Below are positions 1-64,000 of a stretch of DNA of 64,000 bases, piece by piece. This DNA is from Hericium rajendrae (taxonomy: Eukaryota > Basidiomycota > Agaricomycetes > Russulales > Hericiaceae). Where the stretch lies: assembly GCA_033439255.1 (NCBI GenBank), contig CM065883.1, positions 1,178,001 to 1,242,000 on the forward strand, in the 5' to 3' direction. Every line of letters starts with the position of its first letter. Position 1 is the stretch's first letter. Below the pieces are notes generated by a model. That model made no database searches. It saw only the letters and a program-made list of their open reading frames with translations, and had not been told where the DNA came from. The position numbers and the translations under genes are program-made.

Positions 1-1571
1 CACTGCGTCAAGGCGGGCTAACCCCTGGTGCATAGCCCAAAAGAATAAGGCCACGAGCTACCATCTTGGACAGCTCAAGGCCAAACTCGCGAAGCTTCGG
101 CGTGAGCTAATCACCCCGCAAGGTGGTGGTGGAGGCGCCGGTGGACTTGGCTTCGATGTCGCAAGAACTGGTATAGCATCGGTCGGATTTGTTGGTTTTC
201 CATCTGTCGGCAAGGTGTGCAACACCATTATATGTATGGAACTACTCTAACAGTCGGGCAGTCTACTCTTATGTCCAAATTAACGGGCACGCATTCCGAA
301 GTCTCCGCTATCGACTTCACGACCCTCACCACTGTCCCTGGTACCGTAAAAGTTCATGGCGCGCCAATCCAAATCCTTGATCTCCGTGAGTACTTTGTCA
401 AATTTGACTTTTAGCTGTACTCTTTAACGTGATCTGCAGCGGGTATCATTGAGGGAGCTAATGATGGCCGTGGAAGAGGTCGCCAAGGTATGTGTCAGCC
501 CATCCGTTTCGTAGACTGTTGCTGATAATTTCGCTACAGTCATCGCAGGTATGAAAACAAGCCTTTAAATGGGTGTCCTTCGTCAATTGACAACCGATCC
601 TTCATACAGTGGCCCGTACATGCAATCTGATCTTCATCGTTCTGGACGTCCTCAAACCACTAGGCGACAAAAAGATTATCGAAGGTGAACTCGAAGGTTT
701 CGGCATCCGTCTCAACAAGAAGCCGCCATCTATCGTAGTTCGACGGAAGGACAAGGGCGGCATAGCCATCACCAACACCGTCCCGCTCACGAACATTGAT
801 CACGACGAAATCAAGGCTGTATGCAGCGAGTACCGCCTCACGAACGCTGATGTGTCCATACGACAACCAAATGCGACTGCCGATGATCTCGTCGATGTAA
901 TTGAAGGCAATCGGTATGCCTTTATGTGCGTTCTGACTTGTTCAATCCATGCTGACGTATAATCACAGAGTATACATCCCAGCATTATACGTAAGTCTCC
1001 ACTCAGTCACACGCATTAAGATGACTAAAATCAAATATGTTTCAAGGTTTTGAACAAAGTGCGTTATTCTTCTTGCTCTCCTTGTCTCCCTGACATCATG
1101 CCCACAGATCGATGCGATCTCGATAGAGGAGCTCGACCTTTTGTACAAAATCCCATACAGTGTCCCTGTGTCTTCGGGTGAATGGCTGAACATCGACGAA
1201 CTCATCGAGAAGATGTGGGAGGCGCTTGATCTCGTTCGCGTCTACACGAAGCCGAGGGGCGGTGCGCCGGACTATACACAACCCGGTTGTTCTCAGACGA
1301 GGAAGGAGCACCGTCGAAGACTTCTGCAATTCGATTCACAAAGAGATTGCTAAGCAGATGAAATAGTAAGCTGGAGGCCCTTTGGTCACAGAGGACCGTC
1401 TCTGACCGATGTTTAACAGCGCGATTGTGTGGGGCGCGAGCGCAAAGCACTCTCGAGGACAGAAGGTCGGATTGGAACATGTGCTTGAAGACGAAGATGG
1501 TATGCAGGCCCCTCTTGTTTGTGAATGTTTCACTGACTTTTTCGATAGTGGTCCATATCTCCAAGAACTAA
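1..1571 (+). CDS. RBG1: DRG1/RBG1-type developmentally regulated GTPase, 5' partial
   Basis: This is a translation-associated GTPase of the OBG/DRG superfamily; the family binds a DFRP partner and ribosomes in the cytoplasm. Seen: the N-terminal helical segment [20 protein letters not shown], the G1 loop GFPSVGKSTL split by an intron, G3 (DLPGIIEGA, spanning an intron), G4 NKID spread over small exons, and a C-terminal TGS-like region ending near [10 protein letters not shown] and VVHISKN. The first exon lies outside the window: the visible part opens at an intron acceptor near position 35. At least eight introns are present. Near 1283 an extra G (CCCGGTT where CCCGTT is expected) shifts the frame before the strongly conserved [13 protein letters not shown] stretch, and the downstream frame is otherwise intact. 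That is more likely a base-level assembly error than decay. Family assignment is firm. Confidence 0.93.
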
Positions 1572-1700
1572 ATGTACATGACCTTCATTTGTCCGATGTA
1601 GCCATATCTCGCTGTCTTTGCAATATTAGTCCTCGCATTCATTTTCCGCATCATTGACATTCCGCTTCAGATTTTCGACATACATGAAACATGTGTTATG

Positions 1701-3958
<2,258 letters not shown>

Positions 3959-4355
3959 ATTGTTGTAGATTGGCCGTGTGTTCCGTGCACTCAGTCAGGC
4001 GCAATAGAATGAGGATAGGTCCGGGCCAGACGGTCAGCGGAAGTGGGGTTGAGATGGCAGATGGTGCGTGGCCCCGAGCTGTGCGTATGCGTGCGCTCGT
4101 GTGTTGACAAGGTTTGCGGTCGTGTTTGCGGCACTGCAAAACAGCAGGGGCCTTGATAGTGGACTGGTAGATGGTAGATGCAGATACGTTGAAGTTCGCC
4201 GTGAACGCGCTCACTATAAGTGGGTCACGTGTTCGTTTCTGGTAACGATGAGCATGGAGGCTCGCTTTGGCGAATAAGTAGAACGGGAAATCAGAAGAAC
4301 GAAGTAAATGAGTCTCAAGCACAAACTAATCCAATTTCTTGTGTAGTAGGAAGAA

Positions 4356-5142
4356 TTAAAGCTTCGGCGTAGCTGCGGTTCGAGACGGTTCCACCTGCAA
4401 TCTCACCAAACCCGTCTTCGTCTCAGCACTCATAGCAGTGCTCTTTCTACTCGAACTGTCGACGAAGACATGGGTATAACCACCAACCGCGGAAGGCTCC
4501 TCGCCTCCTACTCGAAAGACGCCGACTTCGTATGTCACGGAGCTCTTCCCGAGCTTACTCACTCTCAAGCCGAGATCCACAACGTCCGGGAACGACAGAG
4601 GCGAGAAGTATTGACAGAACGATGAGACCACAAGGCCGATAAGCGGCGAGGTCTGTGGCGAGAGGTCGCAGTGCGTCATGAGGTAGGTGTTCACGATGGA
4701 GTCGAATAGGTGATAGTAGATTGAGTTGTTGACATGTGCATACTGATCGTTATCACTCCTTCGAATTGGACGGCCTAGCATCAGACATGACGGGGCTTGC
4801 TATCTCAATGAGTAATGTCACTAACCACCGAGTGCGATATGCTAGGAAGTAGGGATAATCAGACCGCCTTCTCCCTTGAAGCATGGGGCCACGGTCTGAA
4901 TCCTGTCGACACTTCATGAAGGTTGAATCACATTTCTGTTACTATGACTTACCGACATGGTCGACCGGGAAGAAAGGCACGGAAGGACGCTCGCTAGGTC
5001 GTGGACGCTGCAGTACTTTGAGTGAGCAGAAGGAATCGGGCGTCTATATGGACCTACAAGTCCAGTACTTTTATGAACGTGGGAAACTGACGCAACGCAC
5101 CGGACGCGTCTCAGCTTTCCCGCCCTCAGGCTGCGTTCTCAT
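4356..5142 (-). CDS. Hot-dog fold thioesterase (4HBT-like)
   Basis: A small acyl-CoA thioesterase-type protein. Seen: the 4HBT-family core SDNDQYAHVNNSIYYHLFDS, in which an Asp sits at the start of the hot-dog helix, followed by the beta strands LGLRVSKLGKSSVTYEVGVF and GGYTHVFVD. Upstream exons reconstruct cleanly: an ATG at 5142 (MRTQPEGGKAETRP), a 57-bp intron with donor GTGCGT and acceptor ATATAG, then an exon ending VPFFPVDHVG. This FPV-x-HV lead-in precedes the hot-dog core in fungal members. One or two further introns lie between about 4790 and 4950. Substrate cannot be told from sequence. It shares a roughly 125-bp divergent promoter with VMA21. Confidence 0.82.
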
Positions 5143-5268
5143 ATATCTGGCACAAACAGCACCCTCCAACTTACGACCCTCATCCTACGAGAAATCCCTA
5201 TCTACGCCAGCATATACAAAGAACGTCACAGCTACGCGCGTTGCTCTCTATCCACAACATATCTAGCC

Positions 5269-5669
5269 ATGAGTGCACAGGCGTCCGTTTCCCGCCGGAT
5301 AGCTGAGCACAACGTCGAAAGGTACTTCACCATGCTCGTCATTTCGAGCTTCTGACTGACGTGGAGATAAGTGGTGTCCTCGTCAAGCTCGTTATCTTCA
5401 GCATCTCCCTTGGCCTTGTCCCGCTCGGCTCGTACTTCTTCACGGAGAAGTATGTCTGGAACGGTACGTCGACCCCTGTCTTGTGCATGTTACCCCTCAA
5501 TAGGCGTGTCATTGCAGGCAATTCTACCTATGCAGCAATCACAGCAATAATCTCTGCGAACATCGTGCTTGTTTCCTACATTATCCTTTCGTTGTTAGAG
5601 GACCGCGAGGAGCGGAAGATCATCGCTGGTGTGATAGAGAAGGAAAAGGAGACGAGGAAGGAACGATGA
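5269..5669 (+). CDS. VMA21: VMA21-like V-ATPase assembly factor
   Basis: VMA21 is an ER membrane chaperone needed to assemble the V0 sector of the vacuolar proton ATPase. Seen: exon 1 MSAQASVSRRIAEHNVE starting at 5269; after a short intron, SGVLVKLVIFSISLGLVPLG (first membrane helix), then FFTEKYVWNG, an intron, NSTYAAITAIISANIVLVSY (second helix), and a charged cytosolic tail ending KEKETRKER. Two helices joined by a short lumenal loop and about 95 residues in total match the family. No obvious C-terminal KKxx-type retrieval signal; the end is KER. All three exons join without frame problems. It is divergent from the thioesterase gene. Confidence 0.9.
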
Positions 5670-6011
5670 AGTGTCAGACATGATTGCGCGACTGTACGCA
5701 GGGACTATGTTGGTGGACTATTGCAATCGAACTGTACGCATGGACATTGTCGGCGTCATTTCTCTATTTTAGGGGTGATATAGGAGGACTGTGATTATTG
5801 TGCATGCTGCCTTCGTTCTTTCGATCTAATGTCTTGGTTCGCGTTATTTCACATGTAAGAGATTGGTATTGATGCAGAGTACAGTACATTATACATACGC
5901 CAGATATCTAAGAGAAACAGCATGGGTAGCAATGGAGGGGCGAGACAGTCCGTTGGAGGGCATTATGGGGACAACAATAAGAATACATAATCAAAGGAGC
6001 TACACCTACGT

Positions 6012-7520
6012 CTAGAAGTCCTCATCAACAGTGCTAAAAGTTATCATGAATGAGCTGACCGTGGTTCAAGTGAGATTATTACTCACAATGATTTCTCATT
6101 TGCAGGGGCGGCACCACCGGGTTCACCACCGGTCTTGACACCTGCTTTTGAGTAGTCCGACACCCGCTTTTCGAAAAGTTGGTCTTGCCCTGCAGCGAGA
6201 TCATGTCCATGAAGTCGAAGGGGTTCGTCGAGTTATAGTGCTTGTCACCACCAAGCGCGACGAGCAGACGGTCGGCGACAAACTCAATGTATTGGCACAT
6301 AAGCTTGGCATTCATGCCAATGAGCCCAACGGGAAGAGCATCTGCATGAATGCTTAGCCAGCGGCAACAGATGAACAAGGATGCAACTCACCGGTGAGGA
6401 ATTCCTGCTCAATCCCGACGGCTTCAACGATGATGCGGCGAACGGTGTCAGGGTGGGGGCGCTTCTTCAAGTGGCTGAAGAGCAAGCAGGCGAAGTCGGT
6501 GTGCATACCCTCGTCGCGACTGATGAGCTCGTTCGAGAATGTGAGACCAGGCATCAACCCACGCTTCTTCAGCCAGAAGATGGACGCGAACGATCCTGAG
6601 AAGAAGATGCCCTCAACTGCGGCGAAGGCGACGAGACGCTCGCCGAAGACAGCGCGGCGGTCAGAGATCCAGTGAAGAGCCCAGTCGGCCTTCTTCTTGA
6701 CGCAAGGAATGGTCTCGACGGCATCGAACAGATACTCACGTTGCTGAGGGTCCTTGATGTAGGTGTCGATGAGCAGGGAGTAAGGTCTCCGAATGAATGT
6801 TCTCCATCATAATCTGGAACCCATAGAAGCAACGGGCCTCGGCGGCCTGAACCTCGTTCGAGAAACGCTCAACGAGGTTCTCGTTGACGATGCCGTCCGA
6901 AGCAGCGAAGAAGGCGAGAACGTGCGAGATGAAATGACGTTCGTTGTCATTAAGGCGGTCGTTCCAGTCCCGAAGGTCCTTGGAGAGATCCATTTCCTCA
7001 GCCGTCCAGAAAGATGCCTCCGCCTTCTTGTACATCTGCCAGATCTGTCAACAGTGGTCAGGTGTTGGTCGAGGATGAAAACATAATGGTCGGCTACCTC
7101 GTGGTATTGAATGGGGAAAAGGACAAAACGGCGCTTCGATTCCTTCAGCAGAGGCTCTTGGTCTGCGGCGACTATGAGCTCAACGATAGACACCACGCCA
7201 GAAGATATCTTACTCTCAGGCAAGTTCACATCGCCGACGAACCGCTTGCGGTAGTCCTCTACATCGTTTTCCTCGGCCTCGCGTGCAACCTCGTCGGACT
7301 CAGGCGAATGCGAGCGCTTTGAGTCATCGAACACGGGCGCGGTGATCTCAGATTTGGAAGATGTCTCGAGAGAGAAGGCCTGGAGAGCTGCTGCTGCCTG
7401 GGGGGTCACAGATGAGAAAGAAGAAAAGTCTAGACGCGTCTAATATCGAACCTTTTTGCTGGGTGTCGGCTCTGGAGTAGCGTGACGAACAGGCGTGGTG
7501 GGGCGGACGATGGAGGCCAT
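6012..7520 (-). CDS. RNR2: Ribonucleotide reductase small subunit, copy 1 (two frame breaks)
   Basis: Class I RNR beta subunit: it houses the diiron-tyrosyl radical that starts ribonucleotide reduction in the cytoplasm. Seen: a start at 7520 (MASIVRPTT), the N-terminal [69 protein letters not shown], the ENIHSE iron site, [14 protein letters not shown] and the C-terminal tail VDEDF needed to bind the large subunit. Two single-base breaks are visible. An extra T near 6787 falls directly before the codon for the radical tyrosine (HSET then Y). One T is missing from a T5 run near 6172 ([10 protein letters not shown]). Both flanking frames are otherwise well conserved, so the gene is either recently broken or mis-assembled. 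Copy 2 lies head to head. Confidence 0.93.
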
Positions 7521-8041
7521 TACGATGCTATCTGATAGGCAGGTAGGAGATATCTCAACTGAGGAGAAGGCAGGCAGATATCGCGACAGAAATGGGATAT
7601 GCAGAGGGAAAAGGAACAAGATGCACGAGCCTTATAAACAAATGGAAGCCTTTACGAGTGTTTGCAAACTTCAACAGGACGCGGACGTGTTATTGTGGCC
7701 TATTTACGTATCGTGACCGCGCCATAGATGAGTCCATCACTAGGTCCGCCTCGTCCGCGCCATTTGTCCATCCGTCCACAGCTTCCTCTTTTGCATTCGT
7801 TGTCACAATTTCACAGATTCCCGACCTGCCCCGATGTCTTGAATCTCACCAGAGTCAGCATCCAGGAACGAGGGGATCTGTTCCCGAAACAAGGTGGTGA
7901 CGCATCCATATCGCACGTGACGCTATTACGGAGACGCGTCTCAGCCACGTCCGACGCGACGCTCCTTGACCCTGATCATCTACAACATAAAGCCTTACGC
8001 GACCTGTCGTCTTCACCTTCAAGAAACACCATTTGTATACA
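7521..8041. promoter_or_regulatory. Divergent promoter between the two RNR small-subunit genes, with an MCB-like box
   Basis: This 521-bp region lies between the head-to-head RNR starts. It contains ACGCGT at 7934-7939 inside a palindromic GAGACGCGTCTC. That core is the MluI cell-cycle box bound by MBF-type regulators, which control RNR genes in yeasts. A second ACGCGT lies at 7434-7439 in an early intron of copy 1. Regulation by MBF is inference from family knowledge. Confidence 0.45.
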
Positions 8042-9481
8042 ATGAACGGAGCGAATTCATCCGAGCGAACACCAACGCCGCCCGATGTGAGCCTTGTCCT
8101 GGGAACAATTGGAGTATCTGTGCTCAAAGATCCCTTTCCAGCAACTCAGCGTTGCCATGCAGAAAATGCACGTCAAAGGCGAGGCCACCACAAAGCAAAT
8201 TGGCTGTCATCATCGTGCAGTGAAGAGTTCCACACAATCATTAGCATCAGATGCCGAGAAGCGAAGCCGCTTCGTGGGCGACATAAATTTGCCGGAAGGT
8301 GGGTAAATCACTGCCACTCAGTCCCAGTAAACCCTGACGGTTTTTTTGGTCTTCAGAGAAGGAGCCATTGCTCATGGAATCCAAACGTCGTTTCACCCTA
8401 TTCCCAATCGAGTATCATGAGGTTCGCCCAGTACTTTTCCGTGCAGCCTGATTGGGGCTCATGTCGTCGCAGATATGGCGCATGTACAAAAAGGCACAAG
8501 CGTCCTTCTGGACTGCGGAAGAGATTGATCTTTCGAATGATTTACAAGACTGGAAGTACCGCCTGAATGACAACGAGCGCCATTTCATTTCCTATGTCCT
8601 CGCCTTCTTCGCTGCCTCGGATGGCATTGTCAACGAGAACCTCGTCGAGCGCTTTACAAATGAAGTCCAAGCATCTGAAGCGCGCTGCTTCTACGGGTTT
8701 CAAATCATGATCGAAAATGTGCACGCAGAAACATACTCGCTGTTGATCGACACGTACATCATGGACCCTGAGCAACGGACATTTCTCTTCGACGCCATTG
8801 AGACGATTCCCTGTGTCAAGAAGAAGGCCGAGTGGGCATTACGTTGGATCGCCGACACCGAGTCCACTTTTGCAGAACGCCTTGTTGCATTTGCGGCGGT
8901 TGAAGGGATCTTTTTCTCCGGTTCATTTGCGGCCATCTTCTGGCTGAAGAAGCGCGGCCTGATGCCTGGTCTCACCTTTCTCTAATGAGCTCATCAGTCG
9001 AGATGAGGGCATGCACACCGACTTTGCGTGTCTTTTGTTCACTCATCTCAGACGACGAGCACATCCTGACATTATAAAGAAAATCGTTACCGAAGCCGTC
9101 ACAATAGAGCAAGAGTTCCTGACAGGTGAGTGTGCCTCTCAAGGTTTCTTTGCTCCTATTGAGCTCTTGCATAGATGCGCTGCCCGTTGGTCTGATTGGG
9201 ATGAACGCCGATTTGATGTCCCAGTACATCGAGTTCGTTGCGGATCGCCTGCTCGAGTCGCTTGGCAATCTCAAGGTCTATAATGCGACCAATCCATTCG
9301 ACTTCATGGACATGATATCGCTGCAAGGCAAAACGAACTTTTTCGAGAAGCGGGTCTCTGAATACTCCAGACCAGTCGGCCGGAGGAATTCAAGAGCTTT
9401 GTACGTTCTAATTCTATTTTCCAGTCGCTGTATCTCTGATAATTTCTGGTAATCTACAGCACCACAGAGGAGGAATTTTAA
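8042..9481 (+). CDS. RNR2: Ribonucleotide reductase small subunit, copy 2
   Basis: Second class I RNR beta subunit. Seen: a likely start at 8042 ([14 protein letters not shown]), then [66 protein letters not shown], then [16 protein letters not shown] with iron ligands and the radical tyrosine intact, [38 protein letters not shown] and [11 protein letters not shown]. The tail ends TTEEEF rather than the more usual VDxDF seen in copy 1, so large-subunit binding may differ. One extra base near 8979 (ACCTTTCTCTAATG) shifts the frame between PGLTF and NELISRDE. The copies differ at many codons, so the duplication is not recent. Copy 2 may be a specialised paralogue such as a stress-induced form; that is inference. 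Confidence 0.92.
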
Positions 9482-9867
9482 TTGACATCTGATGAGCGAT
9501 TCGTTCCATCTTTTCTTACCATATCATCCTCGAATAACTGTATGTCGCTACACATATGCTTACGGATTTTGCTACCTTGTAATCCCTCCTAACTTGTATA
9601 ACTGCACCATCGTTACGGATTGGTTACGCTGCGCCAGGTTTACGATCTCCTTTCATTTTCAAAGGCATATTATTGCCATACATGATGATTATTTTCTCGA
9701 CGCACGAGAGCAAGAGTCTCCTTTTCAAGGTAGATATCTGCACGGTGCATCTCCTAACCCTAAACCGGGTCTTGTGAAGGTTGATTGGAGAATTCACACT
9801 TGCTCTTCGACTTCGCCAATATTTCAGTTGCCCTGTCTTATACCTGGTGTGCTTGTAATCCACGACC

Positions 9868-11132
9868 ATGGTACGTGAAACCAGTTTATTTTACCCATAT
9901 GGCTGATTGAACCATGCAAACTCAGAACCGTAGGCAAATTAGGGAGCGGCGCCAATATGTATACGCCAAATCTCTCGAAGCGCAGGAGCGCCAGACATAT
10001 GAGCGGAAACAGCAATTGAAGGATGCGCTTGCCAGTGGAAAAGCTCTGCCGACAGAACTTAGAAAGGATGCGAAGGGCTTGGGAGAAGATTTCGTTTTTG
10101 ATGCGGCTCAGACTGGTGCGTAACTTGAACCCTCGTCTTTCTCAGCTCGTGACCGACACTTTCCATGCAGATCCGACAACCCATGTCGACAGCGAGTATT
10201 CGAGAGCAGGGATATTGGATCCCAAGATTGTTATTACGACTTCACGAGATCCGAGCTCGAAGTTGCTGCAGTTTTCGAAGGTCAGTGGTGTTGGCTTATG
10301 CTGAGCGCATCTCATCTCAAGCTCCGCAGGAAATGCGCCTGGTGTTTCCAAATTCGCATAGAATTAATCGAGGAAACTATGTTGTGAAAGAGCTTGCAGA
10401 GGCATGCCGGGCGAATGATATCACCGATCTGGTTGTCTTACACGAGCATCGTGGTACACCAGGTATGTCCTTGACCACACCCTTCTCCTCCATATCCTCA
10501 TCCTCGCCGGGTTGTTAGATGCAATGATTGTCTCTCATTTCCCGCACGGTCCTACGCTTTACTTCACCCTCCACAATGTCAACCTCCGACACGACATCGC
10601 CTCATACCAATCGTCAACTGTGTCTGAACAATATCCCCATCTCATCTTCGAGAATTTCAGCTCGAAGCTGGGGGGCAAGAATGGAGAATGTCTCAAGCAT
10701 TTGTTCCCTGTTCCTAAGGAAGATAGCAAGCGAGTGATGACTTTTTCCAATGAAAATGACTTCATTTCTTTCCGGTGAGTAAAATGGACCTACAGAGGTA
10801 TCAGGGTTGCAACTGACGGGATCTTCAGGCATCATGTTTTCGTCAAAATCCCACCCAAGCAAGTGCAATTGGCCGAAGTCGGACCCCGATTTGAGATGAA
10901 ACGTCAGTTTTCCTTTCTTAAAGACATTCGGCATGGCGCTGATTTGTGTACAGCGTATGAGATCCGGCTGGGGACCATCGAGCAAGGCGAGGCCGAGCGC
11001 GAATGGGTGCTATCGCACTACTCACGCACGGCCAAGAAACGCAGCTTGTTGTCCGCACCTTCCTCCTCCCGTATGCTCTCAAAGACTTCAGAAGATACGG
11101 AAGAAAGGAGTAAAAAGCGTGCAAAGAAATAG
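9868..11132 (+). CDS. IMP4: IMP4, U3 snoRNP Brix-domain protein
   Basis: IMP4 is part of the Mpp10 subcomplex of the small-subunit processome and acts on 18S pre-rRNA in the nucleolus. Seen: [36 protein letters not shown], and the Brix domain from [20 protein letters not shown] through [61 protein letters not shown] and [17 protein letters not shown], then [19 protein letters not shown] and [17 protein letters not shown]. The tail is basic and Ser-rich. The start at 9868 puts an intron right after the ATG (MNRRQIR); an in-frame ATG at 9914 would give [10 protein letters not shown] instead. Exons join cleanly; no frame breaks seen. Confidence 0.93.
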
Positions 11133-11314
11133 ACAGGATAAGGCTCTTTTTCTGACATGCATGCTTCTGGAGACCACTGAGCGATTGTATGGTTGCGATT
11201 GGTCTCCTCCCAAAAGTACATAAATTATTGATTTGTTGTAGCACTACACCATATTACACGCATAGACTGCATGGTCGCAGTCTGCTTTGATTACTCGTAC
11301 AGGGAGGAAATGTG

Positions 11315-13143
11315 CTAGTCTACGTGCAACTGGGCGTCGAGCGAGGCGAAGCCCTCGAAGAGCGAGCTGAACAAATCGATCGCATTTTGTACATCATGAG
11401 AGCCTGCAGTCTCTCTGATAGAGTGCATCGACAACATGGCATTGCCGACATCGACTATCCGCAAGCCGGTCTTCGACAGCATGGGTCCCACTGTGCTACC
11501 ACATGCCCTGTACCGATGCACATTTAGCGATTTTGCAGAGAGGCTAGCAAGGGAGGGAGGGTACGCACATGTCGTTCCTCACTTCGTACTCCTGCACTTT
11601 GCCACCCTTCCTTTCGACGAGCTTCTTGACGATGAACGAGCCGATCGCGTCGCTGGCATACCTCTGCTTGGCATTCGTCTTGATCACAATGCCGCCGTTC
11701 ATCGAGGGCTTGTGGTTGTCCTCATGCTTGCTTGTATAGTTCGGGTGGATAGCATGCCCCATATCCGCCGAAATCAAGAAGGACTTGGCGATGGATTGCG
11801 CGAGGAGGGCAGGCGTGGGTGACAGGCGGTGCAGCAGGGAAGGAATGAGCGAAGACTCAGCGCCGGAAGAGGAGACACTGCCGATCTCTTCATGGTTGAA
11901 GAGTGCGATGCAGTTGACGTTGCCTTCGAGCGTGGGGAATGCGTTCGAGAACACGCTGTCTGCAATAGCCTCGACAGCACAGAATCTGGTGGGGAAAAGG
12001 CTCGAAATTTTGGGAGATCACATGAGAGGAGCGTACTCACGAAGAGACTTGGTTGTCCAAACGAGGACTGAAGATGAACTCGTGATTCAACCCGCCTAGA
12101 ACGGATGGCTGGGTGTCGTACAGGTGTCTGTGAGCGTACTAGGTCAGGAGAAATTCTAATCAAATGGATGATCGAGACAGACAGCTCGAAGTCGTGAATT
12201 TCCTCGGCTTTGACCTGAATTCTTCGGCGATAACGGATAGCAAGACGGAATGGTGGTTGGCCTGGATGCTGGATGCGTCAGTGACAGGCTGCTGCGCTTT
12301 CACGTCTTCACTGTTGGACGCCTTTGCCTTTGCTGGCTCATTGAGCTTCGAGGCAGTTAGCCCCAGGATGGGCACGAATTCGGTCTCCTGGTTGAATTTG
12401 AAGTTGTCATTCGTTCCTCTGTCCACTGTTTCAATGTCCATCAGCATGATAGAGCGAGGACCAAATCTTCCATAGCCTTACAGTGGATGGCCAGAGTGGG
12501 TATGCGCAAGAGCGGCCTCTCGATCTTGATGAGCCTGGAGTTATAGCCGGAATCCTTGGAGGCGACTACGACTCTCCCAGCGAGAGACAGATCTCGATCC
12601 AACCAAGAGTGCCAGATACCTCCGCCATATGTCTCCACGCCTACCTGGAGATAACCCTCCTTCTCGCGTTTCGAGATTGGTCGGATCTGCAGCGCACCTA
12701 TCGGTAAGAAGATCAAAGACCACATGGATGGAGTGCTCACGCGCAGATTGGGGCTGTCCACATGGGTGGCCACGATAGAGACGCCAGAGCCCTGCTTCCA
12801 CTTTTGGGGGATCGTGAAGGCTAAGAGAGAACTCTGATTCCTACGATGCGTTGATCTCACATTATGAGCAGCGATAGCAAGGCTGACTAGACTTGCCTCG
12901 TAAAGTAGTATTTACCTCCTGGTTTGACCTCATTTTCCCAGCTATCTTTCTCTCTGATCTATGTTAAGACGAGACGGTCAATGTTGAGGCCTGAGAAGTG
13001 CTTTGCTGGTAAAGTACCTTAGTGAACCCAGCACCCTCTAGCCGACGCGCCGCATTATGTACGGCGTGGAACGGCGTCGGCGATGCGTTTACGAACTGCA
13101 AGAATTTGGTCGCAGCCTCTGGGGCAGTGGAATAGAGCATCAT
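11315..13143 (-). CDS. APE4: Aspartyl aminopeptidase, M18 family
   Basis: A zinc metallopeptidase that removes N-terminal Asp/Glu; fungal homologues are cytosolic or delivered to the vacuole. Seen in order: EAATKFLQFVNASPTPFHAV (N-terminal substrate region), IVATHVDSPNLRV (first metal His and following Asp), TYGGGIWHSWLDRDLSLAGR, ALFNHEEIGSVSSSGAESS (catalytic/metal Glu pair), SADMGHAIHPNY (bridging Asp), CGSTVGPMLSKTG and the last metal ligand MHSIRE. All metal and catalytic positions of the family can be found. The start MMLYSTAPEAATKF at 13143 matches the usual short leader; a longer in-frame extension to 13311 would overlap the promoter of UTP12. About five introns. It is divergent from UTP12 with about 165 bp between starts. 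Confidence 0.92.
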
Positions 13144-13309
13144 GTCTGGAAGACCGAAGCGCACGCGACGAGCAACTGTGTTTTGGCAGATCACAAGCGC
13201 CCACGCGATCGAAGGCTCGAGGAAATGCACCGTGGGAAAGCTCGCCCTTGGCGAAAATCCAGATCTCGCAAACTTCGAGACGCGGTTGCGCGTACCGTAC
13301 CAGAACACC

Positions 13310-16300
13310 ATGGTGCAGAGCTATCTCAGACATGGGCCAACGCAGGTTAGTTTCTTCTCATCGAGTTGATGGCTAATCTAATACTCTTTCTAGGCCTTCG
13401 GTCTCGTGTGCAGTCCAACCTCAAACTCATTATATGACGGCAAAATTGCTTATGTTCCTGGGCTGGAAGATGTCCTTGTCTGGGACATGAAAAGAGGCCA
13501 AATGGTGTGCAGCTTTTGCATGTAAATGTATCTTCAAAGACTTATGTCTTCCAGATGGCAATGTGGCACGAGACAGGCCATCGTGCGGAGGTGACCTGCA
13601 TTACACGGTCTCCCCAACCGGACTTGTTCGCAGTCGGATATGCGGATGGGTCCATCAGGCTCTGGAGTGCCTCTTCACAGTCGGTTATTGCTACCTTCAA
13701 TGGGCACAAAAAGGCCGTTACTGCGCTTGCCTTCGACGAGACAGGCGCAAGGCTGGCCTCGGGTTCTCAGGATACAAATCTTATTCTGTGGGATGTAGTC
13801 GGAGAATCTGGTCTTTACAGGTGAGATCTTATTTCACCCCCTTGTGGACTACGCATATTGACGTGCTATCATTAGACTACGGGGACACCGGGACCAAATC
13901 ACGGCCATTCGCTTTATCTCTAACGTTTCCTCGAATTTACCCTCATCCTCCACCGCTGCTCCTTCCAGTTATATCCTCACCTCTTCCAAGGATACCTTTG
14001 TTAAGCTTTGGGATCTACGTACGCAGCATTGCATCCAGACCGTCGTAGCGCATCGCGCCGAAGTCTGGACTCTCGACATCAATAATGAACAGAACCTCGT
14101 ATTCACTGGCAGTGGTGAAGGGGAGCTGAAAGCCTGGAAAATCGATCGGGAAGCACTGGAGTCGGGTTTGAGGGAGACAGAGACTGGAGAAGTATGTTCC
14201 CAAACGCAGCGTTACGCTCGAGTGCTAACACCCGTGGTCAAGGTCATCAAAGTTATACACCCCATTACCACGCTCCCTTTGTCTTCACAGCACAAAGTAT
14301 CCCAAATTACGTTCCATCCGACGCTTCCGTATCTCGCCGTTCAGTTTCATGACCGCTCAGTGGAAGTTTTCCGCATCCGCACGGAGGAGGAAGTTCGCAA
14401 GAAACAAGCGCGTCGGCGAAAGCGGGCCCAGGAAAAGAAGAAGTCAAAAGGCGGAAAAGGCAAGGCACAAGCTAATGAATCCGCCGATGAGGCGAAAAGG
14501 ACGGCGAAATCGACCTGGCTGACCTGTTTACGCCGTATTTGGTCGTCAGAGCCAGTGGTAAGGTCAGGTCGTTCGCATTTGCCGGCGAGGAAACCACAGC
14601 GAAGGGTGGTACGCAGGTGCGCATGCATCGGACTTCCGTGTCATTGCATAATCTCACACTTTCAAAGCTCTTCATGGCGCTATCTAACAATGCACTGGAG
14701 GTGTATGTGATACCTCAGCCCACGAAGTCGAAAGAAGGTCCTCCCGAAGCGTCCCGATTATACGTCCTCGACCTTCCGGGACACAGGACAGATATCCGCG
14801 CTCTTGCGCTCAGTTCCGATGATAATCTCCTGGCGTCTGTATCGAATGGTAATCTCGCATCTCTGCCAAGTGGTCTTCGCCGCTAATGGAATTGCAGGCT
14901 CGCTGAAGATTTGGAATATGAGGACGACGGCGTGTATCCGTACCTTAGAATGCGGCCATGCGATTTGTTGTACGTTCCTTCCAGGGGACCGACATGTAAG
15001 TCAATTCTTGCTGTTGTTGATACCAATGCTGACACGGTCTGCGCAGATCGCTGTTGGCACCAAAACAGGAGAAATCCTCCTTTACGATTTGTCTTCCGCC
15101 TCTCTTATTGAGACCGTCAAAGGTCATACAGCTACCATCTGGTCGATGCAAGTCCGCTTGATGACCAGGCCCTCGTCACCGGAAGCGCCGACAAGGACAT
15201 CAAATTCTGGAGTTTCGAATGGAATGACCAGGAGGTAAGTACTCGGCTTTTCGACGACCTGAGGATATTTCTCATGCATTGGGATGACAGAGTGGACCGA
15301 AACAGCTATCACTAGTGCACACACGAACCCTGAAAATGACGGACGATGTTCTGTCTGTACGGTACAGCCCCAATGGCAAGTTTTTGGCTGTAGCGCTCCT
15401 CGACTCGACGGTGAAAGTGTTCTATGAGGACTCGCTGAAATTCTTCCTGTCGTTGTATGGACACAAAGTGCGTTCCGCTCATGTGCACTTCATGTGCCAT
15501 TATTGACGCTGTATACTCTTTCCATAGCTTCCTGTGCTCTCGATGGACATCTCCAGCGATTCTAAGCTCATAGTGACCTGCTCGGCTGACAAAAACATCA
15601 AAATCTGGGGTCTTGACTTCGGCGACTGCCACAAGTCGATCTTCGCCCACGATGAAAGCGTCATGCAGGTCGCCTTCGAAAAGAAGAGCCATTATTTCTG
15701 GACTGTCGGAAAAGACAGAATGGTCAAGTACTGGGATGGAGACAAGGTACGTTTGTTTGGCTATAAGACTCAGTTGGCATTATATAACATTGTATCTCTA
15801 GTTCGAGAACATTCAGAAGCTTGAAGGCCATCACGGCGAAGTCTGGGCACTTGCCGTCAGCAACTACGGGAACTTCGTTGTTTCTGGCTCCCACGACAAG
15901 TCCATTCGAGTCTGGGAGAAACTGGACGAGCCAGTAAGTCATGTCTTATATGTTGTATTGATATGCGCTCACTTCTGTTCAGCTATTCCTGGAAGAAGAA
16001 CGCGAACGCGAACTCGAAAATCTCTACGAGAGCGGGTTAGCAGACACTATGAATCGCGAAGATCTTCCAATTGGGAATGGAGATGCGTCCGGCGACGCAC
16101 AGGCGACAGCCCAGGTGGAAAGCACTGGAGTCTCGAAGCAGACGACGGAGACGCTCATGGCCGGAGAACGCATCAGCGAGGCACTGGAGCTCGCGGACGG
16201 AGAGCGCAAGATCTTTGCGGAGTACGAGAAGGCCAAAGCCGGACTCTCGGAGGCAGACCAGTTGAGAGTTCCTGCGCCGCCTAAAATGCGCTGCTCGCGG

Positions 16301-16792
16301 CACATAATATGGAGCCGGAAGCTTGGGTGTTGAGAGTTGTGGAGGGCATCGAAAATACTGCCTTGCATGACGCGCTGCTCGTCCTGCCCTTTGGAAACGT
16401 GGTTTCTCTCATGGGTTATCTTACCATATGGGCATCAAAGGTTTTGTGCCTGAGTTTTGTGCCCAAAGCGATTTACTAATTCTGGTGGACAGGAGTGGAA
16501 CATCCCTCTTGTGTCGCGCATCATGTTCTTCCTTCTCAAGATCCATCACAACCAGATTGTTGCCACCCGCGTCATGCGTACGACACTCATTCCGCTGCGC
16601 AAGCATCTTCGCAGTGCACTGCTTCGTCAGAAGCAGACGATCAGCTACAACCTCGCCGCTCTGGAATACATTCGCCGTCAAGATGAGTCACAGCGAACAG
16701 CGCAATTTTACGAAGAGGAGGAGTTCGACGAGGAAAAGGTTCTCGCAAAGATAGCGGAAGGGAAGAAGCGGAAGCGGCGGGTACAGATTTAA
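13310..16792 (+). CDS. UTP12: UTP12/DIP2 (WDR3) small-subunit processome WD40 protein
   Basis: UTP12 is a UTP-B subcomplex scaffold that binds the 5' ETS of pre-rRNA in the nucleolus. Seen: [12 protein letters not shown] and AFGLVCSP at the start, a long run of WD40 repeats ([53 protein letters not shown]), a basic Lys-rich insert ([19 protein letters not shown]), a second propeller ([48 protein letters not shown]) and the C-terminal Utp12 domain ([35 protein letters not shown]). Three single-base losses interrupt the frame near 14,500 (GG for GGG), 15,157 and 16,283 (AAAA for AAAAA). For an essential gene this points to assembly error. IMP4, another processome gene, lies 2 kb away. Confidence 0.93.
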
Positions 16793-16971
16793 CGGTGATG
16801 TATGGTGGTAACTATACATCGCAATACAGTCCACATGCACAAATCAAGTTGCTCCAGGCACTGACTTTGGGAATAGTAATGTCATCGGGGTTAGTGTGTC
16901 TTGGGTCCCCACAAGTTCTCATACCTGGAAAATTGTCAAGACTACAGATATTTCTAGTATCAGCGATGGAC

Positions 16972-17836
16972 TTACCAGCTGTCGGGCTCTGTTGCCTGTC
17001 TCATCTTCACTGACAGTATGCCTTCGTCGAAATCGGCTAGCTCGCCGAACGCAGCCCGAGTCAAGTCTACATGCCTAGATCCCTTGGCGCATCCAGCGCA
17101 GGTGTCGACGACGCGGACGAAGACACATTTCTTGGGGCTATTGCACACTGCACATGTCATGTCAGTGAATGTTGCCCTTAGCGTGGGGGCATGCTTACAT
17201 TCCAGAAACTTGAAACACTGCGGCTTTGACGTCCATCCATCCATCGTGAGAGCACAGGCAAAAGAGGAGTCCTAACAACATTGGTTCGTCAGACTGCCAT
17301 ACTTCATATCACTTGATTCGATCGTACCGACGGCGCCCAACCCGATTGAGACCAGCAGCTCGGGTTTTTGAGGTCGTGTCCGGTATACCTAGTACCAAAG
17401 TCGTACGTGAGTCTTGTCGTGAAATACGTCAAGGCGCACCATGTTATCGTCACGTCCTCCGGTTTGCCGATGCCCTTCAGTCCCTTGAAAATATTCTTCA
17501 CGGCTCCCTTGACAGTATCACCAATGGCTTTTGTGCCAGCCTTGGTGTCGCCAATGGAAGAAGGCTGTTCTCGTTGTTCTAAGCTTCGCGGGTAGTTCGT
17601 TTGGTCGACAAGAGCACTTTGGTTTCGATCGCCGTACTTGTATGGAAGGTTCGTGATGTTCACGGTCTGCCATCCATCCTCGGCCGAGAAGGTATACCCG
17701 TCTCCCAAAGAGTGAGCGGTAGAGTATCTTAGCTCAGAAAGCGAACGAGGGCCATGGTGACTGGGCAAGAACGGGGTAGCAGCGAAGGAGAGAGCCGAGT
17801 AAAGAACGACAAAAAGATCGAGATGAAGCGAAACAT
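16972..17836 (-). CDS. EXPN-type secreted protein with RlpA/expansin-like double-psi beta-barrel
   Basis: Agaricomycete secreted protein of the non-catalytic EXPN type, a relative of expansin and RlpA barrels that may act on cell walls. Seen: after the ATG at 17836 a hydrophobic leader, a middle region ending GAVKNIFKGLKGIGK, then YTGHDLKNPSCWSQSGWAP, DSSFACALTMDGWTSKPQC and the barrel signature CVFVRVVDTCAGC followed by HVDLTRAAFGELADFDEG and VKMRQATEPDSW. Cysteines are paired as in secreted folds. The leader reads as a perfect signal peptide (MFRFISIF then VVLYSALSFAATP) only across a one-base loss in a T run near 17,813. No catalytic residues are claimed. About five introns. Confidence 0.8.
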
Positions 17837-18229
17837 GGCGATCCAACAGAGTTGACGTGCTGACCAGCCCTTGAAACGTTCGCAAAGTCGAATCTCAGGG
17901 AAGAACGCGGCGGGACACAATGCAATGAACAGTATTAGTAGACACTGAACTCAGACCCGCTCGCGTGCAGGACGCGGGGGAACGGAACACACACAAACAA
18001 CGCGTCGAATTTCCCATCACATGACCGCTGCGAAGCACTTAGATCTGAGTAAGATCGCCTCGGGGAGAGCACGTCTTCCGAGTCTTTGGCTTGCTCATCG
18101 TTGCCTCGCAGACTCAGTACTGCCTGGTACGCTGCTATAAAGTGGTCCCGGAGTCATTTCCAAATCATCGTGCCGCGTCACGTTTTGCACAAACCCAGTT
18201 TGTTTCCTTCCTTTTTAAATAGCTCCTCA

Positions 18230-19974
<1,745 letters not shown>

Positions 19975-20140
19975 TATCATGTATATCCACATGAAAAGTC
20001 ATCGATTGCAATGTTAGATGTCGGAAGAGACGCGCGTTGCGCTACATGCCTATAGAATCGCTTTGCGTCTCGGGTATTGATGGCCTTGCAAAACTCTGCG
20101 AAATAGTTTTTCTGACATGCTGCGTTGAATCAGTGGTCGG

Positions 20141-21650
20141 TCATGTCACATTTGCCAAGATGGTGACGACCATATCTAGGTCCTCATCCCCTCTTTTGGT
20201 GATAGAACTCGAGGAAGAGGCCTTGTCCTCCCAACCCAAAGCCACCCGTTTAAATTTCCCGAGTTGAGCGATGAGACTTGCAGAGACGGCCGACAGAGTA
20301 TCATCGCTGATCTCGCCAGAAATGATCTCGCTGGCCATGAAAGTCGGAGAACTCGGGCCGTCTGACGGAGCCAGCAGCCGGACTGACAAGACCAGGGGCT
20401 TCAGAGATGAGGCGAGACTGAAGAGATGAGGTAGTGGGTTGAAGGACGATGAGGGTATGGAGAGAGCCATGGATGGAGATAGAGCTGTGGGTGGATCGTA
20501 TCTGCGAAAGGGAGTTATGGCACCTTCAAACGGGCATCGAGGAGGAGACCCACTGACCTGAAACAGGCTATGAAGACCCTGAAACCTTTCGTAGGGACTC
20601 CATAGCCCTTGAACACATCGGCAAATCTTAGAAGACTGCGCCCATTGCTGGTTGTGCATTCTGGGAATATCACGACGGGGCGCCCTGCCTGACGTTGAAT
20701 GTCCTTCAAGCTTTGATAGTTGGAGCCGACGTCAGTCGTTGACCACGGTAGATTGCCAGTATGGCAGACAATCGTCAGTAATGACACTTGCTGAAAACCA
20801 ACGATGGACGCGCGGGTTGTCGGAGCCCTCGTTGCTTGTGAGGCGATGTTGCAGAGCCAGTTCCAGTCCGTCGTCCAGGTGTCCGAGATATGGGCGTCGC
20901 GACTTGCTCTTTTTGGGGCTGCACAGGCTCGCTGACTGGCAGAACAAAGACGGGATTAAATCTGGAGGATGAAGATTTTAGATTATACAGCGCAGCGAGC
21001 TGTGTAAAAGAACGCGCACCTGAAGGCCAACCACAAGAGTTCTATCCATGATGACCAGTTCGTGACAATAAGGTCTCCAGCTTTAGGGTTCCATGATTCT
21101 GGCTGGTTGTTACCACGCCTGCAGGCGAGGTCAGTGGCCTGCTACGAAACAGGACATTCCATCTTACCCTCGCTTCCTTGTAATGATCTCAACTGGTATC
21201 CACCATAATCCGAAGAAAAACAAAGCTGAACGAGACAGAATTGCCGTAAATAAGTACGTGACGATTCTGTAAAGAGGAGATATAGGATACTATGGATTAT
21301 TAGCACCACTGCAGAACATAAGGATGGATAAACGAGACGGACCAGGATTAGACAAACGTATTGCACTATTACAAGATAAACCGTTGCAAGCAGCAAAATG
21401 GCAGCTGTCCGTATAAGCCCGATAGCCAGACCGAAAGGAAGCAGGATGTTTGACTACCACATTGTTTCCCAGAGGTGGTACTGGCGTAAGGAATGGCTGG
21501 ACATATCGTTGGTCACCACTTGTCCGACCTGGCCAGCAGTGAGATAACATACCTGAATTCCCGTGCCTGGGTCCTGTTGAAGAGTTAGTTAAAACCGTTC
21601 AAATCACAGCGGTGAATTGTGCTCACCCGATACGCTGAGTACTTCTCCAT
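20141..21650 (-). CDS. LOA1/VPS66-like lysophosphatidic acid acyltransferase family protein
   Basis: Membrane acyltransferase of the PlsC superfamily, resembling yeast LOA1, which acylates lysophosphatidic acid at the ER and lipid droplets. Seen: MEKYSAYRDPGTGIQ at the start, PFLTPVPPLGNNVVV, a membrane segment LLPFGLAIGLIRTAAILLLA running into VYLVIVQYVCLILV, then WNPKAGDLIVTNWSSWIELL, NPVFVLPVSE, VVIFPECTTSNGRSLLRFAD (matching the family FPEGTTSNGR motif, with Cys in place of Gly) and GFRVFIACFR. The C-terminal half (SLSPSMALSIPSSSF onward) is unrelated to catalysis. One extra A near 21,448 breaks the frame between NNVVV and ILLPFG. Unusually, the typical HxxxxD box is replaced by NWSSWIE, as I recall for LOA1-type members. 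Substrate assignment is inference. Confidence 0.72.
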
Positions 21651-21850
21651 GGATGAACAGAAATGACCGCCAACAGAAAGCACCTTTCGGAGGAAAGCGG
21701 AGCCAAAGATGGAAACGTGATTGTTATCTTATCTTATCGCGGCAGATCCGGCATTGGTACGTGACCGCGACTGCGGGGATCTCGCATGCGCGCTGCGTCC
21801 CGACAACCTCGCTTCCACTGAACATTCATTGTCAAGTAGTTGACTGCACC

Positions 21851-23035
21851 ATGGCTTTCTTCGAAGGGATTTCGTCCTTCTACCACAACCAGTTCAAGCA
21901 TTTTGCTCGCCGGGTGCAGAAACTGTCGGTCTTCTGGAAGGTGCGTATTCCACGCTCTGACCCCGGGTCATCTCCTGATCGTGCTTCTACAGCTCGTTCT
22001 GTCTGCTGTACTATTATTTTACATTTCTCTTATAGTTTTGGCCATTATATTTCGTCCAGCACGCATCGCCCAGTTCGTTTATGATCTCGCGCAGAGAATC
22101 AGCAGTCATCCTGCGGGGTGGATATTGCTTGTATTAATGATCAGTAAGTCCCTCAGTTGCGCGCATCGACTGTGTCAAGGGACCTGACATCGACATCATG
22201 CGCCATAGCTGCTGTCTCGTTCCCTCCCGTGATCGGTCATACGTTGATGCTCGAGATATGCGGGTTCGCATATGGCATCCGCGGCTTCTGGGTAGCAGCT
22301 GCTGGCTCGCTGTTTGGATCCGCCTTCGTCCTTGTCGCCTTGCGATATATGTTCTCTGAGAGAGTCCGCGAGTGGTCGTCCAAAAACAAGCGGTGGCAAG
22401 CTCTAGAAACAGTCATCGTTCGTGTTTACTTTGTGCGCTGGGTATTCACGACGCTGAAGCTAAGATAGAACGCCAAAGGCCTGCCTTTGATCGTCCTCAT
22501 TCGGTGGTCATCGTTCCCTCCATGGCCGTACTCAAACATGCTTTTCTCGGTCAGTGCCTTCGATGCGTTCTAATAATATAATCGTAACCTCGCCTCAGTC
22601 CATCCAAGCAGTTTCGCTTTTCCAGTTATGCTCGCCACCATCTGCATATTCCCGAGGTTCCTTCTATATGTTTTCGTTGGGTCGCGCTTAGCATCCCTGT
22701 CAGATGGGAAGCAGCGCCATGAGATGGACACCCGTATGTGTGTCCCAAAGATTTATCCACGCGGTAGCCTCACTGTGATACAGAAACAAAGGTCATCAAC
22801 AGCTTGTTTGTCGTCGGTGGCCTTTCCATCGGTGTCCTGGCTGGCTAGTACGTAGTTTGCGATGTCAATTAGTTCTCTTTCCTGACGAACCCACAGCATC
22901 GTTTACACTCTCATGGAGCGCGAGATGAGGGGCATCTCTCCCGAAGTAGAGCAGTTGGCTGAGGAAGCGATAGAAGAGGCCGACGAAGGAGCACCTCTGC
23001 TAGATAGTTTCTCCTCTGATTCTGTACGCGTCTAG
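21851..23035 (+). CDS. TVP38: TVP38/VTT-domain (SNARE-associated Golgi) membrane protein
   Basis: Golgi-resident multi-pass protein of the DedA/VTT superfamily. Seen: MAFFEGISSFYHNQFKHFAR, then LVLSAVLLFYISLIVLAII (first helix), PAGWILLVLMI, the VTT core TAVSFPPVIGHTLMLEICGF into AYGIRGFWVAAAGSLFGSA, a cytosolic loop SERVREWSSKNKRWQALE, then NAKGLPLIVLIRWSSFPPW and PYSNMLFS, IFPRFLLYVFVGSRLASLSD, VVGGLSIGVLAGYIVYTLM and the acidic tail EEADEGAPLLDSFSSDS. The conserved loop before RWSSFPPWPYSN is as in the family. About six introns. One T seems missing near 22,626 (LFQ-FML). It is divergent from the acyltransferase gene with about 200 bp between starts. Confidence 0.85.
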
Positions 23036-23338
23036 ATGGTATTTGGATACAAGGTTTGTAGGGTACAGTATTTATTTAGGGTGCAGACAGGCACCCTTCA
23101 AGCTGCGACACACAGTAAGGCGTGGTCACTATTAGACTCCGACCTGCGGAGGATGACTTAAGGTCGCACCTCATAGCAAGTTCAGCCTGAAGCATGAAAC
23201 ATGACGAGAGCTTATTCCTGCTTATTCCAGGAGCAGTTTCAAATGCTCCGACTCCAAATCCATCTTGTGTCGGAATCTCAGCCGCTGCCGGTACCTGAAG
23301 TTGTTACAGCAGCCTCTGTGGCCTACGGAGTCAGCGAG
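23036..23338. other. Convergent intergenic region
   Basis: Holds the 3' ends of the TVP38-like gene (plus) and the F-box gene (minus). No further gene or repeat is seen. Confidence 0.5.
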
Positions 23339-24991
23339 TCAGCCTTCACATATCAGAACAAAAGCGGTAAAAAACTCACGACAAAGGTCATCGAGATTCC
23401 TAGCAACTACACTGCAGTTGGTCATGCGGGCCAGAGCCATGACATCGCCCTCCTTCACCAAGGCGCAATTAATAACGGTGATGTTCTCAATGGGATCTGG
23501 GCGAGCCGCCTCTGCATCAGCTGCCGCCTCATTCCTACTAGACACAAGATCCACCAGGGTGCGGCCTGAGAGCTGTTCGCACCATCGCAGATCGAGACGT
23601 CTCAGCCGTGGGCAAGCGCCTGTTGGTCCATTAAGCAATGCAATCGCTTCGTTCGGTACCTCCGTTTCATGAAGGCGGAGCTCTTCCAGGGATGGAATGT
23701 TAAGGAAGCAGTGCGCGAAATCACCACGGGGAATGTCGACATCGTGGAGTTCTAGAAGTTCGAGGGGCGGGGAGCATTGATCTATGAACTGTCGGAGCGA
23801 AGACCCTGTGTTTTCGTGCGGGAAGTTAAGCGGAGCATCCGAGCTGCGTAGGTGAAGGCGGCGAAGTTCTCGAGTGTCTACGTGCCGAAGGAAGGCATTG
23901 AAGCCGGGATATGCGTTGATTATGAGTATGCGGAGCTCAGGGAGTATCGCAGGTGGTACGTCGGGGGCTGGAAAGACTATAGCCTCGGAAAAGTCACTTG
24001 GGATTGTAAGGGTAAGGCGCTCGAGATGGGGGAGTTTCTCAAGCATGGCTAAGACAGGCATGATGGCCACAGGACCCGTGGAGAATGGTACAAGCTCCAT
24101 AGAGAGCTCCCGGATTTGGTTGGGTACAGCAACAGGGAATTTGTTGCAGATGGTGGATACCGTATGTAGACGAGGTGCATGTTGGATGGTTTCCGAAAGG
24201 CATGCCAAGTCCTCTGCATTCTCGTCCCCATCTAAGGCAAGTGCGAGGGTGTACACAGTGACTTCACGTAGTTGTGGTGCAGGACGATTGCACATGCCCA
24301 GGATCTCCCGCGCCTGCTGCACGAACCTGGCATGGAGGTTGAAAGTGCGCCATTGCGCCGTACGGTCAATCAGCATCTCCATTGCGTGGATCAGCTGAGG
24401 ATCGAGGACTCGAATGTCGACTGTGACACAGAGATCAGACTCAGCAGCTCTCGAGAGCCAGAAACCTGTCCTCCCGACCGGATCCAAGCTGTCGCTGGTC
24501 AGATGGATATGTGACCAAATTCTTGGAGCAAGAGCGGCTCGTCTCCACTTTCGACAGACGTGGGATGCAACGAGGGGTGCCTTCGCCCAGCCCGCCGCAG
24601 CGCATTGGTCGAAGATCTGGCCCAAAACTTCGTCAGGTGCCCGACGAGCGAGTGTGATCATGCCCTTGCAACGTTTGATGAAATCTAGATGCTGTTGCCT
24701 TGCGCTACGCAATCTGTTCGCCTCGCGTAGGACATCATGGATCTTCGACTCTATCGCCTCGACAGCTTTTTCGTGGGCCTCGATCTCTCCATGAACTGCA
24801 GCGATGTTTTCGAGGGAGAGATCATAACTGAGTACGGGCTGGCCGGAGGTCGGATTAGTCGGATATATCACGACATTTACTCTTTGCGGTAAATCATAAT
24901 ATACACACCATTTCGCATTCAAGCGTGTGCCGAGAGAGCATGGTCTGGTACGGCAGCAGGACGTTGACGACTGAATAGAAAGCCTGTACAA
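23339..24991 (-). CDS. F-box-like protein with leucine-rich region
   Basis: Single-exon 550-codon gene of the F-box type that is much expanded in Agaricomycetes; such proteins recruit targets to SCF ubiquitin ligases. Seen: a coiled-coil stretch (AAVHGEIEAHEKAVEAIESK through LREANRLRSARQQHLDFI), an F-box-like segment RRAPDEVLGQIFDQCAAAGW followed by SHVCRKWRRAALAPRIWSHI, then irregular leucine-rich segments (LRRLHLRSSDAPL, LLELHDVDIPRGDF, IPSLEELRLHETEVP, LRRLDLRWCEQLSGRTLVDL). No frame break across 1.65 kb, unlike many neighbours. The first 50 or so residues (MYRLSIQSS) look poorly conserved, and the true start may lie further downstream or upstream in another exon. Substrate unknown. Confidence 0.8.
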   Translation of the reverse strand: MYRLSIQSSTSCCRTRPCSLGTRLNAKWCVYYDLPQRVNVVIYPTNPTSGQPVLSYDLSLENIAAVHGEIEAHEKAVEAIESKIHDVLREANRLRSARQQHLDFIKRCKGMITLARRAPDEVLGQIFDQCAAAGWAKAPLVASHVCRKWRRAALAPRIWSHIHLTSDSLDPVGRTGFWLSRAAESDLCVTVDIRVLDPQLIHAMEMLIDRTAQWRTFNLHARFVQQAREILGMCNRPAPQLREVTVYTLALALDGDENAEDLACLSETIQHAPRLHTVSTICNKFPVAVPNQIRELSMELVPFSTGPVAIMPVLAMLEKLPHLERLTLTIPSDFSEAIVFPAPDVPPAILPELRILIINAYPGFNAFLRHVDTRELRRLHLRSSDAPLNFPHENTGSSLRQFIDQCSPPLELLELHDVDIPRGDFAHCFLNIPSLEELRLHETEVPNEAIALLNGPTGACPRLRRLDLRWCEQLSGRTLVDLVSSRNEAAADAEAARPDPIENITVINCALVKEGDVMALARMTNCSVVARNLDDLCREFFTAFVLICEG

Positions 24992-25538
24992 CCGCCGCAG
25001 ATGCCCATGCAGATACAGAGGCGAAGCTTTGCCAGGAAATTGAGCGATCCGACTTTCTGCTGTCGTATGAGAGGTGAAGCTAGTAAGCTGATGAAGTACA
25101 GTTGCTGATGATATGTTGAGAACTCACGACATGATAGACTTGTGAATCTGTGATGGACGGTCGACGAAGCAATGCTCGGCGCCGGGCCGGTGGTCCGGTC
25201 TCTGCCTGCCACATAAGCGGTATTTTGCTCATGGCCAAACATTTTGTCAACAACTACGAGGGCGCAGGCCTCAGCCGCTACCTCGACTTGGTTCTCCCGT
25301 ATACCTCCCGCACAGTCCTTCACTCGGTTTCTTACTTCCTACTCAACCCCGTAAGTGTCACTTCAAATCACTGCGCCAATGATGATTCAGAGTGGAAGCT
25401 GCATCGACCCGCAGTAGAATACGAGCGCGGTCGAAGTGAAGACCTATGTTCTAGATACTGCTGAGGCTCCGCGTCGCAGAAACTTGAAACACACGCTGAC
25501 GACCTGTTCTTCAGACTCTTCGACGGTTTTGTAACATC
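24992..25538. other. Intergenic region between F-box gene and SSU72
   Basis: Promoter space for two divergent genes. A plus-strand open frame at 25,150-25,464 (MAKHFVNNYEGAGLSRYLDL inside it) has no recognised relatives and is not called as a gene. Confidence 0.4.
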
Positions 25539-26678
25539 ATGGATCCACGTAGAGCACGCGACCCCCGTCTTGCGCGTGCCTCAGATCCGCGTTTGCAACA
25601 ACAAAGACCGCATTCAAATTCTCCTGCACCACCCAATGCTTATCAACAACAATATGGCGGGACTCCTTTTAGAGCGGATTCCATACCACCCTTGAACGTG
25701 CAACCAGTCCCTACCCCTCCCCAAGCGTTTGCTCAGGCTGTCGCCTCAGCGTCGATTCAGATGGATGCGCAATCGGAGGCTGGTTCGTCAATCATCACCA
25801 TGAACCGTGAGTCAGCAATTTCCAGCATCAAACCACGACCTCTCTTTTGCGTAGTCTGCGCCAGCAACCAGGTAGGTATCGTCATGGTTAGACCTCCGTA
25901 TGTAGCGCCAATGTATGTCACAGAATCGTTCGATGGAAGGTCACTTCGTTCTATCGTCAGTATTTTATCTATCTACCTGAGAGTTCAAAATTTCAACAAA
26001 ATGCCTACAGAAGAGCAGGTTACCGTGTAATCTCATTTGGTACTGGGTCCGCTGTTCGATTACCGGGGCCATCGATTGACAAGCCGAACATATACACCTT
26101 TGGCACCCCATACCACCAAATGTTTGAAGAGCTTCATGGCAAGGATTCTCGACTGTAAGATCCTTACGTGTAAGTGGTGCCGTCACTGACGCCTACGTCT
26201 TCATTGCAGGTACACTGCGAATGGTCTTCTGCAGATGCTAGACCGAAACAGGAAGATCAAAATGGCACCAGAACGATGGCAAGAAAGCAAAGCGGTAGCC
26301 GACATTGTCATCACATGCGAGGAGCGATGCTTCGATGCCGTCTGCGATGGTATGTTTTTGTCGGCTTTGTCGGGGCCACGGTCTTGACCTTGACCCATCA
26401 GATCTAATGTCACGCGGCGGCGAGTTCAATCGCGTTGTTCATGTCATCAATGTCGAAATCAAAGATAATCACGAAGAAGCACTTATTGCGGGGAAAGCCT
26501 ATCCTTGACTTGGCAGCGGCGGTACGTGGTGTCCATTCTGGAGTGTCGTGCTTTCGACTCATATATCGTGGAGCAGATTGAGGCTTCGAACGATATAGAT
26601 GAAGATATAGATAAGATATTACAGGCACAGCAGGAAAGGCACCCGCACAATCTACTGCATGCTGTAGCATACTACTGA
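25539..26678 (+). CDS. SSU72: SSU72 RNA polymerase II CTD phosphatase
   Basis: SSU72 removes phosphate from Ser5 and Ser7 of the Pol II C-terminal domain and belongs to the cleavage/polyadenylation complex. Seen: a Pro/Gln-rich N-terminal extension ([20 protein letters not shown] onward, about 100 residues) not found in the yeast protein, then the catalytic CX5R loop CASNQNRS across an intron, [93 protein letters not shown] and a C-terminal helix ending LLHAVAYY. One extra T near 26,502 breaks AGKAILDLAAA. The DPR repeats of the extension ([13 protein letters not shown]) may be a binding segment. Six or so introns. Confidence 0.93.
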
Positions 26679-27000
26679 GTGTAGGTACTATGTAGGACAC
26701 TTGCTTTTGAGGTCGCTCTGGACAACGTCGGTCTGCCTGTCCCTTGTCTGGATCTCGCCCACACTCTGTCCATTGAACTGGATCGACCGCGCAGACGCAG
26801 CGTAGGGAGAGGAACACAGCACGTCATGAGATTTGTTATGGCGATATGCGTGGGAAACAAAGACGCGATCATTCTCTCAGTGATCTTGTCGCGTTCATCG
26901 CAGCGAAGCTGTCCCGCTCACGGATTCCAGGATCGGCGTATATAAGGAATCCCAATGCCTCCTGAGATTTCCGCTCCCCCTGTTCTTCTTCTTTTGCAAC

Positions 27001-27933
27001 ATGGCCCCCACTCTTCGTCTTGGTAGCGTTGCCCCCGATTTCGAGGCAGACACCACAACTGGTCACATCAAGTTCCATGAATGGCTCGGCGACTCCTGGG
27101 TAAGTTTCTTGACCGATTCCCGGACGCGTCTTCTCACCACCTTGGTCTGCAGGGCATCCTCTTTTCTCATCCTGATGACTTCACCCCCGTCTGCACGACT
27201 GAGCTCGCAGAGGTTGCGCGCCGCGCTCCTGACTTTGCCAAGCGCGGGGTCAAAGTCATTGGCCTCTCCGCCAATGGTCTGGAGTCCCACCGCAAGTGGG
27301 TGAAGGATATCAATGAATGGGGATCTCAGTTCGGTCCCACGGATGTCCAATTCCCTATCGTATGTTTGCCAATAAATCCTGGGCCCTTCCGAGGCTGACC
27401 GAATGTCTTTCAGATTGCGGACCCAGACCGAAGGTCGCGACTCTTTACGACATGCTGGATTACCAGGATGCTACCAATGTCGACAAGAAAGGTCTGCCCC
27501 TGACGGTACGATAATCTGATTTGGAATCATGTTTCGCATCTCGCTCACCAATGACTTGCTAGGTCCGCACGGTCTTCATCATTGACCCCAAGAAGAAGAT
27601 CCGTCTCACAATCGCCTATCCCGCGGCCACGGGTCGCAACTTTGATGAGATCATCCGTGTCGTTGACTGTAAGTCCGGAAGCATCGTCTTGTCCAGTGTC
27701 GCGTTAAAAATCGCATGTAGCTCTTCAGCTTTCCGACCGCCAGAAGGTAGTGACTGGGGTGAACTGGAAGCAGGGTGACGATGTCATCATTCACGCGTCG
27801 GTGCCTAACGAGGAGGCTAAGACGTTGTTCCCTAACTTCAAGGAGCACAAGGTGAGTATCTTACTACAACGCAATCAATTCTTCGTTCATATATTTGTCG
27901 CAGCCATACCTCAGGACCACTGCCCTCCCGTGA
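27001..27933 (+). CDS. 1-Cys peroxiredoxin (Prx6 type)
   Basis: Thiol peroxidase reducing hydrogen and alkyl peroxides. Seen: [20 protein letters not shown], then [18 protein letters not shown] with the peroxidatic Cys, [78 protein letters not shown] and the Prx6-type tail [16 protein letters not shown] ending [10 protein letters not shown]. Length (about 220 residues) and the long C-terminal extension fit the Prx6 group. No resolving Cys is seen. The last intron (donor after FKEHK) joins to CCATACCTC and stops at 27,933; reading through that intron would give a longer unrelated tail. A TATA-like TATATAAGG lies about 65 bp upstream of the ATG. Mitochondrial or cytosolic location cannot be told. 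Confidence 0.93.
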
Positions 27934-28499
27934 AGATAATGTCGAAGCAAGGAATGAATGTAATAACATTATGTACTATCTTGAGCAATGCGTGAATGCA
28001 GTGTCCTTTGCGAAATCATCATTGTGTTCTGCTGCAAATTTTGTTGGGTGGCCCAGACTTAGCATATATGAGTCATTGTGTTCAGGGTTTAGTGAACACA
28101 GAGCGGTGATCAAGGTTGATTAGCGCAGAGTATTATGGCTCGTGAGACGTGCCTCGTCTTGACAAATACATTGTTTTTTGTCATTGCTGTCCCCCAAAAA
28201 TTAGAATTCAGGTCTCAAAATGCGCATGGAAGATGTAGATTTAGAGCACGAAACTTTGAAGTGTCATCCGAGTCGGAAGGCCTGCAGGGAAAAGCTGGCA
28301 CTGCACGATGAAATGAGCGGAAAGCCGACGAACTCGAAGCTCAAGCTGAAGCTGCAGTGCATCCGGCGGGAAAGTAAAGCACGTGCTATGTGGCACACGC
28401 GTCGTCGAGGACTTACGCGTCTCATTCGCCTTGTTCTCGCACAGGCAATCCATCTTTGTAGTCCTACCCCGTTCTTCACCACTACTCAGCTAAGACATA
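27934..28499. other. Intergenic region between peroxiredoxin and proteasome genes
   Basis: 3' UTR of the peroxiredoxin and promoter of PRE8. An open frame at 28,220-28,594 overlaps the PRE8 start and has no family features, so it is not called. Confidence 0.4.
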
Positions 28500-29496
28500 A
28501 TGGCCAGCGCAGATGGTGGTGCTTACAGGCAAGCCGAATCATTTTTCATGCAGATCGACTGTTGCTTATGAGGATCTATTTAGCTACTCCCTGACTGTAT
28601 TCTCGCCTAGCGGCAAGCTTGTTCAGATTGAACACGCTCTGGCTGCAGTCTCGCAGGGAACTACGAGTCTGGGGATCAAGGGTATGTCTACCTCGCGTAG
28701 CCAATTACTTCAGGTGCTGACCAGAGTCTCAGCATCGAATGGCATTGTGATCGCGACTGAGAAGAAGTCATCCTCTATTCTCATCGATGATTCCATGCTG
28801 GACAAGGTCGCTGTGATATGCCCGAACATTGGCATCGTCTACTCTGGGATGGGGCCCGACTTCCGCGTTCTTGTGAACCGCGCACGTAAGAGCGCTCAGG
28901 CGTACTGGAAGATCTACGGGGAGTACCCGCCCACGCGGGTGCTTACTCAAGAGATTGCGACCGTGATGCAGGAGGCGACTCAATCTGGGTAAGATTCTCC
29001 TTGGCGTTAGACGTCTTAATTTTGTTTACCAGTCATCGCATTACAGCGGTGTACGACCTTACGGTGTCTCGCTTCTGGTGGCTGGTTGGGATATCAACCG
29101 CGGTCCGACATTATACCAGGTTGATCCATCCGGTTCCTTCTGGGCATGGAAGGCAAGCTCAATAGGCAAAAATATGGTCAACGCGAAGACGTTCTTGGAA
29201 AAGCGGTCCGTTCTATCCGGTCTTCCCCCTTCTGACCTGCGTCATTCTGAGTTCTTTGATTTTGGTTCAGATATAACGATGATATCAGCCTCGAAGATGC
29301 CATTCATACGGCTCTCCTGACGCTGAAAGAAGGGTTCGAGGGCCAGATGACCGAGAAAACGATTGAGATTGGTGTCGTTACGGTCCCGACTCCAGCAGAA
29401 CTGGAAGCGCAGCGAGTAGGTGCCGAGACGGGAAGACCGAAACCAACATTCAGGAAGCTGTCAGAGGAGGAGGTCCGTGACTATCTGGCACTATAA
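28500..29496 (+). CDS. PRE8: 20S proteasome subunit alpha-2
   Basis: Structural alpha-ring subunit of the 20S core. Seen: a tiny first exon MASAD, then [19 protein letters not shown] (the proteasome alpha N-terminal signature), [131 protein letters not shown] and a C-terminus [10 protein letters not shown]. About 250 residues, as usual for alpha-2. There are no catalytic residues, as expected for alpha subunits. Exons join in frame throughout. Confidence 0.94.
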
Positions 29497-30318
29497 GGAA
29501 TACCATACCTGTACTTGTATGTTTTCGCTCTGTTTCACATACTCAGGCTGATTGATAATATGATAATCCGCTCTTCATCAGAGAGATTTTCCGAATGTCA
29601 TACTCTTGACAATGTACTCTTTGTGGCAATGACTAATGGAACAAAGTACCGATCTGTAGACCACGCTTCTGCGAATAATTGGGGGATCTCAATTTCCTGG
29701 CAACCACGTTCCCTAGATGAGCGTGGAAGCAACGACAGGGTTCAGTGTGAATAAGCCCTTGTTTGACTCTTTACCTGTTCATCGCTCTTATCATGCAGCT
29801 AGGGTTGAATCAGGTATATGATGGACTCAGGCAACCGACGTCAAAAGATGGCACACCATCTTCTTCGTTCATACTGATGACGATGATGTTATTGTTGACT
29901 TCTATGCAGATATAATGTCTGCTCGGACGCCCGTTTCGGATGCATTGGGGTGACAGCTAAGCACTGCACTGTTTCGTTCCTTCTTCCATCGATGGCTAAC
30001 ATCCTGAATTTAATTTTGTATCCGAGCGCCAATGGAAATAACGGCCTCCCAGACTGCGCTGGCCACGCGCTGGCCGAGCGCTAGGTGTAGCAGTTTCAGC
30101 TGGTATTGGGAAGAACTAATTTCTTGAAAGCGCCCAAGTATAAGTGGATCGCCTCGCGCCGTCGCATGTGCCTTCAGCACATTGCTGACATGACTCGAAA
30201 CGCAGTCTTTCGCTCCGATCCCAATTCCACAGGCGAAATTCATGGTATAGGTCCAGTTTTGTCTCCCGAAGTCGTTATGTGCTAATGGGACTCTACAGCC
30301 GTTACAAATTCCGCCGCG
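29497..30318. other. Intergenic region between PRE8 and the Zn2Cys6 gene
   Basis: Roughly 820 bp without a supported gene. The proximal part is the PRE8 3' UTR; the rest is presumed promoter of the regulator. Open frames on both strands lack family features. Confidence 0.4.
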
Positions 30319-31479
30319 ATGTCGCGGATGACGCGTCGAAGAGTTGCAGTCGCCTGCACGGCGTGCCGTAAGCGACAAGTGAAGGTGCGGAACATTATCG
30401 TCCCTTGCGTGCTCCACCTATCTCAGGTCCGACTCACTGTGCCTTGCACATACTTGGATTAGTGCGAACAGCGCGCCGAGGAGCCCTGCACCACGCGATG
30501 CGAACGCTGCAAGACGAAGAACATCCCTTGCGAATACGTTCAGGTCGCCCACATGCCTGCCCATCTTCAGGCCTCTGCGCAGAACCCGGTGCCTCAGAGC
30601 ATGCGCGTCGACATACACCCTCCTGTCATTGCTGCGCACCCTATTGCTGCCACGCAGCTGCCGCTCACAGGATGGCCGTATGATCAACAACCTCCTGACA
30701 TTTCCGCCGGCTCTACTTTCCAATACACGGGCTCTCAACCTGTTCCATACTCTTCTTCTGGCGCCGATGGTGGTCAATGGTCATCCCCCGGCTGGCCAGG
30801 TTCCGAGATAATCGGCACGACCGTGCCCGGATCCGTGCCGACACAATCGCATAGTTGGACAGCGAACCACCACCAATACGTATACAGCAATGTCAATGTA
30901 GCCGCCCCAACAACGTATGTGCAGAATACCGTCCCCGGTGCGAGCCCGGCTTCGCTTGGCATGGTTCTTCCCCGTGGCGATGGACGTCGTGGCGGAGTTT
31001 CAGCGACCTGGGGCGAAGCCCCCACATCCCGGACCCTGTTTCGTGAGTCGTCGTCGACCACTGATATCTGCCCCACTGAAACGCGGTCGCTGACGTCGTG
31101 CTTATCCAGCGCATATGGCCACACCGCGTTTGGACCTTATTTTACAGTTGGAATGACGCGCGTATGCCCACGTACACAACACGGACTTCTTACCATCCGG
31201 ACAACAACGCCTCGAGCAGTCGCCGTGCCTTCGAACGTCGCGAAGCGTCCTTTCGAAACTTTGCCCCCTCGAACTCAGGATGGGCTTCTTGTCGCTCTGA
31301 TGGTGATGCATAGCCATCAGCCTGTATCGACGAAACGCCCAGAAGCTGGATCGCCGGCGGTTCATACTCCGAGAGCTGCGGAGACCGTATCTGTCCTCGC
31401 AGATTCTCCCCCCGAATGTACGGAGTTCGTTAGTGGTGGCTCGGTTAGTGCGGGTCCATGGATACACTCATTTACTTAG
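30319..31479 (+). CDS. Short Zn(II)2Cys6 transcription regulator
   Basis: Fungal zinc-cluster DNA-binding protein. Seen: MSRMTRRVAVACTACRKRQV, then an intron of about 85 bp inside the cluster, then CEQRAEEPCTTRCERCKTKN and IPCEYV. The six cysteines fit the C-x2-C-x6-C-x11-C-x2-C-x6-C pattern, with one further Cys within the middle loop. The remainder (about 300 residues) is rich in Pro, Ser, Thr and Gln and shows no fungal-specific middle-homology domain. A competing frame near 31,100-31,317 (YSWNDARMPTYTTRTSYHP) looks as protein-like as the called one, so the 3' end may be mis-framed by an indel or intron. Targets unknown. Confidence 0.72.
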
Positions 31480-31729
31480 TAGCTTGATGACTTGAATAAC
31501 GTGGACAGGCCGAGTCAGTCCTCACTCAAGGCTGCCGTCCATGGGATATGATACTGCTCCTTAAGTACTGTACTGTGCTATCAGGTCATTTCTCCATCTG
31601 ATTTGTGTAGGCTCTCATGCAAAGCTAATGCTCTCGGCGGCATGGTCATATTTTAATACCGACTACTTACTGTACGTGCTTGTTTCAGTTGTTCGATGCT
31701 TAGACATCACGGTAACGGAACAGTTTTCC

Positions 31730-31822
31730 GATATTCAGTGTGAAACAAGTTCTTCAAAGTTCGATACTCAGTATGGAACAAGTTCTTAGAACTTGATACT
31801 CGGCATGGAACAAGATCTGAGG
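31730..31822. repeat. Imperfect tandem repeat, three units of about 28-33 bp
   Basis: Three consecutive units begin GATATTCAGTGTGAAACAAG, GATACTCAGTATGGAACAAG and GATACTCGGCATGGAACAAG at 31,730, 31,763 and 31,795. They lie in the AT-rich spacer between the zinc-cluster gene and the 3' end of the aldehyde dehydrogenase. No known function. Confidence 0.7.
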
Positions 31823-32014
31823 ACACGAATAAATCAAATCATGGCTGAAGCAGATCTATGCGGAGCCACGAAGGGTCGATAAATGTCAGGATATGATTCG
31901 TTTCCGAATATTTGATACAGGTGTATTCCTTTTCCGCTTTCTTTCCCCATTGCAAGTACACCGATGCTTTCTTTCCAGAAATTTCCCGCTAGATCGACAT
32001 ACTCACCACTAGCT

Positions 32015-34474
32015 TTATAGAGGCCAGTCCAACTTCTCACCGTAGTTCCAGTGGACAGCCTTGGTCGAAATGTACTCTTCCAGACCATGGCTTCCCAGCT
32101 CACGACCTTCGGGCGATCGCCCGTGAGCCAATAGATCGGACATATCACAAAGAAGTCAACATACCAAAGCCGCTCTGCTTCTTGCCTCCGAATGGCACGT
32201 TATTGTACAGCAAGTTGTACTGATTTACCCAGATCTGGACATAAGGCGTATCAGCGTCTCCATATAGTCACACTACACATGAAGGCGACTCACGGTTCCT
32301 GCTTCAAGCGCGGTGGAGACGCGCATGCACTGGGCGGCATCGTCTGTTATGGAAGTCAGTATACAATCTGTCCCCTCGGCGTTTGATCCAGCTTACTCGA
32401 GTGCAGGCCTGCCCCGAGGCCGTACGCCGTGTCATTGGCCAGTGCGATGGCCTCTTCTTCCGTGGAGAACTTCCCGACCGACAACACCGGGCCAAATATC
32501 TGGAGATAATGAGTGACAGCATCTCCTGCGATGTTTCGTTATCCTACCTCCTCCTTGACCTAGGAAACACGTATCAGTAAGACAGCAACAGCTTCGATCA
32601 CGACAACAACGCACGATCTTCATGTCTGGACGAACATCGGCGAAAACTTTGTCCCTATCAGTACGAGGCCATCTTTGAATTACAGAACGTCACTCACTTG
32701 TGGCGTCTACGTAGTAGCCAGGGGTGCTGCGCTTCTCCCCGCCTACGACAAGCCTTGCGCCCTCTTGCTTTCCCGATTCAATGTAGCCCCACACACGATC
32801 GTATTGCGTTTTGGACACCTTATTGTGAAGAACATGATTCACATCATGATTTTCAATTCGCAGTGCTTTAGAACTTACGAGAGGTCCACCACCACTTCTC
32901 TCATCAAACCCATCGCCAATCACGAGCTCCTTAGCTTTTGATGCCAGCAGATTCACAAACTTGTCGTAGATGCTATCCTGGACGTAGACACGTGATCCTG
33001 CAGTACAGTCCTGGCCTGTATTGTATAGGATGCCCAAGGCAACCCAGTTGGCGGCTATGGTCGTGTCTCAGCACGATGCGCGAAATCCCAGACCTATCTG
33101 AACAGAGCAACGTACCTTGGTCGAGATCCGTGGACTCGAACACAATCTGAGGGGACTTCCCTCCCAGCTCGAGGGAGACCTGACAAGGAAGTTGATTGGG
33201 TGTGCGGTCTGCGAGAAACACGCAAGAAATTTTACCTTCTTCAGATTGCTTTTGGCGGCTGCCTCCATGACGCGGCGGCCGGTCACCGTGGATCCAGTGA
33301 AGGCAACCTTGTCGACGTCCAAGTGCGAAGACAGGGCTGCTCCGCCGACCGAACCCAGGGACGGGATGGTGTTGATGACGCCAGGTGGGAATCTAGTAGC
33401 GGGATGAGCAATGCGATAGCAATTTTACGAAACAGCGGATGCAACGTTACCCAGCTTCGACGACCAGTTCAGACAATTTCTAAAAGACGCAGAAGGTCAG
33501 AAGCAAGCGTAGTATGCGATCCGGCTTTGCACGAACTAGCGCGGTCAGAGGTGTGATCTCAGATGGCTTCATGACAATGGTGCATCCGACAGCCAGCGCT
33601 GGCGCCACCTTCCACGCCCTAAACGAAAATTTCAGATTGCCATCCCAAGCGGAAGAGCAGATTCTGGCACCCACCACATTTGTATGGGATAATTCCACGG
33701 GATGCTGTGGAAGCGATAAATACACGTGCAGCATGTGTCCTTGCACGTAGAAGGACCTACATTTGTCCACAAACTCCGATCGGCTCCGGGTGCGTGATCG
33801 CAACCTTCGTCTTGCGATCCACTTCGATGGTCTGAAACAATGAATGAACAACTACGTGCAGACTTCAAATCAATCGACTGACTTGGCCAACGAGTTTATC
33901 GGCCCACCCCGCATAATAGCGGAGGCATGCTACGCTGTCACCGATGTCAAAGTCCCTGGCGCTTTTTCAGACAAAACAGCAGGTATCCATGGGAATGCAA
34001 CGGTACCTGGCTACCCTGACGGGCTTGCCATTATTCAGGCATTCAAGCTCGGCGAGGACTTGCGAGTCTCTCTCCATAAGATCGGCGAGCTTGTTGATGA
34101 GCCTAGAACGCTCAAAGCCAGTCACATTCTTGCCCCAGGTAGTCTTGAGCGCCGTGCGAGCAGCCGTGACCGCTCGGTCGACATCCTTCTCGCCGGCTGC
34201 AGGCAGGAATTACGGGGTAAGAACTCGCAGCACTCGCAAAGTACGCACCTGAGACTACATGGCAGAGGACCTGCTCTGTAGAAGGATTGTAGACACTGTC
34301 GGGAAAGCACGGCGCGAAGTCAGCGGGATGATAAGGATCAGTCAAAGATGCGACGCACGGAATGGGATCGAGACCGTCAAGAGACGGTACGAATTCATTG
34401 TTGATGAATATACCTGTCGGCACAGAAATTGTGGTGTTGGACTTGGGCACAGACAGCTGCACGACGGAAGCCAT
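32015..34474 (-). CDS. Aldehyde dehydrogenase (NAD(P)+-dependent, ALDH1/2-like)
   Basis: Oxidises aldehydes to acids. Seen: [89 protein letters not shown] (cofactor-binding Lys), [19 protein letters not shown], the catalytic Glu in [18 protein letters not shown], the catalytic Cys in [71 protein letters not shown] and the tail [14 protein letters not shown]. About ten short introns, joining in frame where checked. No clear mitochondrial presequence, so probably cytosolic. A hAT transposon sits about 270 bp upstream of the start and may have displaced promoter elements. Confidence 0.93.
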
Positions 34475-34893
34475 GGTCGATAGTCGATGTTGGCGGGTGA
34501 TAGGGAGGAGCTTTGGAGAAGCCCGATATTTATTACACACAGTCACTCTCAGCTGAGCGCGCAGATAAGTGAAAGACATGCAGATAAGTAGATAACTTAC
34601 TACTTGCTGGTGAGCATGTGAGGCCCGGGGGCCATAGAGATAAGATAAGATGAAAACTTAGCAAATGAAATGAAATTCCTGGAGAACATGCGCGAGCCGG
34701 GTTACGGGTACGCGCTTATCTGTGTCCGCCATCCATCGCAACCCAGTGTTGTGACTGACCCGAGTTATAACGGTTGTAGTCATTTCGAGGTCAATTGATA
34801 TTGAATTGACCTTAATTGACCCCGGGTCATAGGGTCATTTGGGGTCAATTCATCTTTGTATCGTATTTTGGATTGTAGCTACTTGTACGGCTC

Positions 34894-37852
34894 TTATGAC
34901 AGTACAATAGGATTCTGAGAGCCTTCTCCGGCATCACGAAGAGGCATTGCTTGTGTACTTATCACCTCTTTATCCTCACGGTCATCAAGTGATGTCAATA
35001 GCTCATAGAACAAGGCTTCCTCCTCGTACTTCTTGACACCCTGGAACCAGAACTCATCCCAGCCTGTCTCCATCGAGAAATTGAATAACTCGGCGATATC
35101 AAACAACTTTGGTTGGCCGAAGTAGAGTCGCACCTGCTGGAGATCAGCCGCAGAAGACGGAGAGGCCGTCAGTCAACTCACTCGACACGGTGTCCCTGCG
35201 CCGTAAGTGACATGCTCGGCGACCTTGATCCCGCGCTCGTCAAGCTCTGTGTCATCGACATCTTGGTCCTCCATGGATGCCTGTTCCTCCCACTCTCGAG
35301 CCACAACGATAAACGAGCGTGCAGACATGTCTGCGGCGGAGGCGGGAGTCTCGGATGACACCCCGGTATCATTGCGAAGGTCAGCAGTTGTCCCTGCCGT
35401 ATCTTCCTCGTCGGTCTCAGACTCAGCTCCTCCCTCCTCAATAGCTTGAACGATATCCTCCTCTTCGATGCAACTACCCGATTCGTCCGAAATAAATGGA
35501 GCCGTGACCGCTCCTGTCGAATCGTTCCCAAAGTGACGTTTGAGCCTTGCGCGCGCAGTTCCCTCGACGGCTTGTTGACGCCGAAGTTCGAGCTTCACGA
35601 AGACTATCTTGCGCAGCTTCTCGGTGTGTAGTCGATTTCGCTTCTTGGATTTAGTATCGGTGACTGTGGTAAAAAGCCGCTCTGTGTTCGTGGAGTTCGG
35701 GACAAAACTGAGAATAAGGATAGCAAGACGAGCGAGGGGGTTCTTCTTGGGAAGGAGCTTCCACATGATGATGGGATCTGTGGTACCATCCTAGAATCCA
35801 AACATGGTCAGCTCTGATTAGAACACATTAAGATCGGAGGTGTCACCTGCTCGGCCAATGGTTTCCTAAGCTGCTCAATAGTCCAGGCATCTTTCGAGAA
35901 TATACCTTCTCTTTCACCGTAATGATAGACAGAAATCATAAAATCTGATGGTACTTCTTCAGCCTCAAATACACACATATAAAGGCGGCGGAGGATGCCC
36001 ATGATCATGGAAATCGGGATAACGTCCGAATCGAGAAGCTGATTATTGATGAATGGGTTGAGAAAGAAAGCGGCGATGTGGAGATCTTGGTCCGCTTTGC
36101 GCCAACGCTTCTCGATGCTTTCGAGGATTGAGGTGACGGGATGTTCCTCTTCAGTCATGCTGCTCTCTGGATGGTCACAATCAGCCTGCCGCAAATTTGA
36201 ATAGCTGTGATAGAGCTTCGCAAGCAAGAATGAGACTTGATCGCATCGAGAGTTGGCGCCTTGGTTTACATTGATGGCGATTGCAAGGGGTTCGAAGTGG
36301 GTCTTTATCCTGAAATGTATGTATGTGAGTTCACAGCGACGTTGAGGATATCATTCACAAATACTTACACGACGAGCTTCTTCCACCAGCTATCATCTTT
36401 GATCCTCGACAAGACACGTCTAGCCTTAAGCTTCTTTCTCGCTGGTGCACCCGTCCCGAGAGCACTGATCAATTCTTGTTCGTGCTTGATAGCGGTGACT
36501 TGAAGGGCTTTTCGGAGCTTGAGGAGACGATCAAAGGAAGCGAAGTACGCCATCCATCGTGTGATAACAGGCATGATCAAGCACCATTCTTTCCCACCAT
36601 ACGTCTCTCGCTGCTCCTTCTGGAATATGCCCAGCGCGTATGAATGATTGTTGAACCACTTCACAACCTCGACCGCTGAGTCGATGACCTCTGCGATTTT
36701 CGGGTTGGCACGGACATAATCACCCAGGATAAGACAGATCTGTGAGTATAATTTAACGGTCAGATATCTGATGGATTGAACCAAAAAGAATTAGATGTCA
36801 TCTACCTGGTGCGCCCAACAGTCTGCGATGAGCAGATTCGGATGCTCCCTCAGCATATCAAGCCGTGCCTTCCTCTCATCGCCTGCAGCATCACCTGCTA
36901 TCCCGATGCATTTCAGCCCGATCTGCGTCGTCAGATACTCGTACTCGGCCACCATCAGAGCAAACACGTTCGCGGCAGTCTTGCGCTTCGCGGACATATC
37001 GTGAATGTTGGTGACGTGCGCCTGACGAAGAACCGAGTACATGAAGGCAATAAGATGGTTCTTTGATATATCCTTGTAGCCATCACATTGCATCGTCGCA
37101 TACTGATCCTTTCCACTTGCCCGTAGTTCACCCTCCATCTTAATGACCTGGCGCGTCAAGATTTTACCAGAAAGGCTCTTGCGGTTTGGAAGCTTGGCAG
37201 CGGGAAGGTAATCCTGGAAGAGCTTTTGGACTTCTGGGTCCTGTATGGCATAGAATGCGAAGCCTGCTGATATAAATGCGCGAAGGATCTGATCTTCGAA
37301 GGCCTGCTGTCGGTCACCATTGAATGGGATGCCCTTGGACATGTAGACGGTAAACGCCTTCTGGTTCTTCTGAGTGACATCACTATCTGAGCGGACACAC
37401 TTTGTAGGCCTCTTGCTATCCGACCCTCGGCTCCTCACATCCTCAGAATCGTCGTCGGCGCCATCATCCACATTGGATTCTGCGACCTTCTTCTTGCAAG
37501 CCCTCGCCTTGATCGAGTCTGGGCAGTACTCACACTGAATGAGATGGTTGTTCATTACTGACAGCTTTCCCGCAGTCACGTGAATTGCGTCTCGGGCTAC
37601 ATGTAGTATCCGCGTCAAGACGGACATCTCAATTCATGGAGCGAGTCACTTACCTTCGATAATTAACACGTTCTTGGATCGCTCGGCCTCAAGTTTCCCT
37701 TCTCGGATGGCCTGCTTCTCCTGAAGCTCGATAGTAGCGAGTTTGGCACTGGTACAATAGTTGCAGTATGCTGCCCAATGTGTGTTGTTATTTCCAAACT
37801 TTTCATCGGACTGGTAGAAGTGCTCCCAATGCCATGATTTCGGACGAACCAT
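34894..37852 (-). CDS. hAT transposase (BED finger, C-terminal dimerisation domain)
   Basis: Cut-and-paste transposase. Seen: a BED-like zinc finger spread over the first two exons (HWEHFYQSDEKFG, AAYCNYCTSAKL, then NNHLIQCEYCPD), a basic/acidic linker, LQDYLPAAKLPNRKSLSGKI, the first catalytic Asp in ATMQCDGYKDISKNHLIAFM, then CIGIAGDAAGDERKARLDML and ADCWAHQVDDI with the conserved CxxH, an alpha-helical insertion region (VKWFNNHSYALGIFQKEQRE, ITRWMAYFASFDRLLKLRKA) and the hAT C-terminal domain PLARLAILILSFVPNSTNTE into RLFTTVTDTKSKKRNRL. About five introns. The start MVRPKSWHWEHF at 37,852 is chosen because it leads directly into the finger. The tail is acidic. Confidence 0.88.
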
Positions 37853-38232
37853 CAAGAAGCTGTTATGTAGAAGTTCGAGGTCAGAAGTTCGAAAAGAAGA
37901 AAGACAGGCCCGCAAGATGGCCGTAAAGAAGACTGCATTGCATCTGATGTGTCTACGTCTTACTATCGATGGACAGAGTAACGAAGATGGCCGATAAATC
38001 ATGCCGGTGATGGCGCGGGTTCCAGATCCACCGAAGCGACTGACCCCTCTGACCCCGCCCTGAGCAATTGACTGACCAACCGACCTCAATCCTTGCTCGG
38101 AGAGCAAGCACACGCAACCCATAATAGTGTCAGGAACGGCTGCAGGCACAGCGTCTGGACAAACAAAGGACTTTTATAGTAAAAAGTTCCATTTCTGGTA
38201 GACTCTCTCGTCATACGGTACACGTCATTCGA

Positions 38233-38511
38233 TCAATTGATCTCCCTGTGATCACCAGCGCGAAAATGTCTCCCACGATTGCGTACGTTGCGTTCTGAGA
38301 TCTGAATTTTTGTCGACGTTTCGCTCGCTTTCTCGAGCCAGTTCAGGCTAACGTTCAGGTCCTGCGTGCAGCTCATGCGATCCCTTACGATAACCTGTCG
38401 CATTGTCCGTGACCTGACACCACTGCCATTTCTCTCGAGAATCTCAATGGTAACATTTCGATTCAACAACTGCCGTCTCACCGGCACCATTGCCGTTTCA
38501 TCGTCTGACAT
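38233..38511 (-). CDS. Possible small second ORF inside the hAT element
   Basis: A 92-codon open frame (MSDDETAMVPVRRQLLNRNV onward) lies between the transposase start and the right end of the element, on the same strand. It shows no family motif. It could be an upstream exon of the transposase, a separate small protein, or chance. Weak support. Confidence 0.25.
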   Translation of the reverse strand: MSDDETAMVPVRRQLLNRNVTIEILERNGSGVRSRTMRQVIVRDRMSCTQDLNVSLNWLEKASETSTKIQISERNVRNRGRHFRAGDHREIN

Positions 38512-38763
38512 TGGAGACGTCGGTGCACTGTAATGCCTCTCTGCCTCTCGAAATAGTATGAATACCTATCTGCCAAAAAAAATGATATCTACATTGTTCC
38601 TTTTCAATCAGCTTGGACAGAAGACATCCTAGCATATGTATTTATGTTTATTTAACTCACGGCCTCGACCTCCGAGCAAGTCCAGTCGCCAACGGCGGCC
38701 CTTCGAGTTGACCCAGTCAGGTCAATTGCGTTTTGACCGGTCAGTCCCAACACTGTCGCAACC

Positions 38764-39079
38764 AACGCTTCATCCGGAGTCGGAGCAACAAGCTCTTTCC
38801 TGCTCTCCATACACGATAAAATTATGAAAGAGCTTGTGTCTACGGCTCTCGACTCAAAGGCATACATGTCGCCTCCGACAAATTCTCCCACGTCCTTCGT
38901 TTTCACATCTTCACGCTATGCCCAATCAATTCGGAACGGTATATTTTTCTTATATATTCTTATTATCCATGTCTCAAGATGGGACCCGTCGACTATCCTT
39001 AAGAATTTAAGAAATGAAGAGAACTGGTTATGAATGAGCACTCAATCAATTCATCCAATGGATCATAGTAACTAGTGCT
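38764..39079. other. Spacer between hAT insertion and 2OG oxygenase
   Basis: About 315 bp of AT-rich sequence; nothing supported. An open frame from 38,652 to 38,906 crosses the transposon edge and target duplication and so cannot be an old gene. Confidence 0.4.
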
Positions 39080-40625
39080 TCAAGCGCTGGGCTGTCTTGA
39101 AGCCTTTGAACCTCCCGACCGTTTTGCTGACATATAACGTGGCAAAGCGACTATAGCGAACGAGAGATAGATACTGTCCTCTCTCCAAGGTGCCGACTCG
39201 TTCCCTGTGTATTCTGCTCCCTCAACCTTCCGTTCATCCCAGACGACCGCATCCTGCGTAAAATCAGGCGCAAAGAAGCGCACTCCGCTCAGCTTGTGTG
39301 CCCAGTGCTTCTCCACCTCTTGCCTCGCGATCTCTCGCTGCTTTTTGGCCTCGTCCGTCCAGTCCGGTATGTCCTTTTGAGTCATCGCCAGGACTGCATC
39401 AATATGCACTTCCGTAAAGGGATAGACCTTCGAGTTGAACTTGCCATCAAATTGGCTCTCGTATTGAGTCCACTCTGCGGACCATTCGACCACCACAGGC
39501 AGAAAATGCACGATCAGGTCCTGTTGCTTTCCCAGTGCATTATAGAGGACAGAATCGAAGCCGTTGAGAACGGTAGTGCCTAGACAATATTTCCGCTCCA
39601 GAAGAATGCCATATGGAGCACACATCTTGGGCACAATGTCTTGCACGAGAGGTGTCAGCTCCTTCATGCGAGCTGCACTGCCATCATCCTCGGTCTCCAC
39701 TCTGAAGATCTTGAATGCGATCACGGCGCGGTATCCGCATTCGATATTGTCGACGGCGTGAAGGACGTCTGGGTAGAATGCGACCCAAGAGCAAGCTTCT
39801 GAGGCGAACCCCGGCGAACCGGCAACCCACAGATGACAACTCTGAGTGCTGTCCCCCAAGCCTAAAAGAAAGGTGCCGACAAGGTCCTTCTGAGGCGTGT
39901 CCCGATGGGTCTTGAAGTGACCACCAGGTCCATAGAGATGGATCTTGTACGGCTCGACGCGCACGGCGGAGGGTAAGAAGTCCTTCGTCCAGCAGTCAGC
40001 AATAGATGCCAGTAGCTCCGATTCGACAGTGAACTGCGAAGCTGGTATCTCTCGGGCATTGCGCACTTCGGGATCGACTTTGGTTTCTTGTGCACGGATG
40101 TCGCCAAACCCAGAGATTTCCGCGTGCTCAAACATCTCCATTACACGAACATTTTGAGGCAGTTTCTGCCTCGTCTCTGCATGCGGGTATTCCTCCACTT
40201 GGACATCTTCCACAAGACCGTCGAATTCGAAGCCAGGGAGAGATATCTTCAATTTGAAGGGGCCTAATTGCCCTCCGCTCCATGAGCGAGAGTGGCGACG
40301 ATAAACAGCGCCCAGCTCATCCATTGCATGCTATGACATTGCTAGATAAGTAAAAATGCGTCTCGCATATAAAACGATTGATACATACTGCATTTGCACT
40401 ACAGCGCTCTTCGTCTTCCTTGTCTTCATCTTCATACTCTTCCTCGGAATCGTATTCAACGTCGCATTCATCTTTGATACGCTTGACATGTTTGTTCCTC
40501 TCCACTGGACAAGAACCAATGGGCTTGACGTGCCTGGCTATGCCGGCCAATGCACGCTTCATGTCGTACGCGTTTCTAAACCTTCCCGAGGTATAGACAT
40601 TGGGCAACTGGAGGATCATCAGCAT
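39080..40625 (-). CDS. 2-oxoglutarate/Fe(II) dioxygenase (prolyl 4-hydroxylase-like fold)
   Basis: Oxygenase of unknown substrate. The main exon (39,080-40,324) is a 414-codon open frame without breaks. Seen: SLPGFEFDGLVEDVQVEEYP, then the iron site HFKTHRDTP (HxD), LVGTFLLGLGDSTQSCHLWV, and the distal His plus 2OG-binding Arg in LHAVDNIECGYRAVIAF. The C-terminal half (DVVVWDERK-type region, SIYLSFAIVALPRY) is less familiar. An upstream exon (starting 40,562 or 40,625) supplies an acidic stretch (CDVEYDSEEEYEDEDKEDEE) and joins by a donor GTATGTATC. Whether that exon is coding is unsure; the downstream MDELGAVYRR could be the start. Candidate substrates (protein or small molecule) cannot be chosen from sequence. 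Confidence 0.75.
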
Positions 40626-41583
40626 GCGGAGAACGGTATGTATGCGAAATATTTCACCTCTACTCCAGACATCGATGATGAATCCATATCCATGGGATCC
40701 GTCCAGTCAGTATCGAATTGGTGGAAAAATACACGTGAAGCTGAGGGAATGGTCTCGGGGCCTCCAATGATGTAAGCAATATTTGGGATAAAACGCGGCA
40801 CTCTAGAAGGAGCAAGGGCTCGAATCCGCCCCCGGATGGCCTAAAATTCGAAAGTCGTGGTAGGAGTTAGCACAAGTGAGCTGGTTCGACGGTCCTAAGC
40901 ACTCAGCACTTTTATCTGCCCCGCACAAGCCCGCACATGTACGGCATACAAAAAACAATAGAGAACATTTGTGAAATGTTCAAGAATGACTCGGTGAGAG
41001 AACAATAACATCAGTCCGAGTCAATCACTTAAAAGTCGCTCATAGTACGCGACAGGAAGATATGTCGAGCCTACGGTAAGGTCATCAGCCGGGGTCTGCG
41101 ATATGTAATGCAAACGTCGAGGAAACAGAAGTCGTGACTCACCTGAGACTACATAGCGATCAACGACTACAGTGGTCCGCCTCATGCCATCAATTGCAAC
41201 GATAAGACGCGGTACGTATACATGAGGTGTTGGTGTGTACGATACCCTAGTCTCCGTGGCTGACCTCACACAGAAGACAGTCGTTCTGTTTAATAACGAT
41301 ACCCTGTCATTGATAGGTCACTTCCGTTCGAGGAGGCTCAAACATAGGATCGTTTCGTTCTTCGCAGGCCGTATGTATTGCGTGGGCGTCATGAACCCAC
41401 GAGATACGTTTTCATGAGTCGGATCGTCGTAGACTGGAGTACTGTAATATTGTGAACGTTCAGGGACGTCTTAAATCTCAGATCTCCGTTATGTACATAA
41501 TATTCGGCCGTGCCCGGGAGCTCCCGGCAATGCAGCTGGTCGTTCCGGAGTTCGCCACACCATCACTACCAACGACCACCACC
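40626..41583. other. Intergenic region upstream of COX subunit VIIc
   Basis: Nearly 960 bp with no supported gene. A minus-strand open frame at 41,021-41,269 and a plus-strand frame at 41,235-41,417 overlap in opposite senses and show no family features. Confidence 0.4.
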
Positions 41584-41907
41584 ATGTCTCTCATCGCCCG
41601 TGCACCCGTCCTCCGTCAGCAGATTCTGCGCTCTCGCCTCGCAGCTCCATTAAGGGGCGCCCACGGCGAGTACAGAGTGCGTCTGCTGCTGTAGAGCAAG
41701 GAATGCGGATAATTGACGCATCGTATGCAGCACCTGCCGTTCGAGCACTCGAATAAAAAGGGATTTGCGCTCAAGCTCTTCACTGTCATGGGCTTCGGGT
41801 TCTCTATCCCCGTCCTTGCGGTAACGTACCAGTTGTGAGTATACCCAAGTTTCGCCGTGGTCTTGTTTTCTGAAGCATAGCGCAGGCACAAGGCTGGAGG
41901 AGCATAA
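41584..41907 (+). CDS. COX8: Cytochrome c oxidase subunit VIIc (COX8)
   Basis: Small single-helix subunit of respiratory complex IV in the inner mitochondrial membrane. Seen: a presequence rich in Arg and Ala (MSLIARAPVLRQQILRSRLA then APLRGAHGEYR), exon 2 HLPFEHSNKKGFALKLFTVM, the membrane helix GFGFSIPVLAVTYQL, and a tiny last exon giving HKAGGA. The mature start HLPF and the Lys-x-Gly-Phe-Ala before the helix match the family. Two introns: about 60 bp with acceptor ATGCAG, and about 50 bp with donor GTGAGT. The third exon is 21 bp, easily missed; ending at the TGA of the donor would lose the last six residues. Confidence 0.88.
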
Positions 41908-42032
41908 GTCGGGTTCGTGAGGCTTGGTCCTTGATGTCGACGCGGACGTGTTACAGCTCGGGAATAGATTCTTTTCCATTCCATACATGAAGCGTTATAT
42001 ATGGGGGTTCAGGATACATTATCAACAGTAGA

Positions 42033-45000
42033 TCATTTCTTCTCGTCTCCCGAGTCCGAATTTGCCTCCTCAGCCAGTGCACCCTCCACCGCCATGAGAT
42101 CCTCCTCGTCACTAAAAGTCGACAATGCCTGCGCGAGTGCTTTCTTCCGCTCTTTCCTGGCTTGATTCAGCGCTCTACAATCACATGTCCGTGTCATAAA
42201 CCCCGAATCTCCCTCCAACGCGTCGAGTGCCTCTAGTGAAGCTATCTTCGCAGCAAGAGCGGATGTTTTCTCCGATGCACTTGACAGAATGACGTCGTGC
42301 ACGAGTACTATACCAAGCTGGGTCAGAACTGCGGGAACGTCTACCAACGTGGTACCCTCACCATCACAAGAAGTGATTTGCTGTTGCCCATCGCCGGGAA
42401 TTTGTTCCTTGACAATCGCAAACTGTTGACAGCCATGCCGCTGGAAAAGTTCCAGCAGAGTTTTCGTCGGGTGGTGCGACAGGGTCTTGAGCGTAATGTG
42501 CTTGTCGTAGAATGGTTTCAGGAGGCAATCATAGAGTGTCACCGACCCCACCGGAGAGAAGTTATCCGATATGTAGACAGCGCCGATAATAGACTCTACA
42601 ACGTCCGAGAGAGCCTGTAAACCCAGATTAGTTAACAAGCACGGGAATATGACCGTATGCCGCTTTACAGACCTTGGGGGGTTCGACATCCATCCAGTAT
42701 TGGCCGGGAGCCCGGCCCTCGTGTTCGGCTTCCGCGTACTCCTCAGCTTGTTTAGCCTTCAGCTTCTGTTCGTAGGTTTGAATGCTGTTGGCCAGGTCGT
42801 GGGACTCAAACATCAGGTACTCATGGAGACCTGAGGATATGCACACCGCGGCAAGCGCTGAATTAGAGACCATTGCGCCCTGTGAAGATCTTAGTGTCAA
42901 GGTAATCTCGAGTGCCACGGAGAGCATACTTTGAGCAGGGTCAAGGCACCCGGTGACAGATGGGTGTCTCGGTGAAAGATGTGACGGATGACCACTAAGA
43001 TGAGAGTTAGATCGCCGCACAGCTTCTGATCCGTATTGAAACAACTTACTAAAGTCCAAAATAGCGTCGCCAATAAACTCCAGCCTCTCATAACATGTCA
43101 TCTCATAACCCTGGATTGACGCATGCGTCTTGGGATCGGCTCGTCAGTAACATAGAGAAACGCGTAGCAACGCCTCAAATGATGCCTTACCAAAGCCTGC
43201 GCCAGGATATGCGGCCGCTTGAATTTGTGTCCGACAATTCTTTCTACGGCCTCGACTGTCCCCGGTCGCAACTTCGCTGTCACCTCTGGTGGAGGCGCCA
43301 GCGCCCTACGTCCAAAATCAGACCAGCGATCGATGCGGGGAACGGCGATGCACAGGGCTTTCGAAGCTTTCAACGCTGTCTCACGACCTCCTGTGATGTA
43401 CGCCGCACCAATTATAGCCTCTGCAACGTCCGCCACAGCCTATTGAATCAGGATCGGGGTTGAATCAGGACCGACAAAACGCAGCGGGAAGAAAACAAAC
43501 CTTATCACCCAGCCAGTGTACGTCTCTCTCTTCTAGCTGGCGCTTATGCTTTGATTTCTTGACGGCGGGTTGTTGTTCTTGCTGCCCCGATGCTGTCCCG
43601 CCTTCAGGCTCGCCGGCGGATGCACTTTCTTTAGCTTCAGGAGTGGCAGAAGCCCTTTCAACTGCAACATCAGTGGCTTTGGAGATTTCGGAGACGGCGT
43701 GCTCCGCGGAACTAGGAACTCGAGGCAGATCGATCGTACTTCCATCCATACTTCCGTTGGTGCCTTCTGGTGCCTTTAAAGGAGCTTGAGGTGGAGGAAG
43801 GACCATAAAGTTGGGTGGTTGCCACAATTTCGATACAAAGGGTTTTGCTTGGATAAATGGGGGAAGTCCGGCCGCATCTGCATCGAGCAGTAAAGCCCTG
43901 TTGCTAATTATCCGTAACCGTGCAGAATGCAGTGCACCCTCATGCTGAGACGGGTTGGTGACGAAAAGGTATATCGACGACAGATATTTTAGATATGCGT
44001 CGCCTGCTTCTGAGGTTTAAAGAAGTCGACTAGAAATTCCGATGAGACTTACCGAGAAGCTCCAGCCGTTCGTAGTCAAACTCGTAACCCACGGAGGGCG
44101 CGGACACGGCGGTGTAGAAGATCCTCGGAGATAGAATGGTCAAAGAATGTTGCATTGAGTTCCTTCACAAGCAACAAATCATCGATTCTACGCGTGATCG
44201 ACGGCAGCAGTAACGCCGTGCGGAAGGTGCTGATGGTCGCAATTTAGCATAACGAGAATGGAACCATAAGAATAAGAAAAACGAACCTGGCAGGAATCAC
44301 GAACTTGGCACAAAGTTCCGGAATCAGATCTGTCAATGCCGGTAAGATAGACCACAATATCATGCAAGAGATAGCGTACACTTGGCCGGCGGCTTTGTTG
44401 AAGGAATCAATGGCTTCGTAATGGGATTGAGCTTGTTGAGAATGGGCGGAACCCGTTCGACTTCGATAAGGGGTTGATCGTAGTTCTGCAGTCCTTCGAA
44501 ACCTTTACGACGAGCCTTGCAGTACTCCACCAGATTCTCGTACTCAGCCTCCCGCTGAACAATGGCGGTTAGCGGCAGTAGATACCGGACACAAGCGTGA
44601 ACTCACGGGACTATCCGCTGGCTTGCTCAGAGGGGTTAGGTCAGGTCTGACTCTGACAAAAAAATACCTGCGAGTATATTCCACCCATCTGTCTTGGATG
44701 ATGGCACCCTGAAGATCGTTCGCTAGACTCTCAATAGTCTCGGCCTGCAGCGGTTGGACCCATTTGTTTGCCGCCAGCTTTATGAGCTCCCAGGGGATAT
44801 GTTCGACGACTGGCGTCGATCGCCAGCGGTCATCATTAGAATGTGCTAGGTCGCTCAGATCCGAAAGAGGGGCGACGAAATAGGGCATGCGCTCTAAAGG
44901 GCAGACGAACGGCTTGTTCATGGTAGCGCGGCATATTCGGATAGTGTATCGATGCAAGTCGCGCAGGCGTTCTTCGTCCACTTCAAAAGCGGAGCACCCT

Positions 45001-47213
45001 TTAAGGCGAATCAGCATTGGTATGCTGGACTGGAAAAGTCGGAAATCAGGGAGGCTAGGAAGCGGTAGCCGGGTCAGTAGAAGCAGTGGAGCATGCGGTT
45101 CAGGAGAGTCTTTCGCCTGTTCCACAAACATGATGGTGGGGTACAGGAAGTTTCCATTAGCAGATAAGGAATTTGACCAAAATTCAGGGCTTTTTCGAGG
45201 GTAACAACGTGTTCCATTCAGCTTGTCCTGAGCGCTGCCCTTGGGAGGTAAGCTGGGTATCCAAGTAGTATCATCAACTTCCACTAGACCCGAAGTGTCG
45301 GGTGTCTGCTTCGGCTTGGCAGTCAAACCTGAAGGTCGAGGGAAAACCTGTAGTCTAGCAAACCTCGACTAAACAGCTCATGACACACGGCGAAGCATGC
45401 TACACGCCGGGCTCGAGCTTTCGACGGAGCAAGAGGGCCTGAGATTTTGGTGATGGGTGGACCAGATGGCAGTTGAACCGTGCAAATGTAGTGGAGCTCG
45501 GTCGTGCGTCCATCTGCAACTTGATATGTGAACAACGGATCACTTGAGGGAGGCCCTAGCGTCGCCGTAAACCGGTAGATGATGCTAGTCGCATCTTGAA
45601 GGCGGATACGACCACTTGTAGTAGGGTCCTTGATGTAAGGCTGCGGGTCGTCTTCGTCATCACTGTCGGATAGATAGGCATCGTGGGTCTCATGCAGTGT
45701 TGATGGTGGGACGCCTCCATCAGAATTATAAGAAAAACTATCAACCCAGCTCCGCATGGGCTCATCCAACTGCGTCACTTGAGTCAGCATACGACGATGC
45801 ACGTCACTTCCTCTTTGTAGCATGTGGATGACGAAGCTTTCTTCCCCGCGGGCGCGGGCGCGAGCATAGGCATAAGATATTTGACTCTCGAATAGATCAT
45901 ACCTGTCGCTGAAATTAGTAGCGGCTCGGGTGCGAGCGCCGCTGCACTAACCTGATCACCACAGTTGCCTTGGGTATATCGAGATCCTCTGCTCCCTTTG
46001 TCGCGATGATGACATTGTACTTGCCCTCGCCAAATGCGCGAATTATCTCGTCCTATAACAGAAATTATTGAGATGCAGTTCCGATATGACAGAAAAAGGT
46101 ACCCACTTGACTGTCGAGGCTGCACAGCTTCCTGTTCCCAACAAGTGTTTGCGGTCGTAGATAACTCATGTCTAGCATACGCAATAAATCCGTCATGACC
46201 CATGCAACTGCTCGCTTCTCCACTGTTGAGACAAGCGAATTAGTCTGAATTGTTGCGTGGAATTGACGGCAAAGTAGATACCGAAGATGATACAACGGAA
46301 GCTAACATCCTGTGGTTGAGTAAGACTTCAGAATTTGCACCAACTTGAGGAATTTTGGTGTGGCATTAAAAGTACGCGAAGTCGGATCAAGATTTGGCAT
46401 TGAGAACTGCCAGTGCCTTATAATTGACAGCATCTCAGCCTTCGCTGTCCTCGTTGCAGCTTCAACCGGACTCTCGTCGTCGTCATCATCGTCATCGAGG
46501 GGAGAACTACCCTCATCCAAGTCACTTATGGCTCGACGCCACACTAGATCTGAACCGCATGAGCCCACTTCAATGAGTGCATGCCGAGCTGCAGCAAAAT
46601 GCCGAGGAAGATAAGACTCCTCCTTATCCACAGTGCGGAGTCGTTTGTACAAAGGTGGATAAGGTAGTTTGGACGGTCGTTCATAAAGAATGACTAGTTC
46701 TGAGGGGCATCCTACAATGACATTACAAGATGAGATGCGGGGTTGCGGGGAGTACCTCCATCGAGATACGAACGACGTACCATGGTGTGATGACGGTAGC
46801 CTATCTGATTCTATGTCCTCGGCCTTGGCTGCGTGAGTGTCAAGAAGTCGACCAGGAAGACCATGGTTCCGGTCGGAGAGCATGACATCCTCTGAAGCCA
46901 ACTCTAGCCTTGGTCGTTTGGCGCCTTCGAGGGCCAGAGACGACGATGAGTCTGGCAGAGATCTTTTTCCCCCAGAATTCTGAGCAGGTGGCAAGGTAGA
47001 ACCAGAAGAACTGGGTCCGGCAGCTGGGGGGACCATTGGCGACGAGACTAGAGAAGAATCGCCGCTGTTAGTCCCACTCAGGTGGGGACCCTCGTCTCTG
47101 GAGTCAGGACGCGTCGTGTCATCCTTCTTCCAAGCCTGCTTCCATATCTTCAGCATGACCGTAGTCACGATATCGAGCAGAATAAAGAGAGTCGGGAGGA
47201 GAGAAGGTGCCAC
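42033..47213 (-). CDS. Dicer-like ribonuclease III, lacking helicase domain I in this window
   Basis: Cleaves long dsRNA into small RNAs. Seen from the N-terminus: a Ser/Pro-rich segment with the nuclear-type basic patch GAKRPRLE; CPSELVILYERPSKLPYPPL, HALIEVGSCGSDLVWRRAIS, IRHWQFSMPNLD and TPKFLKLVQILKS; a helicase C-terminal domain (RAVAWVMTDLLRMLD, LRPQTLVGN); the Dicer dimerisation fold (RFTATLGPPSSDPLFTYQVA); a PAZ-like region (TALLLPSITRRIDDLLLVKE); RNase IIIa (YERLELLG then DAYLKYLSSIYLFVTNPSQ); RNase IIIb (CYERLEFIGDAILDF, ALSDVVESIIGAVYISD); and a C-terminal dsRNA-binding-like end. No Walker A or DExH motif is found upstream, and a LINE begins within about 350 bp. One indel lies near 44,097 (EDLLH/TAVSAPS). 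Confidence 0.87.
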
Positions 47214-47546
47214 ACCCCGGACGAAGAGTACAAGGCTCGGGTCCGCTGCGGCCCGGATGGGCGTCTATGTACGCAGTCGTCATCAAACACAAGCGCTTGC
47301 TTTCTTTTTTTTTTTGGAGAAGCTATATGTTCATTAGGAACTATGACAGCATAACCTAGCGTAATCTAGACTACCTATCTCCAGTCCTAATAAACAGCTT
47401 ATAGCGCGCGACCCCTTGAGGAGAAGCGCGTCCGAGGAAAAATGCATTGACGCACGACCAGCAATAGCTGGCCAGTGGAGGACTACGGGCGTCCCCGGTT
47501 ACCCCGTTGAAAAAGGGGGCCGGGGGGCCTACTACCCCCTAAAACC
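47214..47546. other. Junction between Dicer 5' side and LINE 3' end
   Basis: Contains a T11-type tract (about 47,302-47,313), which could be the reversed poly(A) tail of the minus-strand LINE, and the LINE's GC-rich 3' untranslated part (about 47,480-47,546). The exact 3' end of the LINE and the true Dicer 5' end cannot be fixed from this sequence. Confidence 0.45.
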
Positions 47547-49807
47547 TCATGGCGGCCCGTGGGCCGCTACATGTTGCTGGAAGTTTACGCCAGCCCATGT
47601 GTTCTTAACTAGGGTCGTTAGTTTCGCCTTACGTTTGATTTTGTGTGCTATTATGCGGTCTGTGGTTCTTCGACTCAAGATGGCATTTGTCCAACAAGTG
47701 GTGATTTCTGCGACGGTGTGTTTTCTGCCGTCCACTACCCGTTCACATCGTATGATCCATATAAGGTATGCTGATTCTGAGACAAGGATTCTCAGGAGCC
47801 GTGATGGGCCTGCTGCGACTTGGTCACTCGTTGACGGGTGAGGTCGGTCCCGGGACAGCTTGCGTCGGGTTACGGTGAGTTTCCCGCTGGATAACACAGC
47901 ACCGAGGCTGATGTCTGGCCAGGTGTGGTCAGCGTGCGGCCAAAGGGTCTTTGCAAGGCCCCAAATCGTCGTCACAGTCGGGTCGGAGCATTCGGAGGTG
48001 AGGATGTGGGTAAACGACTCCGTTTCACCGCATGCGGAGCACGGTGCCCAGTGGGCATAGTTCGGTATGTTCTCCCAGTATGCTCCTACTTTATAAGCAT
48101 TGTGCAGTAGTTTATATATGAATTGGCGCGGTTTGTGTCGCAGGTCTTTGCTTAGGCAGCTGTACCAGATGGTAGCGTTGGTTTCGCTGTGGCCAGTGTA
48201 TTCTTCGAGCGCAGCACGTGCGATGTCCAGGCGGAGGACCGCCTGGCGGCGGGGAGGCATCGCCTTGCTTTCCTGGGCGCCGTGGTAAGCGACAGACTGC
48301 GTTATGGTCGAGATTTTCGCACCGTCGATGATGAAGGGTATGGGGATGGAGAGGTCTAAGTCATCTTCGACGTCTTTCGCTGCGCCTTCTTTGGCCCTCT
48401 CATCAGCCTCGTCATTGCCTAGTTCACCGTTATGGCCTTTTACCCACTGGAACCAGGTGGGCGCTGATCGGTATCATAGCAGGGAGGCGGCTTTGCGGAA
48501 GAAGGTGCTGTTCTGAACACCAATCCAGCCGTTGTCTTCCCAGTGTCGTAGGTGTTTGGTGAGGCCTTCAATCACATATCGTGAGTCAGTTTTAATGGTT
48601 AGGGGGACACAATTTTCTATTAGTTCCAGTGTTACTATGAGGGCAACAAGTTCACCCACTTGGTTGGATTGATGTGGGCCTGGGACGCGGACTGAGGCAT
48701 TGCGCGGATGGTTGTGGCCCATCCAAACACCGCTGCCGCACCTAGCGTTTGCTCGGCCATTGTTGAGACACGATCCATCGGTATACACCGTGATGGTCTC
48801 ATGGGGTAGGTCGCGGCCTCTCGCGACGTGGGTGAGTCGTGTTGCGGGTTCGGTGGACTTGTTTGCCGGATCCGTGAAGATGCGGAAGCATTCGGCAAGG
48901 TCAGTTTTGCAGGTAACTGAGGGGTCAAAGAGGATTTTACCGTTGGTGGCTTGGGCCCGTTGATTGGCCACCTTCCGTCTGTGCGTCAGGGTGAGTCCAT
49001 CAGTTCGTGGTTCGTTATTTGGATTAAGCTTGGGGTTGATATTGTTGAGTAGCTGCTTTGCTTCTTCCGCACATTTGTGCGGGTTGTCGCAACCGAGGGC
49101 TCTATCGGCCTTGCAGGCGCGACATGCACAGTTTCTGCGTGTTGCGTGGCGGCGGTTGTCAACGAGGTGGTCTAGGCGTCGGGCGACACTCATAAGGTCA
49201 GCCACAGTGATGGCCTCGTGCGTGGTCTGCAGGCAGGTCACAGCTTGCGTTGTTCTCTTCCGAGGGGCGCCTATGTGGTACCAGGCAGGGAGTTGGGTTT
49301 TGAGGTTGTGCGTAAGTTTGACGGTGGCGAAGTCCGCGTGGTACTTTTTCGCAGTTTTGAGCATGCTTATGATGTCTCGTGATAGGGTTTGGGCGCGGTG
49401 TCCCTGCAGAGGCGGCTTCCAGGTCTGGAGGAAGCTGTTCATTTTAATAGTGTCATCAACTGATCGGGGTGCCACTTTATTTATCAGGATGTCTGTGATG
49501 AATGCCCAGGCTGGGCGGGTCGGGCTTAGGTCGAGATAGGATTTCAGCCAGGTTAGTTCTATTGCTTCGTTCCTAGTTTTGATGTCAAGCAGGTTTATGC
49601 CGCCTTGGCGGTGCAGTTTGTAGAGGTGTTTTAGGGCGATAGGTGGCGAGGCTTTCCCATCCCAGAGGAAGTCACGCGTTATTTTTATGAGGGAGCTCTC
49701 AATTCGCTTTGGCATGCCTTGGACTTTGGCCCCGTATTGGGTCATCGCACCTACGGTCATTTGGATGATGAGGCGCTTCGCGTTAAGGGATGGGCGGGAG
49801 TGTTGCC
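47315..49807 (-). mobile_element. LINE (non-LTR retrotransposon), 3' part, RNase H half
   Basis: 3' portion of a LINE whose RT lies at 62,711-64,000; a KDZ transposon separates the halves. It resumes SRPSLNAKRLIIQMTVGAMT directly where the other half stops at LAHWQH. RNase H presence and layout suggest a Tad1-like clade, tentatively. The left boundary near 47,315 is an estimate based on the T tract. Confidence 0.8.
47547..49807 (-). pseudogene. LINE ORF2, C-terminal half: thumb, RNase H and zinc-knuckle region
   Basis: Seen: SRPSLNAKRLIIQMTVGAMT and QYGAKVQGMPKRIESSLIKI (RT thumb region), a Cys-rich CACRACKADRALGC motif, RNase H with ITVYTDGSCLNNGRANARCG (first Asp), HQSNQVGELVALIVTLELIE (Glu) and TIKTDSRYVIEGLTKHLRHW (second Asp), then ADERAKEGAAK and a zf-RVT-type block YAHWAPCSACGETESFTHIL. 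The reading frame is open over 2.2 kb except for one in-frame TGA at 48,474-48,476, in the position where Trp is expected (LL-W-YRSAPTWFQWVKGHN). One point change in an otherwise open frame means the LINE is young, and it is also physically split by the KDZ insertion. Confidence 0.82.
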
Positions 49808-49833
49808 CAGGGACGTCAGCTGGTTTTCTTGAT

Positions 49834-50227
49834 CCATCCCACAAGTTGTAAGGGGTCATGGATCGATCTGACCCATGAGTTGTAGGGGGGTTATAGAGGG
49901 CATAGAAATGGAATCCGATACCTTATACATGTAGATACTACTACCATCTGATAGGAATCCAATCCAATCCAATCCGAGTTTGTGCAGAAAAATATCAGGC
50001 ATATGAGGTTAGGACAACCATCAGATTAATCCATTCAAATCCGATGTAATTTGAGTCAATCCTAACTACATACTTAGCATATCGGTTTCAATCCAATCCA
50101 ATCCCATCCTTCCCTCAAATCTCAATCCCATGCTCAAATCTCAATCCCATGCTCAAATACATAAACCATAAACAATCCATCTGATCCCATCCATGTAGCA
50201 ATCCGATGGCATGTAATCTTATCCATC
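49834..50227 (+). repeat. Left terminal inverted repeat of the KDZ element
   Basis: Matches the reverse complement of 62,312-62,685 with about five mismatches. It starts CCATCCCACAAGTTGTAAGG, contains TGGATCGATCTGACCCATGA and arrays of AATCC/AATCCC words, and ends GTAATCTTATCCAT. It has a 19-bp tandem duplication (CTCAAATCTCAATCCCATG) absent from the right copy. Confidence 0.93.
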
Positions 50228-50570
50228 ACTCATCTATCTACTGGTGTCGAAATCCTATCCGATCTCATCCATCTAGATCTAGGGATAATCAGTAATCAAA
50301 TCTGTCATAATCCTAGCAGATATATAGGCAATTTAAGTAATACAAACCGATGAATAATCTCACTATCCAATCGGATAATGACTCCCGGCATTTGCATCGA
50401 CATACACATATGCACATATGGAACATACTACATGGCAGGAAGGCACAGTGATATACTCCTTGAGCCGTCATCGCTCTGTATCACGAACTTTACAAGCTAT
50501 CAAGCCCTTTTCGCATTCCTAGGAAGAGCATTTGTCAGACACAACTCAATGTCATTGGCTAAAGTACCAC

Positions 50571-52862
50571 TTACCGTGTTGACCGGCGAGGAGTAGAGAC
50601 CTTTCCACTTTTCGTGCCCTTCTTCTCTGCAGCACCCGTTCGAGGTTGTTTCGAGGTTGTCATTCTGCTAACGAAGCATGTCAATCATCATAGGTCCGAA
50701 AATCTGCGAAAGAGGATACATACGTGTTTGAAGTCTTCGTCGATAATCGTGTCCTCTTTGCAGGTGGTGCGGGTTCAATATCCTGGACATCTTTCCCCTT
50801 ACGCTTTGCAGCCCTTGTACTTGTCGAAGGCCCACTGGGTGATGCGGCAGCTGCTTTAGCTTGACGCCTGGTAGAGGTGCTGACATCCTTGCTGGGGCGA
50901 GTGGCAGTCTTCACGGTCTTCGGGCGTTGAACGCTAGGTTGATGGATGTGGTCGCTCCCTTCGTCGTCTTCCTCTTCCTCTTCGTCACCGTCGGCAGCGT
51001 CATCTTCCTCCCCACTGCCCTGGTCACCCTGTACTTCATCGTCACCCCCTTCGCTGTCCTTGTTCTCTGCCCCCTCATCCTCGCCTTCCCCCCGCTCATC
51101 CGTGATCAGGTCCTCGGTCTGATTGCGTGAGGAGTCTAGCAAACCATCCACTTCTTCCAACTCTTCCGACTGGTTGTCGGTCGTAGTCCCTGCGATCTCT
51201 TCACTTGCAGACCATCCACATCGGGCACGAGGTCCACGTCGCACCGTAGGTGGCGAGGAAGCTGCCGGTGTCGTCCCAGTCTTGCCAAGAGGCAGAGGCT
51301 CCTGCGTTGTAGGTTGAACACGTGACTGAGCAGTCACTGGTGGCAGGGAGCATGCTGATGCATTGACAGGGCAAGGGCGTGGTGGTGAGACGTTGCGTGG
51401 TGGTGAGCTTCCCATATCATGCCTATCACCCCCACCCAGGCTGAGCAGCTGACGACCCTCGTTCTCAATAAGGAACGCGATAGGAAATGGCTCGTCAGTG
51501 GGGGCACCTTGGACAAGGTCAGCCAACTCAAATACGTCGCGCGGAATCATTTCAGAGGGCTGGATATTCTTGAAACGACAAAAGATCGCTGTATTTGCTA
51601 GAAAGGCCGCCCGGTGGTTGTTGATGAGTGCCCAAGGCACGTTCTTGGACACGGATGGGATTCTGCAACGTGCTGTGAGAAGTATCAGAATCTATAGACA
51701 ACCCTCATGATGAAAAAACGTACCCCATAACCCTATAAGCACCTCCTCCATGACCTTAGCTAGATCCTTAGAAGTGATTGTGTCCATGTCTAACACAGGA
51801 AGGATAGGACGGCCACTCTCATCGAATTGAACCGTGTGCAACGACACAGCTTCTTGATCTTCAACATGGTGGACTAGCGACACTGTGAACATAATGCCTG
51901 GAACATGACCGATGTATGTACCTGGAAGGACCTCCTCCGCCCATTCTTTGAACACTTTTCGAAATCCATTCTTGTAATTGTCGATCTTGTCCACCCCAAA
52001 AGCGGTCGGGCCGTCGTGGACCGAGGTACTGCTGAACGTATTCATCGGAGTTGCACACTTGAAACGAACTGAGCACACGTACTGGAAAGTTTTCACCCTT
52101 CCGTCGGCATTCCTATACGCGCCCTGAACGAAGAAAGCTACGTCGCCGTGTTGGTTCCAATCGTAACCGCCCAACGAGGCGAGCGCGGTTGCGACAGCTG
52201 TAAGGATGTCATCTTGGTTGCTATCACACGAAGAAAACTGCTAATCAGTGTAATAACAAAGAATGAATATGCTACTTACTCATAGATATGTTTGACCGGC
52301 GGAGGGTTGTTGTGCTCCTCGTTCTTTACTGCGGCCTTTGCATGCCATTCTTCTTTTTCCGCAGCTGTAAGTGCATCCCATTGCTCCTTGCTCACTTGCC
52401 TCCATAACTTCAGGTTGTCATGTTCTCCAGTCGCAAGGCGCACGTTCTGCATTTCCTCGCGGATGTGGACGGCTTCTGCAATGCGAAAAAGGAACTTGCC
52501 ATTCGTGGCTTTCGGTTTCTTCAGGGCCTTCATTGCGATCGGCTTGGTTTTGCCAGCTTTTGAGGCTTGATTGTAGAACCAGCGTTTGAGTTTCTGTGCG
52601 ATATAGTGTCACGCCATATCAACATAGATACAACTGAAACGTGTACCTCCAGGACTTCTGTACAGCTTGAGTTCGCCATGAACTTCGTCTGAAACTGGTC
52701 CAGGACGTTAGCTTGCACCCATTGAGACTTGGCGCCCTTCGCAAGTTCGCCATCTTGCAACGCAAGAAAATCGGGGAGGTACTTCTGTAGCCAGGCCTTA
52801 TGCTCCGCGGTAAGGGTCTCAGCCTTGACTACACTGCTTTCGTCGACGCTGGTTGAAACCAT
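50571..52862 (-). CDS. KDZ cargo gene A: nuclear-type protein with HMG-like segment and acidic tail
   Basis: Function not recognised. Seen: a start at 52,862 (MVSTSVDESSVVKAETLTAE), HKAWLQKYLPDFLAL and SQWVQANVLDQFQTKFM, a basic exon (KLKRWFYNQASKAGKTKPIA), then NLKLWRQVSKEQWDALTAAE into KEEWHAKAAVKNEEHN, which resembles an HMG-box or HMG-like helix pair, a folded central region (GGYDWNQHGDVAFFVQGAYR, VMEEVLIGLWG), MIPRDVFELADLVQGAPTDE, a long Asp/Glu-rich low-complexity stretch and basic C-terminal segments (RAAKRKGKDVQD, then MTTSKQPRTGAAEKKGTKSG). Five or so introns. The HMG-like part and the acidic/basic tails suggest a chromatin or DNA-binding role in the transposon; that is inference. 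Confidence 0.68.
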
Positions 52863-53012
52863 GGCGAGATAGGATTGGCTGAGGGACTTATGGGGGTGTG
52901 GGAGGGCGGAAGAGAAGCGGACACAGTACCACCGTCCGATCTTTATATCTAAAACCATCGGGTTATTGTTCGCAGTCAATGCCCAAATCGATTGGAAATA
53001 CCATCGCTTTCT

Positions 53013-53315
53013 ATTCAATAAGTTTGCGTCAGTGGCACTGTCAATGCGTCCATGAGGCGGGTGGCGCTGTGGACTACTATCTTGCAGATAATTCAGTCTA
53101 CACGAGGCAAGACAACAGTCACGCACCTTTGTCTGTTCATCGTGAATGCTGATCCGTTCAATAAGGTATCTGTCAGTGACGCTAACGGTTATCGGTTCAC
53201 ACACGAGGCGGCGTAGCGCTGTGGACAGTCTGATAGATAAGTATCAGTCCACACGAGGCAGAACAATGACCGCGCACCTTTGTCCGAAGATCCGTTCGTC
53301 GTGAACGTCAATCCG
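53013..53315. repeat. Two degenerate tandem repeats of about 150 bp upstream of gene A
   Basis: Copy 1 (53,013-53,156) and copy 2 (53,157-53,315) share TTCAATAAG, GTCAGTG, GAGGCG, GCGCTGTGGAC, TACACGAGGCA-like words, GCGCACCTTTGTC and TCGTGAAnG in the same order. The array lies in the promoter side of gene A inside the KDZ element. Confidence 0.65.
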
Positions 53316-53588
53316 TCCATGGTGCGCTTCAGTGGATCCGAGATAACAATGGCTAGGAACGCTGATGGGTGAAACCCGTTCCAATCTCCGAGACCCAATC
53401 CTCAATCCCAATCAATCCATGGATGTCTTGAGGTTGCACGGGACAAAGGGTATGATACATCTGCAAATCTGCCAGACATAACACATTCAGTTTGAGTAAG
53501 CCACTCTGGGGGGAGATGCACCGATCATCATGTAATGTAAAGACTTTTCAAACATGCACAGATGTAAACGAAACAATACAGGATTTTA

Positions 53589-54880
53589 CTAATGACGCAA
53601 TACTCTATCCAACGGAGACGATAGTAAAGGTGGGGACGACGATCTGAAATCGGGCAGGGTGCGCGAACCGCGTGCACCCAGATCCCGGGGCAATCCTTCA
53701 TCCAGTACATGCTGTGTGTGCTCTGCCCAATCAATCATGGTCTTGACACCGCGGGCGCGCAAGAGCACTAAAGCGCCATCACGCACCGACAGAGGTGTAT
53801 CCCAGCGCAGGGAAAGCCACTGATGCTTGGTTTCCGCATAGCGTTCCACCGGTCCGTCTAGGCCAATCCGCCCCACAGCCATCTTGTGATCATCCAAAAC
53901 AAGACATTTCCCCCGTCGGGCAGAGACGGCGACATATGAGGGGGGATGGAGATCCTAAGGATGGGTCAGTGACATAGACAGAATGAGATAATGTGGTAAA
54001 CGAACGGAATACCATGCCATGATGGTCACGACGACGTTGTTGTCGAGATCGTTCGGGGCGTCGACAACATGACTGGACCCACTCTCCATGTCGCGAGGGG
54101 CCGTAACTCTTGACTTGTTTGACCGGGTTCCCTCAGCGCGAGAAACCTCATCTTCGTTATCAGAACCAGGAATCGAGTTGTCCTCCAGCGTAGCATGACC
54201 AGAATGGCATCTTTGTGCTAGCTTTGCACGCGTAGCAGACGGCGTATCGCAGAATTCAATGTCAGAGTCACTTTCAATGTCCTGCGTGGATGACGAAGGC
54301 CCAGTAGCCATTGAGCGTGCGTTTCCGGGAGTAGCAGCTCTCTCCAGGGAGGGTTGAATCTGATTCCGCGCCTTGGGCTCTAGCTCGGCTCTGATGAGCC
54401 ACCATGACGCGAGTGGTTCACTCTGGAGAATGAGATCTGGTGATAGACGAGGCGACAGCCATTGAAAGCATCGTCGTTCGCCACTACCTTCGACGGGTAT
54501 GCACTGCGAAAAAGTAAGCAAAGGCGAGAAAAGAGCTGGGCTGGACTTACAATTTGGTACCAACGTCCCGCATCCATAATATCTCCTCCTCCCACCGACA
54601 TGTAAGGGCCAGTGATTCTGTAGCCCGCATGGGTGTGTCTAGTTCTATCTACTGGAGGCCGCTTGGGAGCCAATTGCTCGAGGCCAGCACGAATTCGAAG
54701 CACATTCTGTTTCCGCTTCTCGGTCTTGGTGCCTATCAAGGTCGAATCCGCGTCGGTTTTGGGAGTCCTTGGGCCCTTGAGACGCGCCGCTTTGCGTGCA
54801 CTTGCCGAGGGCGTACGCGCATAAGGGGTCGATGGAGGAGCAAGAGAAGACTTAGTATGCGTAGAGGGAGTCCTGGGCAT
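53589..54880 (-). CDS. KDZ cargo gene B: Ser/Thr/Pro-rich basic N-terminus, unknown function
   Basis: Function not recognised. Seen: a start at 54,880 (MPRTPSTHTKSSLAPPSTPY), a basic region (SASARKAARLKGPRTPKTDA, then TKTEKRKQNVLRIRAGLEQL), RITGPYMSVGGGDIMDAGRW, an intron, CFQWLSPRLSPDLILQSEPL and ASWWLIRAELEPKARNQIQP, an acidic Ser-rich linker (DIESDSDIEFCDTPSATRAK), then NDLDNNVVVTIMAWYS, an intron, and the C-terminal block DDHKMAVGRIGLDGPVERY, WDTPLSVRDGALVLLRARGV and MIDWAEHTQHVLDEGLPRD. All three exons join in frame. Same strand as genes A and C; spacing to A is about 730 bp. Position inside the transposon suggests cargo or accessory function. Confidence 0.62.
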
Positions 54881-55142
54881 ATCGGTGCAACAGATTTCGT
54901 TCCAAGCTCATTCAGCGTTTATATAACTGTGATTCTCGTGTAGATCATCTGAGGTGGCGTGCAGTCAGTGAAACTTATTGTCCTGTGGGGCTGAAATGAC
55001 TTAGCTTTGACTTAGCTTGTGCCCACCGGATAGAAAGAACATGCCACACGAACAAGGGATTATCATGACAAATACAGATTAAGACGGCAATGACGACAGG
55101 GTCCAAGCAAATGCGACGAAAAGTAACAAGGATAATAATGGG
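54881..55142. other. Spacer between cargo genes B and C
   Basis: About 260 bp; holds the gene B promoter and gene C 3' end. Nothing else seen. Confidence 0.4.
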
Positions 55143-57204
55143 TTACTTGGAACCAGAGCGATGACGGAGACAGCGAATCCCTTGCGTAGGAGGTGCAGGA
55201 AGTAAAGGTGGAGGGAGATAACCTAGATTCTTAATGAAACTTTGGATGTAGAACGTCAGTAACTGTCGCTCCACGCTCAAGAACGTCTTCTCGTCCAGAT
55301 TTTCCAAGCGCATAATCCGCATATAAATCACCCTCTGCCATTTCTCCAGATCAAATCCAGGCCAATACTGCAAGAAACCCCGCATTGCCCCAACCCACTT
55401 TCTGCGCCTGTCCCAATCGAGTTCATACAGAGCCTTGCTACAGTCATCTGTCCATGCAAGGAAAATCTTGACAGAGGATGTCACGGCACTATGGTCCGCA
55501 GATGACAGATTGACATATTTGGTGTGGATTAACTCGAGATCTGCTTTGATGGTCTGGTGGACAAGATGATACAACAATGCGTAGCGGATGTCAGGGTCAT
55601 TTGCGGCCTCATTGTCCATGGCGCAGCCACAATCCAAGGTCGAGATCGCTAGATTGGGATCTGCAAGGACAGCCTGGTTATTGGGTCCGAAGATGGTGCT
55701 GCCGCCGTATACCCAAAAATGTTCATCGTCATACTGAGGGTCTACAGCCGGATCGAACTTGTCACCAAGAACAGGCCATTGTAACTTCCAGTACGCGTGG
55801 CCGAGAACACGTTTCCAGTCGCGCGTGTCGAGCCCAGGAGTGCCACAAACAGAGAATTTGTCAAGGGCATGCCGTAGAAGGAGAGCGTGACGAAAAAATG
55901 TGGTTTGATTGTCGGGGGAGACACCCCAAAAGAGATGGAAGGGAGGGACCTTGAAGAGACGTGAGGTGCCCGCATCTGCGATAGTGGTAGGATCCACCAT
56001 ATACATCGCATTGCGATAGATCTCGACCGGACGACGCATCCATGAGGGCGGGTCAGATGTGTTGTACCAGCGCCGCCATTCGTTATGTTTGATGTCCGGC
56101 TTAGGATGTCGTGACTGCGCTGAAGACATCAATAAGCAACAGAAAGCGTCAAGACTTGTAAAAACATACCGATGGACATTCGCTCTCGCTTGTTGAGAAC
56201 TCCCTTGTATTCATCCGTTGGGTTGAATTGGTCATCACGAGGAGCACATCCCCTCGCTGCAGACTCAAAATTCCGTGCGTCCTTCACGAGGGGAGGGTAC
56301 CACCAATGAGGTCCATTATGCTTGAGCGTTGCTTCAGGCCATGGAGCCAACTTGCATCGAACGTCGCGTGGAGCCATTTGGACTATTCTCGCCGAGTCTA
56401 GTATCCATTCATCGGCCTTGAGAATGATATAAGCGGATACACCCAGCTTGGCCAAACCAAGGTACACTACAAGGTCTGGTGCATAAACACCTCTGGTTTT
56501 ACCGCGGCGCTCCCGAACAGTGAGACTCTCCATCCGTATAGATTCCGGCACTTGGCAGTCGGACCACCACTCCTCGAAGGCAACAAGCTCCAGAAGAGCG
56601 CGCTGCAGGTGACGGAAAACCACAACAAATTCGCGCCAGGCTCGGACACCGTTCTTGAGCATCTCGTAGCAATCTAGAGCTCGCGAGCATGCATTGTGGG
56701 GCAGCACGATGTGTTCCATCCCTGCTGTAGCCTGGACGATGGGAAAGATCCGCCTCATCATTTCGCTGGCCCATTCCCATTCTTGACGAAAGATAGCGAG
56801 GACGGAGGATTCGGCAACGTGTTTTTGACAATCTTCAGGGTGTGAGATCCACAGCTCTTTAGAAACGGCCCGACCCAGAACTGCATGACGTTCGACTGAA
56901 TTAAGAAATACGACAGGGATATAGGCTAGGTAGGGGGCCGACACATCGAACACTTGAGGTAGGCGCGTCCACTCATATCCTCCCCATAACCCATCTAGCT
57001 GAAGTTGAGGTGTGGCGGACGTGTCCAAGGGCACAGGGATCATACGTGTATTTGCAGCGGCAATAACTTCATTGGATGATTGCAGGGGTGTCCAGGACGA
57101 GTACAGAAAGGAAAAGACCTACGAAAACAAAGTTGTATTATATGTTATATCCATGCTACCAAATGGAATAGGGAACGCACCTTAGCAGGACGAGAAGAGG
57201 CCAT
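55143..57204 (-). CDS. KDZ cargo gene C: about 630-residue protein of unknown function
   Basis: Function not recognised. Seen: a start at 57,204 (MASSRPAK), a 75-bp intron, then VFSFLYSSWTPLQSSNEVIA, LWGGYEWTRLPQVFDVSAPY, LAIFRQEWEWASEMMRRIFP, RALLELVAFEEWWSDCQVPE, SIRMESLTVRERRGKTRGVY, APDLVVYLGLAKLGVSAYII, DVRCKLAPWPEATLKHNGPH, an intron near 56,150, then KHNEWRRWYNTSDPPSWMRR, HLFWGVSPDNQTTFFRHALL, DEHFWVYGGSTIFGPNNQAV and a helical C-terminus (EKWQRVIYMRIMRLENLDEK). The two large exons are open without breaks over 1.9 kb, so selection probably still holds or the copy is new. No HxD dioxygenase motif, methylase motif or protease triad is recognised. It is Trp-rich. Confidence 0.7.
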
Positions 57205-57222
57205 TGTCCAGGTGGAAATGAC

Positions 57223-58165
57223 AGAGGTACGGAAACCAAAGGGGTAACGAAACGAGTATGTAAAAAAGGTGCGTCCACCCCTACACAGCGTACAGCAAGT
57301 CGTGCTCACGAATACCGCGGAGGGTTGGAGCGACAGGTCTGCTATACGCCAGGGCTTCAACATGAAAGAAAAAAAAAGCCGAGGCCAAGATATTAGGCCA
57401 GGAGAGTGGGGTTGTGCCAATCAGCAGATCCTTGCGGCGGACAAATGTTGCCTGACCGCAAGGGAGTCCACTGAAATGGCAAAGAGTCGGGTCCGGGGAA
57501 GGAATGGGAACAAAACACGACGTGAGTCTGAAAAAGAAGTCAAAGGGAAATGGAGAGAGTGAGATAAATATGCTTACCGGTACTGTACCTTGAGAGAGAC
57601 TCGCAGCTCTCGCTCGAGTATGCTGGTTGCCACGGAGGCAGAGTTGGTGTGGTTTGGTTGGGAGGCGAAGGCGTGAGAATAGTGACATAAGCAACTAGCA
57701 AGCCACTATCCGGGCAGTTGCGGGACTGTCAGTTCTGTCAGTGCGTGTACGTGTCAACGACTTCATCAATTGCCAGGAGCTCGTGCGCAGACGATCGTTG
57801 TGCTCGATACAGGTGAGTATTGATTTTTTTTTTGCTTCTGACTGGCATATTAGGTACACTGTTTGCTCCCCACCCGCTCCCCGGACCCGACTCTTCACCA
57901 TTTCAGTGGAATCCCTTGCGGTCAGGCAACGTTTGTCCGCCGCAAGGATCTGCTGATTGGCACAACCCCACTCTCCCGGCCTAATATCTTGGCTTCGGCT
58001 TTTTTTTTCTTTTCATGTTGAAGCCCTGGCGTATAGCAGACCTGTCGCTCCAACCCTCCGCGGTATTCGTGAGCACGACTTGCTGTACGCCGTGTAGGGG
58101 TGGATGCACTTTTTTTACATACTCGTTTTGTTACCCCTTTGGTTTCATATTCCTTTTGCTTGACT
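57223..58165. repeat. Internal inverted repeat between cargo gene C and the transposase
   Basis: Left arm (about 57,223-57,500) and right arm (about 57,885-58,165) are reverse complements over roughly 280 bp, with a spacer of about 385 bp. Shared parts include GAGTCGGGTCCGG, CCTTGCGGCGGAC, CAATCAGCAGATCCTTGCGG, GGAGGGTTGGAGCGACAGGT and AGCAAGTCGTGCTCACGAAT. The arms flank the start regions of two divergent genes. A third partial copy follows at about 58,170-58,310. Confidence 0.85.
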
Positions 58166-58169
58166 ACAC

Positions 58170-58310
58170 TCCACCCGGATTCGACTCTACGTCATTTCAG
58201 TGGACTCCCTTGCGGTCAGGCAATGTCTGTCCGCCGCGAGGATCTGCTGATTGGCACAACCCCGTACTCCCAGCCTAATATCTTGGTCTCGGCTTTTTTG
58301 CTTCGTTGAA
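58170..58310 (+). repeat. Third partial copy of the internal repeat module
   Basis: Directly repeats the outer part of the right arm: it runs CATTTCAGTGG, CTTGCGGTCAGGCAATG, GGATCTGCTGATTGGCACAA and CCTAATATCTTGG in the same order as 57,900-58,010, with a dozen or so differences. It lies upstream of the transposase ATG. Confidence 0.75.
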
Positions 58311-58747
58311 GATCCTGCCGCCACTAGAGCACTCGCCCGAAAAGCCCAAGTGACTGGCGGTTGTATGAAGGTATGTCTCATCTCGATTTCGATTGTGCTG
58401 TACTAAATCATTGTTACTAAGTCCACAAGTCACCGAAAATGACCGAGATCTGCGGGTCCACATGCCGTAGCCACAACCGTCGTCGCGTCGCATCAAGTCA
58501 AGTCGCGTCAAATCAAGTCGCATCACCTCGTTGTGGCCACTCTCGCTGCGGTGACATAATGATGGTGCAATAGCTAGGTGGCGGACGCATTGACATACGG
58601 GTATTGTTGCGTTTTCCTCGCTTTTCCATCCCGCCAGGATCTCTATCTATTCCCATATTATAAAATGCCTGTACTGTGCTGTGTTGCAGCCCCTTCCCAT
58701 CCTATTGCAATATCTCACTTTCGAGCTGCTTTCCGCATTCTATCCCG

Positions 58748-61700
58748 ATGTCTAAACGACCCCGTGTGACTGGTCGCATTGATAGCGACTCGGATGAAGA
58801 CAACGAAATCGAGATTGGGCTGAACTTCAGTCGCAATCACGGCGCCCGAACGACCTACCATCAGGTCGTATCCCCCAGAAAGTGGAGAGTTATGAAGACA
58901 ACGCCTGCGCCAGCGATTCCGGCACCTGACTTCTTGGAGAGCTCGTCGAAAAAGGAGTCAAAGCGGCCGCAGGTACGTCCATCGCCATTCGTTCCGTCAT
59001 AAAAGCCTGACTCCATGGATCAGGGCACGAGCGTGTTGATGAAGGCGTTCATTGACAGCATGCCCCGCATTCAGGACACGATCATTGGTCTCGAATTTGA
59101 CCCGGCTGTGGAAGAGGACTGCCTCTGTCACCGGGACGCAGCTGCAGCAGTCTATCGATGCCTTGACTGTTGGCAGTGCCGGCCGTCTTGCGGACAATGC
59201 ATCAAAGCAAGTCACCGACATCATCCGTTCCACAGAATTCAGAAGTGGAATGGTCATTTTTTCGATCGGTCTTCGCTGAACGACGTAGGGTTTATCATTA
59301 GCCTAGGGCATCATGGCCAGCGCTGTCCGAACCGTGCCTTGAACTCTGTAGGCCATTCTATGGTGGTCGTAGATGTGGGGGGTATTCATCAGTCTGCAAT
59401 TGAGTTTTGTTGCTGCCGTGATGCGCCTTCAGAACCTTTTCAACTATTGCAGCACCGTCTGTTTCCTGCTACCATGGATCTACCTCAGACGGCCTTCACC
59501 TTCCATGTCCTGGACGATTTCCACCTCCACACGCTTGCTTCAAAGAAGTCGGTGTACGATCATTACGCTGTGTTGCAATGGCACACCGACAATGTATTCC
59601 CACAGAACGTTCCGGTAAGATACAACAATTAGAGATTGGCCTTTCTAGTTCCTGACCTGTTGTTAGGATCGTCGTCGGGAGTTTCAGCAGGTGGGGCGCG
59701 TTTGGCGCGCTCTTGCCATGATTCGCCGGGCAGGGCAAGCCCACGGGATGGATGATGTTTTGACATTTCGACGGCGCAGCTCGTACGCAGTTAGATGTCC
59801 TGCATGCATTGAGCCTGGTGTCAACGTGTCCTTGGACGAGTTAGAGAAGATCTCACCCGAAGATATGTTCGTATCTCATATTTGCATGTATGGACTGTGC
59901 TAATTTGTCTCTTGCGCAGGCATAGGTATACCCTATTTCTGTCCGCCGATGGTAACTTCAGGCTACAACGCAAGATCAAGGTCGACGATCCCGATGACGT
60001 GGAGTTGCTCAAAGGCAACGCATACTTCGTGGAGCGGAGCGGATATAAAGATTACCTGAAAAAAATGGGAATAGCAACCGAGGATGAAGTCAGTCTAATG
60101 ACCATGTTCCAAACTCGTAACACTGACATATGTACAGAGATCTACTTGTGCCCGGCTCAATGTTGTGCGATTACAAAACCTTCTCAAGTTCAAACATACA
60201 ACCGTGAGTGGGGTGGATGCCATCCAGTGCGCGCGGCATGGTTTGTTCTGCCCTCAGGGCATGGTTGACTTGCAGAAAGGTGAAAGGTATGAGGTCCGTG
60301 TCACTGAGATCAGATTCTGGATGCTAATATTCTCGCGCCGCAGATTCTGCAATACTGACTATGCACTTATGTCTGCGTTGACCGAGTCCACACACGTTCC
60401 CTATATCAAATTCAGCTACGACATATTTTGCCAGTACGAAGTAAAGTTCCAGAGTCGAGTGGAAACACATTTCCCCGAAATGAAGGACATCGCCGCTCGA
60501 ATCAAAGGGCTGGTGCCCAAGCTGCATATCATGGGACACATCGAAGACTGTCAGCTGCAATACTCATTCAATACCACACCCCATGTCGGCAGGACATTTG
60601 GCGAGACGATTGAAACAGCGTGGGCAGAAGGAAACCAGACTGCGGGAAGCACAAAAGAGATGAACGCAGGTCATCGTCATGATATTTTAGATGATTTTCA
60701 TGGCTATTGGAATTGGCAGAAGGTCATCTCGATGAGTGAGTCTTGACACCATAATAATGGATACATATTAAATAGAATTTATATGACAGCTCGCTTGCTT
60801 TTTAAACGTCATACAAATGCGGTTGCCATGTATCGTCGGGCAAGTAGTGCATTTGACGCACTGTGTGCACGACATGGACCAGATTTAATTGCTGATTGGT
60901 CCGCCATGGACTGCAAGCCGGTCGTCGTGAATGGAAAAGTAACAAGTGTTTATGTGTCCAAGGCGAAACACGGTGGGTCCATGTTACCCGTCAATGCGCA
61001 ATGAAGTGACCCTTATACCTGTTCAGGACCACCAACACAGTTCTCCAAACTTCAGGAACTACTTCAAGATGAGACTGTGCAGATGTTGAGCAAGCAGGGC
61101 ACTGCGGGATGGGTTTCTGTTATCAATGACGGGTTGCGTATGGAGGCAGAACAGTGAGTGTATCGGTCATGCGGGTATTTTCCTGTTTCTAATGCTTTGC
61201 AGATCTCGTCTTCAGACATTGGCATCTATCAAAGGACATACGCCTGGGGAACAGGAACGTTTGGAAGTTGGTCGTCTCAAATTTCGGAATGAGCTTGATA
61301 CATGGCGGTCACGTCAATTAATGTTATTTCCTGCTCTCCACTGCATGCTCGTTGTTGACGAAGACGACGAGCCCGAAAACATCAAGCTACTGCTGCCATC
61401 ATCATTCAACGAACCTATGAGGAAGGCCCAGGGCTTGGATGATGTGGTTGTGATAGAGCGCGGGCTGCGGATTGGTCAAGCCCATGACGCCCTTCGAGAT
61501 GTCCGGCATGCCATCAAGATGTTCAACTATAACCTGAAGTTCAAGAAAAGCAACATCTTCAATCAGGGGCCGACAACCCGAGCTCAGGCTTTTCTTCGTG
61601 ACCTGAAACGTGACCAAGTAAGCGCGGCAGATAAGTATCGTCGTGCTCGTGCGGCTTTGGTACGTTTGGGTATGGCCGAAGATGATCACGTACTGCAGCC

Positions 61701-62288
61701 TTTAAAGAACGAGGACCTTTGGATGAAGGACATTACTCAACCTCGACGGACAGGTAAGTGCAATGTCCATTATAAGTCACTTGTCCTGATCATATACCCA
61801 GGGGATGCGGGAAAGCAAGATCCTTGGTTTTGGACAGTGGTTGGTCCATCCGCACTGACTGAGGAGGAGCAAGCAGAGTGGAGTATGGAAAGTACGTATA
61901 ATTTTCTTTTGTTTCACTCTATATATTGACTTGAACAGGTGAACGTGTGAAGTGGTTCCATGACCGGGCAGATTGCCACCACTGGCGAGAAGAGATCGAC
62001 ATAACCGATCAGGAGTTTACCAACACTAAACGCTCCCATACGGCAATGAGCGTGGCCTGGAGTGCTTTGGCATCGAAGGCGAAGGAGCGTGGTGCAGCAG
62101 CATACACGCACAAGCACAGCTCAATGTATGGGGAATTGGCTAAAGATGCAGCTTTGTTCCATACGAGTGCTCTTGATAAGGCAAAAGAACTGAAGGTACG
62201 TGTACTGCTAGGATTACAATGGATTCGATGACCGATTCCTTATGCATAGGTGAATGAGACCGAAGAGGATTTCAATACTGGTGGATAG
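58748..62288 (+). CDS. KDZ transposase with N-terminal CxC2-type cysteine cluster
   Basis: Large transposase of the Kyakuja-Dileera-Zisupton class (RNase H-like fold). Seen: a start at 58,748 (MSKRPRVTGRIDSDSDED), then the cysteine cluster CLCHR, YRCLDCWQCRPSCGQCIKAS and HRHHPFHRIQKWNGHFFDR, GFIISLGHHGQRCP, LPQTAFTFHVLDDFHLHTLA, YAVRCPACIEPGVNV, HRYTLFLSADGNFRLQRKIK, GNAYFVERSGYKDYLKKMG, RSTCARLNVVRLQNLLKFKH, DAIQCARHGLFCPQGMVDLQ, KFSYDIFCQYEV (acidic residue of the core), KLHIMGHIEDCQLQYSFN, VGRTFGETIETAWAEGNQTA, STKEMNAGHRHDILDDFHGY and a long C-terminal part ending NETEEDFNTGG. About eleven introns; exons join in frame where checked, so it may be functional. Confidence 0.9.
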
Positions 62289-62311
62289 ATAAGACTTAAG
62301 GTGGATTGTGT

Positions 62312-62685
62312 ATGGATAAGATTACATGCCATCGGATTGCTACATGGATGGGATCGGATGGATTGTTTATGGTTTATGTATTTGAGCATGGGATTGAGAT
62401 TTGAGGGAAGGATGGGATTGGATTGGATTGAAACCGATATGCTAAGTATGTAGTTAGGATTGACTCAAATTACATCGGATTTGAATGGATTAATCTGATG
62501 GTTGTCCTAACCTCATATGCCTGATATTTTTCTGCACAAACTCGGATTGGATTGGATTGGATTCCTATCAGATGGTAGTAGTATCTACATGTATAAGGTA
62601 TCAGATTCCATTTCTATGCCCTCTATAACCCCCCTACAACTCATGGGTCAGATCGATCCATAGCCCCTTACAACTTATGGGATGG
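62312..62685 (-). repeat. Right terminal inverted repeat of the KDZ element
   Basis: Reverse complement of 49,834-50,227, about 98-99% identical apart from one 19-bp indel. It begins about 24 bp after the transposase stop, so the transposase terminator must lie in the repeat. Confidence 0.93.
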
Positions 62686-62710
62686 CTTAATCCTATGATA
62701 TGCAGCTGGT

Positions 62711-63991
62711 GTGTTGCCAGTGTGCAAGGCTTGTGCGTATCTTATCGAGGACGGGGCCCCACGGTTGCGCGTTATCCACGTTGTTACCGATCCAGCGTCC
62801 CAGGTATCTCGTGGGGTTGCCGTCCCATGCCATATTGATGTCAGCAGCTAGGGTATCGTGGTCGTCTGGGTGGATGCGTCGTGTTGCCAGGATGCGCTCC
62901 CGATGCGCCGGGGTGCCGATAGGTATGATTTCCGTTTTGTTAATGTTGAATTTGGCACCTGATGCAGCACACCATTTGTCGAGGATGTCTTTCAGGTCAT
63001 CGTAACGATCATATTCGCTCAGAAAGACGGCAGTGTCGTCAGCGAATAAGCTCACCAGTACTTTTTCGGCGATGCCAGGTATTTGGAAGCCGCGGAGTTT
63101 TGGTGAGGTGCGCAGCATGCAGGCGAGGGGTTCAATGGCAAGATCAAAGAGTAGACACGATAGTGGGTCACCCTGCCGCACACCTCGGGTGACGCGGTAG
63201 GGCTGGCTGAAGAAGCCATTGATAGCGACTTTCGTGTAGGCAGTGTCGTAGAGGGAGCGGACTGTACGGACAAACTCGTCAGGTAGGTTGTACCGCTTGA
63301 GGGTTCGCCACAGATAGTCGTGGTCGATTTTATCGTAGGCCTTTTCTTGATCGAGCGCGATGATGACTCCATTCTCGTCCATGGCTTCAGCAAAGGTGAT
63401 CATTGCTTGGGCGAGGCGCGTTTGGTCAAAAATGGACCGGCCGGGTACAAATCCGGCTTGGTTAGGGTGGATCAGTGGGTGGATGGTGCATGCCAGTTGC
63501 GTCGTGAGGGCTTTAGTGAACAGTTTGTAGTCTGTATTGAGGAGGGTAATCGGTCGGTAATTTGCTATGTCTGATTTATCTTTCTTCTTATAGATAGGAC
63601 ACATCCAGCCCATGCTGAAGTCGGTGCTGTTTGCAATGCCATGGAGCTGGATGTCGTTGAAGACTCGGGTTAGCGTTGGTATGATGTTGAAGGCTGGTGC
63701 GCCTGCTTTCGCGGCTTTCGCACTAATGTCCTGGAGTGTCTTCCAAAGTTCGTATGGGCATCCATCCACTCCTGTCGCAGTGCCGTTCTTTGCGGTACGG
63801 AGGGCTTGTTCCACATCAAGTTCAGTGATGAGTTGATCAAGGTGGGTGTGTGCGTTGTCAGGTAGTGTCTGACTATCAGGGATCGAGTTGAGGACCGCGT
63901 CGCTGTTTTGTAGCACTTCAGCAGGCGTCCGGGATTCGTCTCGGCCCTGGGCTTGCAGGGCATCATGGTACATCCCTGCGAGGGTTGCCAT
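62711..63991 (-). CDS. LINE reverse transcriptase domain, truncated by KDZ insertion
   Basis: Non-LTR reverse transcriptase that would copy the element's RNA at a nicked target. Seen: RTAKNGTATGVDGCPYELWK, CPIYKKKDKSDIANYRPITL (RT motif 1), HPNQAGFVPGRSIFDQTRLA, GVIIALDQEKAYDKIDHDYL (motif A Asp), YRVTRGVRQGDPLSCLLFDL (motif B), KVLVSLFADDTAVFLSEYDR (catalytic FADD box), KFNINKTEIIPIG and RYLGRWIGNNVD. The frame is open throughout and stops only because the KDZ end supplies TAG just beyond LAHWQH. No endonuclease domain is visible; it should lie outside the window. The coding sequence resumes at 49,807 with SRPSLNAKR. Confidence 0.9.
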
Positions 63992-64000
63992 ACGTTTAGA
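62711..64000 (-). mobile_element. LINE, RT-bearing part, continues past the window
   Basis: Upstream part of the LINE split by the KDZ element. On the minus strand it runs off the right window edge, so its 5' end and any ORF1 are outside. Confidence 0.85.

What the first reader, a model, noticed from the sequence alone, without database searches (positions are those of the whole stretch)
49808..62710. A 12.9-kb KDZ transposon carrying three extra genes, apparently whole
The element has long inverted repeats (374 and 394 bp, about five mismatches plus a 19-bp indel), an 8-bp target duplication and an open KDZ transposase. It also carries three intron-bearing genes (A, B, C) with no function I can name. 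KDZ elements in mushrooms are best known for carrying TET/JBP dioxygenases; I find no such gene here. A transposase paired with a fixed set of unknown partners would be a distinct KDZ lineage, perhaps using the partners for DNA binding, packaging of ends or silencing escape. High repeat identity implies a recent jump.
Basis: partly seen in the sequence, partly recalled or inferred. Interest (0 to 1): 0.85.

Follow-up and report, generated by a model that had tools for sequence, protein, structure and literature searches.

The report
Four-gene KDZ transposon with unequal ends
A mushroom-type genome carries a family of jumping DNA elements that travel with the same three unexplained genes beside their transposase, which suggests that these genes are working parts of the jumping machinery and not stray cargo.

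Summary
The element is 49808-62711 (12,904 bp). Its target duplication is 7 bp (TGTTGCC), not 8. The outermost 21 bp are not inverted copies: one end starts CAGGGACGTCAG, the other CACC...CATATCATAGG, followed by 398/379-bp subterminal inverted repeats. All four genes are open in my splice models: a 990-aa KDZ/CxC2 transposase, A (694 aa), B (649 aa), C (397 aa). Two more copies (98.4-98.5%) sit on another contig, one interrupted. Joined flanks match a paralogous unoccupied site with no net gap. A and C each hit 12 loci in this genome, 12 of 12 in the order B-C-A, 11 of 12 with a divergent KDZ gene. Nine sampled transposases of these loci form one clade (100/99), apart from sampled TET/JBP-linked and B'-linked KDZ genes. 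A, B and C show purifying selection between families. A distant B relative (~30%) lies just upstream of KDZ genes at 15 of 20 places. The distinct-lineage idea is supported within this one genome. Function is inferred: A is HMG-box-like below threshold; B and C match no known family. Also seen: a conserved second inverted repeat in the shared upstream region, interior flips relative to the ends, probable inversions, CpG decay of copies.

The parts
49801..49807 (.). left copy of the 7-bp target duplication TGTTGCC
49808..62711 (.). whole element, 12,904 bp, 5'-CAGGGACG...GCTGGTG-3'
49808..49828 (+). L end outside the repeat; motif CAGGGACGTCAG(C/T)TGGT found at the left ends of 9 of 9 elements with both ends read (a tenth, lone left-type end on C9 lacks its outer bases)
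49829..50226 (+). left subterminal inverted repeat (398 bp), with one extra 19-bp tandem unit
50500..52862 (-). gene A, 694 aa, 6 exons (52862-52647, 52593-52280, 52220-51724, 51672-50724, 50664-50575, 50518-50500); HMG-box-like stretch residues 97-166, acidic middle, basic tail
53589..54880 (-). gene C, 397 aa, 3 exons (54880-54551, 54503-54006, 53954-53589), no known domain
55143..57204 (-). gene B, 649 aa, 3 exons (57204-57181, 57118-56170, 56119-55143), no known domain
57232..57499 (+). internal inverted repeat arm 1, next to the B start
57878..58146 (-). internal inverted repeat arm 2, on the transposase side, 96% to arm 1; a third partial copy at 58174-58299
58748..62288 (+). KDZ transposase, 990 aa, 12 exons; CxC2 zinc cluster residues 160-266, KDZ domain residues 342-568
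62312..62690 (-). right subterminal inverted repeat (379 bp)
62691..62711 (-). R end outside the repeat; motif (reverse strand) CACC(AGCTG or TTATG)CATATCATAGG, 10 of 10 right ends read
62712..62718 (.). right copy of the 7-bp target duplication TGTTGCC

Best explanation
It is a self-contained cut-and-paste transposon of the KDZ superfamily, from a lineage in which the transposase and three further genes (B-C-A on one strand, transposase divergent) are inherited together as one four-gene unit. Shown: the ends, the duplication, further copies, an unoccupied related site, the linkage within this genome and the purifying selection. Inferred: the zinc-cluster transposase (a DDE enzyme, recalled) recognises two different ends, cuts out the 12.9-kb DNA and pastes it at a 7-bp staggered target. 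The partner proteins are part of that reaction or of its control. A, with its HMG-like stretch and highly charged tail, most likely bends DNA and helps bring together ends 13 kb apart. B, whose distant relative accompanies a second KDZ clade and which shares an inverted upstream module with the transposase, is most likely a co-expressed subunit or regulator of the transposase. C is a third, lineage-specific factor of unknown role.
For: KDZ and CxC2 domains and open frames. Two other copies. 7-bp duplications on both sides of 5 of 9 elements with both ends read, and exchanged between the two C17 copies. Joined flanks match a related unoccupied site with no net gap. A 12 of 12 and C 12 of 12 loci in the order B-C-A, KDZ divergent at 11 of 12. 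Nine sampled ABC transposases one clade, 100/99. Window to C10: dN/dS 0.08-0.29 in segments of A, B and C, with high dS (1.1-2.8); window to C5: 0.17-0.27 in two C segments, synonymous change saturated in the other segments. C exon 3 open at 12 of 12 loci. Internal inverted repeat pair between B and KDZ at 11 of 12 loci. B' 2.8-3.7 kb upstream of KDZ on the same strand at 15 of 20 places.
Against: No transcripts, no assay. A's HMG match is below Pfam's cut-off (14.2 against 22.4 bits, E 0.075). B and C match no family. Both structure predictions were poor (mean pLDDT 30.5 and 55.6) and the one fold search found nothing. One B-C-A locus (C5:1525-1530 kb) has no divergent transposase in the list used, and two B genes on C9 stand alone. 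Many relatives are decayed: stops in A or B frames and, in C10, a changed splice donor in gene C. Selection could act on something other than transposition, such as protection from silencing.
Confidence: 0.62

Rival explanations
1. A, B and C are an anti-silencing module: they take the place that TET/JBP holds in other KDZ elements and protect the element from cytosine methylation or heterochromatin, without a part in the cut-and-paste chemistry.
For: TET lies 1.7-5.5 kb and B' 2.8-3.7 kb upstream of a KDZ gene on the same strand, at 36 of 46 and 15 of 20 places; sampled transposases of the two kinds (6 and 5 rows) fall in separate clades (which warns of long branches between them). In the 9 elements with both ends read, the only TET match inside (C14) lies 2 kb from another KDZ gene there. 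Private changes of the two C17 copies are mostly CpG transitions (84 of 110, no transversion), so these copies look methylated and silencing is a real pressure.
Against: No enzyme domain in A, B or C. The copies decay at CpG all the same, so any protection is incomplete. Three genes and an upstream module shared with the transposase fit a working complex equally well.
Confidence: 0.22
2. A, B and C are passenger genes caught once by an ancestor and carried along for a benefit to the host fungus.
For: KDZ elements in fungi are said to carry accessory genes often (passage in PMC12477816, citing Iyer 2014, which is not held).
Against: No A or C match outside these 12 loci in this genome. A distant B occurs with a second KDZ clade. 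Same set, order and strand at B identities down to ~54-61%.
Confidence: 0.08
3. Ordinary decayed repeat: the open frames are remnants without selection.
For: Near copies differ at dN/dS 0.36-0.86 and both C17 copies have premature stops or an insertion; many relatives carry stops.
Against: Between families dN/dS is 0.08-0.29 where it could be estimated; most intron places and frames are kept; the window copy is open in all four genes.
Confidence: 0.04

Closest known systems
TET+ Kyakuja of Agaricomycetes (Kojima 2025, PMC12730594; abstract, outline and passages seen)
   Same: KDZ-superfamily transposase, 7-bp target duplications, 5'-CA...TG-3' ends, outermost bases of the two ends not inverted copies, accessory gene on the element
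   Different: no TET/JBP gene; three other genes instead; 379/398-bp subterminal inverted repeats; transposase not in the clade of the six sampled TET-linked KDZ genes of this genome
KDZ1-KDZ3 of Cryptococcus neoformans (PMC12810828; passages seen)
   Same: large KDZ element (9-11 kb there), long inverted repeats (139-241 bp there), zinc cluster beside the KDZ domain, mobility seen there
   Different: 8-bp (KDZ1) or 4-8-bp (KDZ2, KDZ3) duplications there against 7 here; CxC1 there, CxC2 here; no B-C-A set mentioned in the passages seen
KDZ genes of Pleurotus ostreatus (PMC7641404; passages seen)
   Same: intact KDZ genes all preceded by a CxC2 cluster
   Different: no account of whole elements, ends or this gene set in the passages seen
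giant KDZ of the brown alga Ectocarpus (PMC12477816; passages seen)
   Same: giant DNA transposons including KDZ, generally over 10 kb, many families carrying additional genes
   Different: not a fungus; partner genes not identified in the passages seen

Membership tests
KDZ superfamily | KDZ transposase domain (PF18758) above the curated cut-off | tested here: met
   191.5 bits, E 2.2e-56, cut-off 26.6
KDZ superfamily | cysteine cluster N-terminal of the KDZ domain | tested here: met
   CxC2 113 bits, cut-off 27
Zisupton | 8-bp target duplication (PMC12730594 passage) | tested here: not met
   7 bp; 8 bp would need a G before the left 7-mer, present at 4 of 9 left ends
Kyakuja | 7-bp target duplication | tested here: met
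   5 of 9 elements with both ends read match over 7 bp; the two C17 copies carry each other's; C2b's left matches C2a's right; C7 does not match
Kyakuja | 5'-CA...TG-3' ends | tested here: met
   CAGGG at the left of 9 of 9 elements with both ends read, GGTG at 10 of 10 right ends; a lone left-type fragment on C9 lacks its outer bases
Kyakuja | no terminal inverted repeats (as described for two Laccaria families) | tested here: inconclusive
   outermost 21 bp not inverted copies, but long subterminal inverted repeats follow
Kyakuja | transposase within the Kyakuja branch of the published tree | not testable with these tools
   no named reference transposase was at hand; tree of own-genome fragments only
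TET+ KDZ element | TET/JBP dioxygenase gene in the element | tested here: not met
   46 TET_JBP matches in the genome (38 over the cut-off), none within the window element; the one inside the bounds of an ABC element (C14) lies 2 kb from another KDZ gene there
HMG-box proteins (gene A) | HMG-box domain above the curated cut-off | tested here: not met
   HMG_box_2 14.2-14.6 bits against 22.4 for the window protein; HMG_box touched in 2 of 4 members scanned, best E 0.064; so 'HMG-like' only

The most novel reading that the evidence does not exclude
A KDZ lineage whose transposition needs a multi-protein apparatus: a transposase plus three co-inherited partners acting on two different, end-specific sites. 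The interior can invert against the ends by recombination between the inverted repeats, and the old B family is a general KDZ partner that stands where TET/JBP stands in other KDZ clades of the same genome.
Probability: 0.35. Interest if true: 0.75.

Novelty: new variant of a known kind. Interest (0 to 1): 0.58.

Why it matters
Most eukaryotic cut-and-paste elements are thought to need one or two proteins (recalled). A KDZ lineage with three conserved partners gives concrete, testable candidates for accessory transposition or counter-silencing factors. One genome holds three KDZ groups with three different partner sets (TET, B', A+B+C), so the question why a transposon carries extra genes can be asked by direct comparison. 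B is a conserved family without any Pfam match that now has a genomic context.

Tried and rejected
Structure of B exon 2 (pLDDT 30.5) and of the A exon with the HMG-like stretch (pLDDT 55.6): too poor to use; a fold search with the second gave nothing at E up to 0.001. Solved-structure search by sequence: nothing for the N-terminal 223 columns of A; two chance-level cyclin-K rows (E 0.38) for B. IMG/VR scan with B: 32 pattern matches, none confirmed. A protein of the nested element with a WF.N motif as a relative of A: not supported (hhalign probability 1.5%). Left end of the C2a copy at C2:41000-41700: motif not found. An 8-bp duplication was my own first reading (note) and was dropped. Dating by inverted-repeat identity: rejected, see verdict.

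Literature: six searches answered, one malformed. None of the listings or passages seen describes a KDZ element with this three-gene set; Iyer 2014, the paper most likely to, is not held, so absence from print is not claimed.
Full report
WHAT IS THERE. The element runs from 49808 to 62711. The inverted repeats are real (49829-50226 with 62312-62690; 98-99%), with a 19-bp tandem unit present once more in the left arm. The outermost 21 bp are not inverted copies of each other (7 of 21 positions alike). Reading the ends of other copies showed two end types kept through the family: L, CAGGGACGTCAG(C/T)TGGT, and R (reverse strand), CACC(TTATG or AGCTG)CATATCATAGGATTAA. Both ends were read in 9 elements, plus the right end of C2a and a lone left-type fragment on C9 that lacks the outer CAGGGACGT; the other matches among the 24 were not read. 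Because 10 of 10 right ends finish in GGTG, the duplication is 7 bp, TGTTGCC here. Of the 9 elements, 5 have the same 7-mer on both sides (window, C3, C4, C10, C14), the two C17 copies have each other's, C2b's left 7-mer equals the right one of its neighbour C2a, and C7 has no match. The base before the left 7-mer is G at 4 of 9, so an 8-bp reading fails at the other five.

MOBILITY. Two further copies lie on contig C17: C17:381804-394717, 98.46% over the whole length, and C17:321916-347312, 98.36% and 99.05% on the two sides of a 12,470-bp second KDZ element with 797-bp inverted repeats, which interrupts the transposase gene. The window insertion sits in an open frame with an RNase H domain (E 8.7e-18), probably of a non-LTR retroelement (inference). 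With the element and one duplication left out, 596 bases of the joined flanks match 596 bases at C4:2318420-2319015 (73%), and two more places span the junction (C7, 65%; C2, 63%), no net gap in any. These are related unoccupied sites, not alleles of this one.

GENES. My splice models give a 990-aa transposase (KDZ E 2.2e-56, CxC2 E 9.5e-33), A 694 aa, B 649 aa and C 397 aa, all open. Most splice sites recur at the same places in two relatives, C10 and C5; in C5 the B frame runs on through the place of the second intron, and in C10 the first donor of C is changed. A touches HMG-box models below cut-off and ends in a basic tail. In Pfam at E up to 10, B matches nothing and C one family at E 0.3.

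THE PARTNERS ARE A FIXED SET. Searching the whole genome with one exon each: A 20 matches, exon by exon, at 12 loci; C 12 matches at 12 loci with exon 1 and 12 at the same loci with exon 3, 12 of 12 open; B 37 matches, 14 loci at 61% or more. The 12 A and C loci are the same, and 12 of 12 have B-C-A on one strand. 11 of 12 have a KDZ gene divergent from B at 3.2-20 kb (the C5:1525-1530 kb locus has none in the list); for C14 this is the gene at 1135141, read from the coordinates, as another KDZ gene lies nearer. The longer distances are presumably due to other insertions. Two B genes on C9 stand alone. Of the other 23 B rows I dropped three as second pieces; of the 20 left, 15 lie 2.8-3.7 kb upstream of a KDZ gene on the same strand and 5 do not. 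Of 46 TET_JBP matches, 38 over the cut-off, 36 lie 1.7-5.5 kb upstream of a KDZ gene on the same strand. The KDZ list used held 128 rows; the search reports 172 matches, of which second pieces of a locus were left out by hand and some were not listed by the tool.

SEPARATE CLADES. A tree of 39 KDZ core fragments (45 tried, 6 lost) gives one clade for the 9 ABC rows (100/99), one for 6 TET rows (100/100) and one for 5 B' rows (96/91); the partners of the other 19 rows were not studied, and the program warns of long branches between TET and B'. In this sample, partner set follows transposase lineage.

SELECTION AND DECAY. Window to C10: dN/dS 0.08-0.10 (B), 0.19-0.23 (C), 0.09-0.29 (A), at high dS (1.1-2.8). 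Window to C5: synonymous change is saturated in the B, A and transposase segments, and dN/dS is 0.17-0.27 in C. Between the window and the C17 copies dN/dS is 0.36-0.86, as expected of copies decaying after insertion. The uninterrupted C17 copy has premature stops in two genes; the other has one besides the insertion; a few small gaps were not examined. The window copy is open. Private changes of the two C17 copies are CpG transitions in 84 of 110 cases, with no transversion; of the 126 sites where the window alone differs 71 are CpG transitions, 48 other transitions and 7 transversions, but their direction is unknown. This is the mark expected of methylated cytosine.

THE SHARED UPSTREAM REGION. 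Between B and the transposase lies a second inverted repeat (57232-57499 with 57878-58146, 96%; a third part at 58174-58299). A genome search with the first arm and some flank gave 31 matches. An inverted pair lies between B and KDZ at 11 of the 12 B-C-A loci, down to 70% identity, and copies lie beside the lone B genes on C9. None is listed at the C5 locus that also lacks the transposase. The simplest reading is a duplicated regulatory module for both divergent genes (inference).

FLIPS AND INVERSIONS. In 4 of 9 elements the L end is next to gene A (window, two on C17, C4), in 5 next to the transposase (C3, C7, C10, C14, C2b). C4 groups with C14 and C3 in the tree, so at least two changes are needed: the interior has turned against the ends, or the ends have been exchanged. 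Recombination between the inverted repeats would do it. The swapped duplications of the two inverted C17 copies, 34 kb apart, are what an inversion between two inverted copies leaves behind; C2a/C2b show the same on the one side that could be read.

WHAT IT WORKS LIKE AND WHAT IT IS. By domain it is KDZ. By ends and duplication it fits the description of Kyakuja (7 bp, CA...TG, no terminal inverted repeats; PMC12730594, abstract and passages) better than Zisupton (8 bp). But it has long subterminal repeats, and its branch in the published tree could not be tested. That fungal KDZ elements carry accessory genes is known (PMC12477816 passage, citing Iyer 2014, not held). What I did not meet in the listings and passages seen is this three-gene set, its constancy, the shared internal repeat and the end-specific motifs.

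LIMITS. One genome; no relatives from other species; no transcripts; splice models by eye and comparison; functions of A, B and C are inference.

Noticed in passing
window 57232-58299; loci: Internal inverted repeat pair between the divergent B and transposase genes, found at 11 of 12 B-C-A loci; likely a shared regulatory module.
   Followed up: partly
L009-L011 (C17:321916-347312) and L012-L013 (C17:381804-394717): The two inverted C17 copies carry each other's 7-bp target duplications, as after an inversion of the ~34 kb between them; C2a/C2b show the same pattern on one side.
   Followed up: partly
L010-L011, C17, nested in the first copy: A different 12,470-bp KDZ element with 797-bp inverted repeats (98.5%), an apparent 8-bp duplication and other unknown genes, inserted in the transposase gene.
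   Followed up: partly
C3, C4, C7, C10, C14, C2, C17 and window elements: Interior orientation relative to the two end types differs between copies (4 of 9 against 5 of 9).
   Followed up: partly
window 49801-49807 and L077/L078 (C10:24604, 48279): The window and C10 insertions share the same 7-bp duplication TGTTGCC and the base on each side, in unlike flanks; possible target preference or coincidence.
   Followed up: no
G000: 36 TET/JBP-KDZ neighbour pairs and 15 B'-KDZ neighbour pairs in the same genome; the 6 and 5 transposases sampled fall in separate clades.
   Followed up: partly
C9:1813101, 1870530, 1945133: Two lone B genes (83-85%) and one lone end fragment on C9, without transposase, A or C in the lists.
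   Followed up: no
window 48477-49799 and 62719 onward: The insertion lies in a retroelement-like open frame with an RNase H domain, with diverged paralogues on C4, C7 and C2.
   Followed up: partly
L009-L013: Private substitutions of the two C17 copies are 84 of 110 CpG transitions with no transversions, suggesting cytosine methylation of these copies.
   Followed up: yes
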